Source: Dichotomocladium elegans (lineage: Eukaryota > Mucoromycota > Mucoromycetes > Mucorales > Lichtheimiaceae). Taken from it: a DNA stretch of 64,000 bases. A model generated the notes under the pieces. It saw nothing but the letters and a program-made list of their open reading frames with translations. It did no database searches and was not told where the DNA came from. This document shows positions 1-64,000 of the stretch, one piece after another; positions within the stretch are counted from its first letter, which is position 1, and each line of letters opens with the position of its first letter. The stretch lies in NCBI GenBank assembly GCA_025716815.1, contig JAIXMN010000036.1, positions 248,001 through 312,000 on the forward strand, in the 5' to 3' direction. Position numbers and translations under genes: made by a program.

Positions 1-245
1 AGTAGATGTACATGTAGACATGCGGGTACACACGAACTCACACATACTGATTTGTTTACTGCTACGAAGATCTCATTCTCCTTTTTCAGGGGTGAAAGAA
101 AGAATAAAAAGCAACAATTAGCAGATAGGGTTATCTCTTCTTTCTTCGCGCCCTGCTTGCGTTGCTCCTAAAAGGCCTAGTTTTTTTTTATCTTTTTTTT
201 TTTCTTTTGGATGGCTCCTTCCTTTTCCACCGACATCAACAGCAA

Positions 246-3200
246 ATGACCATTATGACCGAATCAGAGCAGGTCAAAGCCATTCTCGATAAACTCGACC
301 AAACCATTCACTCGGACGAAAATCGGCGTCTCATGAGCAATGATCAGGTACGGCCAAAACAGCAGCTTGCCTCTTCAGTTCATCTCACGCACATAAGTTT
401 CCGATGGGGGGGAATAACAGCAACTCATGTGGAAAGATATCGCCTCCGCCATCTCCACGCTGCTTACCCTTGCGCCTCACCTTCTCAGCTCTCACGAAGA
501 TAATCAGATCCTCTTGATGGATTTAGTTGGTGCTTCGTCCTTACTTGCGTCGATCGTCCACTCCCTTGGAAAGCAGCGCAGTCGCGCCATTCAGTCTGAG
601 GCTGACGCTATCCTCATGACTGTCCGTCAGATCCAATATTCCATCACAAAGCAACACCAGCCTACAAAGGCATCTCCGTCCATGCCCCTAGCGTTGGATG
701 CCAAGGCATGTGAATGCGGCAAGGATTGAAACAGTCTTTTAACTTTTTTTCTTTCTCTTTCTCTCTGTCTTATTTAGTCCATACATTCATCCCTCATTGC
801 ACATGCCAAGCTGCTCGTAGATGGATTGCTCATGATTCCATTTTCAAGCAGGCTCTCGTCGGATTTCTCCCAGACGCGAGGTAGACAAAACACATTGTTG
901 ACAAGTGAGAGACAATTTTAGGCTTACTAGACGCTGAAAATTGCTAGAGGTAGATTGCATCTGGACACAGGTAGACCCACGGCCAAAAAAGTCTTCCAGC
1001 ACCGATATATTAATACGGTAAGGCAGTTCTCATTCGCCTCCTTTTTTATCAGTCGACTCTGATGGTTGTTGGCATGCAGTAGTGGCGGGAACAAAAGGAG
1101 GTCAACAGGAATGAGTATGTGAGCTATCTCTATGCATTTTTTTTTCTGTTTCTGTTGTTGAAGGGAACAGCGAGAAGACATTGGTACTAATAGGAGAAAA
1201 ATAAGTTGGCACTCGGTTCATGCGCACGCTATCGACTAGAAACAGCTCCGATAACAGTGGATCCTGGAGACCTCCTGTAACCCCCGAGGACCGTCCACAA
1301 CAACAGCTATCGTCTGCCACAAACGCTCTGAAGCTCCTCTTTGGCTCCACACGACCACGCGAAGGGGGTCTCATGCGCCATCAACGGCTCAGGCGAACAG
1401 CAAATGATAATTCCTCCTTTTCCTTTCCATCCTCCTCCCCGCAAGGAGACCACATACCATCGCCATCGTCATCTACTTTATATTTTACATCTAGCCCTTC
1501 AGCCGATGGTGGCCATGATCATGATATAAACTATGATAACACCGAGAAGGACACAAAGGGGCTCAGAACGATCATCTCATTGTCATCGTCAACGCCGTTA
1601 TCTGCTTTGGGAATACCAGTTGCGCGGACATGTGATCATTTACAGGCACGCTTGACAGGAAACCCGTCCTATTTTCAAGTTTGCAAGAATGACAGCGTGG
1701 TAATGGTATTGCAGGCAGGCCCAGCCACGGCAAGGGAAAAGTATATTGTCGTGGCCGGTACCACTACCGAACTTTTCTCAAAACTTCTTGACGATGCAAT
1801 CCAAGGCAATTCTTTTGCTATATAGATGTGTGTGCGTGTGCGTGTGTGTGTGACGGCAGAGCTAACACGTAATACGGTGAACAATAGATTTTGATTATAT
1901 CGATACCTACTTAATTACCCACAAACTCTTTACTTCCTCTTCCGTAAAACTCCTGGAGAATTTGACCGCACGCTTCAATTCTGACAAGGGCCATGGAGCC
2001 ATCCAACGCAGGCAAGTTGTCGCTCACGCATAAACATAGCAGAAACTGGTATCCGGACTTAAACCTCATATGCCTAAAAAAGGGTGATCAACGTTGTCAC
2101 GCGATGGACTAAGCTCCAGTTCGAAGATTTCAAGAAGGAGTGGCGCATGATGAAGCAATTGGATGACTTTCTTCTATGCGGGAACCAGGCTGGTTATCAG
2201 AAGGAAATGGAAACCATCCGCGACACAGTGGCGCGGCAAAGGACACGATTGACGGCTGTTTCTGCTTCTACTTCTGGAGCTGCATCCTTTGCTCCTGGGC
2301 TGATCACTCCCCCTGCATCGCCGGTCTCGATCAGCAGTTTCACCAGCAGCACAAGCAGTAGCGGCAGTAGTACGGTCATGCTCTCGTCCACTATATCTGT
2401 CCTATCGTGCTTAGATGCAATTGAGGTCGCGCAGTACCTCACTCTTGCTGATTTTACCTTGTTCAAGAATGTAACAGCTCACGAGTACCTATTTGGCAGC
2501 TGGCGACGTGGCGAAGCTGTTGGCAATGAGTTTGCGAAGATCCTGACAATGCGAGTTAACATGGTAGGGTTTCCTGTACCGCTGCCATCCTCTATTGCTT
2601 ACCTTTTTTTGTGTTTGTGTAAAGATATGCCATTGGGTCAAGCATGAGATATGCTGTGTAAAATTGGTTAAACAGAGGAGGGACATCCTTCGTAAATTAA
2701 TCCGTATTGCAAAAGTAAGTCTGGAGGAAAACGACAATTTAAAGTGTGTCTGATAAAACAAAAGTTGTGCATCGAATGGAAGAACTTCCACACAGCCATG
2801 GTCATCACCATGGCGCTGGAGTGTTCAACGATCCAGCGCCTTGATCACATCTGGCAAAATCTCTCGAGCCGTGATATTCAATCGTTTCAGCAGCTGAAGC
2901 GTTACATGGACGTTAGCAATAACATGCACCACTATCGACGCGCCTTCGATCAAGCGGTAGGCACATCGTCGGCGGTGATGCCGTTTTTCCCCCTAGTCCT
3001 CAAGGATCTCACATTCTTCATGGACGGGAACCCAACCGTGCTCCCTCATCAACCACCACTCATTAACTTCGATAAATGCCGCGAACTCACGCGATTCCTC
3101 TCACGCCTTGCTAACTACGCAAGTGTCGACTATTGGTTCGCCTCTGATTTAGACCACTTCCCGTTCCTCCCTCATGTGTCCCCAACCCGACCCCCACGAT

Positions 3201-3319
3201 GCCAGCCTCCCACACGTTTTGCTCCTTTGGATCGCGTTGCCGAGTTAATCGAGAGTAAGATTCAGTCCGTCCAAACATGCCATCAGGATCGAAAATGTCC
3301 GCACGTCGATCAGCACTAG
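246..3319 (+). CDS. Ras guanine-nucleotide exchange factor (RasGEF)
   Basis: Multi-exon gene for a RasGEF that should load GTP onto a Ras-family GTPase at the membrane. The start at 246 (MTIMTESEQ) opens an acidic helical N-terminal exon that splices at about 348 into one beginning near 425. A Ser-rich linker lies at about 1220-1600. A RasGEF_N (REM) domain is split over exons near 1570-2140; it includes TELFSKLLDDAI, the 1900-2000 exon reading LLENLTARF, and INVVTRWTKLQFEDF. The catalytic CDC25-homology domain follows from about 2395 (DAIEVAQYLTLADFTLFKNV) through WKNFHTAMVITMALECS to SPFFPLVL-like sequence and LTFFMDGNP near 3000. The last exon ends at 3319. No SH3 domain was seen. The family is clear; which Ras it serves is not. 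Exact small exons between 720 and 1220 are uncertain. Confidence 0.85.
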
Positions 3320-4016
3320 TGACCGTAATGAAGCAGCAGCAACAGGTGCGGCCGCCGCGCAGCAGCAGCCGCAGCAGCTGCAACCGCAGCGGGATGTGCT
3401 TGCGTACATGCGTTGTGCGCACAAGAAGGACCTATTGCTTTAATACAAAGAAAACATCAATAGCATAGGCAAACGAGTGCAGTGAAATGTATTTAGGAAG
3501 AAGTTGATGATTTGTAAATAAGATACTGTTTCCCCCTACTGCTAGTAGGCTGCGAACGCTCCATACATCAAACGACGGTCACGGAGAGCCAAGAGGTCTG
3601 CCTTCCCTCTTTTCAGCCCGACCTACTTCTGTCTCCATTTTTTTTGCCCGCTTTTTTAGAGAATAAGCTGTCTTCATTCTTTCGTATTTCTCTTTCCCTT
3701 GACTGATATATTGGATTCAACTACGCTTGGCGTGGCATTTTTTCTTCCTTTCGTTCAGGCTTGCGTTCTAGTCTATTTGGCAATCTGCAACAATAAAGCA
3801 AAGCAACGAACGGAAAAGGGAAAAAAAAAAAAGAGGAGGGGATTACAAGAGAGCAAAAAAAAAAACCCGTCCCGGAAACACACAGCACCACACACACCCT
3901 TTCAGACACAAAACATACATATCTACGTCTTGGAACTTTACGATTAACGACTTGGGAACTCATTGGCTGTCATTGCATTGTATAAAATTATACGTTATTG
4001 TTAAGAAAAGAAAAAA
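3320..4016. other. Intergenic region with promoter of the PHD gene
   Basis: No gene is supported here. The stretch carries poly-A and poly-T runs and one short low-complexity frame. A TATA-like box (TATAAAA, 3981-3987) lies 30 bp before the ATG of the next gene and is the only regulatory signal I would name. Confidence 0.5.
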
Positions 4017-5838
4017 ATGACAATGGCGGACGAGGTAATTTCGCGTCTTTGCTATTACAATGATCATTGACGCCCTCTTACTCAAAATCATCGTGTCGCT
4101 ACTAGGACACTTGTGCCGTATGCGACGATCCACATTCCGACGAAAAAAATCAAATCATTTACTGCGATGGACCAGGTAACGTAGATGAAAATAGAGTTTG
4201 GACGTGCGAAACTGACTTGTGAAATGTCAATCTTCCAGATTGCAACATGCCGTTACATCAAGGTTATAAAATAAACAAAGAGCGTGGGAGGGGGAAAGAT
4301 AATGAGACATTGACTTTCCGGCCTTCCTACTTGTTCTAGGTTGTTATAACGTCGCCAGGATACCCGAAGGCGACTGGTACTGTGACCGATGTAAATTGGC
4401 AAAATTCAACAAACGAGTGGTAACTGACAATTGCATTATGAAACTTGATGTTTTTTATTCATTTGCCATCTTCCAGAACATTGTCTGCTGCCCAAACCAG
4501 ACGGGACCTGTAAAAAGGATTGCATCCACGAATGAATTCATCCATGTGGTGTGCGCGAAATTCAACAAGAATGTAAATTGCAATGGGGATCAATACCACT
4601 GGAAGAAGAACTTGCAGAATGCCGAGGTGTGTTTGTGTGTGTGTGTGAGGTGGGCGGCATTGGGCGAGTTACTCAAGCGTTTCATTCTCGTACAGAAGTG
4701 CTACATATGCAAGAAAAACTTCGGCCTTTGTATTCATTGTGACAACTTCGATTGTGCGAGGTAATGCGTCGGAGTTAAACTGGACATGCAAAGGCGTTTC
4801 TTTCTTATATTGCGGTATAGATCCTTCCACGTAACCTGCGCCATTAACTCTGGATTAATCGCACTGGGAAGGCCGCTGCCTTTGTCAAAGCCTCATTTTT
4901 GCAATGACCACAATCCATCTTTAAGGATGCTCGCACCTATCTCTTCTCCTTCTACAAATCCCGCAACCATTCCCGCAAAACGACCCTACAAACCCAAGCA
5001 GATCATCCGTCAGGGGGCACACATCAGTAGCGATTCAGATTCGGATAACGATAATGTACCTCTGAGTGTTTCTCATCCCTCGAAGAACGTCAATAAGAAG
5101 CCAAAATCATCCGAAAACATGGACCGTCCGCAAAAACCAAAGAGCCCACTGCGTTTGGCTGTGGCAAAACCAGCCAACGCCCAGCAGAAACCCGGCATGA
5201 AGAACCCAGTTCTCAGCAGTAGTGGCCCATTTCGCCCATCAACACCCGCTTCCGCCGCCATCATGAATCCTCATCAAAGACAGCAACCGCAGCCATTGCC
5301 TTCCAACCTACCTAATCCCAGCCGTCTCTCTCCGTCGTCGTCCCCTCAGGCTACTGTTTCTTCTGCACCATCGTCACCCAATTTGTCTATTCCGTTGATT
5401 GCACCTACTGCACCAGAATTGCAATCAAATTCTGAAGAACTTCATCGTGATATCAGGTTCCTCAGACAAAAGCTCGAATCTGAGAAGAAGAGAAATCTAC
5501 AGCTGACCCAGGAAGCGAGAAGGGTCGGTGATCTCCAAAAGGAACTGGAAAATAAGACCAATCAAATGCAGCGGCTCAATGCCGAGCTCGAAGAGTATCG
5601 GGAGCTGAAGCATAAGGTGACAGATATCTTCATGGAGCTCAACATTGGAACTACCAATGGCACGTACCCAAGCCGCGATGGCATCAAGCGTTATATTGAT
5701 ATTCTGCACGAAACCATTCGACGGACAAGGATGCCGACCAATGATGAATGGTCTGAAATCACAACATTTGCAACAAATCTGGCGAATGCCAGATCGACCA
5801 ACCTGAACAGTAGCAGCGGAACATTACGACCGCGTTGA
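4017..5838 (+). CDS. PHD / extended-PHD chromatin reader, AF10/AF17-like
   Basis: The start ATGACAATGGCGGACGAG is followed by several short exons. Together they encode a first PHD finger (CAVCDDPHSDEKNQIIYCDG, then CNMPLHQGCYNVARIPEGDW and YCDRC), a C2HC knuckle (VCCPNQTGPVKR, FIHVVCAKFN) and a second PHD (KCYICKKNFGLCIHCD, then SFHVTCA and HFCNDHN). This PHD-knuckle-PHD order is the AF10/AF17, JADE and BRPF module that reads histone H3 tails. After it come a long Ser/Pro-rich disordered region and a C-terminal coiled coil at about 5430-5640 with heptad leucines. That arrangement resembles AF10, the partner of the H3K79 methyltransferase Dot1, more than BRPF, because no bromodomain or EPL domain is seen. 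Domain calls are firm; the AF10 orthology is inference. Confidence 0.8.
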
Positions 5839-6381
5839 TGACATACGATAACCACCCCTACCGCCTCCCTCCAAACCCCACCATTTTATGTATATGTACA
5901 CACAATATATACAGTGCTCGAAAGTGAATGTGCACGCTCTGCGGGATGGCATTTGTTTTTTAATATGATCCAGGAACGTAGGGACTGATATCCGTATTGA
6001 GGAAAATATTCCCTTGTTTGGCATACAAAATGCATCATAAATTCAACTTAACAAGAATAAATTGCCTCCTCGCTTCCCCCCATCTACCGCGTTTATTTGT
6101 CTAGGGGACTAAGGGTTGAACACAATCCACCGAGGGAAAAAGAGAAAAAGCTTCCTTTCCATTAAGTCTCCTTTTTCTCTCTTTATCTGGCTGTTGACAT
6201 CGCTATCAGAAAGTGCCTGCTTTATGTCCCTTACCCCGGACGTGTCACTTAAACGAACGAGCCAGCAAAGGAACAAATTTGTATAAAGTAAGCCTGTCAC
6301 TAACTTTTGATAAATCGTCTTCCCACTCTTCCATCTAAAAGACACTCTTGATCCGTCTTTCTTTTGTTACTCGTAAATACC
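5839..6381. other. Intergenic region
   Basis: The 3' flank of the PHD gene and 5' flank of the GPI-protein gene. I see homopolymer runs and short unrelated frames only. Confidence 0.5.
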
Positions 6382-7400
6382 ATGAAATCGATCCTCTTCA
6401 TACTTGCTGCCACCGTCAGTTCCGCTGTCGCTTCCATCACGGTAAGGAAATCCAGAAAGACGATTTTTTTCCCGCCCCCAAACATCCATTGCTTATCAAT
6501 ACAAAGATTGTCACGCCCTGGGCCAACACGACATGGGTGAGTATATATTTTTTTTTGAAAATGAGGTACGTTCCACCAGCAACGTTGCTTACTTTTATAC
6601 TGTAGGTCTCTGGGGGTCTGGGCAGCATAACCTGGACTTCAGCAGCCAACGATACAGGCAATTGTGAGATACAGTTGATGAATGGCAATGCCAGCAATGC
6701 AAAGTATGACATATCAGACAGGGCTCGCCCTCCCAAGAGAACCATCCATCTTCTTCCAATCCTGACTTTTTCTGATATTTATCTATATTTCTCTCTCCCA
6801 TAGCATGGTTGCCTATGTGACCAGTCCCGGTGAACCCGTCAATTGCACGGCTAATGCATACAATGTGATTCTTTTTTTTGGGGGGGGGCCTGCTTCTCTT
6901 TTCTCTCTTTATTTATGGTTGCTCTTTCTTATTGAATCCCTCTAGATTTACCCTCTGAACGACTTCGCGTCGGGTCAGTACTGGGTCCGCATCGGTGAGC
7001 GCATATCCAATGCCTGGGTCTATTCGGGTGTCTTTACCTTCCAGGGCAACGGCACTGCCAAACCTCTCCAGACTGCTCGTAAGTTGACAGGCACAAGATA
7101 TGGGGGCGAAGGTCATTGCGTCTATATAAAAGACAAAAACAACATTTAGCCTCCTTTGACAACACCGTGGTGACCTCTTCGAGCGTTTCAGCGGTCGTAA
7201 CCAGTAGTGCGCCCGTTGTCACCCGCACGGCTGCTGCTCCGGCTGCATCCAGGTCAGATTCGGGCGTGGCTGCCTCGGCTTCGTCGTCGACCCAGGGCAA
7301 CCATTCTTCAGATGCCACTGCTCCATCGGTCCATTATGCCAACATTGTCTTTTCTCTTCTCAGCAGTACAGCCATAGCAGCAACAGCATTGGTTTTCTAA
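6382..7400 (+). CDS. Secreted GPI-anchored Ser/Thr-rich wall protein, Kre9/Knh1-like N domain
   Basis: The start MKSILFILAATVSSAVAS is a classical signal peptide with probable cleavage after VAS. Six exons are joined by GT-AG introns; the donors near 6442, 6532, 6703, 6865 and 7080 restore one frame. The mature N-terminal part (ITIVTPWANTTW, WTSAANDTGNCEIQLMNG, PLNDFASGQYWVRIG, WVYSGVFTFQG) matches the fungal Kre9/Knh1-type immunoglobulin-like domain of Ser-Thr-rich GPI proteins. It is followed by a Ser/Thr/Ala stalk of about 60 residues that should carry O-mannose. A hydrophobic C-terminal tail (about 20 residues, ending TALVF) fits a GPI signal. The product is expected at the plasma membrane or covalently in the wall, with a structural or glucan-assembly role. 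No catalytic motif is seen. Confidence 0.85.
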
Positions 7401-8163
7401 ATGCCAAAAAAAATTTTCTATCCGTTTTATTAAATTTTTTTTTTCACTTCCTGCAGTAATAGAGTGGTTGGTCCCCTTTTCCATCCATCATGGTAATATG
7501 CATATCGCTGCCATGAAAGTGGTACGTACACTTTGTGTAGATATACCATGCGTTTTTTTTTTTATGTGCAACTCTATATTGAGGTCATCCTTACCCGATC
7601 CTCTCTCTTTCAAATCATGGACAAGCTCACCTGTTCATTTTACAAGATTAATTGGGAATACGTACATTGTCTCTCTCTCTCTCTCTAGCTTATTTGCGTG
7701 TATGTGAGTAATACAATTTGTTCCCAGTAAAACAATCAACGCCTACGGGGATGGAAAACTTTCAATGGAGCCGGAAAATAGAAAGAATCGGAACGGAGGA
7801 GAATCAAAAGGGGCTGATGCCCATCCAAGGACCGACTATAATTAAGCAGATCCCTTCACCCGCACACCGCGCATGTACCAAAATATATGTTATTGCTTGC
7901 GCCACGGTTGACCAGATGATTTCTTTTCCCTGTTAAAATGCCGTTAGCAATGTTTCCGCGACGATTTTTTCCTGCTAAATGACAAGGTTTATCTCGGTGT
8001 GACATGAGCGCGCACCCCTCACTCCACACAATCTATTTTTGAATCTCTTTACTATTTTTACAGAACTTAACAATCAACCACTCATTTATATATAAATAAT
8101 CGGGAATTCGCTCCTTGTGCTGGCCCTTTTTACGTCTCTCTCTCTCTCTCTCTCCTCTTTTTC
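7401..8163. other. Intergenic region with TATA box for the 8164 ORF
   Basis: No convincing gene. CT dinucleotide tracts occur at about 7671-7688 and 8132-8155. A TATA element (about 8087-8097) lies roughly 70 bp before the ATG at 8164 and supports transcription of that small ORF. Confidence 0.5.
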
Positions 8164-8538
8164 ATGGCGCTGTCTGTTACATCTATCAGAAATAAAAAAG
8201 CCGTACGATTCGATCTCTGTAATGTACAATACAGATACACCTATTCCTCAGACGATTATGATCGAGGCGGACATGCGTCGCCGCCTCTCTATCGCCCGCG
8301 TGTTCCAAGAATCTCGACAATGGACCTAATGGTCATTGGAGGCGACAACGATAACGACGACGAAACCCCATCCAGTAGCGCAAGTCCCGTTACACCTCCT
8401 CCTAGACTCACAATCGACATAAGTTCATGTAAGACTGCTGGTCCGCTCTTCTTTACAAAGATGTCGACACATTATCGTCTGGAGGAACAAGATTTTGAGA
8501 ATGAATTCTTGGTCCCCACATCTGCCCTATTCGTCTAA
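8164..8538 (+). CDS. Small uncharacterised protein with PP1-docking-like motif
   Basis: Single-exon ORF of 124 residues. I do not recognise a named family. Near the N terminus it reads KKAVRFDL. The KAVRF part fits the RVxF consensus used to dock protein phosphatase 1, and it is followed by YRYTYSSDDYDR, a tyrosine-rich segment. The middle is acidic (GGDNDNDDE) and Ser/Pro-rich, as in disordered regulatory proteins. A TATA box stands about 70 bp upstream and the ORF is flanked by non-coding low-complexity DNA, which argues that it is a real gene. A role as a PP1 regulatory peptide is only an inference from one short motif. Confidence 0.55.
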   Translation: MALSVTSIRNKKAVRFDLCNVQYRYTYSSDDYDRGGHASPPLYRPRVPRISTMDLMVIGGDNDNDDETPSSSASPVTPPPRLTIDISSCKTAGPLFFTKMSTHYRLEEQDFENEFLVPTSALFV

Positions 8539-10738
8539 ACCCACCCATCCCTCCACGCACGTTCGAGACAAAAAAAAAACGTGCACAGAGAACGCTTGTA
8601 AAGCATATCCTATCTTTTTTGTTGTATAACTAACTTGTCATGACGGGCGTTCCCTCTCTCTATCTTACCGCTTCGCGCGCCCCAAAAAACCCCCCCCTCT
8701 CTCTGTTTTCCTCCCCACAAGCCTCCTTTTTTTTCTACTTGTTGCACTTTTGCCGTTTACTACTTATCCTTGCACAGCGTTTATAGAGTGGTTCCGTCTC
8801 CACACTCAAGCAATACCCATACTCATACGCGACAGCGTTTTGTTCTTTGACAGTAATAGGAAAAAAACGACTGTGTGTTGGCATCAATTGTATATATACA
8901 TTGCGTGTGTGTATGTGTGTGTGTGAATATATAAATATAGGCCTGTGTGCGTGTGACTTGTGAAGACTCCAGAGAACAAAAGCCCGAGCGTTTTGGAAGT
9001 AGGATCATATCGTTCGCCATCAAAAATAGAACCCGGAGGGGGAGGGGAGAGAAGCGAATGGCGTAGGTAGACAAAAGGTGGACCAGATGTCGTACGAAAA
9101 TATGAAATCGTTGCGCACGTAGGATGGCTATAAAGAAAGACAATGTCAACAGAAACCATATGCTCCCCCGGCCCCGTAGAAAAGAAGATGGTTTGTACCA
9201 CGCAGCGGTAACAATAGGCCTTTTTGGTGTATATCTCTAGCGGCCTCCAAAATGCTATGTAGACGTCTGCAGCATGAAACGGAGGCGAGGAAGAAAGAAC
9301 GTATCTGCGTAGCTGATCACGTGTCGCCGTACTAACTATTGGACAATTATCGTCGGTCTAAGCCTCACTTGACAACTGTCCATTGGGGGCCGATTATTAT
9401 CATTATCCTCAGACAACCACAAAGATTTGGCCACCTGTTTTTCATATTGACATGATCCATACCGGGCCATTTGCAAAATTACACTCGTATCATCATTCGT
9501 GGGTCTTGTCTCTCTATCTGATAAAGACCACTCGCTTCGAGAACTCGCGATTGATGTCGTCGGTAGCAGTACCTTGCCTCAAAAATTGTTTTGACTTCAG
9601 AGGGATACAATGATGAAAGAAATTAATTATCAAAACTTATAAATCCGCCCCTTTTTACATATGCACACATATTCATATACCACACTTCTTTTTTTTTTTT
9701 TTAAGAAAAGCCCATCGTTCACCAAGTTGTCCACTCGAGGGCCAATAACCAGCTGATCCACTATCTCAAACCTAATATGTAACATCGAGGGTATGTATTA
9801 GTTTCATTGAGCAAGCGTTTGTTACGTACCGTGTCAAGGCGAAATCAAATATCACTGCATTTCAAATCAAGAAATAACGGCCCTTGGGGATATGCACCAG
9901 ACGAGGGTAGGGAATACGATTTTTTTCAAGAGCGAGGTGACACAGGCAAAATACTCTATCTCGTGTTTGGGGGATGCTGTCATGGAGGAAGAGCGGTAAA
10001 AATCAGAAGAGGTCCATTAGTACTCATTGTCTGTACATGTTGGCATACCGCCTTTTTCAAAACTATGCTTAACCACATATGCCATCAAGCAAAGAGTAGA
10101 AAAAAAAAAGGACAGTGCGAAGAATAAACTTATTAATACCTCTTTTTTTTTGACCAAGGATGAGATGGTTGACCTGCACCATTGCTCGAAGTCATGGAAC
10201 TGCAATATCCGAGGTAAAGGGTTCTGATCAAGTGCTTACGTTCCCCATCATACTAGGCTCACCTTCATTATTAATCTGAGAAAAAAGTAGGATCAACGTA
10301 CCCCCGGGAAGCCACAGATGCAGCGCATTCTTTGAAAACTCTGTAGGTGCATAAATACAAGCTGCATGCGCGCGCGCGCGCGTCTCTCTCAATAGGAGGG
10401 TTCACAAGCAAGACAAAGACGTACGTACGTACTGGAATCGAGAATATGGCAGTTTGTCTGGATATACCAGCAGCATCTGCAGCTCAAACCGAGGCCCATG
10501 ATCCCGAAAAGGCGCTTGCTGCTGGTGCTCGATCTGTTTTATATAATCAAACCAAGGTATAAATGTAGCGCAATGTAAGACTGCTGCAGAGGCAATGGCA
10601 ATAATGTCTCTCGAGGCACTACATACATTGCTTTGAATGTTTCATACTGAATCCCTGACCTGGTCCGCAAATTGATTTACTACTGGAGCAACTTTATTTC
10701 CTTCCGGAGTTTAACGGTTTTCCTCAAAAACACACTTT
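8539..10738. other. Long intergenic region, low complexity
   Basis: No supported gene. It contains a GT-rich tract (about 8903-8926), a poly-T run near 9687-9703, alternating GC (about 10369-10383) and a duplicated ACGT tract (about 10421-10431). Short frames at 9807-10127 and 10347-10562 lack recognisable domains. Confidence 0.5.
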
Positions 10739-10882
10739 ATATAGCCATTTTTCAAAATCAAAGTCGCACCCTGCCAGTTCTGAAGTCGCAGAATCGCAAA
10801 AATACAAATCGCATTTTTGCCCGGAAATCTTTACGCGTGATGACAAAGCAAAAGTCGCATACATGCACGGAAAGATGTCGCA
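10739..10882 (+). repeat. Left terminal region with repeated TCGCA motifs
   Basis: The terminal TAGCCATTTTTCAAAATC is followed by TCGCA motifs at 10764, 10786, 10794, 10809, 10855 and 10878. The inner segment CCGGAAATCTTTACGCGTG recurs with two changes near 50635-50653, where it also follows an AAGTCGCACCCT end. Repeated subterminal motifs of this kind often bind transposase; that function is inferred. Confidence 0.55.
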
Positions 10883-11597
10883 AATCCATCTCATCCTTAT
10901 GACTCTTTCTCTTTATAAACTTTTACATTTTGAAATGAGCAATCTATTATTTTACAACGATGGCCAAGGTCATGTCGCTGATGAGGAAATGTACTCACTT
11001 CAATCCGTTTGTTCTTACACTGAATATCTGCGTAGCATATCGTGCAAAGATAACTCTGAGTTTACTCTCTCACACATTCCCAAGCGAAAGGATACATACA
11101 TTCGGATGAAAGAAGCGGGGATCAATGGCAGTTACACAGCATACACTGATCAAGGCAAGGTCAGATGTTTCAAACTGGTGTTTGAGGAGGTATTGAGTGC
11201 ATCAGCTGCAGCAAAACAGCTAGGACTCCATGTTCGTTCAGCACAGCGATGGGCATTACAGTAAGAAAAGGACCCTGACAGCATTTTAAGAAACGTAGAA
11301 GCAGAGGGCCGATCGTGTATTCTCAATGAAGAGCATTTATTGTTCTAGAATGCAATTTTCGCTAAAAATAGCCGTACTCAAAAGAATCCTATATCGAGAA
11401 GACTAAGTTTATTCTTGGAAAGAACAAAGAACTATCAGAATGTGCTTGTCGCTTTTGTCAATGAGCCATTTAGCCTGGGGATTGTAAATCCGAAGCTGGT
11501 TATCAAATGGAATAATGAAGTAATGGCTTTCAGGAGACTCCTGTGTTCTCATTGTAATATTCAGAGAAATTATTCATTATGTACCTACACTTCCTGA
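10863..11597 (+). pseudogene. Decayed Tc1/mariner (IS630-like) transposase, N-terminal part
   Basis: An open stretch ending at 11264 encodes SYTAYTDQGKVRCFKLVFEE and then AAKQLGLHVRSAQRWALQ, a homeodomain-like helix-turn-helix of the Tc1/IS630 transposase type. A stop follows directly. The frame then continues in degenerate form (EKDPDSI, then a GRSCILNEEH segment matching the usual GRPRIL linker). No DDE catalytic core can be followed. The homologous remnant at 41400-42271 shares YTAYTDQ and SAQRWALQ and runs further toward a FQPV segment. The gene is therefore truncated and inactive. It sits upstream of the Fanzor, inside the same element. Confidence 0.7.
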
Positions 11598-11795
11598 ACG
11601 TATGGATAAGGATGACAGCAGTGTCGTGTTTTGTTGTGTTGTGAGAGACTGAGAGAGTACGAAAAGAAATACAATCTTCCTACACTACACAAGTGCCGGA
11701 TATGTGTCGGATTATTCTTGAGATGGTCTCTTGGAATTACTTGTTGGAATTGTTTGGGATTTCATTGTTGATTTCAGACCTCCCTCACGTCGATA

Positions 11796-11951
11796 CAGTG
11801 GCCGCCCGTTATAGTGATACCCTCGGTTCCAGGAAATCGCATCACTATAATGAATTAGAATAAGCCCTACCTGGCAATTTTGTCCTTCATAAAGTGTATC
11901 GCTATAACGAATTATCATTATGATGAATATCACTATAGCGAGCGGCCACTG
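11796..11951. mobile_element. 156-bp MITE, pogo/Tigger-like ends, TA target duplication
   Basis: The left end CAGTGGCCGCCCGTTATAGT and the right end, read inward, CAGTGGCCGCTCGCTATAGT agree at 22 of the first 24 bases. A TA flanks each side (11794-11795 and 11952-11953). The interior has no ORF and contains near-direct copies of a CTATAAYGAATTA motif. CAGTG termini with a TA duplication are typical of pogo/Tigger elements, so this is probably a non-autonomous derivative mobilised in trans. It lies between the dead transposase and the Fanzor gene, so it inserted into the larger element. Confidence 0.8.
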
Positions 11952-12196
11952 TAAAACCTCATTAAAGAACCCAGTGGGAAAAAGAAAAACACTGTGGAGA
12001 TGGATCATTGCTGACACTATAAATAGTGATGCTCAAGCAAACTGTCCCTTTCCATTATCCACATACAAAACTAGAGCCCATACAGCCTACAGAAAATAAC
12101 ACAGCACCACATTTACGGCTGAAAGGTAATACGGCCGCTTTCATACTCGGCTCTGCGATACTAAGAAATAATATACCCTAGGTCTTCACCCACCAA

Positions 12197-14395
12197 ATGG
12201 CCCAACCCCACCGCCCCGTCATTCCCGAAGGCATGCGCACTGGCCACAGCATTGACCGCACTGGCCGTATAATTGGGGTGAAATCGTCCATACGGGGCAT
12301 CGGCTGGCGACAGCAGTACCGTGAACGTCTGTATCAGTTGGTTGACCTTGTCCACAACACCACAACACAGGCGTACGCGTTCGCCAAATATATTTTCATC
12401 AACGAGGCAGCGCGCGATCCAACTTTTAACATCCAGGAAAACATCACGGAGAAGTTCTTTTCAGAAGTTTGGCTCTCCATGGTTAACAAAGCCGAACGCC
12501 GCACCCAAGGTGAAACTGTCCGCATCCGAGAACTAATTAATCGCCACAAGGATGAGTACCTTCGGATATCCGGATACGACAGGCCTGCGTTCCCTTATTC
12601 CCAGCAATGTTCTTCTTACGAAGGCACCAAGATTTATACTGCTTACGTGAATAATGTCCACATGCGGTTCGGGCAACACCTTCGGCGTGTCATCAATGTC
12701 ATCCTGAATCTTCGTCAGCGAAAAGCCGACCGCAAGCGAGAGTTAATCGCACAGGGCCTAAGCCCCGATCAAGTACACCAGGACCTTTATGAAACCATCA
12801 CCCGGCATGCCACAGGATTCAAGCTAGCAATTGCCCGTCGAGGTGTTTTGAGGGAAGACATTAATGCCGAACCTGGATTTCTTCGGGAAGCATACGATAT
12901 CCTACAACCTGTCTTAAACGCTTACCCCCGAAACCACCAATTCCAACACCAGAGTATCTATTACGACGCCAAGGCCAATCCTGTTAAGCATTTCAACGCC
13001 TTCTTCCAGCTTGCACGCGTTTGTCAACAGAACGGAATACGCGGATTCAACTGTTTTCCACTTTGTCGCTCGTGGTCACCATGCTACATGGAGATCGATA
13101 CGAAAATCCTTTGCTACCATATCCTGGGCTGCAAAATGGAATCCCACACAAGCAATATGGAGTACTGGAGACGTGTTGTAAACCTGGAATCAAGAGCTTT
13201 CAAACCCCAAGAATCCGAGCTGCTCCAATTCCGTGGGACTATTCACACTGACGGCGTCGGTGTTACTGTGTTCAAGAAGACAAATGGCCTTCAATCGGGT
13301 TTCGGACAGAGATTTGGCATCCAGAGCGAAGATATCGAATACGTCACCCCACAGATAGTCCGGAACGAAGACTATAGAGGACAATGGGTCACCATTGATC
13401 CTGGCAGAAGGGACCTGTTGTATTGCGTTCATGAGAACTCGTCACCCGACAACCACCAGACCTTCCGATATACAAAGCAGCTTCAAGATCATACACGGAA
13501 GACCAAACGGTACCGCAGACTCCGAGAACGACTCAAGTTAGAGCGACCCGAGGTCGCGTTGGCTGAGCAGAATCTATCTCAATTTCAAAGTCATACGCTT
13601 TCCGTGCCCAACTACGACGGATACCTCGCCGCCAAGAATCGGGTCTCTGTAGTTCTCAAGTCTTTCTACGCGACAACCACTACGAACCACCCGAACCCGC
13701 AATTTCTTTTTCGAAAACTTCGCCTGTCAGCGTTTTACAAGAAGCAGCAAGCAGATGAAAAGCTTCTCGACTCTTTGAATGCGAAGTTTGGCAGTAGGTC
13801 CGTTTTCGTGATGGGAAATTGGTCTGCGCCGCATACAAGATATCACGAGCCTATCCGTGGTGTCGGCTTCCGGCGGCTGTTGAAGAAGAACAATTGCAAT
13901 GTTTATTTGATCGACGAGTACAAGACAAGCAAGTGCTGCCCTGTATGTGACAATGAAAACCTTGCTACCTTTAAAATGGTTCCTAATCCACGCCCATATC
14001 GACGACCCGACAATCCGCTCACGATCTGCCATGGCCTGCTACGGTATGAAGGACGGGCATGTCGTGTTATATTTCCAAAAGATTATAATACAGTATTTTG
14101 ATGTTTCAATAGATGCACAAATCAAAACTGTACAGCAGGCATGGCAGAGGGTGTTTGTCAACCAAGGTTATGGAACCGGGATCTGGCGGCGGCTCTCAAC
14201 ATGCATCATATCCTCCGGGGTCTTCGGGAAGACGGTATCATCCCAGCAAGGTTCCAGAGAAGAAATGCTGCACAAGCATCCGCAGCTGGTGGAAGGCCAC
14301 ACTCACCTGAACCAGAGCAGCGCAGCGTGAGACTACGACGGGCAAGGCCAGGAATGCCACGAGGTGCACGCTCTGGCGGGTCGAGACGACCGTAA
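12197..14395 (+). CDS. Fanzor: eukaryotic TnpB-like RNA-guided DNA endonuclease, apparently intact
   Basis: Two exons (12197-14043 and 14113-14395) joined across a 69-bp GT-AG intron give 709 residues. The C-terminal half is a split RuvC nuclease with a zinc ribbon. RuvC-I is VTIDPGRRDL (Asp401). The RuvC-II-like Glu is in LIDEYKTSKCCPVC (Glu574), next to the ribbon as in Fanzor proteins rather than in the usual TnpB position. Zinc ligands are C581/C584 and, in CHGLLRC, C611/C617. RuvC-III is LWNRDLAAALNM (Asp639). The large N-terminal part should hold the WED/REC-like RNA and DNA binding regions, and an Arg-rich tail could be a nuclear signal. The start ATG sits in a good context (CACCAAATGG). 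The family cuts DNA guided by an RNA made from the element's 3' end. Activity here is inferred from the intact motifs. Confidence 0.9.
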
Positions 14396-14490
14396 CCCCA
14401 ACCAAGAATTTTCCGCGTCAGTTATCGCTGACGCACCCAGGATAACCACAGCCCTTCGGGGCAAGTCCCCCTTCCTTTGGAAGGACGGTG
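14396..14490 (+). ncRNA. Candidate Fanzor guide-RNA scaffold (omega/fRNA-like hairpins)
   Basis: Directly after the Fanzor stop are three strong hairpins. At 14415-14434 a perfect 7-bp stem GCGTCAG/CTGACGC encloses loop TTATCG. At 14451-14462 GCCC/GGGC encloses a TTCG tetraloop. At 14470-14484 CCTTCC/GGAAGG encloses TTT. The first two recur after Fanzor copy 2 with changes that keep pairing (see 38836-38877). TnpB guide RNAs are made from the 3' end of the gene plus its downstream flank, so the location fits. The ends of the RNA and the guide segment cannot be read from sequence alone. Confidence 0.55.
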
Positions 14491-14604
14491 TGTTGTAAGT
14501 CAACGGGATTGGAGAAGGCGTAGTGTTTTCTGCTGACTAACAGGGTTTCATCCATGGATGCGAAATCTTTTTACCTATTGATACGACAAATTTATATAAT
14601 TCTA

Positions 14605-14634
14605 TGCGACATTTATTTTTGAAAATAAAGTATA
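14605..14634. repeat. Right terminal inverted repeat of composite element copy 1
   Basis: TGCGACATTTATTTTTGAAA leads on to ATAAAGTATA. Its reverse complement matches the right end of copy 2 (38725-38745) over the core TATTTTCAAAAATAAAT and resembles the left end at 10739. Confidence 0.6.
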
Positions 14635-14640
14635 GCCATA

Positions 14641-17600
14641 CGTAATATGATACTTTATTAACTTTTAACCGTCGCCGTCCACAAGATGGATGCTATCTCT
14701 GTTTGATGTGTTTTTTTTTCTTCCAAGTCATTCCACTCTACCGGTCAAAGTTCATCGGTAGGTCACCTTCCTCCTTCACGGGAAGAGGGATCTAACGTCG
14801 ACTCGGGTACAGTAAGAACTTCCATGACTTTTTGCTCTTACCTCAACACTTGAATGTATACATCATCTTTCAGCCAAGTCCGGCAATGGATTATTGGCTG
14901 GGTGTGTTGCGATGGTGTAAATTTAATGATAATCCAAGCAAAGTGGTATCCGTTCGCAGTACCGGCAATATTACACTTTCGCAATGACAGTGTATACATA
15001 ATAGATCGCAGTCCGCTTTTTGCCATCGTCAGCATTCGTGAAATCCGCGGATATCAGATCACCACCTTGTTTGAGTACTGTAAGTATAAAACAGAGTGGA
15101 CGATACCAGACAATGGTTCTGGTGTTATGGAAGAAGCTTTAGTAAGATATATTACTGTTTGTAAGTTGACATTTGGGTAATGGATTGCAGCTCAATGCTT
15201 CTTAAGACGGAATGATCATTTTTTGGCCATCGTTTTCACACACACACACACACACGGTAGGTAACCCTTTTGTGCGAGTTTAAAAAACCGATACACCTTC
15301 TGAACGTATTGTAGCACGCTATGATTAGTTCCTAAATCGGACCCATGTTTTTTTAGCCAGACCACGTCAATGTCTTTCATTCCCTGTGAACAGCCGGCTA
15401 TTTTGCAAGTCAATGAGGGTCTAAAAGAAGCATTTAGGAATGTAAACTGCTAAGCGGCCCCTACCAATTTACAGTAGCAAGGAAGATATAAGCTACTGCC
15501 TCTTAACACACATATATATATTATCTTATAAAAAGAATATATCAGGTTTTCGAAACATATAGTCCATTCACTTGTTTTTGTTCGATATGTGCAGCAGCGG
15601 GATAAACAGTAGTTAATATGTGCAATGCCTGCCGTGCGTTGCTCGGTCGCGCAAGTTAAACGTGCACAGACACAGACACAAACACGCACTCAGACTCCCA
15701 CACAGAGCGAGACGCCATTGTGGATATGTGCACAGATAATATTGTAAACTCCCTATTTCTACTCAAACCATGGGTACAATCCTTCCACCTAATGCAGATA
15801 CGTAGCACAGTAGAACAAAAAAAAAACGATCAAAGGGATTGGCGTGTGCTCTAGAGTGCTTCCACGTACTGTATATATCAAATTGGATGGAATTCCTCTT
15901 AAATGTGAGTGATTTGCACATCTGGAAATGTATCCATCATTGTTGCGCGTTCAACAAACAACATACTTGTGAACTGTAAGGTCGTACAACTTAAAGGTGG
16001 TACCAGCCTCATTATTTGCTATTAAAAGCACTCGGATCGTCTTACCAATCGTTTCCATCGGAGAAAGAAGCAGGTGATGAAAGTTTTTATCTCCTCTCCA
16101 CCCCCCATGACTGAGATCATTCACCGACCGGGTGGACTCTTCTTTTTCTTTTTCGGTACAAACCTTATTGCAACACTCAAAAAAGTGAGGGTACACATCG
16201 CCCTATGAAAAAGAAAAAAAGAGCTCGTGATGATACTTCATGAAAGCGTTGCGATTTGATTCTTTTCTATCCTCCATATACTAGCAAGTCTCTATATGCA
16301 TTAATGTGAAGGATTAGGGATAGATGCGTTGTGTGCGTGTTTACATCTTGTATCTGCAGTTATTGTGATTTACCTTCGTTTATTCAACACGAATCTTAGT
16401 TTAGAATCACTTCGGGTTATTGATGAGCCAGCATAGCTCTGTCGTCGTAGTTTACTTTTTAATATCACCTACGTATAAATCATGCAAGTGGCCATTTCTA
16501 TGATAAAGTATCAGAGTAAGGGTAAGATGTATTTGGTTCGGGATATTTTTTGCTCCCAAAATGGCCCGTGATAATACGATTGTCCCACGGAAGAAAGACT
16601 ATCCCAGGTGATTTGGCCATTGTGTCTGTATTGCGTCGGCTGTAACGTTACCTGATCATCTGTGGCAGAATTTCACAAGGGTGCACGCACGGTCCACTGG
16701 TAAAATCATTATTGATTGGATTGATAGGATATATGCATATCACCGAAGACAGTGAACGTTTGGTTGAACAATAACCTACTTGTTCAATCTACCATATGCG
16801 ATTCTGCTGCTATCGTAGTAGTTGATTGTCAACAGTATGTGCGTACGTGCATGTGCTGGCAAACGCAAAGTATAAAAGAATAAATAAAGTCTCTCTTTTC
16901 CTATTGGTTGAAAAAGACAATCAATGCTCTGATCACCGAACAATGCGATTTAGTAACGTTCATCGTGGCCTATCGTCTTCTCTTCCAATGTTGATCGCAT
17001 CCCCTATCAGCGTCACAACACACTTTTGAAATATATTATATATATCTTTGATGCCTATCTGCACGGCGCAACTCCCCCTCCGGATATATGCATGGTGGGT
17101 GGCGTGTCGAATATTTAGGAGGGGCATGTCCTTGAGAGAGGGCGTGTGCATATATATGAAATCACGTTTCACGCTCTATACACCGTATAAATTCCATCTG
17201 CGCACTCGACACGGTCATTCCCACAATATAAGGGCTGCCTGGCATGTGCATGTTTCCCGGCGATATAATCCCACCAACCAATTAGGTTTACTGTAGTCAT
17301 ACCAGCAAGTTTTCACTGCTGCCACATAGCGATAGCAGCTTTTTTTTTGGGGGGGGGTGTTGTGCTTCTGGCAAGCTCTCTTTTATTTCTTGTGATACAG
17401 TCCCACGTTGTTTACACGGGTAAAAAATGTAACCACAGTCGGTTTCTCCCACGTGTTGTTTCACTCTCAGCATTCCGTCTAATAGAACCTGGCGGTTCCG
17501 CGTCTCGGTCTGTCTCTGATACGACGCAGATCTGTATAGCAGCTACCCACCAGCGTCTAAGCATGCTCAAGCTCTTGTTGGGAGCGTCGTTGTGTGAAGT

Positions 17601-18309
17601 TAGATGGTAGAGGAATGTAGTAGAACCATAATTTTGATGTGGATATTTTTAATATGGAGGAAGTCTGCCATCAGCAACCTTATATGGATATAGTGTAAAG
17701 CGGTTTCGTTTTGGGTTGGACAAGGTGTGCCACGTTGTCTATGTGATATCCATCCTCACTCAGCTCCGCCCAACTAATAGCGTTACTTCCTATTTATTCT
17801 CTCTTTCTGAAAGTGCGCTCTTTGGTCCTCGGAAGAGGGGAGAGGGGAGAGCCATGTGTGTATAGCTGACACATGTAAGCAATTCCAACGTACTGCGTTG
17901 ACCCCTAAGTCGACGTTCCTAACATGTGTAGTGTTATTGGACATAAAAAAGGGAGGGGGGCAATGGCCGAGGAACATTGAAAAAAGAGAGAAGACCTCTG
18001 ACCATATTGAGCCAAGACGCACATGGCGGTGTCCTAATCATTTTAATGCATTCCCCATCCGCCCACCCATACGATTTTTTGGGTGGTGATCATTTGGTCA
18101 GCAATCCCATCCTATTTAAAAGCTCGTGTTTCCCTCCACCAACCCCCCCAAATCTCCTTTTTCTCTTTTTGATTGCTTCTTCTACTTCAAATCTGCGCTT
18201 GCCATCAGCACATCCAAAATAACGAACAGCTAAAAAAGAGACAGCAAAAGATATAAACAAAAACATCCCTTACCAAGCCAAACCGACCATTTGTCATAAA
18301 TTACTCAAC
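14641..18309. other. Long region without a recognised gene
   Basis: I could not support a gene over 3.6 kb. One frame (14854-15180) looks protein-like in composition but has no family I recognise, and its flanking frames are full of stops. A (CA)n tract lies at about 15237-15254. A poly-T/poly-G junction is at 17340-17358. A TATTTAAAA element near 18112 may serve the kinase gene at 18310. The region may hold old transposon or retroelement debris. Confidence 0.4.
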
Positions 18310-20006
18310 ATGCTCCACTGCATGACAGCCTATCCCATCAACAACAGCAACGCAAAAGCATCCGCGATGCTGCAATCATCCAAAGACACCTCCAGCAGGG
18401 TAAATATATCCTTCGTTTATAAGCCTGTCCTTTTCCGCATGACGCTCATTAGCCGCACACCATACAAACAGCGCAATCCTGGGCTCCTGTGCTCAAAGCG
18501 GTCATCATTAGGAAATCTTAGAAAATCAAAGTCGTCGTCAACCACGCCAGATCGTCGACCCAGGTCTGCTTCTGCGCCTCGAAAACCTTCCGACCTTATG
18601 ACAGTCGACATGACCATGAAGCGTCGTTCCACAGGCTGTCTACGTCGTCAATCTTTTATGAACGCATCCACCAAGTCATCTGTGAACGGTGGGCCTGCCA
18701 AGGTAAAAAGGGAAAGGATCTGCTATTTTTATCCCCACCCCCTCACCGACAACAAACACCATCACATTTTAGGAGGTGTGGCGTCCTCCAGGATTCTATG
18801 AAATCCCCGACATTCTCGGCAACGCATTTCTAAAGCCTGAGCCACCCGCCTCATCCGAGAAGACGTTCAGTCTTCGTCCTTACACGCCTAGCAAACACAT
18901 CTCAAAGAAGCCCTGGTTACCTGTCGGTCCCCAGCCAGATATTCCACAACTACCTCCCCTGGTCCGCACAGAAAACGAGTTTGAGCGAAAAATGCGTAAA
19001 GCTATCCCAAAAGTCCAGGTATCGACCCTCGATCCTCGCAACAAGTATGCCGATCTCAAGGAAATTGGCACAGGGTATGTTATACATGCATCCACACACT
19101 CTCTCCTTTGACATGGGACTTATTTCCCTCTGTTTTGTAGCGTGAATGGTTCCGTTGTTCGCGTTAGCCACCGATATAAGAAGAACTTATTGTTGGCAAT
19201 CAAGCGCTGCCGACTTGACCCTGACCGAGAATACAGGGCAGCTATTGTGCGCGAGCTCCGTATTATGGCATCTGGCCATGCCAATCTCATCCGTCTTCGT
19301 GAAGTCACATTATGGCGAGACGATGTTTGGATCGCAATGGACCTGATGCGCTGTTCGGTTTTTGCAGTGCTTTGCCAGCGAGGAATTCCAGAAGAATACA
19401 CCATCTACATCACCTGCGAGGTCCTTAAGGCGCTTGTCTATCTTCACTCTAAAGGTTTCATCCATCGCGATATTAAATGCGAGAACCTTTTGCTTGGCTG
19501 GAACGGCGAAGTCAAAGTTGGTAAGTGCGAATGAATTTAGTACGCTATCGGTGGTACTCATTCAATCAATTGGTTTCGAATGGATAGCCGACTTTGGCCT
19601 TGCAACACGTACTAACCGGCGCAACTACGAGCGACTCGGAACAAGCAAATGGATGTCACCTGAAGTGATCCGCGAAGACTATTATGACGAGAAGATTGAC
19701 ATGTGGTCTCTCGGTATCACCATTATTGAGATGATGGACCGGGTCCCTCCCCATTACCTCATCAAGGACGAGATGGAGCTCTTTGCCACTATCCTCAGCG
19801 AGCCCTCACCGACATTCACGTACAGCTACCCAACTATGTACATGCGTGGCCTTGTTGCATGGCTGCTCGAGGAGATTCCGCAGTCTCGCCCCTCTGCGAA
19901 GGATGTCCTTGCCGAAATCGATGCTCATGTCCAAGGGCGGCTCCTCCGTTGCGCAAGCATTGCGGAGACTGCACGTTTTGTCAACTACGTCTTACCGCCG
20001 GCATAA
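18310..20006 (+). CDS. STE20/PAK-like protein kinase
   Basis: Four exons (about 18310-18702, 18773-19075, 19140-19520, 19588-20006). The first exon encodes a basic Ser-rich leader (RSASAPRKPSD). The kinase domain then runs from KEIGTGVNGSVV (Gly-rich loop) through LAIKRCRLD (VAIK lysine), HRDIKCENLLL (catalytic loop), VADFGLATR (DFG) and GTSKWMSPEV (activation-segment end, Ser-Pro-Glu in place of Ala-Pro-Glu) to DMWSLGITIIEMMDRVPPHY and an arginine in SRPSAKDVL. All catalytic residues are present. The IEM..R.PP pattern is that of the STE20/PAK group. No CRIB or PH domain is visible upstream, so a PAK-like or orphan STE20 kinase is the safest call. The exon junctions restore VKVADFG exactly. 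Confidence 0.85.
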
Positions 20007-20991
20007 GCGACAAACAGCACGAAGCGCATCTCTTTTTCTTTCTCTTCTTATACCCCCGACCCAAGACCATACGCCCAAAACAAAATTATCTCCACATTTT
20101 TACAGCGGCTGGAAGAAGAGGAAGACGAACGAAATTCGTTTAGACGATGAGTCTAGTTGAATGGCGTCTCTTGCTCTCTTGCAGTTGCTCTATTGCATCC
20201 AACCTTTCTGTGTTTCTTTTCCTTCTCTTAAGCACTCCACCGGTTCATCACCTTATAATCATGAAACACCGCACTTATGATCACAACCTAAAATATCTTG
20301 TGTATGATTTTGCTCTATCATCCAAACCCAACCTGCTTATAATCTACAGTACTATTGTTTTTTGTAATCCTCAACGCTACTCTTTACTGAACGCATTACG
20401 CTAACACGTGAATAAAAAAAGAGTCGACCTCATGGTTGGCTTTCTTTTTGGTTTAAATCAGCTTATCAGTTTTGAATTGGGCAACCGAAGCCTCGGTCTC
20501 GATACCCGGCTTCCCAAGAACATGTTTCGTACCTCTCTCGGATCACGCCATGATGGCGTGGAATTCAGACCCCCTTTTGATCCTTTGGCATATCCGCTCA
20601 AGGCGCAATCCAATATTTGGATTATTTCCTGATCTCTAACGCAGTTCGTTTTCGTTCAGTTGACCCGAGTCAATTTATGTACGGTGGTCAACCTGATCGT
20701 CTGAAGCGTTTGTTTCTGAAGGGGCATCCTCCATTTCCCCGTTCCCCTTGCTGCGTCGTAGTATCAAGTAGGATATCCAAAAAGATGACGAGGTTCCCAT
20801 TTCAGACTGGGGGGGCAAGGACATGCATAAAAGATGCGCGGCGGGGATCTTTTGCCCTGATAGGAGGAGGAAAATGATTCATCCTGACTTGGAGAAAAAA
20901 AAAGTCCGCCTATCCCGATCATTTTCTTTTTTAAGATTGACATGGCCCTTATCTGGGGAGGTTACGTTCTTTCACTTTCCCTACTACCCCC
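20007..20991. other. Intergenic region before threonine deaminase
   Basis: No gene is supported. It could conceal a 5' exon of the next gene carrying a mitochondrial presequence, but I cannot identify one with confidence. Confidence 0.4.
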
Positions 20992-22849
20992 ATGTCAGAA
21001 GGCACTCGCGTTACGGTTGAACCGGATGTCCAGCAGGAGACCGGAAAGAATGTCCCCGAATCACCCGATTATCTGCGTTTGATTCTGACGTCGCGTGTCT
21101 ACGACATTGTCAAAGAAACGCCATTGCAGGAAGCTGTCAATCTCAATGCAAAGATCAACCATCCGAGCGGCGCTAAAGTTTATTTAAAGCGCGAGGATCT
21201 GCAGCCGGTATTTTCATTCAAGATTCGCGGCGCGTACAACAAGGTTGCGCATCTGACGGCAGCGGAAAAAGCAGCAGGTGTCATTGCCTGCTCAGCTGGT
21301 AAGCGTCTCTCCCCCTTCCCCAAACAAGCAAACAAACTTAGCATGCTGTTTGTGACCCAGGCAACCATGCACAAGGCGTAGCCATGGCGGCTCAGAAGCT
21401 CGGTATAAAGGCGAAGATTGTGATGCCTGCCGCATGTCCTGCGATCAAGTGGCGCAATGTCAAACGGCTGGGGGCGGAAGTTATTCTTCACGGAAGTGAT
21501 TTTGACGAGGCGAAGAAGGAGTGCGTACGGCTGATGGAAGCTGAGGGATTGACCAATATTCCACCTTACGATGATCCCTACGTGATTGCGGGTCAGGGCA
21601 CGATCGGCTTGGAGGTGTTGCGGCAGCATGATGTGAATGATATCGAGGCAGTCTACATCTGTGTGGGTGGTGGTGGTCTGATTGCGGGTATTGGTTCGTA
21701 CATCAAACGGATTGCACCTCACATCAAGATCATCGCCGTCGAGGCAAATGACGCGAATGCAATGACCATCAGTCTCGAGAAGTCGACGCGGGTGGAGCTA
21801 CAGGAGGTGGGCCTCTTTGCGGACGGCGCGGCGGTGCGCATTGTTGGCGAGGAAAACTTTCGCATTGCGCGCCAGGTGGTGGATGAGGTTATCAATGTGA
21901 CGAATGACGAGATCTGCGCTGGGATCAAGGATGTGTTTGAGGATACCCGGTCGATTTGCGAGCCGACCGGCGCCTTGGCCCTTGCGGGCGCGAAAAAGTA
22001 TCTCGCGACGCACCCGGGTGCCAAGGGCGCGCACGTGGCGATCGTCTCGGGTGCGAACGTCAACTTTGATCGCCTGCGCTTCATTAGCGAGCGTGCCGAG
22101 CTCGGTGAGCAGACCGAGGCATTCTGCAACGTCATCATCCCCGAGCGGCCCGGGAGCTTCATGCGCATGATCGAGGCGGTCATGCCGCGCGATATCACCG
22201 AGTTTTCCTACCGCTATGCGGACCCAGAAAAGGCGCGTATCTATATCAGTTTCAAGGTCCAAAATCTCGCAGAGGAATCTAAAGAGGTCATCCAACACTG
22301 GTGCGAGAATGGAATGGAGGCCTGGGACGTAAGTCACAATGAACTGGCAAAGACGCATGCCCGTTATATGATGGGAGGAGGCGGACGTGGGCGTCCACCG
22401 AAACACGAACGGGTCTTTCGATTCGGTAGGTGTTTTAACTGGGAAATAGAGGCGCCAAAGCATAGAGCGATCTCAATGGACACAGCGAGCTAACTCGGTC
22501 AAACACATATATACAGTTTTTCCTGAACGGCCTGGTGCTCTTTTGCGCTTCTTGAAAGGTCTCCGGTCTTCGTGGAATATCTCATTATTCAATTACCGAA
22601 ATCATGGTGATGGTAAGTTAAGTTTGGTGGGGGGTGGGGGGAAAGGAAAGAGAGGTGCTTCCACCCCCCCACCTTTATATATATATATATATAAAGCTAA
22701 TGGGAATTGTGACAGATATGGGCAAGGTCTTGGTTGGTGTTCAGGTGCCCCCAGAAGATAATGAAGCATTCAACGAGTTCTTAAGACAGTTAAATTACTT
22801 CCACGTGGAAGAGACAGACAACATTGTATACAAGACATTCCTGCAGTAG
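20992..22849 (+). CDS. ILV1: Biosynthetic threonine deaminase (threonine ammonia-lyase)
   Basis: Four exons (20992-21298, 21361-22425, 22517-22612, 22716-22849) give 533 residues. The enzyme converts threonine to 2-oxobutanoate with PLP, the first step of isoleucine synthesis. SFKIRGAYN carries the PLP lysine; [10 protein letters not shown] spans the first splice; VGGGGLIAG is the phosphate-binding loop. Two C-terminal ACT-like regulatory domains begin with [10 protein letters not shown] and with [13 protein letters not shown], as in the feedback-inhibited yeast and bacterial enzymes. The ATG at 20992 starts a sequence without a mitochondrial presequence ([12 protein letters not shown]), unlike yeast Ilv1. 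Either an upstream exon is missed or targeting differs. The main exon is GC-rich relative to its neighbours and has long antisense frames, which are shadows. Confidence 0.95.
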
Positions 22850-23828
22850 ACGCTTACATACACCGTTTTCCCAAATCCCCATCCCCTTGATTTCCACGCC
22901 GCCCCATTCGTTACAGCTGTCGACTTTTTCTTATTTAACATAGATCTTCCATTTACATCGTAGTGATGCAGCTTGGATATACGGGTCATTGCGCAGATAC
23001 TGCCTTGGCTCCCACATGAGGTGATTGATATTTTAAGTAAATAGTAGGATCCCAACTAGTATCAAGTCCACGATTCGAATAGTGTTGCTTTTCAAGAATA
23101 CGAGAGAGATAACTCTTATACATCGCGGTTTCGTTTTAACTGCAGACGTCAATTTCTTTTGCTATGGATTCACCAATACTTTTTGCATGTAAAGGATGAC
23201 ATTGCCCGTCTTGTCAAGTTTTCTTAACCTGTTTTGGTATGACTTGGTCATCACATGTCAGCTTGTGTAAAAGGATTTCTGCCTTCTGATGGGGGAACGG
23301 CCACTTGCTTTTGCTGTGCTAGGTACTGAAATCTCATCAGCTGGAAAAGAGCGTGCAAGTGGAGAACAAGAAAAGTTTATACACTTTACGTGTTTACAAT
23401 AATCCATAGCTCATCAACAAGTTACCGTTTCTGAAGAATGAGGTGCGGCAGATACCATATCCTTCGTTCTTATCCCTCATGGCTTGTGAGTGCTATTGGG
23501 GCTGCCAAAAGGATCTGGACCCAGTGAGATCGATACTACTATGAAAAATTCCCATTTTCACATGGGAAACCGTTTGACCCATTTGCATTTTCTCTCTTTC
23601 TCTCTCTTGCCTCCCCCCTTTTTTCGTTTCTTTTTTTTTTTTTTCTCCTCACCCCTTCGATTGCGATCAACATTGTCTATTCCTCTCACTTCACTCTATA
23701 GGAGAAATACAAAACCCCCCCTCCGCTAGTCCTCTCTGCAGTTGACTCCTCATTTGCGAACCATTCCCGTCGTTTGCGTATTTGATCTTATCATATTCCC
23801 GTTTACTACTCCCTGAATCAAACCAGCA
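22850..23828. other. Intergenic region
   Basis: No gene is supported. It has a pyrimidine-rich stretch at about 23590-23650 and a TGACTC half-site near 23741, upstream of the J-protein gene. Confidence 0.45.
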
Positions 23829-25123
23829 ATGCCATTCATTAGTACGTGGAGTCGTCGTACAGCCAAGATCAGTGCGGCAAAAAGGGTGCCAGCAGGATCA
23901 GGACGGATAAGTACGACATCAACACCATCAACGCATGGCCCAGAGGCAACTCGTTCCGGAGCTGCGGGAGAAAATGACAAGTATCAATACGTCGAAGATA
24001 TTCTTAACGCACAAGATTATTATCAGGCGCTTGGGGTGCCGAAAGATGCCTCAGCAGAAAATATTCGACGAGCTTACATTCGGGTATATATACATATAGA
24101 ATTTCTCTCTCTACTCTATGTTGCTTTCTGTGGGGTGGGGGGTGGGGAGAGGAAGGAATGCAATTGCATACCAAAAAATCATGCGTCGTATACATAGCGA
24201 AGTCGAGTTTGCCATCCAGATAAATTTGTACCACCGTATCCTCGAGCAACCGAAAGCTTTCAGCGTAAGATATCTAAATCATCTGTATCTACAGCAATTT
24301 AGTGTCTCACTCGCCTGCCACGCATCTCTCCATCTAACCTAGTACTATCACTTGCTTATGAAACATTGAGTAACTCATCGTCAAAGTTGATGTATGACCT
24401 CTCCTCGAGACAGACCAGCCCTGGAGGCGGCCATGTTGGAGATGAAAACCCGAACGAGACTTTGCAGCGCGTCCTTCATCAGGTACTGTACCCATAACCA
24501 CTCAAAAAAAACAAGAACTTTTATCTGACTTGATCTCGTCTTTTGATGTTAGTTATTCATCGAAATGATGGATGGCCAGTTCCAGACAATGCGTGCATTC
24601 ATCCGTGCGTTTGTTTTCTTACTTTGCGTGTTCTTTTTTCTGCTATTAATCATAGTGCCTTAGATGCCCTGAATGAGACGAATCCTAGTATGCGCATCAG
24701 TGATGATGCGGTTGTCCAGATCGAGCTGGCTTTTCGCAAGATGCGCGAATTGCTGCTATGCAAGTATTCCGTAGGGTGTTATGGACGAGCACATTAGATT
24801 AACCCTAGACCTTTCCCCACTGTAAAGGCACACAAACGTATTACAGGGTCATCCAGTTTGAGCTGATGCGTCTGTACGAATTGCAGCAGGATCTACGGCG
24901 ACTGTCATACTTTGATATATGGCGACGAATGCAACTATCTATCACCATCTGTAAAATCCTTCTGCAGCTTCCGATCATGATCAACGCTGCCTCCCGGGAG
25001 AAGCGACAGCGACAGCTGAAAGATAAAGATCATGACAGTGGCATCCTTGGTGCGCGCGTGGAGAATGCACTGAAATTAGCAGTAGGCTTACTTGAAGCAG
25101 GCGAACGATATACCACCTGGTAA
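23829..25123 (+). CDS. J-domain (DnaJ/HSP40) protein
   Basis: Multi-exon gene. The first exon ends in DYYQALGVPKDASAENIRRA, helix I-II of a J domain. The next (about 24198-24265) reads RSRVCHPDKFVPP with the diagnostic HPD motif, and the following exon (about 24345-24480) supplies the end of the domain, SLAYETLSNSSSKLMYDL. Later exons carry IEMMDGQFQTMRAFI and a helical C-terminal part ending LLEAGERYTTW. No Gly/Phe-rich or Cys-repeat zinc domain is seen, so this is a type III J-protein that should stimulate an Hsp70 ATPase. The N terminus is basic and Ser/Ala-rich and might direct it to mitochondria, but that is uncertain. The client and location are unknown. Confidence 0.8.
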
Positions 25124-25997
25124 ATCAATCCATGGCGAAAAAAGAACATATGATACCCTTTTCCATTTTTTTCATCACCTATCTTGGAAGATATGTACTC
25201 TCCAAAGACCTTCTGTCCCTCTCATCCTTACTGGTTTATACATACATTACATTTACATAATTGAAACATGTCAGAACAAAGAAAATGATATGTCGGTTTT
25301 TACTCATTTCAAGTACATGGCCTTTGGAGAAAGAATGCGCTGAGAAGAGCCGGCATGACCTAACCGTTCATCTGAAGTAGACGGTAATCTCAACCTCCAG
25401 AGTTGAGAATATCCGTGCTACACAAAGAAGATAAATTGAATGAGAATAGGGAAGTAGCTGAGTTTGTAACAGCGGCAAGGGAACACACTGATCCAAGAGA
25501 CCTTTGCTTTTCTTTTTGATCATGTTGCAACCCAACAATATGAATATGCACATGTCTGTATAGCCAAGAGAGTTTTCGTGCTAAAGCCTGCAAGAATGAA
25601 TAACTCGGTGAGGAGAATTGGACCAATGATGGCTAGAAAAAAGAGCGCAGACGCGCGTGTTGCAAAGATCCAGCTTGCTAGTCTGTGAGAGGAGCTTCTT
25701 TCCGAGTATAGAAGTCTATTAGTGTCGGGTTTTGGGTCGTTACGGTCAGGGCTCCGCCCGGCACACGAGGTAGTCCTAAAAGGGACCGCAGGGAGCTGGC
25801 TAAGCCCGGCAGGCAAGCCATTGGCTGCATCTCAGCCTGAGGGGAAAGAGAGGAGTGTAATTGAAGTTTAAAAATAGGCTCGTTAGACCGTATTTTCATC
25901 TTTTCCCTCGGACTCCCTTTCTCTCTTTCTCTCTCTCTTTTGTTTAATCCTCCCTACGTAGTCTCTTTCTCTTTTTCTCTCTCTCTCTTCTCCCTCT
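25124..25997. other. Intergenic region with a GC-rich, hairpin-forming patch
   Basis: The patch at about 25738-25855 stands out from its AT-rich surroundings. It contains short hairpins such as GTCC/GGAC around TAAAAG and AGCC/GGCT around ATT. It ends about 140 bp before the syntaxin ATG. No coding sense is evident. A CT-rich tract (about 25916-25992) directly precedes the ATG and probably belongs to the 5' leader. Confidence 0.4.
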
Positions 25998-26936
25998 ATG
26001 AGTGTGGATCGCCTTGCTGAACTTTCCCGACCAGACCCCGTGCACAACCCTGTCCCCACCAGCAGTGGCGGCGGCGGCGGCGTATACGAGATGCGACCCT
26101 TGCTGGCTACCCAGTCCGACCCGAACTCTATGAAGGATTTTCTGGACGAGGTCTCCCATATTCAGGAGACTATACGGAACATCAATGAAAACATCAGCCG
26201 GATCCAGGACAAGCAGTCCAGTATGCTTCAAGCAGCGGACGGACGAGAGGAGAGCCGTATCCGCGCTGAACTGGACGACCTGAATGCAGACACCCAGCGC
26301 AAGATGGAGCATGTCAAGCACAAGATTAAGGAGATTGAGCCAACGTCGCGTCATTCGGATCTCGCGGTGCGTAAGAATCAGTTTGCCAACGTGACAAAGT
26401 CCTTCCTCGACACGATTTCCCGCCATCGCCAGGTGGCTGTGGATTTCCAGAAAGCCGAGTCTCGGCAATACGAGCGCCAGATCCGTGTTGTTAATCCCAA
26501 TGCCACGCCCGAAGAAATCCAGCAGGCGATTGCTCAGGCAGAGGAAGGGCGCCCGGCCGTGTTCTCTCAACAGCTGATGCAGTCAATGACGAACGAACAG
26601 CGACGGTACGACGGCCGTCAGGCCCTCGATGCTGTCCAGGAACGCCACGAGGATATTCGCCGTCTCGCGCGGAGCGTGGAAGAGCTCTCCAACCTGTTCA
26701 CCGAGATGCAATTTTTGCTGGAGAACCAGGGGAAGGTCCTCGCTCAGATCGAGGAGTCGTCTTACCAGGTAACCCAGGATCTTGAGAAGGGCAACGGTGA
26801 GCTCACCCAGGCCGTCACGCTCGCGCGTTCCACGCGAAAGAAGAAGTGGATCTGCTTCGGTATCTTCGTGGCCATCATCATTATTGTGGTGATCGTCGTT
26901 GTCACCCAGGTCGTCCCGAAAAATCAATCTAATTGA
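25998..26936 (+). CDS. Plasma-membrane syntaxin (Qa-SNARE), Sso1/2-like
   Basis: Intronless ORF of 312 residues. A short flexible N terminus with a poly-Gly run is followed by the three-helix Habc domain (about 45-165) and the SNARE motif (about 215-275), which starts ERHEDIRRLARSVEELSNLF. The central glutamine of the zero layer is in LLENQGKV. A basic juxtamembrane stretch (RKKK) leads to a single C-terminal transmembrane helix (about 290-306, rich in Ile and Val) with a short luminal tail. This is the layout of Sso1/2 and mammalian syntaxin 1, which drive exocytic fusion with a SNAP-25-like partner and synaptobrevin. The absence of introns is unusual in this window. Confidence 0.93.
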   Translation: MSVDRLAELSRPDPVHNPVPTSSGGGGGVYEMRPLLATQSDPNSMKDFLDEVSHIQETIRNINENISRIQDKQSSMLQAADGREESRIRAELDDLNADTQRKMEHVKHKIKEIEPTSRHSDLAVRKNQFANVTKSFLDTISRHRQVAVDFQKAESRQYERQIRVVNPNATPEEIQQAIAQAEEGRPAVFSQQLMQSMTNEQRRYDGRQALDAVQERHEDIRRLARSVEELSNLFTEMQFLLENQGKVLAQIEESSYQVTQDLEKGNGELTQAVTLARSTRKKKWICFGIFVAIIIIVVIVVVTQVVPKNQSN

Positions 26937-27702
26937 TCGTTCTTTGTTTCCCCCCCCCCACCCCACCCCACCCCTCCCATGTACAATATCTTTCTTCACC
27001 CTCCCCAAAGACAGCTATCACTCAAAAATACGCGCCCCTCCTTTTTTTTTATTCTCTTCCTACTTTTTTATTCAACAAATACCTCTGTTCTACAACCAAT
27101 CTCGCATGGTTAATCCCAATACATAGTATATTACGTTTTCTTTATAAATCTAAACAAAGACTATACTGCATTATGGAACCAAAATGAATTTATAGATCTA
27201 GTCGGGGCAGAGGTGTTCATTTCCCAATGATAGCGTGTGTCACGTTGACCTCAAGGGAAAGGGGGGGTAGCCGTTTTCGGACTTGTCGTCTCTTTTATCC
27301 GCTCCAGTCTATCATGAGGTCCCCAAGTGTTCTGAATATTGGTTCTCAAGGCCGTGCTTATTTTGGCTGGGTGACTGAGCGAGAGAACGAGCGATCATCC
27401 TGCTGCAGTGGTAGACAAAGAGAGGGAGAGCGGGCAGAGAGAGAGAGTTTTTTTTTCGGTCAAGTTGGGGACATTTTGCCCTGTGTGTTGTCAGACAATG
27501 ATGGGCAATGCGCATTCCCTGCGCGAACACGCACATAGAAAGAGGGAGTGAGTGAGAGATCAGTATCAGGAAGATAACAAGAGCCGGAAATGGGGGTGCC
27601 ATGAAGCGGAGGCTTGAGCGGGGCTTTCTTGTACTAGAGAGAGATCGCGCGCTATTTTTTTTTTCTTTTTTAATTTTTTTTTGATCTTGGTTCATTTTGA
27701 CG

Positions 27703-29532
27703 ATGGATCCAGTAGAGACATCAACCGAGACATTGGCCGCAACGAAGCGTAAATTGAGCGATGCATCAGCCGATCCAGCTGGTGCTACTGGGGATGTTGC
27801 CGCAGCGTCGAGTGCTACGACTGCGAAAGCTGAGTCAGAGGAAACGCCACTCCGTGCAAAGCGCAACAAGACGTCGAAAGAACGCCGTGACCATTTTGCA
27901 AAGAACATGAGCTGGGGCGCTAAAGAAAAACGACCGGATACGGACGAACCCAAAGAGCAGCGCATCCCAAAAAAAAAAGTGGCGCTCATGATCGGCTTTA
28001 ACGGCACGGGATATCAAGGAATGCAAATGTTCGTTTGGCCTCGACTCGGACCGTTCCCTCCCTCCACTTTTTTGCCAAAGACCTGACTCATAGATACTGC
28101 TGTCCTTTAGGAATCCCAATGCAAAATCCATTGAAAGTGAGGTGTTTGAGGCGCTGTGCAAAGCCGGAGCAATCTCGAAGGATAACTCGGATGATCCAAA
28201 GAAGGTACCTCTTGGCCTTCGAAATGATATAGAGAATGGGTAAACGCTCATTCTGCATTAGGTGCAATGGATGCGAGCTGCGCGGACCGACAAGGGCGTC
28301 CATGCTGCAGGCAACATTATCTCGCTCAAGATGTCGACGCCCGGCGACGATATTGTCGGTGCAATCAATGCAATCTTACCTGATCAGATCCGCGTGTGGG
28401 GTAAAGTAACCCCCTCCTCATCTTTTATCTTGCTCCCATGGCTTACATGACATCACTACCTTGAAGGCTACGTTCCCACCAAGCGCTCTTTCCACGCCAA
28501 GACCCAATGTGACTCGCGCGTATATGAATATCTTCTCCCGACTTACGCCTTCATGCCTCCCTCGCCCAAGCCGGTGACGGCAGAACCCACGTCCTCAACA
28601 GACCTGAAAATTATGCAGGGCGAGGAGATACGTTACATTCCCCGAAGCACGCCCGAAGAGCTCCGAGCAAAGGACGCGTACCGCATCACCCCGGACCTCT
28701 TGGAACAATTTCGCACGGCCATGAGAAAGTTCAAAGGCACCCACAACTTTCACAATTACACAGTGGGGCGTAGCCCTAAAGATAAGAGCTGCATGCGTTA
28801 CATGATGAGCATCGAGGTCGCAGATCCGATTCTTATCAATGGCGCAGAGTGGTTATCCGTCAAGCTCCATGGTCAATCGTTTATGCTCCACCAGATCCGA
28901 AAGATGATCTGTAAGCCGCTACTCACTCACTACGACGGTTGCTGCTTTCTTTTAACCGTTTCTTTTCTTTTCTTTTCTTAAAAGCAATGTCGCTTCTGAC
29001 TGTTCGCAGTAACACGCCGCTCTCGTTAATCGACAAGTCCTTCGAAAGCACCAAAATCAACATCCCCAAGGCACCAGCCGTTGGCCTGCTTCTTGAACAT
29101 CCGGTCTATGGCTCTTATAACAAGCACACCGAACGTGACCCGATAGATTTCGGAAAATACAAGGTGGGCATCAAGGCGCACAGAGAAAGAAGATAGAGAA
29201 ACCCGTTTAATAGGCGTTTCGGATAGGATGCGATTGAAAGCTTCAAGCAGAAATGGATTTACGAGAAGGTGTTTGAGGAAGAGCGCGAGAACGGAATGTG
29301 AGCATTGCTGCCCTCCCCCTTTTTTCCATTCTGATGTTGTGGTATTGAATTTCTTTTATTGGATAGATTTGACACCTTCTTGTCATCGGTGGACTCAAAT
29401 CCAGGACCGGATTTCTCCTATCTCAACCCGGAAGGCACAATCCCTGAAGCAGCTATTGTTGCCTCGAAGTATGCCGCCAAGGCAGAGGCGTCTGAGGCAG
29501 CAGCCCAGAAGTTGGATGATGAAGATGTATAA
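27703..29532 (+). CDS. PUS1: tRNA pseudouridine synthase Pus1 (nuclear-type copy)
   Basis: Several exons from ATG 27703 to stop 29532. The enzyme isomerises uridines in tRNA and other RNAs, including U2 snRNA in yeast. Motifs include [17 protein letters not shown], the catalytic Asp in [28 protein letters not shown] and [10 protein letters not shown], then NIPKAPAVGLLLE near the C terminus. The N-terminal extension (about 85 residues) is acidic and then rich in Lys/Arg (RAKRNKTSKERRD), which fits a nuclear signal; there is no presequence. The first intron uses a GTTCGT donor (about 28028) and joins to AATCCCAATGC. A paralogue with the same intron positions starts at 62354. Confidence 0.92.
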
Positions 29533-29927
29533 AAGAAAAATGACACGTGCAACATGCCTTTGAGGTCTTATGCGGGAAGGGTGATGGCAAATCTATATGG
29601 TGTGGCATAAAAGTGTATCCATCAGGGAAAAGGAATTGGGAAGCGGCGTATAACTTGGCAAGCGTTTACATACTGGATTTAGAAGAAGCGTAAACGCGCT
29701 GTCTACGGACGTACTTTCCAGTTCCAATGGGCTCGAGTGACGTATATACGTTGAATAGGTCGACGTGCGTACCCTTTGGTGAGGAGTCAATGCCCATCCG
29801 CCCTCCATGTCCCTCCTTCTCGTCCTCCTCCCCCCCTCCACCCGCGGTTGCAAGGTGTCTGATCTCCAATTGGGGGGAGGGAAATTTCCTTATTTCCTTC
29901 CCCTCCCCAAAACGATATAGTGTCCTT

Positions 29928-31479
29928 ATGGATACTCATCAGCATCACATTGGCTCATTCTTTGATTTTCGACGGCAAGGCATTGTTCGAGAAAGTTACC
30001 CTATTCGCTTGCAAAAGGCGGCCAGGGGTAAATGAAATAACAAAACCAAACCTGCACCCACCCACACACACATATATATATATATACATCGCACCTTCCG
30101 CCATTCCTAATAGAAATATACATCTCATACAATACTAATCGACGCACTCCCATTTGTATAACATTTTATTGAAAAAAAAAAAAAGATGGCAATCTCGCTG
30201 CTGTGAAACGACTCGCAAAAAAGGTGCCCAACATTCAAAACCCGGATCCGAAGAATGGATAGTACGTCTAGACGGGTAAAAAAGCTACCATGTCGAGAAG
30301 AAGGAAAAAAAAAAGACACGAGCATCTGACGCCTGTATATAGTACGACATTAATGTACGCCGCACGATATGGTCATGCCGATACAGTGGAATGGCTTTTG
30401 GAAATGGGTCATGAAGAAGAGGCGATATCTGTGGTGAGTGTGCACGCTTGTATGGAGATAGGGTGCTGGCCACTCCCCCCCCAAAAAAAACAGGCACATT
30501 CCCCTCCCCCAACTAGCGATGATGCATCTATTGAGCTTTGGGAAAAATGGCAATGCCAAGCTTAGGATCATGACGGCATAACGGTCTTGATGATTGCTGC
30601 AATGTACAACCATGTGGAGGTAAAAGGCAACAGGCGAGAATAATGAAGCGGGGGGGGGTTTAGACTTAAACACACAATGCATCAGGTTTTCTATAGCTAC
30701 GTTACCCGATACCCTGAATGCATCCATGCCATTAGCAAGAATGGATGGACCGCCCTGCTCTATGCCGCAAAGAATGGGAACGCGGCTCTTGTTAGCGTAA
30801 GGCGACAAGATACCAAGCGGGATGCATCGAACATCTAATCTATCGTTCCCTAGTACATGCTCTCCATATCCGCAGATATTGATCATGTCGATAACGATGG
30901 CAATTCGGCTCTGCATCATGCATCCGCCTGGGGGCATTTTACGGTGATGGAACTCCTTGTGGTAAAAAAGGAAACGAGCGCAACGGCTGCTTCCTTTTTC
31001 TGTTTTAACCCGTCTTATAGTCCGAGGGATGCAATGTGGATTTGGGGAACAAGCAGCACTTTACAGCTGCTGATTATGCCTATTCTTACGCTGTGCAAGA
31101 TCATCTGAAAGGTAAAGGGTGAGGCACGACAAATGAAATAAAACCTGATAGGTTTTCGCCAGAAATAGCCAGCATTCCTTTCGCCAATCAATCGTCCCTT
31201 TCTCTCCAGTCCTCGTACAAGTCATCCATCCTCAACAACAATAACAACACCACCATGCGGCCCTATCCTGCCTCGGCCATGACGCATCCAGCCTTATCAG
31301 GTTCGATTGCCATCTCACGTGGCCCCTCGTACGCCGGCTACGATTCTCCCACTCCGCGCGCCTCGACATCGTCGTCGTCCGCCGTAGTTCCTGTCTCCAC
31401 AGCCGGTGGTGGTATCAATATGTCCACTAGCCCTGGTGGGTCCCATCATTACCGGAGTGATAGTCCGTCGCTTGTCTAA
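29928..31479 (+). CDS. Ankyrin-repeat protein
   Basis: Start MDTHQHHIGSFFDF, then short exons that splice in frame (for example AARDGNLAAVKRLAKK across the 30034/30185 junction). Four to five ankyrin repeats are readable: YTTLMYAARYGHADTVEWLL, ITVLMIAAMYNHVEVF, WTALLYAAKNGNAALVSYML, and NSALHHASAWGHFTVMELLV with a following FTAADYAYSYA. After the repeats comes a Ser/Asn/Pro-rich tail from about 31150 (EIASIPFANQSSLSLQSSYK) to the stop at 31479. Ankyrin arrays bind proteins; no catalytic domain or membrane segment is seen, so partner and location are unknown. Exon junctions were chosen because they keep the repeat register. Confidence 0.8.
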
Positions 31480-31610
31480 GGATAACAGAAATTACACGAT
31501 ATGTTTCTTTTTTTTTTTCCTATACAAACGCACAAATAATTAGCCAAACAATGTTACAAAAATTTGATATTCCCATACCATCCAATTGTTTCCGCTCGCT
31601 CTCGTATGTA

Positions 31611-31617
31611 TATAAAA
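31611..31617 (+). promoter_or_regulatory. TATA box of the ISG12-like gene
   Basis: TATAAAA 60 bp before the ATG at 31677, with a CCAAT motif at about 31581. Confidence 0.5.
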
Positions 31618-31676
31618 TCGTCGCATTGGGAGGGGGGCGAGAGAGAGGAAGATCATCTTTCTTTCTTTCTTCTCCC

Positions 31677-31892
31677 ATGGGTGTCATATCGTACCTTGCT
31701 GTAACTGTCGTCGGTGCTATCGTTGCGAGTACGGGCATTGGTGTCCCTATCCTGGGCGCACTTGGATTTGCTGCTTCTGGTCCTGTTGCGGGAACCGCTG
31801 CGGCGGCGGCGCAAGCCTACGTTGGAAATGTTGCTGCTGGGTCCATCTTCTCTGCCTGCCAAGCGATTGCGATGGCTATTCCCGGCCCCTAA
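31677..31892 (+). CDS. Small hydrophobic IFI6/IFI27 (ISG12)-like protein
   Basis: ORF of 71 residues starting MGVISYLAVTVVGAIVAS. It is almost wholly hydrophobic and small-residue rich, with the pattern GVPILGALGFAASGPVAGTA, AAQAYVGNVAAGSIFSACQ and a Pro/Gly end (AIPGP). The GF..SGP..GT.AA..Q...GNV.AGS.F...Q spacing is that of the ISG12/IFI6/IFI27 family, known mainly as interferon-induced mitochondrial or ER membrane proteins of animals. Homologues occur in fungi without a settled function. The longer frame upstream of this Met is not favoured because the TATA box lies within it. Family membership is judged by pattern only. Confidence 0.65.
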   Translation: MGVISYLAVTVVGAIVASTGIGVPILGALGFAASGPVAGTAAAAAQAYVGNVAAGSIFSACQAIAMAIPGP

Positions 31893-32219
31893 GAAAGCTT
31901 CTCTCCCGTTCCGCTCCCCCATATTGTACTATTGACCCTTCCATCTTGGTCTGCAGAAAGTAAAAAAACGTGTGGAGGTGGGGGTTAGGCGTCTCCTCTC
32001 ACCAACCCCCCATCTGTCTTTTAACTCGTATGAAACATGCACCATGTGGCTTTTGGGCCCCCAATCAGTGGCTCTCTATCTTCACTTTTTAAACGTAGCC
32101 GGGGGGGGGGGAGGAGCCGTGTGGCCCCCATACAACTCCCCCCCGGGACGCCTCTCCTCCCCTCCCCCCTTTTTTTCTTTTTGCCACTTTTTAAAAAAAA
32201 ACCCACTTGTCAAAAAAAA

Positions 32220-33284
32220 ATGAGCAATTTCACAGACAATCCCTTTACGCTCGACAAATTGCGAAACACTCTCATTCGCCTCGAGGACACCATTATCTTT
32301 GGTAAATACCCATTCTATTCAACACTGGATTTGCTGGAAATGCTCAAAGCGCATGCGATCCTTCTCCACCCCCCTTTTTTTTTGTTCTAGCCCTGATCGA
32401 GCGTGCACAATTCGCTGCCAATAAGACCATTTACACCCCAGGCGGCGTTGAATTAATTAATACAACCGGTGGCCGCAGTTTTCTCGAATATTTCTTGTGG
32501 GAAACCGAGAAGGTCCATGGTAATATAACATGTTGGAGTATATATGTGTGTGTGTAATGACCCCTTTTTGCTAATGCCATAAAGCCAAGGTACGGAGATA
32601 TACGAGCCCGGACGAATACGCATTTACGTCTCCCCTGCCCGAGCCTGTGCTGCCGCCTCTGGAATATCCCAAGTTCCTCTATCCCAATGATATTAACGTG
32701 AACGACTCCATCATGGACATGTACATCTCCTCGATCGTCCCTGCCATCTGTCAGGACACGGACGACAAACAATACGGAAGCTCGGCTACCCGTGACATGG
32801 AATGTCTTCAGGCATTAAGCCGACGTATCCACTATGGTATGGCTCTCTCTCTTCCCGGCCCGCCCGCCCGCCCCCCCCTCCGCACTTTTGCCCTCGGAAA
32901 AAAAAAAAGTTATGACTGTGAGAGAAACTTTCTCTAATCGAGGGGATCATAGGTAAATTCATCGCGGAAAGCAAGTTCCGGGCTGATCCAGAGACATATG
33001 CCCGGCTGGCACGAGAGAACGACCGAGACGGCATCATCGAACTCTTGACGAACCGGGAGGTCGAGAAGAAATTGCTCGCACGGTTGCGCCACAAGGCATT
33101 GGTCTACGGTCAGACCATGGATCAGGAACACGAGGGCACGAGCGCCCATCTCCGCATCCCTGTGGATACTGTACTGGAGCTCTACGAGCGTTGGGTGATT
33201 CCCCTGACGAAATTAGTTGAAGTGGACTACCTGATCATCCGTGGCCTCGCTTACAAAAGCGGCCCCACTCATTTAGCTGACTAA
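32220..33284 (+). CDS. ARO7: Chorismate mutase
   Basis: Four exons (32220-32301, 32391-32519, 32585-32836, 32953-33284) give 264 residues, close to yeast Aro7 (256). The enzyme rearranges chorismate to prephenate at the branch to Phe and Tyr. It is the all-helical AroQ eukaryotic type. Landmarks are LDKLRNTLIRLEDTIIFALI at the N-terminal helix, LEYFLWETEKVHAKVRRY (catalytic helix region), DINVNDSIMDMYISSIVP, LQALSRRIHYGKFIAESKF and the C-terminal LVEVDYLIIRG. The allosteric-loop region is present, so regulation by Tyr and Trp is plausible. It is convergent with the hexokinase-like gene, with 140 bp between the stops. Confidence 0.95.
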
Positions 33285-33424
33285 GCGTAGTATGGTCATC
33301 TGATGCCTGTTGCCAAGGAATACGTATCGGTACTGGAAGCTCGATTCTCTTTTTTATCATCATTCCCGTGCAATGGATTCTCAGATAACAGAAAAGACAG
33401 AGGGGGCAGGGCCACTTTTTATTA

Positions 33425-35177
33425 TTATTCTTTGTTTTCCTGCTGATTGCGTGCCACCATTGCTGCAAGCGCGCCTCCAATACCATTACCATCCCTTGTG
33501 ATCTAAATGCAGCAACAATAAGTATACTCTTTTTTTTTTTCTTTAAGGATATAACTTACGCCAATATTGATGCGGTCAACATTATGGCCGTAAAGATCAC
33601 GAAGGGCCTCATTGACACGGTTAGGAAAGTTGGGATAGTGCTCATAAATGTTTCCCTCTACACCTTTTAACAAACAATCCACCCACCCGCATTAGTTTGG
33701 TCCCCACATGTTTCTTTTTCCTGATCCTTACTGATGGTCAATCCGGCTTCCAGAGCATTTCGTTTGTCGATCACTGCGCTGATGGCTGCTGCGACCAGTC
33801 GAGCGGCGCGCTGGCCAACCAGCTGACAGATGCGCTTGACGACGCGACGGTCGTGCAGCGTGGTGGTTGGCAAGTTGAGGATCGACTCAAGGATATGCTT
33901 GGTGTCGTCAAGCTCCTGGGTATCATCTGACTCGATCGCGCTCATGTACGACGCCTCAAAAAAGTAGGGCGTGTTGAGCTCGTTGCTGGTCTGGGTCTCG
34001 AAGATCAAGCGTCGGTCGGCGAAATCGACGAGGATATTCCTGGCAATCTCGCCGAGGTAAAGGCCCGACACCATCTTTTCGAAAATGTGGACGCCGGGGT
34101 TGAACGATTCGCGGTTGACGCGGTTGTCGTAAAGCGTCCGGGGGAGATAGGACGGATTCGTATCGCCGAACGAGCCCCACTCGGTGTTGATGATCATGTC
34201 TCCTTCGGAACCGTCGCCGCACACCGATGCGCATTTGGTGATATTCGACATCTTTTCCCAATACGCTGCGTTCGTGCCTGTGCTTACGGTGCAAGACAGA
34301 AGCGTATCCAGGCTGCGATAGCTGTGTGCCAGTAAGCAGCCGACTTTTTTCCCCCAAACACAAAAGTGAATAGCGTTTGGTGAGTCCACCACACACCCAA
34401 AAAGAAAAAAAAACGTTTGTGGGGTATATCTTTTATACCTGCACCGTTGCATACTGCTTCCACGGTCACGGGGATGTGGCGCCGTCTGAGAGAGGTCTGC
34501 AAAAATTCGACAATGTTCTTGCCTTCAGCACCTGTGATCATGAAATCCTTTGTCCACTTTTGAACAGACGCCTTTGAAAGCGTTGTCTGCACAAGCGGGA
34601 AAGACAGAACCACACCAAGGCTAATCGTGCCGCTGTGGTCTGGCTGATATCCAACAAACGATAAGAACGAGTCGACCGAGATTGCAAAATAATCGACCAA
34701 CTCGTTGAAGGAACCCTTCTTGAGATGATCATGGATCGGATATTTTTGTTGCCGGGTGGTGATTCTGCCTTGGCCATGGAGCTTCACGAGGTAAATGCGC
34801 ACAGACGTGCCTATGTTTTCGCAACCGCCGTGCAGGATGATAGAATAGGGTAAATGCGCCCATGAACAAAAAAAAAGCACGCACCCTTTGTTTTTTCTTT
34901 TCTTTTTTTTTCCCTCTCTGAGCAAACAAACACCCCCACCACCCACAGCAGGATCCTTACCACTTAACTCAAGGCCAATGTACTCGCCTTTCTCTTGCCC
35001 GGTCGGGTGATGACAGATCCACGACGGCAGCATAGGCATGTTCGCCCCGTCTTGCACCAAGCCAAGATCCATCTCTTCGCGAAGGTGGTGCGCCATACGC
35101 TTGACTGTGTCGGTCGAGAGGGTGAAGTCGCGTGTGAGCTCGTCGATGGCCTCTTCGACACTTTGTTTTTCTATCAT
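33425..35177 (-). CDS. Hexokinase-family protein, probably catalytically inactive
   Basis: Reverse-strand gene with an ATG at 35177 (MIEKQSVEEAIDEL) and a stop at 33425. It covers the whole hexokinase fold: SFPLVQTTLS near the sugar site, WTKDF, STGTNAAYWEKM, NTEWGSFGD (sugar-binding Glu kept), IFEKMVSGLYLGEI, GQRAARLVAA and a C-terminal TRDGNGIGGALAAM. Two catalytic motifs are altered. The phosphate-1 loop, normally LDLGGTNFRV, reads LELSGTSVRI. The catalytic-base motif, normally VNDTVGT, reads CNGAVGC after splicing at about 34434/34345, so the catalytic Asp is Gly. Loss of this Asp should abolish phosphorylation, as in the inactive regulatory hexokinase homologues of Aspergillus. A role in sugar sensing or protease control is inferred. 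The acceptor of that intron is poor (AAAAAAG). Confidence 0.85.
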
Positions 35178-35531
35178 GGCCGCGAGCGTGAATAATAAAA
35201 AAAATAAAGAGGAAAGAAAAAGGGCTGAATTCTCTCGTTCGGGGTCCCATGCATTAATCAGACCACACAAATGCTCCGACCATTTTGCAAGGCTTTCTTC
35301 ATCCATCCCACTTCGCGCCACTCTCCCGGTTCGGTCATTTCCCGCCACCGATACACACCCTAAATACGGTCCTACTACGCCCCCCCTCCTTTTTTTTTCA
35401 TCCATGACGCGCCAAAGCGGGGAGGGGGGCCGGGCTGTTCTTTCTTGTCATAGCAGCAGCAGCAGCGTCTCTTTAATTTTTTACATTGCACATCTCACTT
35501 GGACCTAGAGCAATGACACTTTTATATTCTG

Positions 35532-38309
35532 TTACATGACCAGGTCCTCCCCGTCGGGTTGCTTGTTGGCACGAGAAAGCGAAGAGATACTCGGAGGAGA
35601 GGACTCCGCCGAGGGGTCGCTTGTCTGCTCGGCCGGCGGCGGTGACGAAACTTCTGCACCCACGTTCCCCTCCGCCTCTGTGTTCTTGTTTGAGTTCTCT
35701 GAAGTGTCCACCATCTCCAGCAGCCTACAGTTTTAAACACATACTAAGTTCACGGTTTCACAAGACGACTACGATACCCACGTGTCAATGGTAGGCCCCA
35801 CTTGGCCGTCATTTGCTTGTAAAATCATGAAACACACGTCTGGTTCGATATTCGGGAACATGGTAATGATGGAGTGGAGATTGTCATCAAACGCTCGTCG
35901 AGCGTCTTCCAGGGCGCGACTATCTAGCGGTATAGGTCGAGGGGGAAGATTTGGTATATTATTCGCAGGATGCGACTGTATGTACTGGAGACCGGGCGGA
36001 GATTGATTCATTGACTGCTGCTGCTGCTGCTGCTGCTGCTGTTGTTGTTGTTGTTGATATTGATAGCGATGCTGCTGCTGCTGCTGTTGATTATATGCCT
36101 GTTGTGCGTAATATTCTTGCTGCCGTTGAAGCTCGTCGTCTCCGACGCCACTGCTGCCCCCTTCGTTAAGTCCTTGGAAAATCTTACCAACGAAGGTTAG
36201 CGGTTTCTGCATTGTCTTTTGCGCAAAACTACTGCCTCTTTCAAGTAGGGCAGCTGCCTTCACAGGATCGATCAATGGCTGAGCCTGCGCCTGTGGGGAC
36301 CGCGATGGATGGACCGCATTGTCGTAATTGACTTTCTGTTTGTCGTGTGTTACAGAAGGCCGTTCCTGCTCGAGCTCTGCCATCGTTCTCTCTATATTCC
36401 TGCATTGCCTTTCGTGAATATCTCTATACCCTTCTGCTTTCTGTTTATCCATTGTATACTTACGCATCAAACTCTTCCTTTGTGATTGATAGTGAGCTTG
36501 CATCCATTGTCTCGATAAAAGTTATAGAACCCATCTAAGATTACGAATCAATACGACATGTCTGCTTCCTATTTAACACACATACCAAGTTTGTGAGGTA
36601 ATACCCAGACTCGGATTGCAGATGCTCTGGATTGCGAAACCGAGAAATATACCTAGGATTCCGCATCATCAACATTTCCATACTGTACCTTTCTTGTTGA
36701 CAGATACTCACTGAACATTTGATACAAGTTTCGGTGGATTTGCTCTGAGAATAACATAGATGAGAATGGGTAAAAATTTGTCGGCACCACCTTCTCCGTC
36801 AACATGTCTTATAAGCCCTGCAAGAGGTATACCCCGTTAAGAACAATCCATATGCCAACAAGCATTTGCTTACCGAAAATGACCTTGCAGCAATTGAGAA
36901 TGCATATCAGCTTATCCCGCGGTGCCTTGTAGTTATTTATCTTGAGGAGTTCTGTTTATGGAGAGACAGCTTAACATCGCATGTGGTTTTCCCAAAATAA
37001 ACAACTGTGCTGACAATTACCTGATTCAGCAAAGACGAGAAAGTGCTCATTATCAACCGTGTCATGGATATCGAGGTGTTCTGCACGGATCCATCGGAAA
37101 ATGCTAATCTTTTGATGAAGAATTTCGTCTCTTTCCTTGTCGTCTGTGGTACTCGGCGTAAATGTCCTAAATCGGATGTGTTTTGTCAAAAATAAATCCC
37201 ATGGCACCCGCCTTTCCCGACGTATATATATGTGTAAGCATCCTTACGCATAATAGAGGCGATTCATCACAAGTTTCTCCATGCCTTCCTTTGCATTTTC
37301 AAATTCTTGATCTGATGCATTTCGCCATACTTCGCATTCCCTCATCTTAATATAGATAAACTGGAGAAAAAAATGGGATATCCGCATGTGTCAAGTCGAT
37401 AGAGTGATGTACTTTCCCCTCATCTTTCCCGTCACAATGCTTACATCCAGAAAGTCCTGAATGATCTTTATCTGTTCATTCACGGCCCACGGTCGCCGAT
37501 CGAAGGCTTGCAAAAAGCTATATACAATAATGCGTTTGTTGTCGTTTGGATTGTCAGCATCGAATTTGCCCCTTCATCGTTCATCCTTTTTTTCTTTAGC
37601 ACAATATCCATGAAAAGGAACCTTTTGAAATAACGGGTGATGGGTGTTGCACTTCGACGTCGCATTTGTTCCAGGAACCTGTTAAAATCAAACGGGATTT
37701 CTTGCCGCTCACGACGCTTGGTTTCTTCAGCCGTTCGCTTAATCTCTGCCAACGAAGGCCGTCGCTGATTTTCTTGACTTGTTAAGCTCGGCAATGGCTC
37801 TGTTGTTGTTGTTGTTGTAGTAGTTGATGATGATGATGTATTGGTTGAATCATTGCTACCGGTCGCTCGTCCATGCTCCTGTTCATTATTCCTCTGTTCG
37901 CTCTGGGTGTTTTTGACGTCAAACTGATTAAAAATACGCTGAAGCTCTTCCGTGTTCGGTTTCGTCATCAGATGATCCTCTTGGTCCTGACCATCGGGTC
38001 TGCTTGGCAAGAAAGTAATAATAGTCCGATTGACGATAAAAGGTTAAAGCAATGCTTTCTGCTTTTCCTTAAACTTATTTTTTTGGAAGGGAACGTTGCG
38101 ACGACGTACCTCGATGAGGGTGGTGTGCCGTCCAATAGCAGAGCGTCAAAGTCATCCTGACGTTCCTGGCGAAGTGCAGCCTTTTCATCAAGCATTTCTT
38201 CATTGTCATTTTCTGAGTGTATTTCAGATTTCTCGTCAAACTCTTCGGCTAGGATATCCACAGGATCCACGTATGGAGGTTTTGTGTGCTTTTTTTGCTG
38301 TTCGCTCAT
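35532..38309 (-). CDS. VPS9: VPS9-domain Rab5 GEF with C-terminal CUE domain
   Basis: Reverse-strand multi-exon gene. An acidic N terminus ([16 protein letters not shown]) and a Ser/Thr-rich linker precede a helical bundle ([20 protein letters not shown]). The VPS9 domain follows with the conserved [31 protein letters not shown] and [18 protein letters not shown]. The tail holds a long Gln tract and then a CUE domain ([20 protein letters not shown] with its Met-Phe-Pro motif), and ends near EDLVM. This order is that of yeast Vps9, which activates Rab5/Vps21 for endosome fusion and binds mono-ubiquitin through CUE. Some exon junctions between 36500 and 37650 are approximate. Confidence 0.88.
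36013..36105 (-). repeat. CAG/CAA trinucleotide tract in VPS9 coding sequence
   Basis: On the minus strand this encodes about 14 Gln in a row, a short Tyr/Arg break and a further 6 or so Gln. The mixed CAG and CAA blocks suggest past slippage. It lies in a disordered linker between the VPS9 and CUE domains. Confidence 0.8.
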
Positions 38310-38724
38310 TGCTGGTATAGAGAAGACACAAGAAAGATGCGTGATGGCAGAAATAAGAAGAGCAGCCGATTCTGTGCGTGTCTGAACACAGAGAGAGAGA
38401 GAAAGCGCGGGTGGTATGCCCTATACACAACACCTTTTTTTTTTCCCAAAATCACGCAAGTCGGGCATGCCCTCGCCCCGCCCGCTCCGCACTCCCACCC
38501 CCCCCCACAGGAAGTCGGTCCGGGCAGAGGACAAAAATAGAAAATTCTTGCGCGCGCAACTAAAAATCCCCCTCGGTAAAACGTCCATTTGCTCGGGAGG
38601 CTCATTCTATGGGGCCTACGTCTTGCTACAGAGAGACAGCATGTGCAGACATCATGACAATCTCCTTAACTCCAGGCTGACCTTCGATGCAGCTTATATT
38701 CGGCATAGTGATGAGCAGCATTGT
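38310..38724. other. Intergenic region between VPS9 and transposon copy 2
   Basis: No gene. It has runs of T and C near 38431-38510. Confidence 0.5.
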
Positions 38725-38775
38725 ACTGTATTTTCAAAAATAAATTTCGGCAAGTGGGGAAAAATTATGTCGCAT
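38725..38775. repeat. Right terminal repeat of composite element copy 2
   Basis: TACTGTATTTTCAAAAATAA begins at 38727, followed by a TGTCGCATAAAT segment at about 38771. The core is identical to the right end of copy 1 over about 15 bases. Confidence 0.6.
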
Positions 38776-38835
38776 AAATGGCGTATCAAGATGGTAGTCA
38801 CCAGAAAATAGTATCCTTTCCCCAACACTTGAACT

Positions 38836-38877
38836 TACCCCGAAGGTATCCAGATGTGTGCCAGCGATAACCGACAC
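38836..38877 (-). ncRNA. Hairpin pair downstream of Fanzor copy 2 (guide-RNA scaffold relic)
   Basis: On the minus strand the first hairpin is GTGTCGG/CTGGCAC around TTATCG (38877-38858), and the second is TACC/GGTA around TTCGG (38848-38836). Relative to copy 1, stem pair C-G becomes T-A, one T-A becomes T-G and one A-T becomes G-T, so all seven pairs can still form. The TTATCG loop and the TTCGGGG(C/T)AAGT stretch are kept. Confidence 0.5.
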
Positions 38878-38884
38878 GGATAAT

Positions 38885-41081
38885 CATCCGCTGTTGGCGA
38901 CCTCGTCCTGGTCCTCTCCGTCTCACCCTTCGCTCGTTGGGCTCTGGTGATCTAGCCCTTCTTGCTAGACGCCTGTCACCCACCTGCAGGTGCTCGCCGA
39001 AACCTTTCCGGGACCATGCCATCGGCAAGAAAACCCCTGAGAAGATGTATCATATTCAGGCATGCCGTCATATCACGGTCCCATAATCGCTGTCGAGGAG
39101 CGCCCTCTGCCATGTCTGCTGTACAGCTTTGATTTAAGCATCTGCACAGAATAAACGACATTAGATTATCAAACTCTTCCGCGAATAAGGGCATCATACT
39201 GTAGCAGGCCATGACAGATAACGTTTGGATTCTCGGCTCTTGGATAGGGGCGTGGATGGGGTATCCTCCGGAACGTAGAAAGGCTCTCGGTCTCGCATGC
39301 GGGGAGGGGGGCAACATCTGTTGGTCTTGAATTCGTCGATCAAGTATACATCAAAGCGACGTTCGCCTTGCTTGAGAAGTCGTCGGAATCCAATATCCAC
39401 GGATTGGCTCGTGGTATCGAGTGTTCGGGGCAGACCAATTACCCATCACAAAATACCGCGTGGGGGCCCAAACTTGTTGATCAGACTGTCCCTCAGCTTT
39501 TCATTCTGCTCATTGTTTGTTGATGTAACGGCGACAGACGGAGCTTTCGGAAAAGAGGTTGGGGGATCGGCATTATGGGTGGCGGTATTCGCGTACAAGT
39601 CCTCGAGAACTTGGGACACTTGGGACCGGACAAGCAGGGAAGCGGTCCTAATCGGCACGATCCAAGCTGCTGGAATGCTCGCCAGCCATGCGTGCCTCAG
39701 GCATGCACGACTTTAGGTTCCTCATTCTTGAGCCACTGCAACAACCTGCGGTACTTGTTGGTCTTGCGCACCTTGTCCTGACGAGGTTTGGTGTATCGGA
39801 ACGACAGACGGGGCACCTTGCTCCGGCCTGGAATTCTCTGAGACGCAGAAAAGGAGGTCCCTCCTCCCAGGGTCGACGGTGACGCACCTACCAGCAATAT
39901 TCTGGTGTTCCTGTAATGTCAGCATGCTGACATAATTGGTCTCATCCCCGACCCCTCGGTACTTTGCTCCGTATGATGGTCATTGATTGTTTCGTCCTCC
40001 TGAAAGCAGTGACGCCTACTCCATTGGTATGGATTGTGCCATGGAACTCGATCTTTCCGCCTTCTTGGGTGTCTGAAAGCACGAGAGTTGAGGTCCACAA
40101 CCTCTCCCCACAGAGTCAACTTCTGGCTGATGTCGTGTCTTGGCCTCTTTAGGATATGGTGGACAAGTATCGTGGTGTCGATCTGCATAGAGCAAGGGGC
40201 CCAGGATCGACCAAGAGGAAAACATTGGAAGCTGCGAAGACCATTGCGTTGAAAAACATAGGCGAGCTCTATGAACGGCCAGAAGTGGCTGGCTGGCTGA
40301 ACGCGCCTTGGCGTCGTAGTGGATGCTTTGTTTTTTTTGAACTTGGTACCCTTGAAGCATCCAAGACCGGTTGGATCTGGTCGAACGCTTGGCCTGAAGA
40401 AAGCCGGTTCCGCCGGAATGTCATCCCTCCGCACACCTCGGCGGGGGCAATGGCGAGTGACGGTATCGTAACTATCCTGGCGGATTTGCTCCTCGGTCCA
40501 GCTGAGTGCGTCCAGTTCACGTCTCCTCGCTGCTTTCCGCACTCGAATGTTCAGGAGAGCATTCACCGCGCGCCGAAGGAGTTGCCCCAACCGCATGTTG
40601 ATAGTGTTGCAGTATGCAACAAACATCGTCTTACCTTCGAACGCAGAGCATTGCTGGGATTACTTGAGCTGTTGCCGTTGGTACTGGGTGGCTTCGAGGT
40701 AATCCTCCAAAAACTCGCCGATCAGAGCTCGGCACTCGCCGGAAACCCCCCCCCGGGGGGGTTTGGACGAACTCGCTTGTCAAGCATGGAGAGAGCCACA
40801 CCTCCGAGAAGAACCTTTTCCTTCAGGAACTGTTTGGAGGTTGAAGTCCGGTTTCGCGTTAGCGCGCTTCCGTAGGAAGATGTACTTGGCGAAGCCGTAG
40901 GCATGGGTTGTTGTCGCATGGACATCAACGACCAAGTCCATCAACGGTTGGCGATAGGCAGGGTTCCAGCGGATGTCTCGTATAGAGGTCTTGTCACTCA
41001 ACATACGGTCAGGGAGGCCTGAGGTTGGGTTCGACAGGGTTTACGCCCCCTCCTCCTGGTGGGGTCGACAAGTTGTTCCAT
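38885..41081 (-). pseudogene. Fanzor pseudogene (copy 2), several frameshifts
   Basis: Homologous along its length to the intact copy but broken into at least five frames. Recognisable parts are TTTHAYGFAKYIFLRKRANA, the MRLGQLLRRAVNALLNIRVR region, WAPCSMQIDT, RuvC-I VTVDPGRRDLLFC, IDEFKTNRCCP, and RuvC-III LWDRDMTACLNM. One frameshift is in a C-rich run inside the zinc ribbon (about 39302-39312). The intron before RuvC-III is at the same position as in copy 1: CATGGCCTGCTACA, then GTATG...GCAG, then ATGCTTAAATCAAAGC. The copies have diverged substantially, so this is not a recent duplication. A C-rich/G-rich palindrome at 40747-40761 interrupts the N-terminal half. Confidence 0.88.
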
Positions 41082-41399
41082 GTCTTCACCAGTAGCGGAC
41101 TGTGGTATTATCTCTTTAGCACAAAATCTTCCAGTCATGTCTTATTCCAAAAGACTTGCCGTCTAATGTCGGAATGTGCTTTTGTGTTCTTCGCCTTGGG
41201 TTGTATGAGTTGTTGAGAGATGTGTATTACGCGTGTGTGTTTGTAACCGGTTTAGAATTCGCAAGTGGTAAAGAAAACGGCTTGGTCGAACCTCATTATT
41301 TTATAGTAAATCAAGGTCCCCGTTCCAACACTGCATGTATGAAGTGCATATCATATGATAAGGCTTTTGATGGATATTGATCCGTGCTAGAAAGAACTT

Positions 41400-42271
41400 G
41401 GCCGGTTTCACATCACTATCCCCGATATCATGAAACTAAGACGATGATGCATTTGATACATTGATATTTTCATATCCGCTTGCATGACAGGACAATCGCA
41501 CCTATCAAAGGTACCTCCTCCATCTAGGATCCATCACTGGACTTGAAGAGGACAATGAAAAGAGCATGCTCTCATTCAATACGTCCTAACAGTATCAAGC
41601 ACTTATGCCGCCGATCTAATAGAATTATTATAAAAGAGAGATATTTTATTTTCAGGAATAAACATCTACCTCAAAGGTTCTTTTCTAGTTGTCTTTTTCA
41701 CTATTTTCTCTTACTCATCCATCACACTGTCTACGGGTTGAAACCGAGCCATTTTCAATGACAAGTTGCATTCGTTTTAGATACTTTGAGACCCTCAAGT
41801 CTTGGAAGCAGTTGCTCCATCAGCTGCTCTAGGACAATAGATGGATTCTCATCCATGCATTCAAAAATAACGCTCTTCACTGAGAATACGCGAACGACCT
41901 GCTCGCTTTAGGTTTCTTAAAGACGCTGTCAAGGTCCTTCTCGTACTGTAATGCCCATCGCTGGGCTGAACAAACATGGACTCCAAACGGTTTTTTCAGC
42001 AGCTGTAAGCACTCAATACCTTCTCAAACTCCCGTATGAAAAATCTGATCTTGTCTTGGTCAGTGTACGCTGTGTAATTGCGCTTATTTCTGCATTCTTT
42101 CGCTTGGGGAATGTGTGCGGTAGTATGGTCAGAGATATCTCTGCAAGATATGGTCCATAGGCTCAGGACAGTCATGCTTAACAACAACATGTCATTGTCC
42201 ATCAGTTCAAAAGGATGAATGCGTATGGAACGAAAAGGACCCCATAGGTTGCCGAGCATTGTGAACGACAT
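41400..42271 (-). pseudogene. Decayed Tc1/mariner (IS630-like) transposase of copy 2
   Basis: A frame near 42271-42000 contains NYTAYTDQDKIRFF and FEKVLSAYSC, followed after a stop by GVHVCSAQRWALQYEKDLDS. These match the remnant at 10863-11300. Further on, a degenerate stretch (about 41760 downward) reads ARFQPVDS and FIPENK, matching the FQPV and FLDES region that leads to the catalytic core in this family. Multiple stops make it non-functional. Confidence 0.65.
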
Positions 42272-42582
42272 CTTCCGTGCTGTCAGCCGATCTCCACGAA
42301 AAAAAATCCATGGACTGACCGGTCCTCATCACAGTTCTAATAATGCTCTTAGAAATCGTATCCCTCATCCTCATATTATGTACTGTAGGACTGCAACAGC
42401 AAGCTGTGCAATGGATGCAAAGCCAAGTTAAAGGGTAGTTGGTAGTTTGACAAATAGCCTTTTTTCAGATCAGGTTCGCTTTTAATCACTGAACCTGGTG
42501 TGGGCGTGCATGCTACAGCTGTCTCAAAACAGGATGTAATGGAATGGGGTGTCTGCCTCACCATGGGATGGAATGAATGTCC

Positions 42583-44360
42583 TCACATGTTCATTAACAT
42601 GTCAAAGTTCGCCATCTTCATACAAGCGTCTGTTGGACAGGGAAGAAGAGACCGACAGTTTAGAACAGCGCGTCTTGTACATTCTATACATGACGTACCC
42701 ACGGTGAACGTGTCAATTTTCGCTCGTTTCCCAGGGGGCAATTTAAGTTGCGCATAGAGTTTCTCAAGTATCATGTCTATGCTGGGTGGGAATGCAGGGT
42801 CCGAACTCGTGCTAATATCGGACGCATCCGTGCGCCAGGACACGTCGTCGTTGATGAAAGATTCGTCATAATTTCCTGTGTATGCATCGTCATTGTCAAA
42901 ATGCAATTTTGTTGGAATATTCCTTTTCCTTGCTTCAATCAATTCCGGCTTTGTTACTATCAGTCGCTCGAGTTGGTCCCAGCCCGCAACCTTGCGATGT
43001 CGGTACTTCATGCAGATGTACCTATTTTCCAAAAAAGTCGGATTACGATGAATTTTTTTTCTTCAAAGCACAAATGGGCGCTATTTCTTTTGTACCAGTA
43101 TTCTTGCAAGAACTTGACCGGTAGCTCCCAGTCACCTGGACTTGTTGGGTCATCACCTATGAACCGGCTGCCACTGAAAAGCGTGCTAACACACTTCTCC
43201 ACGTCGACTAGGTTACGAAACACAATCAACCGATCACGCATGCAGGGGTTAGGCAATATATCGATGCGCACATCATGAGGGATCAGAAGTTGCAAGTAAG
43301 TCGGTCGAAGGCGGCAATTAAAAGCGCTCAAGCCAAGAAGTTTGGATTGTATTTTTAACTGGAGGACCAGGTCTGTTAGAGCGCAGTCCTGTTGTGCTTG
43401 TTGCATAGGGTGTGCAGGAACAGACTCTGCAGCAGCAGAAACAGCAATAGGCGCATCATGCCTTGAACCGTCCCTTTCGTGAGACTGATGCTCTGAAGAT
43501 GACATGCTGTCTTGTTGCCCACCTTCGTTGACAGTTTGCTTTTTAACTGCGTCATCGCGCGACGTAGAGCTTGCTCCCGTTGCATAATTAGATCTGAAGT
43601 CACGGATATCGTCCGTGCGACCATGACAGTCGTGGCTCAAAGATGAGCTCCTGCTGTCGGGGACGCTGGCGTTGTTTTCGCTCATAATGCCTCGAACAAG
43701 TTCCTGCATATTTTCCTCATATTGACGATGGGCTTCGATATACGCACTAATGGCATACGGGGACTTGCAGGCAAACTCAGAGAGTGTATCTTCAGAGAGG
43801 ATATATGGGAAATGATCGGGTATCAAAATGTCATGGTGGAGGCACACGAGCAGAAGGGTGAGTGACATGCCCTTTAGGTAATAGCACTCAGCCTTGAGAG
43901 CCCGGCTATCTTGATCGGCAAGAAGGAGCGCTGCATCCTTGGATTTGCATTCACTCTCGAGGGCTGCAATCCTATCCTCGAGATCTTTAAAGCGCTGCTC
44001 CCTCCGGGCCCGAAACGCGCGCTGGGCTGCACGATTCTGAATTTTGCGCAAAGCAGGAGTAAGCGGATTAGGCTTAGGTCCTGGCTTCTTCCGGACTTTG
44101 GACGGTATCTTTAGCTGAGAATCAGGCCCGCAAGATGCAATATGCTGGTATGGATGGTGGTTGTGAGCGGTTAAGGGTGGGTCACGGAGGGGTACATACG
44201 GCTCAGACTGGAGAGGAATTAATGGAATAGCACCAGGAGTCCCGAGAGGGGCGTTGTGCGTGTACAGCTGGTGCTCGTGTTGCTGTTCTCGCTGCTCAAC
44301 AAAGTCATACTCAAGCAACCAAGCAAATGCATCATCGTCTTGCGAAATGAGCTGGGTCAT
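42583..44360 (-). CDS. bZIP transcription factor, Yap/Pap1-like (paralogue B)
   Basis: Reverse-strand gene starting MTQLISQDDDAF. The basic region follows RKKPGPKPNP and reads QNRAAQRAFRARREQRF, then a leucine zipper with acidic heptads (DRIAALESECK). The Q-R-A-F-R-A-R signature is that of fungal Yap/Pap1 AP-1-like factors. A Ser/His-rich middle is followed by a conserved C-terminal module: YLQLLIPHDVRIDILPNP, RDRLIVFRNLVD and WELPVKFLQEYW. Splicing TACTG|GTACAA...AATAG|GTACATC (about 43089-43034) joins EYW to YICMKYRHRKVAGWDQLERL and on to a 42583-43032 segment. The same intron exists in paralogue A. The extreme C terminus is unsure; a further donor GTACGT lies near 42700. Targets are probably stress or redox genes, inferred from the family. 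Confidence 0.8.
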
Positions 44361-44846
44361 GTTGGCGATTGGAAAAATGAAGACAAAAACAGGAGAGTGG
44401 AGAAAGCGGTGGCAGTGACTTGGTTCATTTTTTCATGTGATTTCTACATACCTTTGTTAGGCAATAAAAGCTTACTACTACCCGCGATCGTAGAGTCTTC
44501 CTGTCAGTTCACCAAAGCTATGTTTGCCCACATTGGATGGCAAATCAACTATCAAGCCTGTTTAACTCGCTTTCTCCTCTGCACATTTTGAACCGTGCCT
44601 TGAGCAATTAGTTTTTCGCGAAGATGCCATTGAAGACCTTCGTTATCCTGAATCAATGGACAGCGACGTCCATGATAAGGTGTACTGCATTCCGTTGTGT
44701 TCCAATTATGCAAGTTTAAATGTATCACGTAACATTGGGTGGAATTACTGATAGATAGTTAACTATCTCTAAAGTCCAGTACGCTTGAGATATCAAGTGC
44801 TTCCATTAGATTGCCTATATGAGTCCACCCACGTGTCGATTACCTG

Positions 44847-46487
44847 TCAGTAAGTGTGCGTGCGTGTGTGTATGTGCTTATTATTGACCACCATCCATTG
44901 CTTCTTACTCAATGTAGGAGCAATAGGGCTCCGTAAGGAAGGCGGTTCTCGGAAAGTAGCATATAGTCTCAGGAGAAATTGCATCTTTTCCTTATTTGTT
45001 CGAAGTGGCTCTGATCCAGCGAGGTCAGTGTTTTCCCACAAGAGATCAGAGTTGATGAACTCCAAAAAGTCATTGCCATATTGGAAAAGAATATCAGAGT
45101 CGGGGGTATTAGAGGTATCTCTTGTCACTCTGGAGGAGTTCATCTCCTTTGAACAAAGAAACCTACAGGGTGTGCATGTTTTTGTGTGAACAAGCCAAGA
45201 ATGGGCCAAGCTAAGGCTGCACGATTACCAGTATTCCCGCATGAACTTGACCGGTAGAACCCAATGATCAGGATTCAACGGGTCAGTGCCGTGGAAAGTG
45301 GAGCCATTCACGAGTATTGAGAAACAGTGATCGTAATCAACAAAATCCTTAAAAATAATCATCTTGTCTCGCATTACTCCACCCGGGAGAAGGTCGATAC
45401 GTGCGTCGTGCGGGATAATGCGCTGCAGTATTGTCGGCTGCAATCCAGTATTGTATGAGCTCAAGTTCAAGAGCTTTGATTGAAAACGCAACTGCTGTTG
45501 AAGGGAATGGATGGCTCCTTTTCTTTTGAGTGCGTTTGGGTCAAGAGATGAAGAAGGCGAAGAGGACACATAGAGCGCGCTAGAATACTCAATATTGTCT
45601 GGTATAACCGTACGCTCATCCGACGATGCGTAGAGCGCATGATCCGATGATTTTTCTGCTCCATAAAGTGGGCTGCTGAGATCCTCATCCTGGCTGTCGA
45701 TAATTCCTGATGCAGCAGATGACACTGGGGATGATCGCCGTTGTTGGTATTGGTATTCCTGTCCCTCATCCAACATTTTCAAATACTCTTTCATTTCCTT
45801 CTCATGTATACTCCGGGCCGTCCGGTATACTTCGCGGACATGGGGGATGCCCGACACGATTTTGTCAAGATCGGTATCGTTCATATATGGCAGACAGTCA
45901 GGAAATATCAATTTGTGTTTCACCAAAAGGACGTGCAACGAGAGTACCAGTCCTTTTAAATAGGAGACCTGAGCCTTTTGGGTGATGACTTCCCGCTTCA
46001 GCTTGACGATTTCTTTATCCTTTGATCTGCATTGTGTCCGATAGTTCTCAATGGTGTGCTCCATGTTACGTAAGCGCTCCTCTTTCCGCGCTCGGAATGC
46101 TCGCTGCGCTACACGGTTTTTCTCCTTTCGAAAATATGGCGTAGAAGGATTTGGTTTCGGGCCTGGCTTTTTCCGAGTTTTGACAGGTTGTGAAGCCGGC
46201 GTTGGTGCTGGGAGCATTGCTGGTAGCCCCTCAAACGAAACCAGATCAAGTGGCGTGTTGAATATGTCCACATAAGGATGCTGATCGTAATCAGTGAAAT
46301 CAATAGAGTTTAAATCCCTGTATTGGTGTGACGAAGGGAGAGGTCGGTGGGGCTGGCATTCCAGAGGACAGGATAGTTGACTTTGTTGAAATATCAGATC
46401 GTCAACAGTATCCATATGAGCGGCCTGATTATTCATGTCAAATAAAAGAGAAAGGGAAAATGTAGTTCCCGCGATCTTTGTACCCAC
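44847..46487 (-). CDS. bZIP transcription factor, Yap/Pap1-like (paralogue A)
   Basis: Reverse-strand gene starting MGTKIAGTTF, or at the internal Met of FDMNNQAAHMDTVDD. RKKPGPKPNP precedes the basic region KNRVAQRAFRARKEERL and a zipper (MEHTIENYRTQCR). The C-terminal module reads ILQRIIPHDARIDLLPGG, RDKMIIFKDFVD and WVLPVKFMREYW, parallel to paralogue B. A donor directly after EYW (TACTG|GTAATC) and the acceptor CTGTAG near 45172 add FLCSKEMNSSRVTRDTSNTP and a segment MQFLLRLYATFREPPS, which lines up with IDMILEKLYAQLKLPPG of B. The two genes lie head to tail 0.5 kb apart, so they arose by tandem duplication. The last residues are uncertain. Confidence 0.82.
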
Positions 46488-46991
46488 TGTCGTGCCTATT
46501 CAGAAAAAGTGACGTGAGTTTGGCGCACAAGCGGGGCAAATAAGAAAACAAGATCCATCATCTTTTTCTTCTGTCTATAAGGATGCCTCTTATGTCTTGT
46601 AGTGCAACTCGACCATCCATGGGCTGGAAGTGGAGGAAAGAAAGATTCAAAGAAAAGACTTCAGCCAAGGCGCAAGGAAGCAAATAAACAGGATTTGCCC
46701 CAATATGTCTCTTTAAGACTTCTTTTATTGAAGGGTCATGATTCCTGCATGAACCTTATTTACCACAGAAAGAGACCAGAGTATAGACATTCGCAGGCCA
46801 ATAAAAGTGTGAACCGGTGTATTTTGGTTTGGGGGCTTGAGGAGGAAGTTGGTGTTTCGCTTGTGGTGTGCTTTCACCGAGGGCAACAATAAAGGCCCCG
46901 AAAAGCTGTCACTGAAACCAACCCCGGCAGGATCCCCCTCACCCAAAAAAAATTCTCTTCTCACCCACACACACACACACGGCATTTTACA

Positions 46992-47159
46992 ATGGATCGT
47001 CGATTGGAATCTACTGAGCCCACCTTTGGTCAGGTTGTCAAGGCCCATCTCTTCGCCCCAGAAGTGCGACAGGGAAACATCAACATTGCGCTGTCCTTGA
47101 CTGTTTTCACCGGTGCTGTCATCTTTTTGCGCAACTTTGGCGATTTGCTTGCTGTTTAA
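46992..47159 (+). CDS. Tail-anchored microprotein, TOM6-like
   Basis: ORF of 55 residues (MDRRLESTEPTFGQVVKAHL to NFGDLLAV). It has a charged N-terminal half (FAPEVRQGN), one hydrophobic helix (INIALSLTVFTGAVIFL) and the end RNFGDLLAV. A short soluble part, a single span with a small-residue pattern and a terminal RN..D motif are features of TOM6, a stabilising subunit of the mitochondrial outer-membrane import pore. Metazoan TOM6 has a comparable N...LGLF..G....RNLSD stretch. The match is short, so the name is tentative, but coding is supported by the clean composition and start context (ACAATGG). It is convergent with PSMG1, 195 bp apart. Confidence 0.5.
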   Translation: MDRRLESTEPTFGQVVKAHLFAPEVRQGNINIALSLTVFTGAVIFLRNFGDLLAV

Positions 47160-47354
47160 AGAACAACAGCCAGCAAATATTCCGGAAACGAAACAACTTG
47201 TAATCACTCATCGAAAAAAGAGATGAAAGCGTATTAGAGCTCTTTCAACTCACATTTTGATATTTGCTACTCCCACTATTGTGTTTCGGACACTAGGTGT
47301 ATAGATACGAAGTCCACGAACACATAAAAGACATCCTTTTTCCCCTTGTTATTT

Positions 47355-48581
47355 TCACAAATACAATCGATTGTTCGGCTGTGCTTCCACACGCATTCTA
47401 GACTTGTCATATCGCAAATGCCCGAGCCCGATCTTGTTAAGACCATCACAGTAAGCGTCTAGTGTTTCTGACGAGACCAATGGTTTGCCAAGATATGATT
47501 CCTGCAGGCTGAAAAATGCATAACATGGCACTTCGTGGATTTCACACTACGCAGAAAATGGACACGCATTAACACCTTCCTCATATCCTAATTGTAAGCT
47601 TTGCCGCACTTACATAAGTAAGAAGCCCAGCGGTGAGATTCTGAGCCATATTGGGCGGTTCGAGTATCCTGAGTTCAACCTAATACGGATGATTAAGAGC
47701 TTGAGGTCTGACAGCAGAACAGACACTTACAGGACTTGCACTGGAGGACTGAAGACTACGCAGAGAAGGGGGAACAATATCTTGCAGATTAGTTGTATAA
47801 TCGACAATGGGAATATCGTCAAGGACGACAAGTCTAACAAAACAATATGGGTGAGCTAAAGTGGAAAATAAGATTCTTATGCTACAATGCTCACTTCTCG
47901 AGCTTTGTCAAGCCGAAAATTGCTCGTGTAAGGACATGCGCGCGATCGCGCACGACGGGTGCTTTGAAGGTAAGGGAGTAGAGATTATCCCTTACATGTA
48001 ATAAAGTATGATCCTGCATAAAAAGTCCTTAATGCGATATATACGGCGGCCCTTTTCCTCTTGTTCTCCTGATATTTCTAATTACATCGACATGACCCGC
48101 CACTTGGGGATTTCCCGCAAGTGCATCGATATATGCACTGCCGGAACCTGCAGTACCGACCACTAGCGTTATAGAGCTAGGAAGCGGCTGTTTCAGTTCA
48201 ACATTGACAGGCGCAGCTGCACTGATCTCCTGTTGCTCCTCGATTTCGAGGTCGCTGTCGTCGTTATCGAAAGCGTAGCGTACGGGTGCTGATGGGAACG
48301 AGCCGTCAAAATCCTGTTGCGGAAAGGATTCATTAATATATATTAATCACTTTGCCTTTGGGTACTGTCAATACCATGAGAACAGAGGTGCTGGGTAAGC
48401 GGCGATAGACGCGCGTCTCATTTGCTGTCTTATTACATATTTAATCACGGGACTGTCAATTATCCTCCTCTCTGGGTTCACATACCATCCCTGCTGTTCC
48501 TGTCTGCCCATTTCTCATGGACGTTGAGGCCGAGAGCATCTTGTCTGGGTTTATACCGAGGGTGCTGATTGAGTAAAGCAT
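47355..48581 (-). CDS. PSMG1: Proteasome assembly chaperone 1 (PAC1)
   Basis: Reverse-strand gene of small exons starting MLYSISTLGINPDKM. Exons at about 48436-48376, 48317-48090, 48017-47897, 47835-47731 and below encode SSITLVVGTAGSGSAYIDAL, DNLYSLTFKAPVVRDRAHVL, LVVLDDIPIVDYTTNLQDIV, PSLRSLQSS, LRILEPPNMAQNLTAGLLTY and CEIHEVPCYAFFSLQESYLG. The last segments line up with human PSMG1 (VTDYKT, LLEQPNIVHDLPAAVLSYCQ, then IPAILYLCY). PAC1 with PAC2 assembles the alpha ring of the 20S proteasome. The end NNRLYL resembles an HbYX-like hydrophobic-Tyr tail, though not exactly. The individual ORFs are short, so a simple ORF scan misses the gene. Confidence 0.82.
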
Positions 48582-48905
48582 GCTCTATCGATCAGGCTAT
48601 TATTAACATGCTTAGGAGGAGCGTATGTGCCCATGTAGCCGACCCATTTGAAACGTTCGGTTAGCCGCAAAAGGTTATCATTTGGTTAGCGATCTATCCT
48701 ATTCAGCCCGTCCTGAGGGGGAACAGACAAGATGGCAAGAAAGGATCATGGGTATTTATTTGTCTCTCTTTCTTTTTAAGAAAGCACATCACCCAAACTT
48801 TACGTTTGCAGATCATTCGTCCTTGGCTGCCAGTTTTGACTCCGGTGCGCTATTTCTCTCCTCCTTTTGCTAACCGTTATTTTTTTTTTACCTTCCTGCA
48901 GTCCA

Positions 48906-49979
48906 ATGAGTGAGCTATCCACGAATTCAAAACTTCAAATGTTCCTATTGCTTTCGAAATCCGTGAAAGGGTCAGCTAATGCCAAACTGATCAGTGATGC
49001 GCTTTCGTCTCCTGGTGTATATGTATTTTCCGAGCTTGCAGAGGCGCACAACGTGGTCGAAGTGAATATTCTAGTTGGCCTGTTGCATGGTACCGTGCTG
49101 TCTCGTTTAACATTTCCATTCCTTCCAGGCATCCACCATGCCAGAGGTAGCGCCTTACTACGCCTTACTGCGTATTTTTCTGTATGGAACTTACAAAGAC
49201 TATCTGGGTAAAGATGAGCGAGGAAGAGGTGAACGAGAAAAGAGCTGGGCAGCAATCTTATTCGCCTATGATACTACACGAACCCAGACAATCAGCAGCA
49301 TCTTCCCCAACTCAACGACGCACAGCGCACCAAGCTTAGGCACTTATCCATTGTGACATTATCCGAGACGAGTAGGGTAATTCCTATGCATAATAGCGAT
49401 AAAGAGGAAGGCGAAAAGACGGGTAGAATGGGACTGACCTCGATCTATATGCACTTGCATCATTGGGTCGCGTATTAGACCCTTCCGTACAATGTGTTAC
49501 AAAACCAGCTCGATATGCCTAATGTACGCATGCTCGAGGATCTGATTATTGACGCAATCTATCAGGGGGTTGTGTACGGCAAACTTGATCAACGCAAACA
49601 ACAATTTCAAGTCGAGACCGCCATGGGTCGGGACCTGTTGCCTGAGCAAGTGATTCAGACAATCCACGCCCTGAAGGTGTGGTCAAACAATACAAAGACT
49701 GTTCTCGAGGCTATTGATGATCAAATCCGGGTGGCCAACGAAGTAATGAAGAGTAAACAAGCGGAGAGTGAGGATTACGAACGGCGGGTGGATCGTGTCC
49801 GACGGATGATCCGTGCGAGGAAAGAGAATGGCAACAGTGGCGGCGATGAAGAAGGCGCCGTTTCCCCGAGTCTCACTACTGCAACCGGCAGCAGTGAGTC
49901 GATTAGCGTGCTGAGAGACCGGCAATCCGCAATAGTTTATGGAGAAGATGACGCCTCGGGGAGAACGAAAAAGAGGTAA
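48906..49979 (+). CDS. CSN7: COP9 signalosome subunit 7
   Basis: Start MSELSTNSKLQMFLLLSKSV, with exons spliced at about 49051/49127, 49209/49298 and 49376/49480. The PCI-domain sequence reads ISDALSSPGVYVFSELAEAH, then YYALLRIFLYGTYKDYL, QHLPQLNDAQRTKLRHLSIV, LPYNVLQNQLDMPNVRMLED, then LIIDAIYQGVVYGKLDQR and MGRDLLPEQVIQ. This matches CSN7 ([48 protein letters not shown]). A coiled-coil and acidic tail follows to 49979. CSN removes Nedd8 from cullins. The gene is divergent from PSMG1 with 324 bp between the ATGs, which may be a shared promoter. Confidence 0.88.
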
Positions 49980-50585
49980 TATATATATATGCAGGTTTTC
50001 TTTCTCAAAAAAAAAAGATGATGTTAGATTAACTTTGGATTGCGCCCGGTTTCCAGAGGTGCAAAACGATTCATGATTGGACGGCCATGAGATCTCATCA
50101 TTAACCGAAATACAACATGCGCATGAAATTTTTCCCCGTCCTGGAATAAAACCTGTCCGTGATATGCTCCTTAAGCCTTCTGGATAATGGATGACCGAAT
50201 TCTGAACCTAGCATCCCACAATCGATCTCAGCTGCCCTGATAGAAAACAAGTAATTTCAAAGATCAAGGCCAAGGCCGCCGAGTGTCTATCAGGAAGCAT
50301 TTATAGCACTGGCGCAATATGCTTATAGGAAAGAAATCCTCCCAAATAGACTATCCAACATAACCCTACTTCAGGTATCCTTGTGAGCACACAAGGACGT
50401 ACCGACAGTTAAGCAAACGGTCAATTGTCGCGCATGATGGATAGGACCATGCGATCATGCGAAAGCCCTTCCAAATAGGTTTCTTTAAGACGTCTATCGT
50501 TCTCTGTTCCGCCATTGGTTTCGTGCCATCATCAAAATCATCCTCTCCTTTCCCCGCATGGGGTGGAAGAATATGTTGGACGTCG
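49980..50585. other. Intergenic region, possible transposon debris
   Basis: No gene. Minus-strand frames in 50366-50614 look like degenerate coding sequence but match no family I can name. Confidence 0.35.
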
Positions 50586-50880
50586 GGATGCCCGTGTTGT
50601 AGACCGTTTTCCAAAAGTGAAGTCGCACCCTAGCCCAGAAATCTTTACACGTGGTGACAGCAAATGTCGCACGCATCTCTAAATACACCGAGTCTCGGTG
50701 GTGTCCTGCGTATATACCTGAACTCAATCTTATTGAGCAGTTTTGGTCGGTTGTGAAGGGCAAAATAAAACGTAGTGGAAAGTGAGACACGAACGGCCCG
50801 AATCAGAGGTTAAAGAAGGTGTTCAGTGAACTGTCGTAATCGGGAAAAATACGAACCAACTTGTGATAATTTTACAGTGA
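50586..50880 (+). mobile_element. Internally deleted Tc1/mariner-type fragment (third copy)
   Basis: An end TAGACCGTTTTCCAAAAGTG followed by AAGTCGCACCCT matches the left end of copy 1 (TAGCCATTTTTCAAAATC, AAGTCGCACCCT). The shared inner segment AGAAATCTTTACACGTGGTG follows. Directly after it, a frame reads PELNLIEQFWSVVKGKIKRS, the final catalytic block of Tc1/IS630 transposases, then stops. The middle of the transposase and any Fanzor are missing, so this is a deletion derivative. No right end was found. Confidence 0.65.
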
Positions 50881-52792
50881 TCATGACGATACGTATATGG
50901 GGATGGATATGTTAAGAGAGGAACAACTCATCGACGAGACAAATGATAAAGATCTTTGTCAAGCTGTGAGTTCTTTGCGAAGCGCATGTTTGTTTACCAA
51001 TTGATAATGAGTATATAACTACATACTTTCATATGAGACAAGTTTGATTCAGTAGTGGTTTTAATACGCAGCCCGTGGGGCACAACAACACGGACTCGTA
51101 ACCAAACAACGCCACTTTGTCAATCACTTCCTTATAAACTAGATGGCCCCGATGCGATACTTTGCAGCTGTGTCATCGCCTGCATGGATCTGATTATCAG
51201 GATGACAATATGGAAAAATCAAAGGACCCATTTAAACTTGTCTGCAGCAAAGCTGTGGTCTGATAAACAAGAAGGATTGTAAAGTAGCAGCGATGAGAGT
51301 CGTAGATTTCATTGTTCTGGAAGAGGGTATCATCAGAAAAGTCACTGTACTTGTTTCGGCATTGTCAATCACATAAATGACCGATTTCGCATAAATAATA
51401 GAGATTTTGAGCGAGCTACTTCCTCTTTATCAAATTCTTCCCTGGCCTCTCTTCTATGGGTTATCCGGTATGAAAGTTTATATCCACTTGCTTGTTATTC
51501 GAATGTAACACCTTCTGTCCTTTGTAGATTGATCAATTGTATCCGTACCGCGGAAGAGAAACCAAAACGGAATCACATCATCATGTGGGGCTGGAATCTG
51601 CCTGTCTTTGGGCAGGTCCATCTCCTCTGGGGGGGGTTTGCGTGTTGCGTTGCCTGTATCTGTCGTAGCCGTCGCTTCGGCGTTGTCTTCCACCCCAGGT
51701 GGCTCTCACCTTTTTGCTATCGTCTTTATTGTCCCCGCGCTACCTCGGTGTAAATGCCGATGACCTGCCGTTGCTTCTGGTACAGCCTCAAGGAAGCTAC
51801 CTGGGGTAGGGGAGGAATCCTGCACTGGATCTAAAAGGATAAGGAAATCATTTTTCGGGCAGAATGACTCATAGTAGCCCTCCCCCCTTTACTGTCCAGC
51901 AATACGTACCACGTGCCTTTCCATCTCCGGCACACTTCGCCCTCCCGCAAATCAGTCTTGGACGTTTATCTGCGAGAGCATGTTGATGGTGGGGGGAGAG
52001 AGACATTAGGCATCTTGACTTAGTAGTATGCATTCTCGGTTATATGTGAAACTCCTTCAAGCCAAACAAACATACGAAGGAAACGAGGGCAAGCAAACAG
52101 GGCAAAGAGCGATATTTCAACTGCTCATCGAAAATTGTGTACCAGTTGGATATATTTTAATGCTTGGACAAATGCTATGCAGCGCATGCACCGAAATTTG
52201 ACATGGATTAAGAAGAAACCTCTGTCTCAAAGAGAACAGGCCCACATCCGTCGATTTAAAAAGAATTGATGACGATCGTGATGATGTATGTTACAGAGCC
52301 AGATTTGAAACGCATCACCCAAAAGATTCAAAATGCACTGGAATGTTTTAGTCACACGCACCGAATGAAGCTCACTTATGACATCTACTGATCCTAAGGC
52401 ATTGACGAGATTGAGGACAAGTTGAAAATAATCTATTGGACCCCGAGGGTGAGCGGAGAAACCGACTGAAGAGTAGAAATGTTTCCTGATCAACGGCATG
52501 GTTCTGCCCGCCTTGATATCAAAAATCATTTGCTCTTTTCAGGGTGTAAAAGTAGACACAGAATGCCTGACCGAACTGATCTATTTCACCAAGAAAAGGA
52601 TTGGCTATCATGCTTCCCGGACATCGGAGGCGAGGCTAAAAGTACCGTCGTTTGCCGCATAGCCGGAGAGGATGACAGATATTTCTTGGGTAACCGGATG
52701 CGGCGGCCGAAATCCCGCTCACATTTTTTTTTTGCAACCCCTGTCGACCACCCGATGTTCCTCTCTCCTACACTATAATCACACGCATCGTC
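50881..52792. other. Region without a recognised gene, upstream of P450 reductase
   Basis: Short unrelated frames only. A minus-strand frame at 52227-52529 and one at 51478-51693 have protein-like composition but no family I know and no supporting splice pattern. The 3' end (about 52560-52790) probably holds the promoter and leader of the reductase gene. Confidence 0.4.
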
Positions 52793-55082
52793 ATGGCACA
52801 GTCGCCTGTACTTTTAGATACAATCGACCTTGTTTTTCTTGGAACCATTGGTCTCGGTACTATTGCTTGGTTCACAAGGCACCAAATTGCTGAGCGTCTT
52901 TGGGGCTCAAAGTCATCTGATGGAAAGAATGCTGCCAATGGCCATGCTGTTGGAGCTCCCTCGGCCAAGAAGGAACGCAACTTCGTTAAGGTCATGCAAG
53001 AGCAGGTAAATTAAATGCGGCGAGTCCGGGGGGGGCGGGAGCTGGAGAGATACTAAGACCGGGCTGCTTCCTCGTTCTGCTATTAGGGCCGTCGAGTGAT
53101 CTTTTTTTATGGATCACAGACAGGAACTGCAGAGGACTATGCCTCCCGCCTGGCCAAAGAATGCTCGCAGAAGTACGGTGTGAGCGCCATGACTGCTGAC
53201 ATCGAAATGTACGATCTTACTTTCCTTGACACTGTTCCCGAAGACTTTTTGGTTTTCTTCGTCATGGCCACCTACGGAGAGGGTGAGCCCACTGACAATG
53301 CCGTCGATTTTTGGGAACTCTTGGAAGAAGAGGAGCCTGAGTTCTCAGAGCAGAGCGCGGAGAACAAGCCTCTCACAAACCTACGCTACGTTGTTTTCGG
53401 GTTGGGCAACAAGACATACGAACACTACAATGCTGTTGGCCGCAAGGTTGACGCTCGTCTAACTTCCTTGGGCGCAAAACGCATCGGAGAGCGTGGTGAG
53501 GGTGACGATGACGGCTCGCTGGAGGAGGATTTTCTAGCTTGGCAAGAGGAGATGTGGCCTGCGTTCTGTGAGGCACTTGGCGTGGATGAGAATAGTGCAC
53601 ACGAAGGGTCTCGTCAGCCGACCTACGCCGTGGAGGAACTAGACCCATCGACTGTCGACATGGATGATGTTTATCTCGGCGAATTAGCTGATAAACCAAA
53701 GGAAGGCAGGTATGTATGGTGAAAGGAAAAGAAAGGTTCCATTAGGGACAATGTTTTTTTTGTACTAAGCTTCATATCATAGCCGAGTTATTTACGATGC
53801 TAAGCGTCCTTACATCGCACCATTTACCAGCCGGGACCTCTTCACAGACACCAACCGCCACTGTCTACATATTGAGTTTGACGTATCAGACTCTAACCTC
53901 ACCTATCAAACTGGTGATCACCTCGCCATCTGGCCTACCAACAATGAAGTCGAAGTCAATCGTCTTGCTACCATCCTTGGCCTGGCTGAGAAACTCGACA
54001 CCCCCATCAACGTCAAAGCCATTGATCCCGCTGCCTCTAAAAAGTATCCTTTCCCTGTTCCAGCGACATATCGCGCCATCTTGCGTCATTATCTCGATAT
54101 TTGTGCCCCTGTCTCCCGTCAGTCCTTGATGTCATTCGTTGAATATGCTCCCACGAATGAATCGAAGGATTATTTGCGCCGGCTGGCCAAGGACAAGGAT
54201 GAATATCGTCTGAAGGTGGGAGAGGCTGTACGCAACCTGGGTGAGGTCCTTGAGTTGGTATGCGGTAGCAGTGTCCAACCAGGGTGTTTCTCGGCCGTTC
54301 CGTTTGACCTGATCGTGGAGAGCATCTCACGTTTGCAGCCTCGCTATTACTCCATCTCGTCGTCTTCCAAAGAGAACCCGAAACAGATCTCGGTCACTGC
54401 CGTGACGCTTAGTTACAACCCAGACCCCACCCCAGAACGCACTGTCTATGGTGTGAACACAAACTACCTTTGGCAGCTACATACGGCAGCCCATCCTGGC
54501 CATCATGATGCGATGAACTATCCTGAGTATGATCTCTCGGGTCCACGCAATGTATTGCACGGTGCCAAGCTGCCTGTCCATATTCGCCGCTCCCAGTTCA
54601 AATTACCGCGCAACCCCACTGTCCCCGTTATTATGATCGGCCCAGGTACGGGTGTTGCACCCTTCCGCGGTTTTGTGCGAGAGCGTGCACTGCAAAAGAA
54701 GGAAGGCAAACCCGTTGGACGCACCTTGCTGTTCTTTGGCTGTCGAAATTCGGCCAATGATTTCTTGTACGCAGACGAATGGCCTGAGCTCTTTGAGACT
54801 CTAGGCGAGGGCTCGCGCATCGTCACCGCGTTCTCACGCGAGACACCTCAAAAGATCTATGTTCAGCACCGACTCCAGGAGAACGGCAAAGATGTCTGGG
54901 AACTCTTGCAACGCGGCGGTTACATTTACGTATGCGGCGATGCAAAGAATATGGCCCGCGATGTCCAGCAAACCTTTATTAACTTTGCAATCGAGTTTGG
55001 CGGTCTCTCGGATGACAAGGCCCATGAGTTTATAAAGAATCTGCGCAACACTGGCCGTTATCAAGAAGATGTTTGGAGTTAA
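52793..55082 (+). CDS. NCP1: NADPH-cytochrome P450 reductase
   Basis: Three exons (52793-53005, 53087-53709, 53783-55082) give 711 residues, the usual family length. It passes electrons from NADPH through FAD and FMN to ER cytochrome P450s and related acceptors. An N-terminal membrane anchor (LVFLGTIGLGTIAWFT) is followed by the flavodoxin domain (FFYGSQTGTAEDYASRLAKE, ATYGEGEPTDNA, FGLGNKTYEHYN). The FAD domain follows (GDHLAIWPTN, RLQPRYYSISSSS), and then the NADP domain (MIGPGTGVAPFRGFVRER, FFGCRNSANDFLYADEW, YIYVCGDAKNMARDV) with the terminal Trp-Ser (DVWS). All cofactor motifs are intact. It is convergent with the Zn2Cys6 gene. Confidence 0.97.
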
Positions 55083-55283
55083 AAGGACAAATAATATGTA
55101 CTCAAATATAGAAACCCAAAAAAGATATGACGTTATTATAGTAATACTTCCTTTTCCTCTCTCTGTAGATGATACCTATTACAAACCACCTATTTCTCAC
55201 TTGCCTCCCCCTCCCCCACCACAAAAAAATAGAGAAGTAATTACATACACACAGTACGCGTATCACATTATTCCATACTTTTA

Positions 55284-58200
55284 TTATGGTGACTGTCGGG
55301 TAGTCTGATCCCAGGCTGATGGGTTCTGTGCCTGTTGATACCATGCATCCCATTCACTCCAGTCAATAGAAGATGGAATATCCCAGAACGGATTGCTAGG
55401 TTCATTTCGGAAGCTAGGTACGGCAGGTAGTTCTTGCTGTTGAGCTACCGTCGAATCAAACTGTTGGAGTGTAAATACTTCTCCGTTGGCAAGGGTGGAG
55501 AGAGCTGTGTTCAATTTAAGTATAGCGTTAGCAAAAAAAAAAAAAGAGAGAGAGTGTGTGTGTGTGCACAGCTTCTTCGTATCTGTCCAATGCTTACCGG
55601 GCCCATTCACCGGCACGTCCTGATGTAATAAAAAAGTATCAATAATGGAGGCCATATCATGTATAGGATCTTCGGCAGGAACGGCAGAAGGGGCGGCGGC
55701 GTCAAGTGCAGTAGTGGCAGTGACGCAATCTTTAAACAACGGCGTAGAACTGGACGAAGAAACGGCTTCCGGATCCTCATAAGGGTATTCATCATCCATG
55801 ACGCGGAGATAATCAATGTTGCGATTGTCGAGAATGCTATGCAAAAGTATTTTAAGCTTTCTAGCCCAACCCGAAACGTCCTGGATTCTATCGATGAGTT
55901 CAAACGCGCGCTGGAGGTCCTCTTTGGCGGCTTGAGCGATGCGGGGATCGTGACTCTTTGTATTATACATAAGCACCAGGCAGCACTGCAGTACAGGATA
56001 GAGACTAAATGCGTATGACGTTAACAGATAGTCATGCGGCGACAGTTGAGCTGCCATGCGGATGCCCCGCGTGGCGGCGCTCGTGCAAATCTTGAAGGAC
56101 AATGACGAAAAGTCCTCCTGGTGTTGATTCGAGTTCTTGATAAAAGGCCGATGGAGAAGGATTAAGGCGGTAAAATAAAAAAGAAGAATCGAGCCAATGA
56201 CACCAGCAAAATACCCACTCTCCGGGTGAAAGTCCGGGAAATGGAGAGCTTCATATTTGATGGTGCGACTGAAAGAAAATCGCCATTCTGTCAATTCTCG
56301 ATCGAGCTTGGTCACAATGTTATCGCTGCCATGTAGGAAGCTCTGCTGCTTCGCATTGGATGTATGAAGCCCTCGCCAGATCCTTCCGTAGATCTCCGAC
56401 AGCTTGACCAACTGAAGAAAAAGTGTATTAAAGGCCACGTAACCTCCCACGGAATCGGGCCGATATGTTGCGGACGGAAACCTAGGCCCACCCTCGTCGT
56501 CGTCCAGCTCGTCATCTTCCGGCTCGTCGAGTACCTCCTTCCAGCTTGCATAGGGGCTAGGGTAAGGGACATCATTGTCCTGCAAGCAAGCTATACATAA
56601 GAATCGATTATTCAGCATCATTCCCGGTCAGGATGACACTACCTCGTCGACAATCAATAATGGTCGCCCATGAAGAGCAGCTTGAAAACGGTCGCAGACA
56701 TACAACGCCCCTATGTCAATTGTAAATGGAATGGGCCACCTTTTTTTGTTTACAATATCTTACACCAGGTTCTTGATCTGGACTGCTTATCATTCTCGGG
56801 ATTTGGCCAGTCTTTGCAGTTTCGATGAAGTCCTAAGCATTGCGCCTTGCAAGAAGATTGTCATCTTAATAACGACTTCTGACGAGCATTTCTTCTTGTA
56901 TCATCCACTGTTTTTCCCAGAGAAATCTTACTTGTCGCACAGCCTGCCAAAGATATCAGTCATTGATTTTTTTTGATTAGCAAGTCGGCTTAAGTCCACC
57001 TACGAATCCACTCATTAGGAATGCCGCCGAAGATTGAGAGTCAATATTCGTTCTCTGGTTTTGGATTAAGGCTAAGGCTTGCATCTTGCCAAGTGTCGGT
57101 TGGTTTACTTCGTCCAAAATATATTTGAGCGCCTTTTCGAAAAACTGGTCACTCCAGCCGGTCGGCACATCCAAATGAGAGTAGTTATATGATGGTCCCT
57201 GCAACTTCTGGGGGTCATGGCTTTCCAATTCAGCGAACCGTGCGGCTGCACCAAACATGGCCAGCAGCAAGACAGGCTGGGGATATACAGGAAGATGATC
57301 ACGGTACTGACGTAAGAATTCACGTTTGTCAATTACTGGTAAAACGGGATGAACGTTGGCAAAATATCTGTAGAGATAGAACGTTAGAAATAAGTACAAC
57401 AGAGCAACAACGAAAATATTGCACTCACATTTTGAGAAGGCGAGCGCTTGTATATTGATCTAGGCCGGTAACTGAAAAGACATACTGATGGATGTTGCGA
57501 GGAAGCGATCGGATGGATGGTTGCAACCAATAGGCCTTGGGTAGCTTATCCACCAGCATGCTATGTGTTTCTGGTATGATGTGTTTATCATCATCCACGA
57601 GGATAGAATTGTCTTGAACAAGTACTGGAATGCCCGTTTCATTAGCCCTTTACCCGACACACGAAAATAACACATTCTGCTTACCAATCTCACTGCCACA
57701 CTTCCGAATATAATGGCCTTTCCATTTGACATTCTTATCATGGAACCCAAGTTTATCTTTGAACAATAAGAAATTATCAAAGTCACCAACATATTTGATG
57801 TCGTTATAGTACGCCCCGGGCGGGTATTCGCGCGAATGCAACGCATCGAGTTTTTCTGCAAATTCTAATGGAAGTCGCTCCTGTTTACGCTGACGTAAAA
57901 TTCGTATTGTTTCTTGTTCTTCCTCATATTCTCGCAGTAATTCGTCAACGTCGTCTTTCCCGCTCATCTCGCAAAGACGCTTTTGGACCTCTTTGATTTG
58001 TGCTTCGAGCCGGTCCGCATAACTGAAAAAAAAACAGGACATAAGACTGTTGTCCGTAGCAATTCGCTTCATAACACAAACCCTTTCGGTACACCGCGCT
58101 TCTGTGGCTGTCTATCAATTATCCGTGTTTGGCTGCATATTAGTTTGCATTGCATATGGATTTGTTTGTATTCCATCCCTTACCCCTCTGTAAATTCGCA

Positions 58201-58423
58201 GGATACACCATATGCTTGGCAGTTCAAACATGACTCCTCAGGCTTAAAGTGACACTTGATCTTTTTCCTCTTGCAATGATCACTTTTTAAAGCAAAGCAG
58301 AGTTTGAGTCTGCTACACAGATCCGAATTCTCATTTTTACCATGCTCGAAGTGTGCGAAGTCTCTTTTTGCCTGATTGGTCTAGTCGGTTGTTATTCGCA
58401 ACGCTTTGTGGATTACAGCTCAT
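55284..58423 (-). CDS. Zn2Cys6 fungal-specific transcription factor
   Basis: Reverse-strand multi-exon gene. The first exon (58423 to about 58339) ends RLRTLRAC and splices to DHCKRKKIKCHF (about 58290), giving a complete binuclear cluster C-x2-C-x6-C with CLNCQAYGVSC completing six cysteines. A coiled-coil linker follows (DRLEAQIKEVQKRLCEM). The Fungal_trans middle-homology domain starts IYFANVHPVLPVIDKREFL and continues through LLLAMFGAAARFAE, MQALALIQ and RPFIKNSNQHQEDF. An acidic, Gln- and Trp-rich C terminus (IDWSEWDAWYQ) could be an activation domain. The target genes cannot be read from sequence. Several junctions between 56600 and 57000 are approximate. Confidence 0.85.
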
Positions 58424-59280
58424 GAGGCTGTAATGTACAGATCAGCACAGTACTTCTACAATGGGAAAAAAGTACTTTGTAAAAATCTAATCCATTTTTA
58501 TAGGCGTTTTTAAATGCATAGATCGCAGGTCGAGAATCACTCACCCGGCCTTTTTTTTTGTAAGTAAATAACGTCAAAGAAGTACTATGTATTTCTATTA
58601 ACGACAAATCTGCTCATCCCACCCCTACCCAATCCCGCCACTGCTATGTATCGCGGTGAAGCAAAGCAGGCTCAAAACACATAGTGACACATGTGTTACA
58701 TTATTTTCCTATGCGCAGCAGGCCATCAGACGTGCTTCTAGAGGTCTCTTTTGTATCGGTGTAGGCCCATTCTGCCCGTGAAAAAGATATTTAATTTTCT
58801 TCATTAGGCCTGTAATTTAGCATAGAGCGCCTACAACCATGTCTCTTTAAATGAGCCACTGTGCTTACTCTAGAGCTCACTGCTGCATGTGCGCCTACAG
58901 TTTATTTCCGTGGAAGCATACACCCGCAATTGCTTCCTGCCGGCTTTGACCGGAAGCTATAGCGCGTAGTGTCATTTATCTTTTGACAGAGAAAATAAGG
59001 GCAGTATCGTCCGTTTCATCCACCCTTTGAGAGCAATTATCTACACCATTACCATATCCATATGCGTCCGTCTACTTTGTCTGACGAGGCAATAATGAAC
59101 ATGAACTTGAGTTAATTTTTATTTACCTCATTTTGCGAAAAATGCTCGACTGTGGGGTTTTTCTTTGTGTGTGAGTCACCAAAGTCACAAGGCCCCAATC
59201 TGCCCTTTTTTTTTTCCATATCTGCAATTTTTTTTACCCCGGCATTTTCTCCACCTTGTACTGTCCCGGTTTGCTAAAAC
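58424..59280. other. Divergent intergenic region between the Zn2Cys6 factor and ARG5,6
   Basis: No gene. It contains the TGAGTCA element annotated separately and a T-rich leader before the ARG5,6 ATG. Confidence 0.5.
59172..59178 (+). promoter_or_regulatory. Gcn4/Cpc1-type general amino-acid control element
   Basis: Perfect palindromic TGAGTCA about 100 bp before the ATG of ARG5,6. The same heptamer is the Gcn4/CPC1 site that activates arginine genes on amino-acid starvation in other fungi. Confidence 0.55.
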
Positions 59281-62029
<2,749 letters not shown>

Positions 62030-62353
62030 AAACGTTCTATAGAAGGAATCAGCATTACTTTTTCTCAAAACGATCCTATCCAATTTTAGCATGATTCCGT
62101 TTCGTTTATACACCCACATATGCACACAAAAGTACCAAATAGACAATGCGCTTTTTCCTTTATCGAACCCATTATCAAGCATGATGAATTTCGTGTGATC
62201 TATATAACAATTACTAAAACGCCTTCTTCGGAATGCATTTCTGTTTGCACATGTGTGTCATTTGCGTGTGGCTTTGATCAAGTCTTTCGAATAACGCATG
62301 GTGCCCATTTCTGCAAAAAAAAAAAATTATTGGTTTGTTTCCCGATTCAATCA
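62030..62353. other. Intergenic region
   Basis: 3' flank of ARG5,6 and promoter of the second PUS1. No other feature seen. Confidence 0.5.
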
Positions 62354-64000
62354 ATGGTTTGGTGGAAGCGAGGAAGACTCGCATTACGTTCTGTCAGTAA
62401 TAGACGCTCGCTGTGCGGAGCAACAACGATGTCGACGACAGACCGACTCCCGAAGCGGAAAGTGGCACTTATGATTGGCTTCAATGGTACCGGATATCAA
62501 GGAATGCAGTAGTATGTTTAATTACTTTTTCACTGGGCGATTCGAGAGCATAGTGAACCAAAACAACAACAATTGGGTAGCAATCCTGCCATTCGGTCCA
62601 TTGAGCAGACTCTTTTCGAAGCTTTGTGCAAAGCAGGGGCAGTGTCAATAGACAATTCAAGTGATCCCAAAAAGGTACTTTTTCTCATCCACCCCGTTTA
62701 TTCTCCCCCAGCTGCTGCGCTCACGGCAAACACTTTGAATTTAATATAGGTTCAGTTGGTTCGGGCTGCCCGGACAGACAAAGGCGTGCATGCTGTAGGC
62801 AATCTCGTGTCGTTGAAAATGGTGATAGAAGACGGTCCGGCTATCGTCGACAAAATTAATTCTCATTTGCCTGATCAAATTAGACTCTGGGGTAAAAAAA
62901 AAAGAAAAAAGATGGAAAGCTCTCTCTCTCTCTCTCACCCAGAAATTTTTTAGGCTTCACCCGGGTCACAGGCGGTTTCCATGCAAAGAAGGCGTGTGAC
63001 GCCCGGGAATATGAGTATTGGCTCCCCAGTTTTTGCCTTATGCCACAGCCAGCTTTCTTTCAGGATCTCCTGAGTAAAAAGAGAAGATCCGAATCGGATA
63101 TCTACTTGAGGGAGGCTGATGTATACGTGGGCAATAGCTTGCCGGAACAGCTAGCGGCCAGGCATGCATTCAGGATATCTCCCCAGACTCTTGACATATT
63201 CAAGAAGATCATGGAACTCTACAAGGGCACACATAACTTTCATAACTACACCATAGGCAAGAATCCGATGGATCCCAGTGCAAAAAGGCACATGATAAAA
63301 ATTGAGGTTGACGAAGCACCAAGGTATTGCCACGGCATCGAATGGCTGTGTGTCCGCTTGCGGGGTCAAAGTTTCATGTTGCACCAAATACGAAAAATGA
63401 TAGGTTCGTGGGTTTTTGTGTGCCGAATAGTTTTCGGGGAATTTTGGGAACAAACTCGGTTAACCCAACTGGTGATATATAGCTATGGGCATTCTGGCGA
63501 CCAGAAGCGACACACCACGCTCGGTGATTCACCGTTCATTTGAGCCGGGTATTAAGATTAACATTCCCAAGGCGCCTGCGCTCGGTCTGTTGCTGGAACA
63601 ACCGTTATTCAATTCGTACAACCAATCCATTGCTCAACGGCCAGACCGCCAACCAATTCATTTTGAATATTTCAGAGTAAGCATATCGCACAACACCCAC
63701 CTCCCCCAAAAAATCTTATTACATAATACACTTTTCTGGTCATTCATTTGGCGTCGATAGGATGAAATGCAAGTCTTCAAAGAGAAGCGGATAATTGCTC
63801 AGATTTTCGATACCGAATTTCATGATAACACGTGCGTATGGTTCGAGCAAGATTGTCAGCGGTATAGATCTCCTAAACAACGCACTCGTAGGTTCGACCG
63901 ATTTTTAACTCTCATGGACGCACAGCAACAAACGGGACCCGCTTTGAATTACCTCAATAAGCAAGGCATGATTCCCGATTCAGCGGTCCTTCAACCAGAC
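62354..64000 (+). CDS. tRNA pseudouridine synthase Pus1 paralogue, mitochondrial-type start (partial)
   Basis: Paralogue of the gene at 27703, cut by the window end. An upstream ATG at 62354 is in frame with a second ATG at 62429 and adds [20 protein letters not shown], which is Arg-rich, has no acidic residue and fits a mitochondrial presequence. The core follows: [26 protein letters not shown] after the first intron, catalytic Asp in [28 protein letters not shown] and [10 protein letters not shown], then [13 protein letters not shown]. The introns sit at the same places as in the first copy. The long acidic and basic N-terminal extension of the first copy is absent. Alternative starts could give two forms, as known for mammalian PUS1. 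Confidence 0.88.

Follow-up and report, generated by a model that had tools for sequence, protein, structure and literature searches.

Fanzor1 proteins and the transposons that carry them

Fanzors are eukaryotic cousins of the CRISPR nucleases. Fanzor1 genes in Tc/mariner elements that have TA repeats, some of them lacking a transposase, were described in 2013 (PMC3627910), and the presence of TIR and TSD sequences inside Fanzor1 guide RNAs in 2023 (PMC10711439). PGv-1, PUl-1 and PUl-4 have mariner-type ends and TA repeats and hold a Fanzor, which a transposase may or may not accompany (PMC3627910). Spu-1 resembles the Dichotomocladium elegans element described here in its terminal inverted repeats, its TA repeats and a dinucleotide conserved upstream of the left TA, and its omegaRNA, like our candidate, lies between the stop codon and the right end; it holds a Fanzor1, and no transposase was found between its repeats (PMC10432273, PMC3627910). 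Unlike Spu-1, the D. elegans element shows a transposase remnant, and intact transposases are present elsewhere in the genome. SpuFz1 is encoded by one uninterrupted ORF whereas the D. elegans gene has an intron, and SpuFz1 is more distant from the D. elegans protein than is PpFz1, the closest solved homologue (PDB 9cf0-9cf3). PpFz1, whose host belongs to the Mucorales as does D. elegans, is homologous over nearly the full length, with similar active-site motifs and a similar zinc ribbon, and its TAM, 5'-ATN, fits the ATA just before the D. elegans element (PMC11423790). Unlike the D. elegans protein, PpFz1 has a RuvC insertion (FRI) of about 100 aa that binds cyclophilin; in the alignments the gap falls where residue 506/504 of our query meets residue 1001/1095 of the PpFz1 chain. 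The omegaRNA of PpFz1 is given as 75 nt, whereas the conserved block of the D. elegans element is 224 nt in the window and 268 nt in most copies. The TnpB proteins of IS200/IS605 and IS607 also have the RuvC triad and the zinc ribbon; they take their guide from the right-end flank and a role in retention has been proposed for them (PMC10711439, PMC10432273). Compared to TnpB, the D. elegans Fanzor has a larger REC region, a partner transposase of the DDE type, and an intron, and the rearranged glutamate (E574 here) sets Fanzor apart from TnpB, save for one IS607 TnpB lineage (PMC10711439).

The window analysed here is a stretch of 64,000 nucleotides of the genome of D. elegans, a mould of the Lichtheimiaceae (contig JAIXMN010000036.1, positions 248,001 to 312,000). 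A threonine dehydratase exon in it has 100% identity, at 94% coverage, to a D. elegans protein. Fanzor1 in Tc/mariner elements is already known and the D. elegans element belongs there; what is added is a family-wide selection test, a covarying 3' hairpin that is linked genome-wide to the gene, and a difference between subfamilies in the flank. The family is a natural experiment, with dozens of close copies, a transposase gene of its own that is dead, intact ones at other loci, ghost elements that keep the hairpin and lack the nuclease, and motifs that differ between subfamilies, and because the copies have different flanks their predicted guides differ as well. If it is active, this family gives Mucorales Fanzors without the cyclophilin-binding insertion. 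A literature search on transposition in D. elegans found no paper. No such selection test on a Fanzor was found among the papers searched; a search for Fanzor together with purifying selection gave one paper, which by its title and abstract is on PGBD5.

The Fanzor1 gene and its product

The original prediction was that positions 12197 to 14395 hold an intact, spliced Fanzor gene in a fungal transposon, and this is borne out by a 709-aa frame, by matches in the PDB, and by transposon ends that have many copies. Exon 1 (12197-14043, plus strand) encodes D401, E574 and the first two zinc Cys, and when it is joined to exon 2 (14113-14395, plus strand), which encodes the last two zinc Cys, D639 and a basic tail, 709 residues are obtained and then a stop codon. 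The catalytic and zinc residues were found at the positions claimed for them: D401 in IDPGRRD, E574 in IDEYKTS and D639 in NRD for RuvC, and C581, C584, C617 and C622 for the zinc ribbon. The DPG at 401-403 follows RuvC-I, and the rearranged E574 adjoins Cys581/584 of the zinc ribbon. The closest relative in the PDB is Parasitella parasitica PpFz1 (E=8e-129) and the next is Spizellomyces punctatus SpuFz1 (E=9e-51). As had been expected of an alignment to known Fanzors, the triad falls on the catalytic residues of SpuFz1, D401/E574/D639 aligning with D383/E541/D606 (active-site residues of SpuFz1 and Fanzor1 are given in PMC11423790 and PMC10432273). E574 and D639 meet chain residues 935 and 1000, which by a hand count stand at a constant offset of 394 from SpuFz1 E541 and D606, and D401 falls on the first D of IDPNKRD, the motif that holds D383 and N385 of SpuFz1. 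The expectation that Fanzor/TnpB profiles would recognise the protein held in part. A profile of 15 sequences (A3) matched PpFz1 at 1.9e-268, SpuFz1 at 1.1e-99 and GtFz1 at 6e-19, the homology spanning the whole length for PpFz1 and SpuFz1 and only a part for GtFz1. General HMMs detect the protein poorly, with Pfam PF07282 giving 14.2 bits, below its cut-off of 26.3, and NCBIfam guided_TnpB giving 18.2, below its cut-off of 100. Judged by its sequence and by alignment to solved Fanzor1 structures, the product of 12197-14395 is a Fanzor1. None of its 61 protein matches was named D. elegans, some of them having no name, and the best identity was 47%, so the Fanzor genes of D. elegans appear to be unannotated.

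The intron that had been placed at 14044-14112 (plus strand) was confirmed as a spliceosomal GT-AG intron of 69 nt, present in 29 of the 30 copies aligned there, the remaining copy, L021, breaking off. Within it a 5-nt deletion is found in six copies and 1-nt insertions in some, and the splice sites are altered in L011 (donor AT), L022 (donor GC) and L030 (acceptor AA). Although the reading is a genomic one, it is extremely unlikely that the gene is a pseudogene or the intron a misreading: 16 of the best 30 copies retain both the frame and the splice sites, and the intron position is kept in six divergent paralogs, where, as read by eye, a different GTAT...CAG intron lies at the same position. 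Precise loss of the intron was considered for L025, which has an open frame of 702 aa, and was rejected: the intron is present and indels keep the frame open. More divergent Fanzor families were seen at C47:329690, C37:627186, C24:1041543 and C46:1722371. They match the probe at 54-57%, and their open frames are 608-722 aa long; the match on C46 holds one TAG.

The element and its transposase

The gene lies in a non-autonomous element, probably of Tc1/IS630 type, with imperfect terminal inverted repeats (about 10747-14630, plus strand). The left target-site repeat, TATAGCC (10740-10746), is found again as the same 7 nt on the right (14631-14637), both on the plus strand, whereas typical copies have TA. 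The right terminal inverted repeat (14611-14630, plus strand) is itself able to form a hairpin. Copies are about 97-98% identical from about 10736 to 14614 or beyond, and then have unrelated flanks. The right end reads AAAG followed by TA in all 42 matched right ends, a count that leaves out L092 and L101, whose right ends are unmatched. TA precedes the CACC-like start in 34 of 35 typical left ends and TG in one; left out of these 35 are L026 and L078, which have no left repeat, and five variant copies, in which the target repeat is 6-7 bp.

The companion transposase was predicted to be broken, and it is. Positions 10863-11264 (plus strand) encode 133 aa of an IS630/Tc1 transposase, the N-terminal piece only; the DDE domain is absent from the window copy, and homology to the intact transposase ends near 11335. 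With no catalytic transposase domain the window copy must move in trans if it is moving. Two intact relatives of the transposase, L064 (C44:468100-470000) and L065 (C57:1662900-1664800), are 99.6% identical to each other over 1811 nt, and L064 carries DDE_3 (1.4e-30). They are about 75% identical to the element over the first 600 nt or so, with nothing beyond window position 11335. The 3' ends of the intact DDE_3 relatives were looked for and not found, and among the fetched loci there was no clean empty site. On C57 a 52% Fanzor lies downstream of L065 in the opposite, convergent orientation, so that the Fanzor 3' end would be internal there. Between the remnant and the Fanzor gene lies a MITE-like insertion (11794-11953) of 160 bp with inverted repeats of 26 nt, whose ends (TACAGTGGCCGCTCGTTATAG...) have at least 204 genome matches with up to 2 mismatches and none in the reversed control. 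It is carried by many copies of the burst and is absent from L023 and L024.

Copies of the family in the genome

All genome-wide counts given here are lower bounds. The 709-aa query had at least 109 matches in the genome, with 63 of 982 candidates scored, and probes for exon 2 and for RuvC-II had at least 150 each, a few of which are two pieces of one locus. PGv-1, PUl-1 and PUl-4 come from other hosts, whereas the present family shows a large burst in one genome. The broken second copy that had been reported in the window is real, though it is of another, more diverged subfamily. This second element (38724-42152, minus strand) is interrupted and consists of a transposase piece (42152-41727), Fanzor fragments (41007-38955) and a 3' block (38883-38724); the fragments were matched as pieces in overlapping frames with about 41% aa identity over the best piece. 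The open frame of the first gene had been singled out against this background of broken genes as a sign of recent activity or selection. A recent burst and family-wide selection are both indicated, but the gene is not a lone survivor among wrecks. Counting the window copy, 18 of the best 30 copies have an open full-length frame after splicing, in 16 of them with GT..AG, and 'intact' therefore mainly reflects the recent burst. In 17 of these 18 open copies D401 and E574 were either read directly or lie within a motif that is undamaged, and the D639 motif is intact in all, L025 being judged by its motifs. Among 40 right ends listed by way of their 3' DNA, at least five had no Fanzor exon-1 match and many genes were truncated.

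The window copy is not the most typical of its family. Its V108, H194, C290, E331, V388 and N588 are absent from 12 young copies (L005-L016) in a comparison covering positions up to 615, its 3' block, at 224 nt, falls 44 nt short of the 268 nt seen most often, and its left terminal repeat is without CACC.

Selection on Fanzor within the burst

Changes among copies were counted in a clean set of 25 copies, L021, L028, L029, L031 and L033 being left out as truncated or misaligned. In the Fanzor gene the ratio of replacement to silent changes (N:S) was 162:97 with 6 stops for changes private to one copy (omega 0.74), 23:31 for changes in 2-4 copies (omega 0.33) and 3:11 for changes in at least 5 copies (omega 0.12). 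In the transposase remnant of 24 copies, the corresponding figures were 43:24 with 2 stops, 17:10 and 9:0. Taking the shared changes together, Fanzor had 26N:42S and the remnant 26N:10S (p=0.002). Since the clean copies had been found by Fanzor similarity, the count was redone in those 21 copies whose right ends a search with 3' DNA had located as well (L004, L006, L019 and L024 dropped; the other 19 of the 40 places found by 3' DNA are truncated, gene-less or not fetched), a subset that lessens the sampling bias of Fanzor similarity and does not remove it. Here the shared Fanzor changes were 19N:37S (omega 0.23, p=5e-8) and those in the remnant, in 20 copies, 22N:7S (omega 1.14), a contrast with a Fisher p of 0.0005. 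In the 17 youngest copies the shared changes (7:12 in Fanzor against 4:1 in the remnant) show the same trend, which is not significant (p=0.14), and the private Fanzor changes, 39:44, are also short of replacements. From these counts we read purifying selection on Fanzor within the multiplying lineages and none on the remnant of the same copies.

An unlikely alternative is that Fanzor is an ordinary passenger in a recent Tc1 burst, open since the copies are young and useless to the element. The young copies are indeed about 98% alike, most private changes are near neutral (omega 0.74-0.75) and 12 of the best 30 copies are not open over their full length. What weighs against a passenger is that shared changes, expected to be older than the most recent copies, are strongly depleted of replacements in Fanzor and not in the remnant. 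In addition, across 19 young copies gaps affect 2 of 1847 columns in Fanzor exon 1, against 23 of 402 for the remnant and 145 of 529 for the stretch directly behind it, the choice of these copies by Fanzor similarity being a bias in this count.

The explanation that we consider probable is that this gene encodes a Fanzor1 RNA-guided endonuclease of a non-autonomous Tc1/IS630-type family and that it works as the retention mechanism proposes. Transposase from the intact relatives would move the element at TA sites, and the 3' block, if it behaves as in other Fanzors, would be transcribed through the right end so that the omegaRNA takes the 3' flank as its guide. By analogy with bacterial TnpB, Fanzor would then cut the site emptied by excision beside a TATA-like motif, and the element would be restored there by repair from a copy that still holds it. 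Retention of this kind would explain why multiplying lineages have an intact Fanzor and a decayed transposase.

The 3' block and its hairpin

The structured 3' block (14409-14630, plus strand), a candidate omegaRNA scaffold, starts 13 nt past the stop codon and is common to subfamilies that share no more than about 49-59% identity in their exon-2 pieces. It contains an 8-bp hairpin, H1 (14415-14434, plus strand), in which two pairs have compensatory changes. The H1 pairs are kept at 99.6% in 35 sequences, and the double-sided changes are C-G to U-A and A-U to G-C, with U-G and G-U intermediates. A shuffle test supports the number of cells with a double change, which 1 of 500 shuffles reached, but not the number of doubly changed pairs, which 88 of 500 reached, and the covariation comes for the most part from a single split between subfamilies. 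When 15 sequences were folded to a consensus, 14 of them being rows, or parts of rows, of the 35-sequence covariation set, H1 was recovered together with a closing stem that contains GGAGAA. The H1 pattern, with up to one mismatch, has at least 120 copies in the genome and none in the reversed control. For 78 of the 89 exact H1 sites listed, a match to Fanzor exon 2 stands 8-154 nt upstream in the same orientation. The spacing is exactly 21 nt in 52 of them, and the chance expectation is about 0.0006 for each site; conversely, an exact H1 is found within 300 nt after exon 2 in 79 of the 150 exon-2 matches listed. Copies differ in the length of the final 20-90 nt ahead of the right end, which is odd for a scaffold meant to abut the guide. 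A search of 10700-14700 against Rfam gave no match up to E=1. The predicted guide segment (14633-14652, plus strand) is placed by analogy with other Fanzor1s (PMC10711439). For the guide of the window copy no second genomic target with fewer than 3 mismatches was found; there were 2 sites at 3 mismatches, and the reversed control had 11 matches.

Ghost elements

Eleven of the exact H1 sites listed have no exon-2 match, and seven of them were fetched as ghost elements (L116-L121 and L123). Ghosts with both ends located measure about 1.2-1.3 kb. The seven are 82-98% alike over the aligned pieces, with a transposase piece and the hairpin. The left repeat was matched in five and the right in four. 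No Fanzor was found in them by tblastn; they retain only the last Fanzor codons, as seen by eye against the window's second copy. L122, which was fetched alongside them, is without the hairpin. L116 and L117 share 97.6% identity while their flanks differ, and have therefore probably been mobile of late. Selective conservation of the hairpin within the ghosts was not shown. Ghost loci without a Fanzor gene are known in S. punctatus, and a role in trans has been proposed there (PMC10432273). These ghosts raise the question whether Fanzor acts mainly in trans for related elements, that is, for ghosts and other subfamilies by way of many guides, and not for its own retention. The seven ghosts have the same kind of hairpin and no nuclease, and two of them were probably mobile lately, as such a role would have it. 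However, action purely in trans would not conserve the protein along multiplying lineages, and the hairpin of all seven ghosts is the B-type one or differs from it by one base, whereas the window protein is of A type. We hold a mainly trans-acting Fanzor to be quite unlikely and retention of its own element remains our preferred reading.

The left flank and the target motif

TATA precedes the CACC-like start in 33 of the 35 typical left ends. The two exceptions, GATA in L076 and TATG in L085, both have no Fanzor match nearby; L072 and L083 also have none, yet have TATA. In B-type left ends, found in 40 of 48 places, there are 25 CATA, 10 TATA and 5 others, so that the left motif in D. elegans is TATA in the A type and mostly CATA in the B type, and that of SpuFz1 is CATA. 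CATA is also found in L060, L064, L065, L116-L119 and L123, and TATA in L122. Left and right flanks show an asymmetry: at -6, A/T is found in 34 of 35 left and 18 of 42 right flanks (p=1e-7); at -4, T is found in 34 of 35 and 29 of 42 (p=0.002); and at -3, A is found in 35 of 35 and 37 of 42 (p=0.06). TAM selection was considered as the cause of this asymmetry and was not accepted, because two of the four copies without a nearby Fanzor match also have TATA; the left-flank pattern may be a transposase preference instead, and the L076 and L085 exceptions cut both ways on the origin of the motif. In S. punctatus a conserved CA before the left repeat matches the measured SpuFz1 TAM, CATA (PMC10432273), and the TAM of PpFz1 is 5'-ATN (PMC11423790), and by analogy with these we predict TATA as the target motif of this Fanzor.

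Odd left ends

CACC is missing from five of 40 left ends (L004, L006, L017, L028 and L074), where its place is taken by the final 2-3 nt of a repeat that matches the copy's own right flank. These repeats are 6-7 bp long and read TATACC in three, TATAGC in one and TATAGCC in one, the window copy being among them (TATAGCC). When right flanks were shuffled among 23 copies, p was 0.0002 for the four odd ends there. For L074 the left end was used to predict the right flank, which agreed with the prediction once fetched, L164 being taken as the right end of L074 by strand and spacing. Each of the three TATACC cases might instead come from a single C-to-T change in TATACACC together with a chance match to the right flank. 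Another possibility is that the odd left ends arise by microhomology template switching during repair. This would suit a further view, which we consider rather doubtful, in which Fanzor is the engine of proliferation of a transposon family that has lost its own transposase, its RNA-guided breaks and their repair copying the element, and the odd left ends are the scars; the repair strand would then switch templates at 1-2 matching C bases with no joining by a transposase. The window also holds ordinary genes, namely RasGEF (2147-3319), threonine dehydratase (21384-22493), syntaxin/SNARE (25998-26936) and hexokinase (34284-35405).
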